A program made the position numbers and the translations under genes. Below are positions 1 through 20,381 of a stretch of 20,381 bases of DNA, piece after piece. Every line of letters begins with the position of its first letter. Within the stretch, counting starts at the first letter, position 1. Source of the stretch: a virus; the IMG/VR virus record IMGVR_UViG_3300047551_002116, positions 1-20,381 of that record. One strand, written 5' to 3'. Below the pieces are notes generated by a model that was not told the origin of the DNA, made no database searches, and was given only the letters and a program-made list of their open reading frames with translations.

Positions 1-555
1 GCTGAAGCAGCACGAGCCCTCGGCGTAAGCAATGAAGCTGTCTACGCAGCCGTCAAAGAAGGCCGTCTCTCAACAGTTGTGGCTGCAGATGGTCGCATCA
101 AAGTGAACAGTGAAACCATGCGGGCCGAGTGGTCTCGCAATACCCAGCGCCGCATTGGCGTCGGCCCCAAGCCCGCCGGCCCTGGCACGTCCTCCGCTCC
201 CCTGCGCTCACGCGAAGACCGCATGCGCTCCCCCGATTCCACCCCTCGCCTCAGCCGAACCCGCGAGTCCATCCCCGACTACGACGAAAGCCGCGCCCGC
301 ACCGAGCACCTAAAAGCCGAACTCCTCGAACTCGAGCGCCAACAAAAAGAGGGCCTCCTAGTCCCGGCCGCCGAAGTCGAATCCCGCTGGGTCGAAATCG
401 TCACCCTGGCCCGCACCAAGATCCTCGGCATCCCCACCAAAGCCAAGCAACGCATCCCCGACCTAGACACCGACGCCATAGGTCTGTTGGAAGACATCGT
501 TCGCGAAACCCTCGAAGACCTAAGTGGTCACGCAGCTAAGGAGGACGACCTGTGA
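1..555 (+). CDS. terS: Terminase small subunit (Nu1-like), 5' end missing
   Basis: The frame is already open at base 1, so the gene begins upstream of the window; the GTG at 79 is internal. The first visible residues (AEAARALGVSNEAVYAAVKE) look like the helix-turn-helix of a DNA-binding terminase small subunit, the part that in lambda Nu1 binds cos. After a Pro/Arg-rich linker, the C-terminal half has the charged segment YDESRARTEHLKAELLELE and the stretch ILGIPTKAKQRIPDL, typical of the Nu1/DUF1441-type family and probably the contact surface for the large subunit. The stop overlaps the GTG start of the large subunit gene, which suggests translational coupling. Family assignment rests on motif recognition and on position next to TerL. 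Confidence 0.82.
   Translation, partial: AEAARALGVSNEAVYAAVKEGRLSTVVAADGRIKVNSETMRAEWSRNTQRRIGVGPKPAGPGTSSAPLRSREDRMRSPDSTPRLSRTRESIPDYDESRARTEHLKAELLELERQQKEGLLVPAAEVESRWVEIVTLARTKILGIPTKAKQRIPDLDTDAIGLLEDIVRETLEDLSGHAAKEDDL
538..544 (+). promoter_or_regulatory. Ribosome binding site of terL
   Basis: AAGGAGG lies 7 bases before the GTG at 552. It is the best Shine-Dalgarno sequence in the left half of the window and fixes a GTG rather than an ATG as the start of the large terminase gene. The site lies inside the 3' end of the small subunit gene. Confidence 0.8.
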
Positions 556-2411
556 CAGCTCTGGCCCGCCTAGAACGCGCCGCCCTCACCGCCTTCAAAC
601 CCCCACGCAAGCTCTCCCTTAGCGAATGGGCCGACACATACGCCGTACTTAGCGCCGAATCAAGCGCAGAAGGCGGCCGTTGGCACACATTACCCTATCA
701 AAAGGGAATTATGGACGCAATAAGCTCAAATAACGTCGAACAAGTAACTGTAATGAAATCTGCGCGTGTTGGCTACTCCAAAATCCTCAATCACGTCATT
801 GCCTATCACATCCATCAAGACCCAGCACCGATCATGCTGGTTCAACCCACCATCGAGGACGCCCAGGGCTACTCCAAAGAGGAGATCGCCCCCATGCTCC
901 GCGACACCCCCTGCTTAGCCGGCCTAGTCAGCGAGGCCAAGGCCAAGGACGGGGCTAACACCATCCTCCAAAAGCAGTTCCCCGGTGGGACGCTCAGCCT
1001 CGTCGGCGCCAACTCTCCCCGCGGCTTCAGACGTGTGAGCCGACGCATCGTGCTCTTCGACGAGATCGACGGCTACCCCAGCTCAGCCGGCGCCGAGGGC
1101 GACCAAATCAAGCTCGGCATCCGCCGCACCGAGTACTACTGGAACCGCAAGATCGTCGCCGGCTCCACCCCCACCGTCAAAGACTTCAGCCGAGTGGAAC
1201 GCATGTTCCAGCAGACGGACCAGCGCCGCTACTTCGTGCCCTGTCCCCACTGCACCCACATGCAGTACCTCCGCTGGCCTAATTTCGCGTGGACGGACAG
1301 CGATCCCGCAACCGTCGCCTACAAGTGTGAGAACTGCGCGGAACTTATCCCCCACTCCAAAAAGCGCTGGATGGTCGAGCGCGGTGAGTGGCGCCCCACG
1401 GCCCCAGGCAACGGTCGCCACGTCGGCTTCCACATCTGGGCTGCCTACAGCTACTCCCCCAACGCCAGCTGGCCCCAGCTCGTCGAAGAGTTCCTCGACG
1501 CCAAGCACGACGCCGAAGCCCTAAAGACCTTTGTGAACACGGTGCTCGGTGAGACGTGGGAGGACGAGTACGCCTCGAAGATCGGTGCTGACGCTCTGCT
1601 GGAACGCGCCGCCAAGGAGACCTACGCCCACACCATCGCACCACCCGAAGTCCTGGCGCTCACCATCGGCTGCGACGTCCAAGACGATCGCCTAAGTCTG
1701 AGCGTCTGGGGTTGGGGCCGCGAAGAAGAGGGTTGGCTTATCGACCGCATCAAGCTCTACGGCAGCCCATCCCGCCCCGAAGTCTGGAAACAACTCGACG
1801 AAGTCCTAGCCAAGCCCTACACCAACGAGGCCGACGAGCCGCTCAAGGTGCTCTGCTGCGCAATCGACTCCGGCGGCCACCACACCCAGGAGGTCTACGC
1901 CTACTCCCGCGACCGCCACGCCATCGGCGTCATCGCCATCAAAGGCGTAGGCCAGAAAGGCAAACCCGTCTTAGGCAAACCCACCAAGGTCGACGTGAAC
2001 TACAAAGGCAAAGCCCTAAAGAAGGGGGCACAGCTCTTTACCGTCGGCGTTGACGGCATCAAGTCCCTGCTCTTCGGCCGCCTTAAGCACAACGAGCCCG
2101 GCCCTGGTTACCTGCACTTCTACCCCACGATCGGCGCCGACTACTTCCAAGAACTCACAGCCGAGAAGCAGATCCTCCGCTTTAGGAACGGCTTCCCCGA
2201 GCGGGTGTGGGTAAAGAAAAGCCAAGCACCCAACGAAGCCCTTGACGAACTGAACTACGCATACGCCGCTCTGCATCGTCTCTACCAGCGATACGACAGA
2301 CGTTCCATCTGGGATCAGCTGGAACGCCATAAGGAGCCTAAGCAGGTGCCCCAGCTAAGATCCAACAAGCAAAACCCGCCTAAACGGGCCAATTTCGTGC
2401 AGAGCTGGTAA
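552..2411 (+). CDS. terL: Terminase large subunit, lambda gpA family
   Basis: Packaging ATPase and nuclease that cuts the DNA concatemer and drives it through the portal. At 619 aa it is close to lambda gpA in length. The Walker A-like motif KSARVGYSK is at residues 69-77 and is the lambda gpA version almost letter for letter. A Walker B-like segment RIVLFDEID has acidic residues D170/E171. Two CxxC pairs (C231/C234 and C259/C262) look like a zinc ribbon between ATPase and nuclease. The nuclease domain begins with LTIGCDVQDDRLSLSVWGWG, where D375 is the likely first metal ligand. The GTG start is supported by AAGGAGG and by a GTGA overlap with terS. A short AT-rich patch covers the Walker A region (about 685-800), unlike the GC-rich surroundings. 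Confidence 0.95.
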   Translation: MTALARLERAALTAFKPPRKLSLSEWADTYAVLSAESSAEGGRWHTLPYQKGIMDAISSNNVEQVTVMKSARVGYSKILNHVIAYHIHQDPAPIMLVQPTIEDAQGYSKEEIAPMLRDTPCLAGLVSEAKAKDGANTILQKQFPGGTLSLVGANSPRGFRRVSRRIVLFDEIDGYPSSAGAEGDQIKLGIRRTEYYWNRKIVAGSTPTVKDFSRVERMFQQTDQRRYFVPCPHCTHMQYLRWPNFAWTDSDPATVAYKCENCAELIPHSKKRWMVERGEWRPTAPGNGRHVGFHIWAAYSYSPNASWPQLVEEFLDAKHDAEALKTFVNTVLGETWEDEYASKIGADALLERAAKETYAHTIAPPEVLALTIGCDVQDDRLSLSVWGWGREEEGWLIDRIKLYGSPSRPEVWKQLDEVLAKPYTNEADEPLKVLCCAIDSGGHHTQEVYAYSRDRHAIGVIAIKGVGQKGKPVLGKPTKVDVNYKGKALKKGAQLFTVGVDGIKSLLFGRLKHNEPGPGYLHFYPTIGADYFQELTAEKQILRFRNGFPERVWVKKSQAPNEALDELNYAYAALHRLYQRYDRRSIWDQLERHKEPKQVPQLRSNKQNPPKRANFVQSW

Positions 2412-2414
2412 GCC

Positions 2415-2987
2415 GTGAACATCCCATCCACCATCAGAGCCGGCGACACCATCCAGTGGAGGGACGACGCGACTACCGACAACCTCGGCGATCCCATCGA
2501 CAGCTCCACCTGGACCCTCACCTACTGGCTGCGCACCAACACAGCCGCTGAGGCCGCCAGCGTTGTAGGCACCGCTTACGGCACCGGCTGGGCCTTCACC
2601 ATCCCTGCCGTCACCTCCGCTGCCTTCGACGCCGGCACCTGGTACTGGCAGGCGATCGCCAGCAAGACCGGCGCTGTCGTCACCATCGGCTCCGGCTCCG
2701 CCACCGTCAGCCCCTCCCTCTCCTATACGGGCACCGCAACCGCCTACGACGGCCGCACCCAAGCCCAAAAAGACCTAGAGGCTGTCCAACTCGCCATCCG
2801 CACCCTGCTCAGCGGCGGCAGCGTCAAGGAATACCGGATCGGCCAACGCAGCATCAAGCGCTACGACTTAGCCGAGCTAATCCAGCTCGAAGGCCGTCTT
2901 AAGGCCGAAGTCAAGCGCGAACAAGCCGCCGAGCTCAGCGCCAACGGCTTAGGCAATCCCCGCAACATGTTCGTGAGGTTCGGCTGA
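2415..2987 (+). CDS. W: Ig-like domain fused to gpW-like head-tail joining domain
   Basis: The 190-residue protein has two parts. Residues 1 to about 100 are rich in Thr, Ser, Ala, Trp and Tyr and look like one beta-sandwich (for example TWTLTYWLRTN, GTWYWQAIASK). From about 112, KDLEAVQLAIRTLLSGGSVK and RSIKRYDLAELIQLEGRL match the pattern of lambda gpW (about 68 aa), which sits under the portal and stabilises packaged DNA. Its place between the terminase and portal genes is that of lambda W. The C-terminal NPRNMFVRF is a familiar ending for this architecture in prophages. The start is GTG, 4 bases after the terL stop, without a clear Shine-Dalgarno. The function of the N-terminal part is not known to me; surface exposure or neck decoration would be guesses. 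Confidence 0.72.
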   Translation: MNIPSTIRAGDTIQWRDDATTDNLGDPIDSSTWTLTYWLRTNTAAEAASVVGTAYGTGWAFTIPAVTSAAFDAGTWYWQAIASKTGAVVTIGSGSATVSPSLSYTGTATAYDGRTQAQKDLEAVQLAIRTLLSGGSVKEYRIGQRSIKRYDLAELIQLEGRLKAEVKREQAAELSANGLGNPRNMFVRFG

Positions 2988-4552
2988 TGGCTAAGAAGCG
3001 CAAGCGGCAACGCACCCAAACCCCGACGCCACTGAGCCCCGCCGCAGTCGTACCGGCCCCGCAAGCTCAGCCGCGTAGGCAGCGCCAATACCAAGGCGCC
3101 CTTATCTCGCGCCTTACGGCCGACTGGCTCGCCTCTCAGACGAGCGCCGACGCCGAAATCCGCACCAGCCTGCGCAAACTGCGCGACCGCTCCCGCGAGC
3201 TGGTCCGCAACAACCCCTACGCCAAGCAGGCCAAGCGCACCACCCAGATCAACGTCATCGGCACGGGCATCAAGCTCCAAAGCCAAGTCCTCCAGCTCCG
3301 CGGCAACAAACGCGACGACCGCATCAACCGCATCATCGAGGCCAAGTGGGAAGCCTGGACCCGCGCCACCAACTGCGACGTCGCTGGCCGCTACAGCTTC
3401 CACCAGATCGAGTGGATCGTCGCCGGCGCCCTCCCCGAATCCGGCGAAGCCCTAATTCGCCTGGTGCGTCGGCCCTTCGGCAAGTCCAAGATCCCACTCG
3501 CCCTTCAGGTCCTTGAAAGCGACTTGATCGACGAGGAGTACAACGGCGCCACTCTCAACCCCGCTAACGAGTGGCGTAACGGCGTCGAGGTCAACGAGTG
3601 GGGCCGCCCCGTCCGCTATGCCATCCTCACCCGCCACCCAGGCGACTACTGGTTCCAAGCCGCCCCGCAGCGCAACGAAAAACACGTCTTCCTAAGTGCT
3701 GACGAGGTCATCCACCTCTACTTGCCGGACCGGCCCTTCCAGAACCGTGGTGTGCCCTGGTACCACCCCGTGATGCTCGACGCCCACCAGCTGCAGGGCT
3801 ACGAAGAGGCCGCCGTCATCCGGGCCCGCGCCGGCGCCTCCTTGATGGGCTTCATCACCAACAACGAAGGCGAACTAACCCCCGACGACATCGAAAACAA
3901 CCAACGCATAAGTCAGTTTGAACCTGGTACGTTCAAGTACTTAGCTCCTGGTGAGGGCGTTACGGTGCCATCAATTGATGCGCCGGACCAGCAGTTCGAG
4001 ATGTTTGTCCGCAACAAGATCCGCCGCTTCGCCTCAGGCTTCGGCTGCTCCTACGAAACCCTCAGCCGCGACTTCAGCGAGACCAACTACTCCTCCTCTC
4101 GCCTGAGTCTCTTGGAGGACAGGGAGCACTGGCGCGTAATTCAGAACTACCTAATCGAGAACCTACATATGCGTGTCTTCCGCGAATGGCTAAGCCTCGC
4201 CGTCCTAAGTGGGGAGCTACCGCTTACTGACTACGAGCTGCGTCCTGAGCGGTACGACACACCTAGGTGGATGCCGCGTGGCTGGAGCTGGGTCGATCCA
4301 CTCAAGGAAGTCAAGGCCTACCGCGAAGCCGAGCAGGCCGGCTACATGACCAAGTCCCAGATCATCGCCCAGTCCGGTGGAGACTTCGACGACAACCTCG
4401 CTGAGATCGCCCGCGAAACCGCCTTAGCTACCGACCTAGGCGTCACCCTCGACCGCGACATCATTCACGCCACCCCTAAGCAAGGCGATCTCTTCGCCGC
4501 CTCACCTGATGCGTCCTTAGGTGACACCTCACCTGGCCCCGTAAGCCCCTGA
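2987..4552 (+). CDS. B: Portal protein, lambda gpB family
   Basis: The dodecameric portal through which DNA enters the head and to which the tail connects. The 521 aa length is near that of lambda gpB. Family motifs are visible: RDRSRELVRNNPYAKQAKRT near the N terminus followed by NVIGTGIKLQ, and later FVRNKIRRFASGFGCSYETL with NYSSSRLSLLEDREHW, the usual portal_2 signature. The N terminus starts with a basic stretch (KKRKRQR) and a Pro-rich linker. The ATG overlaps the TGA of the preceding gene by one base, and GAGG lies 8 bases upstream. It is followed by a 32-base gap that ends in the SD-less start context CTTATGG. Confidence 0.93.
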   Translation: MAKKRKRQRTQTPTPLSPAAVVPAPQAQPRRQRQYQGALISRLTADWLASQTSADAEIRTSLRKLRDRSRELVRNNPYAKQAKRTTQINVIGTGIKLQSQVLQLRGNKRDDRINRIIEAKWEAWTRATNCDVAGRYSFHQIEWIVAGALPESGEALIRLVRRPFGKSKIPLALQVLESDLIDEEYNGATLNPANEWRNGVEVNEWGRPVRYAILTRHPGDYWFQAAPQRNEKHVFLSADEVIHLYLPDRPFQNRGVPWYHPVMLDAHQLQGYEEAAVIRARAGASLMGFITNNEGELTPDDIENNQRISQFEPGTFKYLAPGEGVTVPSIDAPDQQFEMFVRNKIRRFASGFGCSYETLSRDFSETNYSSSRLSLLEDREHWRVIQNYLIENLHMRVFREWLSLAVLSGELPLTDYELRPERYDTPRWMPRGWSWVDPLKEVKAYREAEQAGYMTKSQIIAQSGGDFDDNLAEIARETALATDLGVTLDRDIIHATPKQGDLFAASPDASLGDTSPGPVSP

Positions 4553-4584
4553 GTTTCCACGCTGCTCTACTGCCTGACCTTCTT

Positions 4585-7500
4585 ATGGACACCGTGCCTA
4601 CGCAGTCGATGCGCGAGGAAGCGCAGCGATACCGCGACTGGAAAGCCAAGGGCCACAAGGGCGGAACTGGCGTCGCCGCTCGCCGGGCCTCCCAAATCCT
4701 CAGCGGCAACCCCCTTAGTAGCGACACCGTCCGCACGATGAGCGCGTGGTTCGCACGACATGAGGTTGACAAGCGTGCCGAGGGCTTCCGCCCGGGCGAA
4801 GCTGGCTACCCCTCACCGGGGCGCGTCGCCTGGGCTGCATGGGGTGGAGACCCAGGAAAGACCTGGAGCGACGCCTTAGTAAGTCGGATGGATCAAGATG
4901 AACGCAGCACCCCCGACACCGCAATGCCCGATGTAAGCGAAGCCGTAGCGGAACGCGAACTCGACCCCACACTCAGCGCTGTTCAAGCTGCCCTCTACGA
5001 GGCCCTCGAGGACGTCACCGAAGACCTCGGCAGCTTCGATCAGGGCTCCGGCGCTCACGGTGCGCACTACATGGCCGAGAGCCCCTTCGCCGACAAGGGC
5101 CTCGTCTGCGCCAACTGCGCCTTCTACGCCGGGCCCCGCGCATGCGAAATCGTCGAAGGCGACATCGATCCGGCCGGCGTCTGCAAGTTCTGGATCATCC
5201 CCGAGCGCCTAATTAGCGAGGCTCCCGAGACCGAATCCGGCCGGCCGTACCCCAACGAGCACGCCGCTCGCCTGCGCGACCCCTCGGCCTACGACCGCTT
5301 CCGTCGCCGCAACAACGCTGCCGGCCGCGGCATCGACTTCATCTTCGGCATCAAGTCCGGCGAATCCGGCGCCGACCTCCAAGCCATCCGCTTCAAGCTC
5401 GACCGCTTCACCGCTAAGCAGGCGAGGGAATGGCTAAGTAGTCACAACTATGAGCCGATCCAATTTGAGGAGGCCACGAACGCCAAGCAGCTAAGCGACG
5501 ACACTGCCGAGCGAGCTAAGGCCGACGAGCTCAAGAATGGTGACTTCGTGCGCTGGCAGAGCTCCGGCGGCACAGCTCAGGGCCGCATCGAACACGTCAT
5601 GCGCCAGGGCACCCTTGGCGTACCCGACTCCGAGTTCAGCATCAACGCCACCGAGGAAGACCCCGCCGCCCTCATCCGCATCTACCGCCAAGGCACCGAC
5701 GGCTGGAACGCCACCGAGACTCTGGTAGGCCACCGCTTCTCTACGCTAAGCAAAATTGCCCCCCTTAGGAATATGGATCCCCTTGATCGCAGCTCTGCTG
5801 AGCGGCTTACCCGTACGGAAGCCACAATCTTCCGCTCCCTAGCCGCTACCTCAGCTGACGCCGAAAACCGCAGCTTCGAGTTCCCCTTCAGTTCCGAGTT
5901 CCCAGTAGCTCGCTACTTCGGAAACGAAGTACTTAGCCACGAAGCCGACGCAGCAGACCTGGCTCGCCTTAACGACGGCGCCCCTCTGCTGTTCAACCAC
6001 AATCCCGACAAAGTCGTGGGTGTGGTGGAGCGGGCCTGGATCGACTCCAAGGACAAGCGCGGTTACGCCAAAGTCCGCTTCTCCCGCAACGCCTTCGCCC
6101 AGGAAGTACTAAGCGACGTGCGTGATGGCATCCTGCGCGGCATCAGCTTCGGCTACGCCATCGACAAGATGGAGGAGCGTGGCGGTGACTACGTCGCCAC
6201 AAAATGGCAACCGCACGAAATCAGCGTCGTCTCTATCCCAGCTGACCCGGGCGTAGGAATCGGGCGCTCTCTACTTACGACCGATCAGTGCTTACAACCC
6301 TCCAGCCCTAAGATCGAGAACGAAGCGCCTGCTAAGCAGGAGATCCGCCAAGCGGCCACAACCGCATCTACCCCCATTCCCGAAATGGAAACCACCCCTG
6401 ATCTGGAGGTGATCCGGTCCCAGGCCGCTGAGGCCGAGCGGACCCGGATTGCCGCCATCACCGCCCTCGGTGCTAAGCACCAGCTGCAAGACCTGGCCCG
6501 TGAGCTCATCGACGGAGGTCGCTCCATCGACGAAGCTCGCGCTGCTGTCCTCGACAAACTCGGCTCGACCCCCGTGGAAACTCCCATCCGCTCCACCGAC
6601 CTGACCACCAACGACGTGGGCCTGTCGGACAAAGAAACCAAGCGCTTCAGCTTCGTCCGCGCTCTCAACTACCTGGCCAACCCGGCCGACGCTTCGGCTC
6701 GCCGCGCCGCCGAGTTCGAAATCGAAGTCGGTCGCGCTGCCGCCGCCAAGTACGAGCGCTCCTCCAACGGCATCGTGGTGCCCAACGAGGTGCTGCGTCG
6801 CGACCTGACCGCCGGCCTCCCCTCCGCCGGTGGCAACCTGGTGGCCGACGAGCTGCTCAGCGGCTCCTTCATCGACCTGCTCCGCAACCGCCTCGCCCTG
6901 GCCAACGCCGGCGTGACCATGCTGAGCGGCCTGCAGGGCAACATCAGCATCCCCCGTCAGAGCTCCGCTTCCACCGCCTACTGGGTCGGCGAGAACGTGG
7001 CTCCCACCGAATCGCAACAGGCGATTGACCAAGTCAACATGACGCCCAAGACCGTGGGCGCCTTCGTCGACTACAGCCGCCGCCTGCTGCTCCAGGCCTC
7101 GATCGACGTGGAAGCGATGGTCCGTAACGACCTGACCCGCGTGATCGCCCTCGAGCTGGACCGCGCCGGCATCTACGGCACCGGTTCCTCCAACCAGCCC
7201 CTCGGCCTGGTGAACACCACCGGTATCGGCAGCCAGACCATCTCCACCTACGGCACCTTCGACGAGTACATCGGCATGGAGACCGATGTGGCGACGGCCA
7301 ACGCCGACGCTGGCTCGATGCGCTACATCATCAACGCCGCCGCCCGCGGCGCCCTGAAGTCCACCGCCAAGTCCGCCTCGGCTGTGGCTGCTGGCTTCGT
7401 GTTCGAGAACGGCGAGATCAATGGCTACCCCGCCATCGTCTCCAACCAGCTGCAGAACAACGACGCCCTGTTCGGCGACTTCTCCATGATGATCATGGGC

Positions 7501-7629
7501 ATGTGGAGCGGCCTCGACCTCACCGTCGACCCCTATGCCGGCGCCACCGCAGGCACCGTCCGCATCATCGCTCTGCAAGACGTCGACTTCGCCGTCAAGC
7601 AGCCCGGCGCCTTCTGCTACGGCACCTGA
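4585..7629 (+). CDS. Multidomain polyprotein: small N-terminal domains, HK97-type prohead protease and HK97-fold major capsid protein
   Basis: One uninterrupted 1014-residue ORF. Residues 1-100: a conserved phage domain with GGTGVAARRASQILSG and FARHEVDKR, function unknown to me. Residues 170-205: a four-cysteine motif (C175, C178, C187, C200) that could bind metal or an Fe-S cluster. Residues 221-297: a small PYPNEHAARL...RRRNNAAGRGID domain seen in phage proteins. Residues 315-395: a Tudor-like GDFVRWQSSGGTAQGRI domain. Residues 396-565: an S78 prohead protease with LLFNHNPDKVVGVVE (H472) and GISFGYAID (S521) as likely catalytic residues, and PHEISVVSIPADP. Residues 600-665: a helical delta/scaffold-like segment. 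Residues 680-1014: the HK97 capsid fold, with AGLPSAGGNLVADELL, the GENVAPTESQQ region and a GTGSSNQPLGL strand. No Shine-Dalgarno precedes 4585. Met601 (6385) could be an internal start giving a separate 414-aa capsid precursor. Confidence 0.9.
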   Translation: MDTVPTQSMREEAQRYRDWKAKGHKGGTGVAARRASQILSGNPLSSDTVRTMSAWFARHEVDKRAEGFRPGEAGYPSPGRVAWAAWGGDPGKTWSDALVSRMDQDERSTPDTAMPDVSEAVAERELDPTLSAVQAALYEALEDVTEDLGSFDQGSGAHGAHYMAESPFADKGLVCANCAFYAGPRACEIVEGDIDPAGVCKFWIIPERLISEAPETESGRPYPNEHAARLRDPSAYDRFRRRNNAAGRGIDFIFGIKSGESGADLQAIRFKLDRFTAKQAREWLSSHNYEPIQFEEATNAKQLSDDTAERAKADELKNGDFVRWQSSGGTAQGRIEHVMRQGTLGVPDSEFSINATEEDPAALIRIYRQGTDGWNATETLVGHRFSTLSKIAPLRNMDPLDRSSAERLTRTEATIFRSLAATSADAENRSFEFPFSSEFPVARYFGNEVLSHEADAADLARLNDGAPLLFNHNPDKVVGVVERAWIDSKDKRGYAKVRFSRNAFAQEVLSDVRDGILRGISFGYAIDKMEERGGDYVATKWQPHEISVVSIPADPGVGIGRSLLTTDQCLQPSSPKIENEAPAKQEIRQAATTASTPIPEMETTPDLEVIRSQAAEAERTRIAAITALGAKHQLQDLARELIDGGRSIDEARAAVLDKLGSTPVETPIRSTDLTTNDVGLSDKETKRFSFVRALNYLANPADASARRAAEFEIEVGRAAAAKYERSSNGIVVPNEVLRRDLTAGLPSAGGNLVADELLSGSFIDLLRNRLALANAGVTMLSGLQGNISIPRQSSASTAYWVGENVAPTESQQAIDQVNMTPKTVGAFVDYSRRLLLQASIDVEAMVRNDLTRVIALELDRAGIYGTGSSNQPLGLVNTTGIGSQTISTYGTFDEYIGMETDVATANADAGSMRYIINAAARGALKSTAKSASAVAAGFVFENGEINGYPAIVSNQLQNNDALFGDFSMMIMGMWSGLDLTVDPYAGATAGTVRIIALQDVDFAVKQPGAFCYGT

Positions 7630-7656
7630 GCTTCATAAGTCACCTGCATCTAGATC

Positions 7657-7884
7657 ATGTACATCACACTCCTTAGGCAGGTGATGGTTGCGGGGGAGTC
7701 GGTCTCGGCCGGCTCCACCCTCGATCTAAGCGACGCGGTCGCCACGCTGCTAATTGGCATGGGGAAAGCTGTTGAAGCTGGGCCTCCTGCCCCGTCCGCT
7801 CCTCCGGCTAAGCCTGCTGAGGACACCACACCCAAGGCCCCCCGGGCCAAAACCGCCAAGCCCTCCACTCCCTCTGAGGACTGA
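7657..7884 (+). CDS. Small head-region protein of unknown function
   Basis: 75 residues. The first 40 (MYITLLRQVMVAGESVSAGS, then DLSDAVATLLIGMGKAVE) match the general pattern of short phage proteins found just after capsid genes, in which a beta hairpin is followed by a helix ending in 'GKA'. The rest is a disordered Pro/Ala/Lys tail ending in acidic residues. The gene lies between capsid and putative decoration genes and ends 3 bases before the next ATG. No Shine-Dalgarno is visible. It still contains the CTTAG/CTAAG motifs (7671, 7725, 7808) that its highly biased neighbours lack, so it is probably made at a lower level. A head completion or minor decoration role is a guess. Confidence 0.62.
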   Translation: MYITLLRQVMVAGESVSAGSTLDLSDAVATLLIGMGKAVEAGPPAPSAPPAKPAEDTTPKAPRAKTAKPSTPSED

Positions 7885-7887
7885 TCC

Positions 7888-8298
7888 ATGTCCATCCTGT
7901 CCACCGGCCTGGAGAAGCTCCAGCACTTCGCCCTGGCCCCCACCGCTGTCCGCACCAGCAACCTCGACGGCACCGCCGTTGACCTGAACGACTACGAGGG
8001 CGACGTGGTCGTCATCCTCGACGTCGCCAACGGCGGCACCTCCACCCTCGACGTCAAGATCCAGAGCTCCGACACCTCCGGCGGCTCCTACAGCGACGTG
8101 ACCACCGCCTTCTACCGCGGCGGCTCCGAGGTTGCCTCCTCCGCTGTGGCCTTCTCCCAGGTCAGCACCACTGCCTCCAAGCAGTACCTGGTGTTCCCCA
8201 AAGGCGCCGCCAAGCGCTGGATCAAGGCCGTCAGCACCACCTCCTCCTCTTCGCACACCTACAGCATCAACGCTGTCGGCACCAAGAAGTACGCCTAA
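7888..8298 (+). CDS. Putative head decoration protein
   Basis: 136 residues, beta-rich. The core VVVILDVANGGTSTLDVKIQ followed by SSDTSGGSYSDVTTAF and later KRWIKAVSTTSSSSHTYSI resembles small beta-sandwich proteins encoded after capsid genes. Codon choice is strict (mostly C-ending), no CTAAG/CTTAG occurs inside, and a strong terminator follows the stop. Together these point to a highly expressed structural protein, as lambda D (decoration) would be in this position. A weak GAGG lies about 7 bases before the ATG. The second half resembles the product of the gene at 8883 in pattern. The assignment is by position and expression signals, not by a firm family match. Confidence 0.6.
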   Translation: MSILSTGLEKLQHFALAPTAVRTSNLDGTAVDLNDYEGDVVVILDVANGGTSTLDVKIQSSDTSGGSYSDVTTAFYRGGSEVASSAVAFSQVSTTASKQYLVFPKGAAKRWIKAVSTTSSSSHTYSINAVGTKKYA

Positions 8299-8321
8299 GC
8301 TTTAGGCGGGTTCTGCGAAGG

Positions 8322-8352
8322 AAGCCCTAGGCCACCCGGCTTAGGGCTTTTT
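8322..8352 (+). terminator. Intrinsic terminator after the putative decoration gene
   Basis: AAGCCCTAGGCC (8322-8333) pairs with GGCTTAGGGCTT (8338-8349) as a 12-bp stem with one G-T pair and a 4-base loop, followed by a T run (8348-8352). It lies 24 bases after the stop of the gene at 7888. It would reduce transcription into the downstream head-completion genes. The stem itself includes the recurrent CTTAG motif. Confidence 0.85.
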
Positions 8353-8392
8353 CATTGCCCCCGCTCCACTGACCATCACGCCCCTAAGAGCC

Positions 8393-8671
8393 ATGCCACT
8401 AAGCGAGGACCTCAGCGTGTTTTTCGGTGACTTTGCTGTCACCTGCACGTCCGGCGCCATCACCGGCCTGGGCATCCTGGATATGCCCACCGAAATCGTT
8501 GCCGACGGCGTCGTTCTCACCACCGACTACCGCCTCACCTGCCTAGCCAGCGACTTCGGCTCCCTCACCTACAGCGCATCCATCACCGTTGGCGGCACCG
8601 CCTACACCGTCCGCGAAACAACCCTCGTCGACGACGGCAAATTTTGCGTACTCATGCTAAGCAAGGCATAA
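8393..8671 (+). CDS. Head-tail joining protein, lambda gpFII-like
   Basis: 92 residues. The start MPLSEDLSVFFGDFAVTC followed by a beta-rich body with LTTDYRLTCLASDF and ITVGGTAYTVRETTLVDDG is the common pattern of FII-type attachment proteins, which cap the filled head and bind the tail tube. In lambda FII also follows the capsid and decoration genes. The gene lies 94 bases after the preceding stop, with the terminator between. The ATG is preceded only by AAGAG, a weak Shine-Dalgarno at best. CTAAG motifs flank the start on both sides (8384, 8400). Confidence 0.7.
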   Translation: MPLSEDLSVFFGDFAVTCTSGAITGLGILDMPTEIVADGVVLTTDYRLTCLASDFGSLTYSASITVGGTAYTVRETTLVDDGKFCVLMLSKA

Positions 8672-8688
8672 CCCCTTAGGCCTGGCCC

Positions 8689-8856
8689 GTGGATCAACGA
8701 ACCCGCGACAACTGGGAAAAGATCCGCCTCGGCCTAGAGGCTGCAGGCAAAACAGACTGCCACCTCTACCGCCGCGCCATCGCCATCCACCACGGAACCA
8801 TCGATCCAGGCCCCTTCGCCCCGCTACCACCAAGCCCACCTAACCACGCAACCTAG
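8689..8856 (+). CDS. Short unknown phage protein (55 aa)
   Basis: A GTG-started 55-codon ORF that tightly fills the gap between the head-tail joining gene and the gene at 8883. The N-terminal half (RTRDNWEKIRLGLEAAGKTD, then HLYRRAIAIHHG) reads like a small amphipathic helical protein of the kind seen in phage head modules. The C-terminal part is Pro-rich. The stop codon lies inside CCACGCAACCTAG, one base different from the 16-bp intergenic repeat unit found elsewhere. No Shine-Dalgarno. Coding status rests on composition and fit between neighbours; function unknown. Confidence 0.5.
   Translation: MDQRTRDNWEKIRLGLEAAGKTDCHLYRRAIAIHHGTIDPGPFAPLPPSPPNHAT
8844..8856 (+). repeat. Single degenerate copy of the CCACGCAACTTAG repeat
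   Basis: CCACGCAACCTAG differs by one base from the core of the tandem units at 10871-10902. Here it encodes the last residues and the TAG stop of the 55-aa ORF. Confidence 0.5.
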
Positions 8857-8882
8857 ACTCGTCTTACCACCGCCCTAGTCCC

Positions 8883-9203
8883 ATGGCCATCTACGGCCTA
8901 AGCACCGACTTCAGTCGGAACGTCTACACTTTCGACACTTTTACAGCTCCAGGAACTTCCGCGACTGCCGAAGTAAGAGGCTCGAACCTTACGTTCATCA
9001 GTACAGTCACTGGTGGAAACGTCACATGGGAAATCCAGGGTTCTATCGATGGCACAACTTGGGCATCCCTAGACGCAGCCAAAACAAAAGCTGCTGGTAC
9101 GCACGCTGACTTTTACACAGGCTATGTAGTGCGATACGTGAGAGTTGTAGCCACCACTGTAATGAATGGCAACACACTCAGCGTTATGATGGCCGCGGCC
9201 TAA
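8883..9203 (+). CDS. Small beta-sandwich protein of the head/tail junction region, unknown
   Basis: 106 residues, beta-rich, no cysteines. VTWEIQGSIDGTTWASLDAA and VRYVRVVATTVMNGNTLSV show the same order of elements as the putative decoration protein at 7888 (an 'IQ-S-D' strand pair, then R-[YW]-[VI]-[RK]-x-V-x-TT). A distant common origin is therefore plausible. Codon use is clearly more AT-rich than in the neighbours (GTA, ACA, ACT, AAT frequent), which may point to a later arrival or low expression. No Shine-Dalgarno before the ATG. It could be a second decoration or surface-binding protein; function not established. Confidence 0.6.
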   Translation: MAIYGLSTDFSRNVYTFDTFTAPGTSATAEVRGSNLTFISTVTGGNVTWEIQGSIDGTTWASLDAAKTKAAGTHADFYTGYVVRYVRVVATTVMNGNTLSVMMAAA

Positions 9204-9218
9204 GCCACAAAACTTATG
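9204..9218 (+). promoter_or_regulatory. SD-less start context related to the intergenic repeat
   Basis: GCCACAAAACTTATG directly follows the TAA stop of the gene at 8883 and ends in the start codon of the tail terminator gene. It resembles the contexts at 10993-11007 and 18233-18249. No purine-rich ribosome binding site is present. Confidence 0.45.
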
Positions 9219-9635
9219 ACACGTCGCGAAGCAATCTTGGCGGCGGTTCGCACCGCTCTCACTGGCACCACAGGCGTTGGTACGCGGATCTACCGCAACC
9301 GCGCAGAGCCAATGGCGAAGGCGGAGTCCCCTGCCATCGTTGTCGAACCGGTAACCGACATCCCGGACCAGAACACCAGTCTGCCCACCCTCGACTGGAC
9401 TCTGCGCATTCGCGTCGTCGTCATCAGCCGCAGCCTCATCGCCGACCAAGCAGCCGATCCAACCATCGAGTCCCTACACGCCAAACTCATGGCCGACTTG
9501 ACGCTCGGCGGCCTCGCCATAGATGTGCAGCCAGCTCAAGTATCATTTGAGTTCGTAGAGGCCGATACCCCTGCTGCCGTCATCTCTTGTGAGTTCGACA
9601 TCAGGTACCGCACCTCCGTAAGTTCCCTCGCCTAG
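9216..9635 (+). CDS. Tail terminator protein, lambda gpU-like
   Basis: 139 residues, near the length of lambda gpU. The pattern fits tail terminator/minor tail proteins: an N-terminal helix REAILAAVRTALTG, then RIYRNRAEPMAKAESPAIVV, a long strand TLRIRVVVISRS, a helix with SLHAKLMADLTLGGLAIDVQ and a final strand ending in RYRTS. This protein would form the ring that stops tail tube growth and joins tail to head. It lies just before the tail tube gene (with one small gene between), as U before V in lambda. The start lies in the CTTATG context without a Shine-Dalgarno. A gpZ-like head-tail role is the main alternative. Confidence 0.68.
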   Translation: MTRREAILAAVRTALTGTTGVGTRIYRNRAEPMAKAESPAIVVEPVTDIPDQNTSLPTLDWTLRIRVVVISRSLIADQAADPTIESLHAKLMADLTLGGLAIDVQPAQVSFEFVEADTPAAVISCEFDIRYRTSVSSLA

Positions 9636-9663
9636 GCCCTGAGCCGGCTCACCCCCGACACCC

Positions 9664-9873
9664 ATGAGCAAGACCTCCGCTGCCCCCGCTCCTGAGCCCA
9701 CCCCGGAGGCCGACACCTCCCTGGACGGACTCACCTTCACCGTTGCCGCCTCCCCCGATACCCAAGCCTCACAATCCGGGGACCTTAGTGTTGAGGTTGA
9801 CGATGACGGCACTCGCGCAGGAACTTTCCTGATCGATCCAGAGAAGGGCACATCTACCTGGATCTGGCCCTGA
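9664..9873 (+). CDS. Small acidic protein of unknown function
   Basis: 69 residues. An Ala/Pro/Glu-rich N terminus is followed by LDGLTFTVAASPDTQASQSG, an acidic VEVDDDG segment and a Trp-containing end (TSTWIWP). No family recognised. It lies between the tail terminator and tail tube genes, 28 bases after the former and 40 before the latter. No Shine-Dalgarno before the ATG. Being short and low in complexity, it could be a tail accessory factor or a weakly expressed ORF. Confidence 0.45.
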   Translation: MSKTSAAPAPEPTPEADTSLDGLTFTVAASPDTQASQSGDLSVEVDDDGTRAGTFLIDPEKGTSTWIWP

Positions 9874-9913
9874 GCTTCGCCGCTCTTTCACCCACCCCTA
9901 AGAGGTAAGGTAA

Positions 9914-10852
9914 ATGCCCCAACTTCTCCGCAAACGTCTCATCCTCGTCAAGCTTGAGACGACTTACGGCACCGATCCCACCCCCTCCGGGAGCGACGCC
10001 GTGCTGGTCCGTGACCTCAACATCGTCCCCCAGCAGAGCGACGTGGTGAGCCGCGACCTGGTGCGCCCTTACCTCGGTGCATCTGAGCAGCTGCTCGCCA
10101 ACACCCGGGTGCAGTGCACCTTCAGCGTTGAGCTCGCCGGTGGTGGTACTCCCCTCGGTACCCCGCCCGCCTTCGGCTCCGCCCTCAAGGCCTGCGCCAT
10201 GACCGAAACGGTTGTGGCCTCGACGAGCGTCACCTACAAACCGAACAGCAGCAGCGCCCCCAGCAGCGTCACCATCTACTACGCAGTGGATGGCGTCCTG
10301 CACAAAGTCACCGGTGCTCGTGGCACCTGGACGCTGAACGGCACCGTGGGTCAGATCCCCACGATTGACTTCACCTTCACCGGCATCTACAACGCCGTCA
10401 TCGCTGACGCCTCCCCCGCCACCCCCACCTACGCTCAGCAGACCCCAGTCATCTTCAAGAACGGCAGCACCAGCGGCTTCCAGCTGCTCTCCTATGCCGC
10501 CGCTCTGCAGACCGTCTCCCTGGACCTGGGCAACACCACGGTCTACCGCGAGCTCGTCGGTGGAACCAAGGAAGTCCTGATCACGGATCGCCGCACCAGT
10601 GGTTCGATCACGGTCGAGGCTCCATCCCTCGCCAGCAAGGACTACTTCGCAGCTGCTCTTGTCGAGTCCCTCGGCAACCTCACCTGGCAACACGGCACCA
10701 CGGCCGGCAACATCGTCACCTTCAGCTCGACCAAGATCGACATCGGTGACGTCTCCTACGCCGACCAGGATGGCATCGCCATGCTGACCATGCCGTACAC
10801 CGCCGTCCCCAACGACGCCTCCAGCGGCGAGTTCACCCTCGCCTTCACCTAA
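9914..10852 (+). CDS. Major tail (tube) protein
   Basis: 312 residues. The N terminus (LLRKRLILVKLETTYGTDPT, then VLVRDLNIVPQ) and SRDLVRPYLGASEQLLA, ELAGGGTPLGTPPAFGSALK, VTIYYAVDGVLHKVTGARGT and FTFTGIYNAV are the standard signature of the tail tube family common in siphovirus prophages; it polymerises as stacked hexamers around the tape measure. It takes the place of lambda V. Codon choice is strict: read in register on the complementary strand there is no stop, meaning no TTA, CTA or TCA codon is used. No CTAAG/CTTAG lies inside the coding region. AAGAGG and AAGG precede the ATG. A terminator follows. Confidence 0.92.
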   Translation: MPQLLRKRLILVKLETTYGTDPTPSGSDAVLVRDLNIVPQQSDVVSRDLVRPYLGASEQLLANTRVQCTFSVELAGGGTPLGTPPAFGSALKACAMTETVVASTSVTYKPNSSSAPSSVTIYYAVDGVLHKVTGARGTWTLNGTVGQIPTIDFTFTGIYNAVIADASPATPTYAQQTPVIFKNGSTSGFQLLSYAAALQTVSLDLGNTTVYRELVGGTKEVLITDRRTSGSITVEAPSLASKDYFAAALVESLGNLTWQHGTTAGNIVTFSSTKIDIGDVSYADQDGIAMLTMPYTAVPNDASSGEFTLAFT

Positions 10853-10870
10853 GCCGCGCCACGCAGCCAA

Positions 10871-10935
10871 GCAACTTAGCTGCCACGCAACTTAGCTGCC
10901 ACGCAACTTGACCGCCACGCCCCTTAGGCTGCCTC
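10871..10935 (+). repeat. 16-bp tandem repeat, four copies
   Basis: Units GCAACTTAGCTGCCAC at 10871-10886 and 10887-10902 are identical. The third (10903-10918) differs at 3 positions, and the fourth (10919-10935) has diverged and become the left arm of the terminator. The same 16-bp period and a related unit recur at 18201-18249. Lying between tail tube and chaperone genes, they encode nothing evident. Confidence 0.85.
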
Positions 10936-10955
10936 GCCAACCTAGGGGCGTTTTT
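10918..10955 (+). terminator. Intrinsic terminator after the tail tube gene
   Basis: CGCCCCTTAGG (10918-10928) pairs with CCTAGGGGCG (10941-10950), with one bulged T and a 12-base loop, followed by TTTTT (10951-10955). It lies 66 bases after the tube stop. The left arm overlaps the last copy of the 16-bp repeat, so part of the terminator may have evolved from the repeat. It would lower expression of the chaperone and tape measure genes relative to the tube. Confidence 0.85.
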
Positions 10956-10992
10956 CGCGTGGTAAGCCTATGCTTAACTTGTAGTGCAACCT

Positions 10993-11007
10993 CCCACGCA
11001 ACTTATG
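10993..11007 (+). promoter_or_regulatory. Repeat-derived start context of the tail chaperone gene
   Basis: CCCACGCAACTTATG ends in the chosen start codon at 11005. It equals the repeat unit CCACGCAACTTAG with a T inserted to make ATG, and matches the context at 18233-18249. This favours 11005 over the in-frame GTG at 10984. There is no Shine-Dalgarno. Confidence 0.6.
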
Positions 11008-11331
11008 GCGTTCGTCCGCAAGAAGGTCAAGACGTTCAAGTGGCCCGTGAATGTCGAGGAGCCGGCTGACGGAGGCGTATTCGAGACAACCAGTTTCGAT
11101 GCCACATTCAAGCGGATTGGCCGTGCCGAGTTTGCCAAGCTTGGCAGCAAGAGCGACCTAGAACTCCTCCAGGCCGTGCTCGTCGGCTGGGAAGGGATCG
11201 ACGACGAGGCAGGCAAGGCCATCCCCTTCTCGGCTGATGCGATCAAAGAGTTTGCCGACGACCCCTACTGGATCCGCGGTGTCCTCAAGGCCTACACCGA
11301 CACCTTCGATGGGGCCAAGGTGGGAAACTGA
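11005..11331 (+). CDS. G: Tail assembly chaperone, lambda gpG-like
   Basis: 108 residues read in the zero frame. The N terminus (FVRKKVKTFKWPVNVEEPAD), then FETTSFDATFKRIGRAEFA, LLQAVLVGWEGIDDEAGKAI and PYWIRGVLKAYTDTF form the usual pattern of small tail chaperones that coat the tape measure before tube assembly. The gene lies directly before the tape measure gene, as G in lambda. The stop TGA (11329-11331) follows directly on the slippery heptamer GGGAAAC. The start at 11005 is chosen because its context CACGCAACTTATGG is shared with gene L at 18247; GTG at 10984 would add only 7 residues. Confidence 0.85.
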   Translation: MAFVRKKVKTFKWPVNVEEPADGGVFETTSFDATFKRIGRAEFAKLGSKSDLELLQAVLVGWEGIDDEAGKAIPFSADAIKEFADDPYWIRGVLKAYTDTFDGAKVGN

Positions 11332-11675
11332 AGGATGCCGCGGCCTACTGGGCACGCGGCAGTAAGCAAGTCGAGGACAAGACCGACGAGGACGCTAAAG
11401 CCTTCGGGATCATCCTCGCTAAGCCGGCCACGTCCGAAGAGGACGACAAGTTCGTCGTCTGGGACGAGAACTGGGACATTGTCATGATGTTCCTAAGGAT
11501 GCAGACCCAGTGGACCGTCTCAATGGCGGGCTACGTGGGTCTGCGCTATGACGTGCTCCTAAACCCAGGCGGCCTCTTCGACTTATACTGCGTGGAAGAC
11601 CGTCGCGAGATGCTTGAGGGCCTTCAGGTCATGGAGTCCGCGGCCCTAAGCACTTTCGCTAAGCAGGAGGCTTGA
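11005..11675 (+). CDS. T: Tail assembly chaperone fusion gpGT made by -1 frameshift
   Basis: From the heptamer at 11322-11328 the -1 frame stays open to the TGA at 11673-11675, adding 115 residues (LKDAAAYWARGSKQ, then DAKAFGII, FVVWDENWDIVMMFLRMQTQW, YVGLRYDVLL) to the 108 of gpG: about 223 residues in all. The added part fits the DUF1799/gpT-like segment found in many prophages, with the W-x-N-W-x3-x-FL-x3-TQW pattern. The first ATG in this frame (11484) would cut off half of the domain, and no ribosome binding site precedes it, so expression by frameshifting is the better model. By lambda precedent the G part binds the tape measure and the T part recruits tube subunits. Coordinates join 11005-11328 and 11328-11675. 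Confidence 0.82.
11322..11360 (+). promoter_or_regulatory. Programmed -1 ribosomal frameshift signal
   Basis: Slippery heptamer G GGA AAC at 11322-11328 in the correct phase of the zero frame, one base different from lambda's GGGAAAG. An 8-base spacer follows. Then a GC-rich hairpin: 11337-11345 pairs with 11351-11353 and 11355-11360 (9 bp, one bulged A at 11354, 5-base loop). The zero-frame stop directly follows the heptamer. Confidence 0.85.
11665..11670 (+). promoter_or_regulatory. Ribosome binding site of the tape measure gene
   Basis: AGGAGG ends 9 bases before the ATG at 11680 and lies within the last codons of the T frame. It is part of GCTAAGCAGGAGG, an extended form of the recurrent CTAAG motif. 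Confidence 0.75.
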
Positions 11676-11679
11676 CAGC

Positions 11680-14600
11680 ATGGCCAAGCAGGTAAGCGAG
11701 CTCTTCATCAAGCTTGGCATCCAGGGCGAGCAGGAACTAAGCGCGTTAAGGAGCTCGTTCAACGAGTTAAGTAAGGTAACGAAGCTAAGTGAAACGGACC
11801 TCAACAGTATCCGCACCCGCTTAGTTGAGTTTGGGCGTGAAGCTGGCAATACAGAGCGTGTAAACCGTGGTCTTACCGACGCCTTCCGCGGCTTGCTAAG
11901 CGAGGCGTCCCGAGGCTCCGCCATCTGGCAGCAACTGAACAGCGACTTATCCAAGCTGCGCCAAGAGGCTAGACTAACCGACACAGAATTAAACTCTCTA
12001 CGTGATATTGTAGTCAAGGAGTCAAGTGCTCACAAGCAGTCTTCCGCCTCCATTAAAGAGCACATAAAGTCTCTCCAGGATCTTAAAAATCAAGCGTCAT
12101 TAAACGGTAAGCTATACCAGCAGCTCGATGCAGACATTGAAAAGCTCAATTCTACCTTAGCTCAAAGTACTGCTGGCAACAGAGAGCATTACAAGTCTCT
12201 AACTACGATCTTAGCTGTAAAGCCTGAAAAAGTATTAAAAGCTTGGCAAGATTATAAGCGCATCCTTGATGAAGGTACCGCTTCATCCGAAAAATTAGCT
12301 GTAGCCCAGACCCGCCTAAGGCAACTATCAGGTGCTCCTCGGATTTTAGAGCGCCAGAAAATCGCTCAATCTGCAGAAATCATAGGAGACCCGGAGTACT
12401 TTAAGCGCTTTGGCTTTGCAGGAAGGTCTCTCCCTGAACTGCCCAACACCAATGCAGCCTACGCTCAACAGGTCAAAGAACTTCAGCAAGATCTAGCAAA
12501 CCTGGATCGTACCAGTGTTGCGTACCTTCAGACGCTCATGCAGCTAGCGGACGTACAGCGCCAAGCTACTGAAGTAACTCAAGGCTACGCACAGGCACTT
12601 CTGCTGGGGCTCAACACAGGCGCTGCTGCGCGTAGTGCCCGCAACCTGCAGGAGGTAATCGCCGCTCTGCGAGCGGAAATGCAGCAGCTGGATGTAGCCA
12701 CATCGGAAGGAGCAGCTGCGTATGCCACGAATGCCAACCAGGTTCGGACCCTGGAGCGAGAGCTCAACCAACTAGCCAACAGTTACAGACACGTAGGAGA
12801 CGCCGCTGCACAGGCCACAACAGCGGTCTCGGCTGCCTCTACTGGGTTTACTTCTCGCACCGACCCACTCACAGGGGGTGTAAACCCAAAATACGTTGCC
12901 GAGCAGCAACGTATATTTGAAGACCTGGTTGCCCAGGCTGAGCAGGGCATTGCCGGCGCCCTGGACGCAGCTATCGCAGCAAAAACAAAACTGTATGAAT
13001 ACCAGGCAGCCAAAGAAGCAGCCGTAAATGAAGAAGCAAATGCTGCCGCAGCAGAGCTAATTTCCCTACAAGAAAAGCAACTTGATTTAGAGGTAAAGTT
13101 AGTTGAACAGGAGTATCGTAGACTTAACATACTAGAACAACAAGCCGCCGCGGCTAAAAACGCGCTGGGCTTTAAGGCACAGCAGCAGCTCTCCCCATTC
13201 TATGAATCTATTGTTGATCTATCAACGGCATCTGTCCGCGAACAGCAGTCCCGCATGGGGCGCTCTTCTGTAGAAGCATTTAACGACATTGTTACTGCAT
13301 TTACTGCTGGAGGAAGACCCACAGACCTTAAGGAAAAGAGCACGTACATAGGTGAGTCAGTAGCAGCAGGTATCACAAAAGGCGCGACTGACCAGGGGGC
13401 ATTGGCTGATAGTGCCAAGACCTTTGCAGACCGCTTAATTGCCGCCTTCAAGAAAGCTTTAAGGATTCAAAGCCCTTCAGGTGAGTCTCGTGACAAAGTA
13501 GGCATACCAATCGGCCAGGGCATTGGCGAAGGCATAATTCAGGGCATCCAATCATTCAAGCAACAGATTCAATCGACCATCCGTGATGTACTAGCTACTC
13601 CTGGGAGAGCCCCCCTATACACAGGTCAGCTAGGCCAGCCAACTCAAATGGCCGATAAGCTGCAAAATCTTATCGCACGCACAAGTTCGCGTACCTCTAC
13701 TTATCTGCCTTATGCACGCCTACTAGGAGAAAACGTTCTAGGTTCGCCGGCGTTAGAGGAAGCGTTTGTACGCAGGCTGTACGAGCAGGGAGGCGTTGTT
13801 CCGCCTGCTTTCCTGCCCGCCAGCGCTCGCCGACCTCTGCGTGGTACATCCGGCATTCCAGGCGGAAACCTAGAGAGCTTCCTAAAGCTCAGCGCAATCC
13901 AGGCCGTCTCTCGTTCTGGCGCCTTTACAGGCCCATTAGCACCGCCAGCTACAGCCCCTGGTGCAGTCAGTTCCTTGTACTCATCTCTGTTTGCCGCACG
14001 CGGGGGTACACAGGTAGGAACTGGTGCGTTCCCGCTATTTAGCCCTGTCTCTACTGTTCCCCTAGCTCAACTGCGCACCACACTTCAGCAGCTCGGCGGA
14101 CGCAGCTATAGCCTGGGAAGCACCCCAGGTGGTTCGGCTGCAGACACGCTCAGTCGCCTTGTAAACGCAGCGAGCTCCCTTAGCAAACTTGCTACAGAAG
14201 CAGCTCCTGGTCTTGGTCGTCTTGACACAGTAATCAGCAACGTTAGGCGTGAGCTGAGGGCTTTAAACGCAGAACCTACAGCTTATAAGTTTCCACTGTC
14301 CTCTATGCTGCTGCCCGGCGGCATTACAGTAAACACAGAAAGATACCGTAGAGCGTCTACACAACTTAGTTCCTATGGAGGATCACTACTCGGTTTTGGC
14401 AGTATGTATTCCGACCCACGCGGGGGTACAGGTAGGTATCGTTTTCCCTTAGAAGGTATGATGGGCCCTTCGTCGCCTATTGGCGGAGGCTCAGGTGGTT
14501 ATAAGTTCCCCTTAGATGGCATGCTGGGCCCTTCTGGATCTCCTAAGGGCATGGCAGCGTTGAATGCCACCCTCAAGGAGTTTGGTCCACTAAGTCAAGC

Positions 14601-17600
14601 CAGTACAGCACGTATCCGTGCTCTGGCCAGTGTGCTTGGAACGCTACAAGAGGAACTATCTCCTTTAGATGCTTCCTATGAAAAAGTTAATCGTGCTATT
14701 GAAAAGCAAAATGTCCTTATTGAACGGGAAACCACTAGGCGTGAGCGCCGCCGAAATCGTCTTACCCTTGGTCAAGGCGTCCAAGCAGCTGGCGCGGTCA
14801 TATCCGGCGGTATTTTTGGTGGGCCGGAAGGCTTTGCAGGCGGCCTGCTGGGTGCTGGTATAGGCAGCATCGTTCCTGGGCTTGGCACCGTCGGGGGAGC
14901 GTTTGCCGGCTCTGCTATCGGCGGTCAACTAGGTATGTTCAGACAGCAGCTAAGTGCTGCGACAGAACTAAGTTCAGAATTAACGCGACAACGTACAGCA
15001 TTGCAAGGCGTTGTATATAGCTACTCCGACTACCTAAGTGCTGTACAAGCGACAGAAGCACTTTCAAGACGCTTTAACATACCACTTACTGATACAACTA
15101 CTCAGTTTACCCGCCTATCTGCTGCTGTACTCGGATCAGGTCGTTCTATCAAGGACTCCGAGTTTGCTCTAAAGGCTGTAACCCAGGCTATCAAGGGCAC
15201 GGGCGGCGGCGCTGAGCAGGTTCAGGGAACGCTTCTCGCCCTTACGCAGGTGTTCTCAAAAGGTAAGGTAAGTGCTGAAGAACTAAACCAGATCGCCGAA
15301 CGGCTGCCTGGTACGTTTACGACGTTTGCCCAGGCTGCCGGAAAGTCAGGTCCGGAGCTTCAAAAAGCTTTACAGGACGGCAAGGTTACTATAGACGACT
15401 TAATGAAGTTCCTAGAGCTTCTTAGTAAAAAGTACGCTAAGACTGCCGATGACATTGCAAAGTCATCTCAGGATGCTGGAGCACGGTTTACGAAAGCTTT
15501 TCAAGATTTACAGCTAACTGCTGGTAGCGCACTTCAAGGCATTGGGTCTGATTTTCAAGATTTTGGAACTCGTGTTGTTGCTAGCCTAGATCGCATAATA
15601 CGCAAAATGATTGAACTCGGGCTAATTAAACCTGGTGCTCAGTATTACGTAGCGGAAATAGAGGCTAAGCGTATGTCAACTAGCCAGCTAGAGCAGCGCG
15701 TTCTAGAAGCAGCTGCCCGGGCAGAAGAGGAACGTTCTTCACCCTTGTACCGTCTTTTTGGCATAGGAGGTCAAGCAGGGCGACTGAACCCTGTATATAA
15801 CGCGCTGGGCTTACAAAACATTCTAAGTCCAAGCAGTCAAGAAGCTGATGTACTTGAGCAGGCACTTAAGCGTATTCGTCAGGCGGAAGCCTTAGCCAAC
15901 AAACCAGGCGGCCCTCCACCGCTCCCTGGCACGAATGGTGAAACCCCAGAGCAAAAACGCCTACGCGAGCAACGCGAAAGAGACGCACAGGTAGCTGCCG
16001 AACAAGCACAGCGGCGCAATGAGGAAATCGCTAAGCAGCAGATCCGCCTAGCTGACAACGTCTTCAAGCACCAGATGGAGCTAGAAGAGCGTCGCTACCA
16101 GCGCCGCAAAGAGCTGGCTGACTTAAATGCACAGAATGAGCTCCGGCTTCTTTTTGGTACTGAGCGAGAACGCGCTGCAGCTGATCTGCGCTATAGACAG
16201 AGCGTAGAACAGTTTGACCGCCAGATTGCGGATGCCAGGCGCGAGGTGGCACGGCAAGGGCAGGCTCTCCGCTCCGCTCAGCAGATGGCAGCGGTTACAG
16301 CAGGAGGTGCTGGGACAGCAGCAGGGACATTACTACAGCAAGGTACAGGATTTACGCCACAACAGCTAACGGCAGCCACTTCAGCCGCGGCCAAATTTAC
16401 AGGTGTCGCCAATATGTGTGCAGAGTCCGTAAAGGCTTTTTACGCTTCCTTAGGCATTTCACTGCCTGGTGTAACTGCGTGGGCGGATACCGTGCAGAAA
16501 GCTGGAACAGTTATGCGTGATTGGAGCAAACTAATGCCTGGCGATATTGTCGCCACAGGCAGGCCTGGAGATACACCTCATGTCGGCGTGTACACAGGTG
16601 GTTCCAACGTATTCCATCAGTCTAGAAGTCGTGGGCTGCGGGCAGGTAACTTCCCTGATCTAAATTACTTCCGCGGAGGTTATTTCGTCAGGCCGGCCGC
16701 AGCAGGTAGACAACGCGCTGCCGTTGCTGCTCAACAAAATCGTGCCATTGCAGATGTGGGCGATATTGATATGGCACAGCTGGGTCTACAGCAGGCTCAG
16801 CGCACTCTTGCAGACCTACTGGCGGAACGCCCCGGCTTCCAGAAAGCGGCTGAGACAACCCGCGTGCTCGACTACAGCGAAGCTATAAAGCAGCAAAATG
16901 TTGAACTAGATAAAGAACTTCGTCTACTTAGACAGCGCGTAGACTTGCAAACCCAGGGCTACACGGAAGCCTATATCGAACTGCAGCTCAAAGTAAATGA
17001 AAATACACGTGAACAGGCAAAACTAGAAGCCGAACTTCTCAATGCTGAGCCCTCAAAACGGGACGCTATCACCGCCACACTAGAAGGTCTACGCGAGGAG
17101 CTACGCATACGCCGTGACATCTACGACCTACAAGAGCGCACAAAACAAGGCTTCGGCTTCCGCGAAGGAGCTAAGCAGTACGTCGAATCCTTAGGCTCCA
17201 TGAAGGAGGCCACTTCACAGCTCACCCTCAACGGAATCAAAGGCCTCGAGGATGCCTTGATGGATCTGGCCACGACAGGTAGCGCCAACTTCGCCTCCTT
17301 CGCTGCCGAGGTGCTCAAACAGGGTGCTCGCATGATCCTGCAGCAGCTCGTCCTTAAGCCGCTAATACAGGGATTGGCCAATCTGTTCAACCCTGGGGCA
17401 GCCGCGGCTTCGAGCTTCTCTGCTTTCAGCCCTGCTGCGCTGAATTTTGGTCCTATGGGGCCTGGTATCTCTGCATTCTCGGCTAACGGCAATGTCTTCG
17501 CATCCAACGGCATCATCCCTTATGCCATGGGCGGCATCGTGAATACGCCGACCCTCTTCCGCTTCGCCAACGGAGGCGTACCCTCCACGGGCCTTATGGG

Positions 17601-17823
17601 CGAGGCTGGCCCGGAAGCGATCATCCCGCTCCGCCGTGGCAGCGACGGCAAGCTCGGCGTTGCCGGGGGCGGCTCAACCAGCATCACCATCAACGTCGAC
17701 GCCAAGGGCAGCTCAGCCGAGGGCGATCCCGGCCGAGCCGCCGCCCTGGGTCGTGTCATCACCGCCGCCGTCCAAGCCGAGCTCGTCAAGCAGAAGCGCC
17801 CTGGCGGCCTGCTAAGTCGGTGA
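11680..17823 (+). CDS. H: Tape measure protein with embedded NlpC/P60-like domain
   Basis: 2047 residues, more than twice lambda gpH. Sets tail length and passes into the cell with the DNA. N-terminal third: coiled-coil (repeated LRSSFNELSK-type heptads). Around 590-615: LRIQSPSGESRDKVG and a glycine-rich helix, a motif known from tape measure proteins. Residues 869-954: three YKFPL-type repeats. About 1036-1085: a Gly/Ala-rich hydrophobic segment that could enter a membrane. About 1144-1290: the conserved tape measure domain (VSAEELNQIAERLPGTFTTF). About 1575-1665: an NlpC/P60-like peptidase with C1580, H1634 (HVGVYTGG) and H1646. From 1825: the lambda gpH C-terminal domain (FREGAKQYVESLGSMKEATS), ending with GLMGEAGPEAIIPLRRG. 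The middle (about 12000-16900) is more AT-rich than both ends, suggesting mosaic origin. AGGAGG supports the start. Confidence 0.93.
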   Translation: MAKQVSELFIKLGIQGEQELSALRSSFNELSKVTKLSETDLNSIRTRLVEFGREAGNTERVNRGLTDAFRGLLSEASRGSAIWQQLNSDLSKLRQEARLTDTELNSLRDIVVKESSAHKQSSASIKEHIKSLQDLKNQASLNGKLYQQLDADIEKLNSTLAQSTAGNREHYKSLTTILAVKPEKVLKAWQDYKRILDEGTASSEKLAVAQTRLRQLSGAPRILERQKIAQSAEIIGDPEYFKRFGFAGRSLPELPNTNAAYAQQVKELQQDLANLDRTSVAYLQTLMQLADVQRQATEVTQGYAQALLLGLNTGAAARSARNLQEVIAALRAEMQQLDVATSEGAAAYATNANQVRTLERELNQLANSYRHVGDAAAQATTAVSAASTGFTSRTDPLTGGVNPKYVAEQQRIFEDLVAQAEQGIAGALDAAIAAKTKLYEYQAAKEAAVNEEANAAAAELISLQEKQLDLEVKLVEQEYRRLNILEQQAAAAKNALGFKAQQQLSPFYESIVDLSTASVREQQSRMGRSSVEAFNDIVTAFTAGGRPTDLKEKSTYIGESVAAGITKGATDQGALADSAKTFADRLIAAFKKALRIQSPSGESRDKVGIPIGQGIGEGIIQGIQSFKQQIQSTIRDVLATPGRAPLYTGQLGQPTQMADKLQNLIARTSSRTSTYLPYARLLGENVLGSPALEEAFVRRLYEQGGVVPPAFLPASARRPLRGTSGIPGGNLESFLKLSAIQAVSRSGAFTGPLAPPATAPGAVSSLYSSLFAARGGTQVGTGAFPLFSPVSTVPLAQLRTTLQQLGGRSYSLGSTPGGSAADTLSRLVNAASSLSKLATEAAPGLGRLDTVISNVRRELRALNAEPTAYKFPLSSMLLPGGITVNTERYRRASTQLSSYGGSLLGFGSMYSDPRGGTGRYRFPLEGMMGPSSPIGGGSGGYKFPLDGMLGPSGSPKGMAALNATLKEFGPLSQASTARIRALASVLGTLQEELSPLDASYEKVNRAIEKQNVLIERETTRRERRRNRLTLGQGVQAAGAVISGGIFGGPEGFAGGLLGAGIGSIVPGLGTVGGAFAGSAIGGQLGMFRQQLSAATELSSELTRQRTALQGVVYSYSDYLSAVQATEALSRRFNIPLTDTTTQFTRLSAAVLGSGRSIKDSEFALKAVTQAIKGTGGGAEQVQGTLLALTQVFSKGKVSAEELNQIAERLPGTFTTFAQAAGKSGPELQKALQDGKVTIDDLMKFLELLSKKYAKTADDIAKSSQDAGARFTKAFQDLQLTAGSALQGIGSDFQDFGTRVVASLDRIIRKMIELGLIKPGAQYYVAEIEAKRMSTSQLEQRVLEAAARAEEERSSPLYRLFGIGGQAGRLNPVYNALGLQNILSPSSQEADVLEQALKRIRQAEALANKPGGPPPLPGTNGETPEQKRLREQRERDAQVAAEQAQRRNEEIAKQQIRLADNVFKHQMELEERRYQRRKELADLNAQNELRLLFGTERERAAADLRYRQSVEQFDRQIADARREVARQGQALRSAQQMAAVTAGGAGTAAGTLLQQGTGFTPQQLTAATSAAAKFTGVANMCAESVKAFYASLGISLPGVTAWADTVQKAGTVMRDWSKLMPGDIVATGRPGDTPHVGVYTGGSNVFHQSRSRGLRAGNFPDLNYFRGGYFVRPAAAGRQRAAVAAQQNRAIADVGDIDMAQLGLQQAQRTLADLLAERPGFQKAAETTRVLDYSEAIKQQNVELDKELRLLRQRVDLQTQGYTEAYIELQLKVNENTREQAKLEAELLNAEPSKRDAITATLEGLREELRIRRDIYDLQERTKQGFGFREGAKQYVESLGSMKEATSQLTLNGIKGLEDALMDLATTGSANFASFAAEVLKQGARMILQQLVLKPLIQGLANLFNPGAAAASSFSAFSPAALNFGPMGPGISAFSANGNVFASNGIIPYAMGGIVNTPTLFRFANGGVPSTGLMGEAGPEAIIPLRRGSDGKLGVAGGGSTSITINVDAKGSSAEGDPGRAAALGRVITAAVQAELVKQKRPGGLLSR
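14284..14541 (+). repeat. Three imperfect YKFPL repeats inside the tape measure gene
   Basis: Units begin at 14284 (YKFPLSSMLLPGG), 14437 (YRFPLEGMMGPSS) and 14500 (YKFPLDGMLGPSG). The last two are 63 bases apart and similar also at DNA level. They are joined by Gly/Ser-rich linkers and interrupt the otherwise helical protein. Confidence 0.6.
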
Positions 17824-17863
17824 GCTGCCACGTAGTTAAGCTGTTATGGACTTGAGGTAAGTC

Positions 17864-18199
17864 GTGAGCACATTCACCTACGCGCCGTCCTATGACCCCG
17901 TGGAGGTGAGTAGGCCACGAGTGCGTACATTCAAGGCAGGTGACGGTTACGAACAGCGCATCCGCTTCGGCCTAAACACTGACCCCAAGGAATGGACCCT
18001 TGTCTTCAAGGAGCGCTCCATCGCCGAACGCGAAAACATCCTTAGTTTCTTCGAGGCTCGTGGCGGCTACGAGTCGTTCGACTGGACTCCCCCACGAGGC
18101 ACCGCGGGCAAGTACGTCTGCGCAGAGTGGCAGATGACCATGACCTCCGCCAACTACAGCACAATCCAAGCAACCTTCCGTCAAGTCTTCGAACCTTGA
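17864..18199 (+). CDS. M: Minor tail protein, lambda gpM family
   Basis: 111 residues, nearly the same length as lambda gpM. VRTFKAGDGYEQRIRFGLNT, EWTLVFKERS, ILSFFEARGGYESFDWTPP and ending TIQATFRQVFEP are the family signature (a beta protein of the distal tail, needed for joining tip to tube). The GTG start has GAGG 6 bases upstream. The 40-base gap before it contains GCTGCCACGTAGTTAAG, a degraded copy of the intergenic repeat. It is followed by the tandem repeat at 18201-18249. Confidence 0.92.
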   Translation: MSTFTYAPSYDPVEVSRPRVRTFKAGDGYEQRIRFGLNTDPKEWTLVFKERSIAERENILSFFEARGGYESFDWTPPRGTAGKYVCAEWQMTMTSANYSTIQATFRQVFEP

Positions 18200-18200
18200 G

Positions 18201-18249
18201 CCACCACACCCCTTAGCCACCACGCCCCTTAGCCGCGACGCAACTTATG
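18201..18249 (+). repeat. 16-bp tandem repeat whose last copy holds the start codon of gene L
   Basis: CCACCACACCCCTTAG (18201-18216) and CCACCACGCCCCTTAG (18217-18232) differ at one base. The third unit, CCGCGACGCAACTTATG (18233-18249), ends in the ATG of gene L. The period equals that of the repeat at 10871-10935 and the units are related (CCACGCMMCTTAG). The repeat fills the whole M-L gap. Confidence 0.8.
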
Positions 18250-18969
18250 GCTGTACCTACCTCAGAGCTCCAGAGCATCACCCCAAGCAGCATTATCGAA
18301 CTTTATGTCCTGGAACTAAACGCCCTACAGCACGGCGCTGCCGCCACCTACCGCTTCCACGCCGGCACCAACCTGGTTAATAACGGCGACGTGGTCTGGG
18401 CAGGCAATACTTACCAGCGGTTTCCCATCGAAGCAGACGGCTTTGAGTACAACGGCCAAGGCACCCTGCCGCGCCCCAAAATCCGCTGTAGCAACATCTT
18501 CGGCACCATCACAGCCATCCTGCTGACCCTGCCCAGCGGCCTAGAAGGCGCCAAGGTGACGCGGATCCGCACCATGGCCCGCTACCTAGACGCCGTCAAT
18601 TTCCCAGGCGGCACCAACCCTTACGGCACTCCAGACCCAACCGCTGAGTTCCCCCGCGAGATCTACTACATCGACCGCAAGTCCAGCGAAACCCGCGACC
18701 TCGTGGAATTCGAGCTGGCTTCAGCGTTTGATCTGGCTGGTGTCCGCGCCCCCAAGCGGCAGTGCATCAGCTCGATCTGCCAATGGCGGTACCGCTCGGC
18801 TGAGTGCAGCTACACCGGAACCAACTACTTCGACGCCAATGACTCACCCGTCGGTTCCGCCGGCCTAGACGTATGCGGAAAACGCATAAGTAGTTGCAAG
18901 GCCCGCTTTGGACAGACGGCTGAGCTGCCGTTCGGGTCCTATCCAGGTGTGGGGACGACGTACACATGA
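18247..18969 (+). CDS. L: Minor tail protein, lambda gpL family, probable Fe-S protein
   Basis: 240 residues against about 232 in lambda. [39 protein letters not shown] and [20 protein letters not shown] are typical of the family. C-terminal cysteines C178, C187, C210 and C217 show the spacing C-x8-C-x22-C-x6-C which, as I recall, is that of the four [4Fe-4S] ligands of lambda gpL. C173 is an extra nearby cysteine. It joins gpM and the tip complex. The start codon lies in the repeat-derived CAACTTATGG context without a Shine-Dalgarno. It ends in a 4-base ATGA overlap with gene K. Confidence 0.93.
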
Positions 18970-19694
18970 ACTGGCGCGATCACGCTCTGGATCACGCCAA
19001 GGCAGAGGATCCACGCGAGGCCTGCGGTCTGCTGGTGGTGCTCAAGGGCCGCGAAGCCTACTGGCCCTGTCACAACCTGGCCAGTTCACCGGCTGACATG
19101 TTCGTCCTCGACCCTGCCGACTGGGCCGCGGCTGAAGATGCCGCCGAGGTCATCGGCATCATCCACAGCCACCCCTCCACTCCACCTACACCCAGCCAGG
19201 CCGACCTAGTGGCATGCGAGCGCAGTGGCCTGCCTTGGTACATCGTCAACCCCAAGACCGAGTCCTGGGACGAGTGCCGGCCCAGCGGCTACAAGGCCCC
19301 GCTCATCGGCCGCCAGTGGGTCTGGGCAGTGACCGACTGCTGGACCCTGGCCCGCGACTGGTACGCCGAACAAGGCATAAGCGTGCGTGACTGGGACCGC
19401 CCCCTAAGCCCCGAGGCGTTCCAACAGGATCCAATGTTCGACCGTTGCTGGGCCGACACCGGCTTCCGCGAACTAGACCCCGACGAAGACCTTGAGCCAG
19501 GCGACCTCCTCCTTATGTCCATCCAGAGCCCAGGCCTAAACCACTGCGCCGTCTACTTAGGTGACCAGCTTGTCCTCCACCACCTACAAGGCCGCTTGTC
19601 TAGTCGCGACTTACTGGGTGGCTGGCTCCTAAAGTGCACGGGGAGGCGTCTTCGACATGCTGCGCAAGATCAAGCTCTACGGCCAGCTAGCTAA
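18966..19694 (+). CDS. K: Tail tip peptidase, lambda gpK family (JAMM plus NlpC/P60)
   Basis: 242 residues with two enzyme domains. The N-terminal JAB/MPN domain has E18 (REACGLL) and H67-S-H69-P with S77 and D80 (HSHP...SQAD), the complete JAMM zinc-binding set. The C-terminal NlpC/P60 domain has C125 ([11 protein letters not shown]), H193 (NHCAVYLG) and H205 or H206 as likely catalytic triad. The protein is needed for tail assembly and is presumed to cut peptidoglycan or process tip proteins. Its ATG overlaps the stop of L by 4 bases, and its 3' end overlaps gene I by 38 bases, so translation is probably coupled across all three. Confidence 0.94.
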
Positions 19695-20244
19695 GTTTGT
19701 TGGCAAGCGTGTCCTCGAAGCCGACGTCGCCACCGCTGCCGAAGCTGTCCGCTTCCTCGTCACCAACTGGCCAGAGCTGGAACGCCACATGGCCGACCAG
19801 TACTACCGCGTAAGTCTTGATACTTATGACCTAAGTGGTGATGAGTTGCATGACCCAGCCGGCGCATCGACTATTCGCATTGCGCCAGTTGTTGCTGGTG
19901 CTGGTTCCGTGGGCCGCATCCTTTTAGGTGTCGCACTTATTGCCCTGGCGTTTGTGCCGGGAATTGGAGCCGCAACATTAGCTATTGGCGCAGCAAAAAT
20001 CGCCGTTGGCAGCACTCTGCTGGGCCTAGGCGCCACTCTTGTCCTCGGTGGCGTAGCTCAACTACTTACACCAGTCCCAAAGCTAGACGCCACCTCAGAG
20101 CAAGACCCGCGCCGTAGCTTCAGCTTCAGCGGAATCCAAAACACAAGCCGCCAAGGCACACCAGTCCCAATCATCTACGGTGAGACCTTGGTGGGCTCGA
20201 TTGTTATCTCCGCCGCCCTCGACACCGTACAGGTAAGCGTATAA
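19657..20244 (+). CDS. I: Tail assembly protein, lambda gpI family
   Basis: 195 residues. The N-terminal part ([39 protein letters not shown]) is the ubiquitin-like fold of this family. The middle has two hydrophobic Gly/Ala-rich segments (about 80-103 and 105-135) that look membrane-like. The end ([20 protein letters not shown]) is the typical tail. gpI helps tip assembly but is not found in the lambda virion. GGGGAGG stands 10 bases before the ATG inside gene K. The TAA stop is followed by GCC as at several other genes here. Confidence 0.9.
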
Positions 20245-20247
20245 GCC

Positions 20248-20381
20248 ATGACGATCACTCATTCCCTGGTTGTTGGCGCTGGTGGCGGTGGAGGCGGCAA
20301 AGGTGGCGGCGCCCAAGCCCGCACACCTCAAATCACCAAGGACAGCCTCGACAGCACCCAGTACGCCACCGTCCTTGACCT
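20248..20381 (+). CDS. J: Tail tip / host-specificity protein, lambda gpJ family, 3' end missing
   Basis: Only 44 residues are inside the window. The N terminus MTITHSLVVGAGGGGGGKGG followed by RTPQITKDSLDSTQYATVLD matches the start of J-type central tail tip proteins (glycine-rich leader, then 'P-x-DSL-S' and 'a-vld'). It directly follows gene I as in lambda. J forms the tip hub and usually carries receptor binding. No good Shine-Dalgarno before the ATG; coupling to gene I, 3 bases upstream, is likely. The gene runs off the right edge. Confidence 0.85.
   Translation, partial: MTITHSLVVGAGGGGGGKGGGAQARTPQITKDSLDSTQYATVLD

Follow-up and report, generated by a model that had tools for sequence, protein, structure and literature searches.

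The window, a viral record of 20,381 bases, comes from a virus of a kind that infects water bacteria. Its head operon runs in the order TerS, TerL, joining protein, portal and a 1014-aa open reading frame (ORF), to which we assign the following features:

4585..7629, + strand: full-length fusion ORF (1014 aa), with an ATG start and no internal stop; predicted minor, protease-carrying product
4585..4893, + strand: HEVDK module (residues 1-103), matching phrog_2859 and found elsewhere on stand-alone proteases
5062..5202, + strand: Cys4 module, HiPIP-like (residues 160-206), with a profile match to the solved HiPIP 3h31
5242..5478, + strand: RRRNN module (residues 220-298), conserved in 79 of 81 close relatives
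5524..5766, + strand: Tudor-like module (residues 314-394), with PF11160 (Hva1_TUDOR) above the gathering cut-off
5872..6264, + strand: Peptidase_S78 domain (residues 430-560), PF04586, E 3.5e-10
6265..6384, + strand: variable linker (residues 561-600), indel-rich and with the lowest codon adaptation
6385..6387, + strand: predicted internal start codon ATG (Met601), from ATG/GTG conservation, the codon-usage step, open mRNA and a Shine-Dalgarno (SD) sequence in outside relatives
6385..7629, + strand: nested reading, a predicted 414-aa delta-capsid precursor (major product), from codon usage, structure, SD and start conservation
6385..6804, + strand: delta/scaffold-like domain (residues 601 to about 740), a conserved block
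6829..7626, + strand: mature HK97-fold capsid protein (about residue 749 to 1014), Phage_capsid 749-1013, predicted limits

The original prediction had placed a prohead protease, a major capsid protein and four extra small modules in this ORF, and the Pfam and PHROG matches agree with both the domain list and its coordinates. The Pfam matches are, in order, Hva1_TUDOR (residues 319-365), Peptidase_S78 (447-556; 40.7 bits against a gathering score of 21, a predicted protease) and Phage_capsid (749-1013; 146.9 bits against 24.2). Residues 418-1014 match positions 15-622 of the 626 in PHROG 617, a family of S78-capsid fusions labelled 'major head protein', with an E-value of 2.9e-162. The NCBIfam model for prohead protease/capsid protein fusions, NF045541, scores 200.5 bits, below its curated cut-off of 525 bits, and covers residues 425-711 only; the layout is thus related to NF045541, and the protein falls outside the membership of that family.

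The fusion itself is almost certainly real. Loss of a stop codon near 6280-6390 through a sequencing error, one of two ways in which the original prediction could have failed, is excluded, since the same stretch reads through without a stop in 80 other contigs, among them a near-identical relative that was assembled separately. That an assembly or sequencing artefact joined two genes has a negligible probability, as the same fusion occurs in >200 independent contigs and in the isolates S-CBS1, S-CBS3, CRP-811, CRP-821, S-LBS1 and RcSaxon. The other way, close relatives with two separate genes, found no example: protease and capsid were separate genes in none of the >200 related contigs collected. 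A search of a genome collection gave a single match, a short contig binned as a proteobacterium, which says nothing on the host.

Three further observations concern the rest of the window. Shortly 3' of the fusion, a 136-aa ORF (7888-8298) matching phrog_5707 has the most capsid-like codon usage of the window (0.82) and is a candidate high-copy decoration protein. The 2047-aa ORF at 11680-17823, a probable tape measure, has a GC3 of 0.47 compared with 0.7-0.9 in most of its neighbours, which suggests a different origin or low expression. The motif CTNAG is over-represented across the window, with 141 sites against 96 +/- 9 expected from dinucleotide shuffles, none of 100 of which reached 141.

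Of the four N-terminal modules, the one with four cysteines resembles a HiPIP (high-potential iron-sulfur protein). Its profile alignment with the solved HiPIP 3h31 (E 6.7e-5) pairs all four cysteines, which are spaced C-x2-C-x8-C-x12-C in the window, and the HiPIP spacing C-x2-C-x6-16-C-x8-14-C is retained in all 48 Cys4 modules found. The Pfam HiPIP profile had no match at E 0.1 across the whole fusion protein and we therefore call the module, on sequence grounds, only HiPIP-like. The Tudor-like module appears beta-barrel-like in a partial AlphaFold2 model (pLDDT about 80); the model of residues 1-400, built from 20 sequences, had a pLDDT of 48 and is usable for this part alone. We found no solved homologues of the HEVDK and RRRNN modules, and Foldseek gave no significant match.

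Elsewhere the modules are attached to proteases that stand alone, the capsid protein being encoded by its own gene further downstream. HEVDK occurs on an XkdF-type protease in Limnohabitans phage DC31 and, in Vibrio phages, on a head-operon protein that weakly matches DUF2213; it stands alone in S-CBS4 and forms the C-terminal end of a portal in HATV-3. In Actinomycetia phage DSL-LC01 it lies on an annotated capsid maturation protease adjoining an annotated high-potential iron-sulfur protein gene. These occurrences indicate that the modules belong to head proteases and their neighbours, which fits a role on a minor product. In DSL-LC01, the high-potential iron-sulfur protein gene is followed by three consecutive annotated capsid maturation protease genes (1052-6723), all four lying upstream of the capsid gene.

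We collected ~230 loci, partly through two further queries, IMG/VR holding 579 relatives of the whole protein. S78, delta and capsid share one frame in all complete loci. Profile scans for the modules distinguished 15 architectures, ranging from plain S78-delta-capsid (62 loci) to the full HEVDK-Cys4-RRRNN-Tudor-S78-delta-capsid of the window (43 loci), counts that are approximate because some loci overlap or end at a contig edge. The module order is constant in all architectures and always N-terminal to S78; none of the collected loci has a module between S78 and capsid or behind the capsid. Since the modules recur in fixed order, they are not a random string, and the window is one combination of a module mosaic, which is widespread in metagenomes and seldom seen in isolates. 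A tblastn search of phage records found the N-terminal part also in Synechococcus phages S-CBS1 and S-CBS3 and in Roseobacter phages CRP-811, CRP-821, CRP-822 and CRP-831. The suggestion that the domain combination is unusual thus holds for isolates, among which S-CBS1/S-CBS3 and the CRP roseophages carry parts of it, and fails for metagenomic viruses. In one metagenomic relative (L141, 2493-2780), a stop stands where the Cys4 module should have its Trp codon (CKF*IVP); the protease-capsid frame is intact but cut off from the N-terminal part, through either an error or a natural truncation.

Within the C-terminal part, His472, Ser521 and Glu545 of S78 are invariant in 88 divergent sequences. 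The delta/scaffold-like domain occupies the position of the HK97 delta domain, and its residues 607-661 are predicted helical with low confidence in a full-length AlphaFold2 model made without an alignment. The only solved relative found by sequence is the capsid of phage R4C (8gta; PMC10276861), whose mature chain 8gta_A aligns to the fusion from residue 749 (E 3.2e-55). The deposited R4C chain has 268 residues, corresponding to residues 362-629 of a 629-aa ORF; being the C-terminal part, it places the protease and delta domains outside the modelled shell of that phage. We found no mention of a protease or of cleavage in the text of the R4C paper (PMC10276861). The short chain agrees with a capsid precursor that is started internally, but post-translational cleavage would account for it just as well, and the deposit may also leave out residues that were unresolved in the structure.

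One way to read these data is a single polyprotein, in which only the full-length product is made, in hundreds of copies per head, so that protease and modules enter the procapsid on each copy and are cut off at maturation. The frame uninterrupted in all relatives, the invariant catalytic residues and the R4C chain that consists of the C-terminal part only all speak for it. We nevertheless regard it as unlikely, as it leaves unexplained three features of the region between protease and capsid: a codon 601 that is only ever ATG or GTG, a step in codon usage between protease and delta, and an SD sequence before the linker ATG in relatives outside the group of the window.

The first feature is apparent from the alignment of 81 close relatives, in which S78 is conserved to residue 560, the linker (561-600) is rich in indels and a conserved block begins at exactly Met601, whereas the codon just before it varies freely. 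Among cyanophage-type relatives, codon 601 is ATG in 187 and GTG in 19 sequences and never another codon (206/206); the search pattern required Met or Val at this position, and the five sequences that it missed were read by eye (L111 has GTG and is among the 19, L161, L176 and L180 belong to another group, and L131 begins behind the site). At other methionine columns, the cyanophage-type sequences also have Leu, Ala, Ile, Thr, Gln or Phe. Several sequences of the S-LBS1 clade have Val at 601, always encoded by GTG; only 2 of the 27 invariant Val columns of the Val clade retain a single codon, GTG in both cases. Divergent members nearly always have a Met in the linker. Met397, considered as the start of a stand-alone protease-capsid product, was rejected, as only 23% of relatives have Met there.

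The codon-usage step is equally sharp. Under a two-segment model, synonymous usage in the window ORF breaks at codon 607, with a log-likelihood gain of 60 compared with at most 38 in 60 synonymous shuffles, and the break falls within codons 560-640 in 69 of 79 sequences (median 607). Codon adaptation, scored against the capsid codons of relatives with delta outside the reference set, is 0.48 for residues 1-600, like that of TerL (0.47) and portal (0.48), and 0.75 for residues 601-1014, a score exceeded in the window only by the gene at 7888-8298. Averaged over relatives, it is 0.43-0.48 in S78, 0.26 in the linker and 0.63 in residues 601-640; delta scores above S78 in 78 of 79 relatives, and with few exceptions also in the other clades (several S-LBS1-type GTG sequences were counted in the third clade, and the conclusion is independent of them). 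Differences in expression level could not explain such a step if every capsid domain were co-translated with the protease. Part of it could stem from selection for accuracy in translating the capsid, or from an old recombination junction.

Initiation signals proper vary among groups. Outside the cyanophage-type group, the predicted anti-SD pairing of the linker ATG has a median of -5.8 kcal/mol in 18 divergent relatives, compared with -1.8 kcal/mol at their remaining internal ATGs (p 3e-8, a significance overstated because the relatives are phylogenetically non-independent). The better of two candidate ATGs was used for 8 of these 18; in the other ten, where there was a single candidate, the median is likewise near -5.8. 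Roseophages CRP-811 (aaggagaacactATG) and CRP-821 (aaaggagtgatcccATG), both of which carry N-terminal modules, have a textbook SD before the linker ATG. An SD is absent before codon 601 in the window and the cyanophage-type group, and pooling all relatives gave no clear signal of SD enrichment at the linker ATG. Several ordinary genes of the window also lack one, including the fusion at its own start (4585). The mRNA around site 601 is unusually unstructured in cyanophage-type members (median z 1.5; ~5% of other ATGs are as open), to which we give little weight because the Pro/Thr-rich linker could by itself produce weak structure. An SD-like GGAGGTGATCC at codons 606-610 was discarded as an initiation signal; it lies downstream of ATG601 and has no start codon at usable spacing 3'. 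Elsewhere, the ClpP-type protease-capsid fusion of Pseudomonas phage F10 (2657-4969) has a linker ATG at residue 297 with an SD-like caggagttcgcccacATG, so that a nested start, judged from this one sequence, may exist there too.

We consider it likely that the ORF contains a nested gene, in which internal initiation at Met601 yields a separate delta-capsid precursor. Translation from 4585 would give a minor 1014-aa protein with the modules, S78 protease, delta and capsid domain, and initiation at ATG 6385 an abundant 414-aa delta-capsid precursor. The original prediction had warned that every capsid subunit would carry a protease and a large cargo unless the protein were cleaved or translated internally. 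The exception that it allowed is the reading we favour and the worry itself is probably wrong: the conserved start codon, the codon-usage step and the SD in outside-group relatives together suggest that most capsid subunits never carry protease or cargo. A separate capsid-only message, transcribed from an internal promoter near 6300 with no ribosome entry inside the long mRNA, would account for the start codon and codon step as well, and the sequence is compatible with either; the SD of outside-group relatives, however, works at the level of translation, and we hold such a transcript to be very improbable.

Further steps of the nested-gene reading are more tentative. Because both forms carry the same delta and capsid domains, they would co-assemble in one procapsid, incorporating the protease at a low ratio. 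The protease would then remove the delta domains together with itself and the modules, either form being reduced to about 265-275 residues, the mature capsid protein. The modules would be accessories of the protease form and not cargo on each capsid subunit. We infer internal initiation, product ratio, cleavage sites and module role from sequence; that a minor full-length form co-assembles, and that the modules act as proposed, is possible but somewhat doubtful. With similar reserve, and only as a whole, we propose a strategy in tailed phages resembling Gag-Pol: internal initiation would set a low ratio of the full-length fusion, whose capsid domain would force the protease and modules, the HiPIP-like iron-sulfur domain among them, to enter the procapsid. 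There the modules would control the protease or function at the portal before being shed, both products giving identical mature capsid subunits.

Hundreds of aquatic phages are annotated with one "major capsid protein" of 600-1000 residues. If the internal start is true, the last 410-430 residues make up the functional capsid precursor, whole-ORF annotations and capsid phylogenies combine two genes, and the family provides a simple and testable means of setting the ratio of protease to capsid when a shell assembles itself. The analysis also places small shuffled modules, one of them iron-sulfur-like, on head proteases.

Parts of this arrangement exist in well-studied phages. The HK97 protease belongs to the S78 family, and in lambda C/Nu3 an internal start within the gene for the protease yields the abundant scaffold as a product of its own. 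We found no report of an internal start in protease-capsid fusions in the literature searched, the coverage of which was incomplete, and claim no priority. Lambda protease and scaffold share one gene (PMC8508860), but the capsid protein has a gene of its own, whereas the nested product of the window would comprise scaffold and capsid. In HK97, the N-terminal delta domain of the capsid protein serves as a scaffold, which the protease then cuts off (PMC8508860, PMC10275583); gp4 and gp5 thus provide protease and delta domain as in the window, but from two genes.

Protease-capsid fusions are indeed known, as the original prediction had remarked: the S78-capsid kind is represented in PHROG 617, and protease-capsid fusions have NCBIfam models and are annotated in actinophages and Rhodobacter phages (PMC8601537). 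The PHROG 617 fusions of Synechococcus phages S-LBS1 and S-CBS1/3, Rhodobacter phages RcCronus and RcSaxon, Dinoroseobacter phage R4C and Escherichia phage ECO1230-10 share with the window the S78-delta-capsid order in one frame, the start codon in the linker and the neighbourhood of TerL, joining protein, portal and fusion, although most annotated members lack the four N-terminal modules. For Pseudomonas phage MD8, protease (ClpP-type), scaffold and capsid were proposed to lie in one gene (PMC8508860); the MD8 and F10 fusions have the same three-in-one layout, but with a ClpP-like instead of an S78 protease and without N-terminal modules. Conversely, in DSL-LC01 and DC31 the protease (S78 or XkdF) carries HEVDK, HiPIP-like and Tudor modules or has them next to it; unlike the window, these phages encode the capsid protein in a separate gene.
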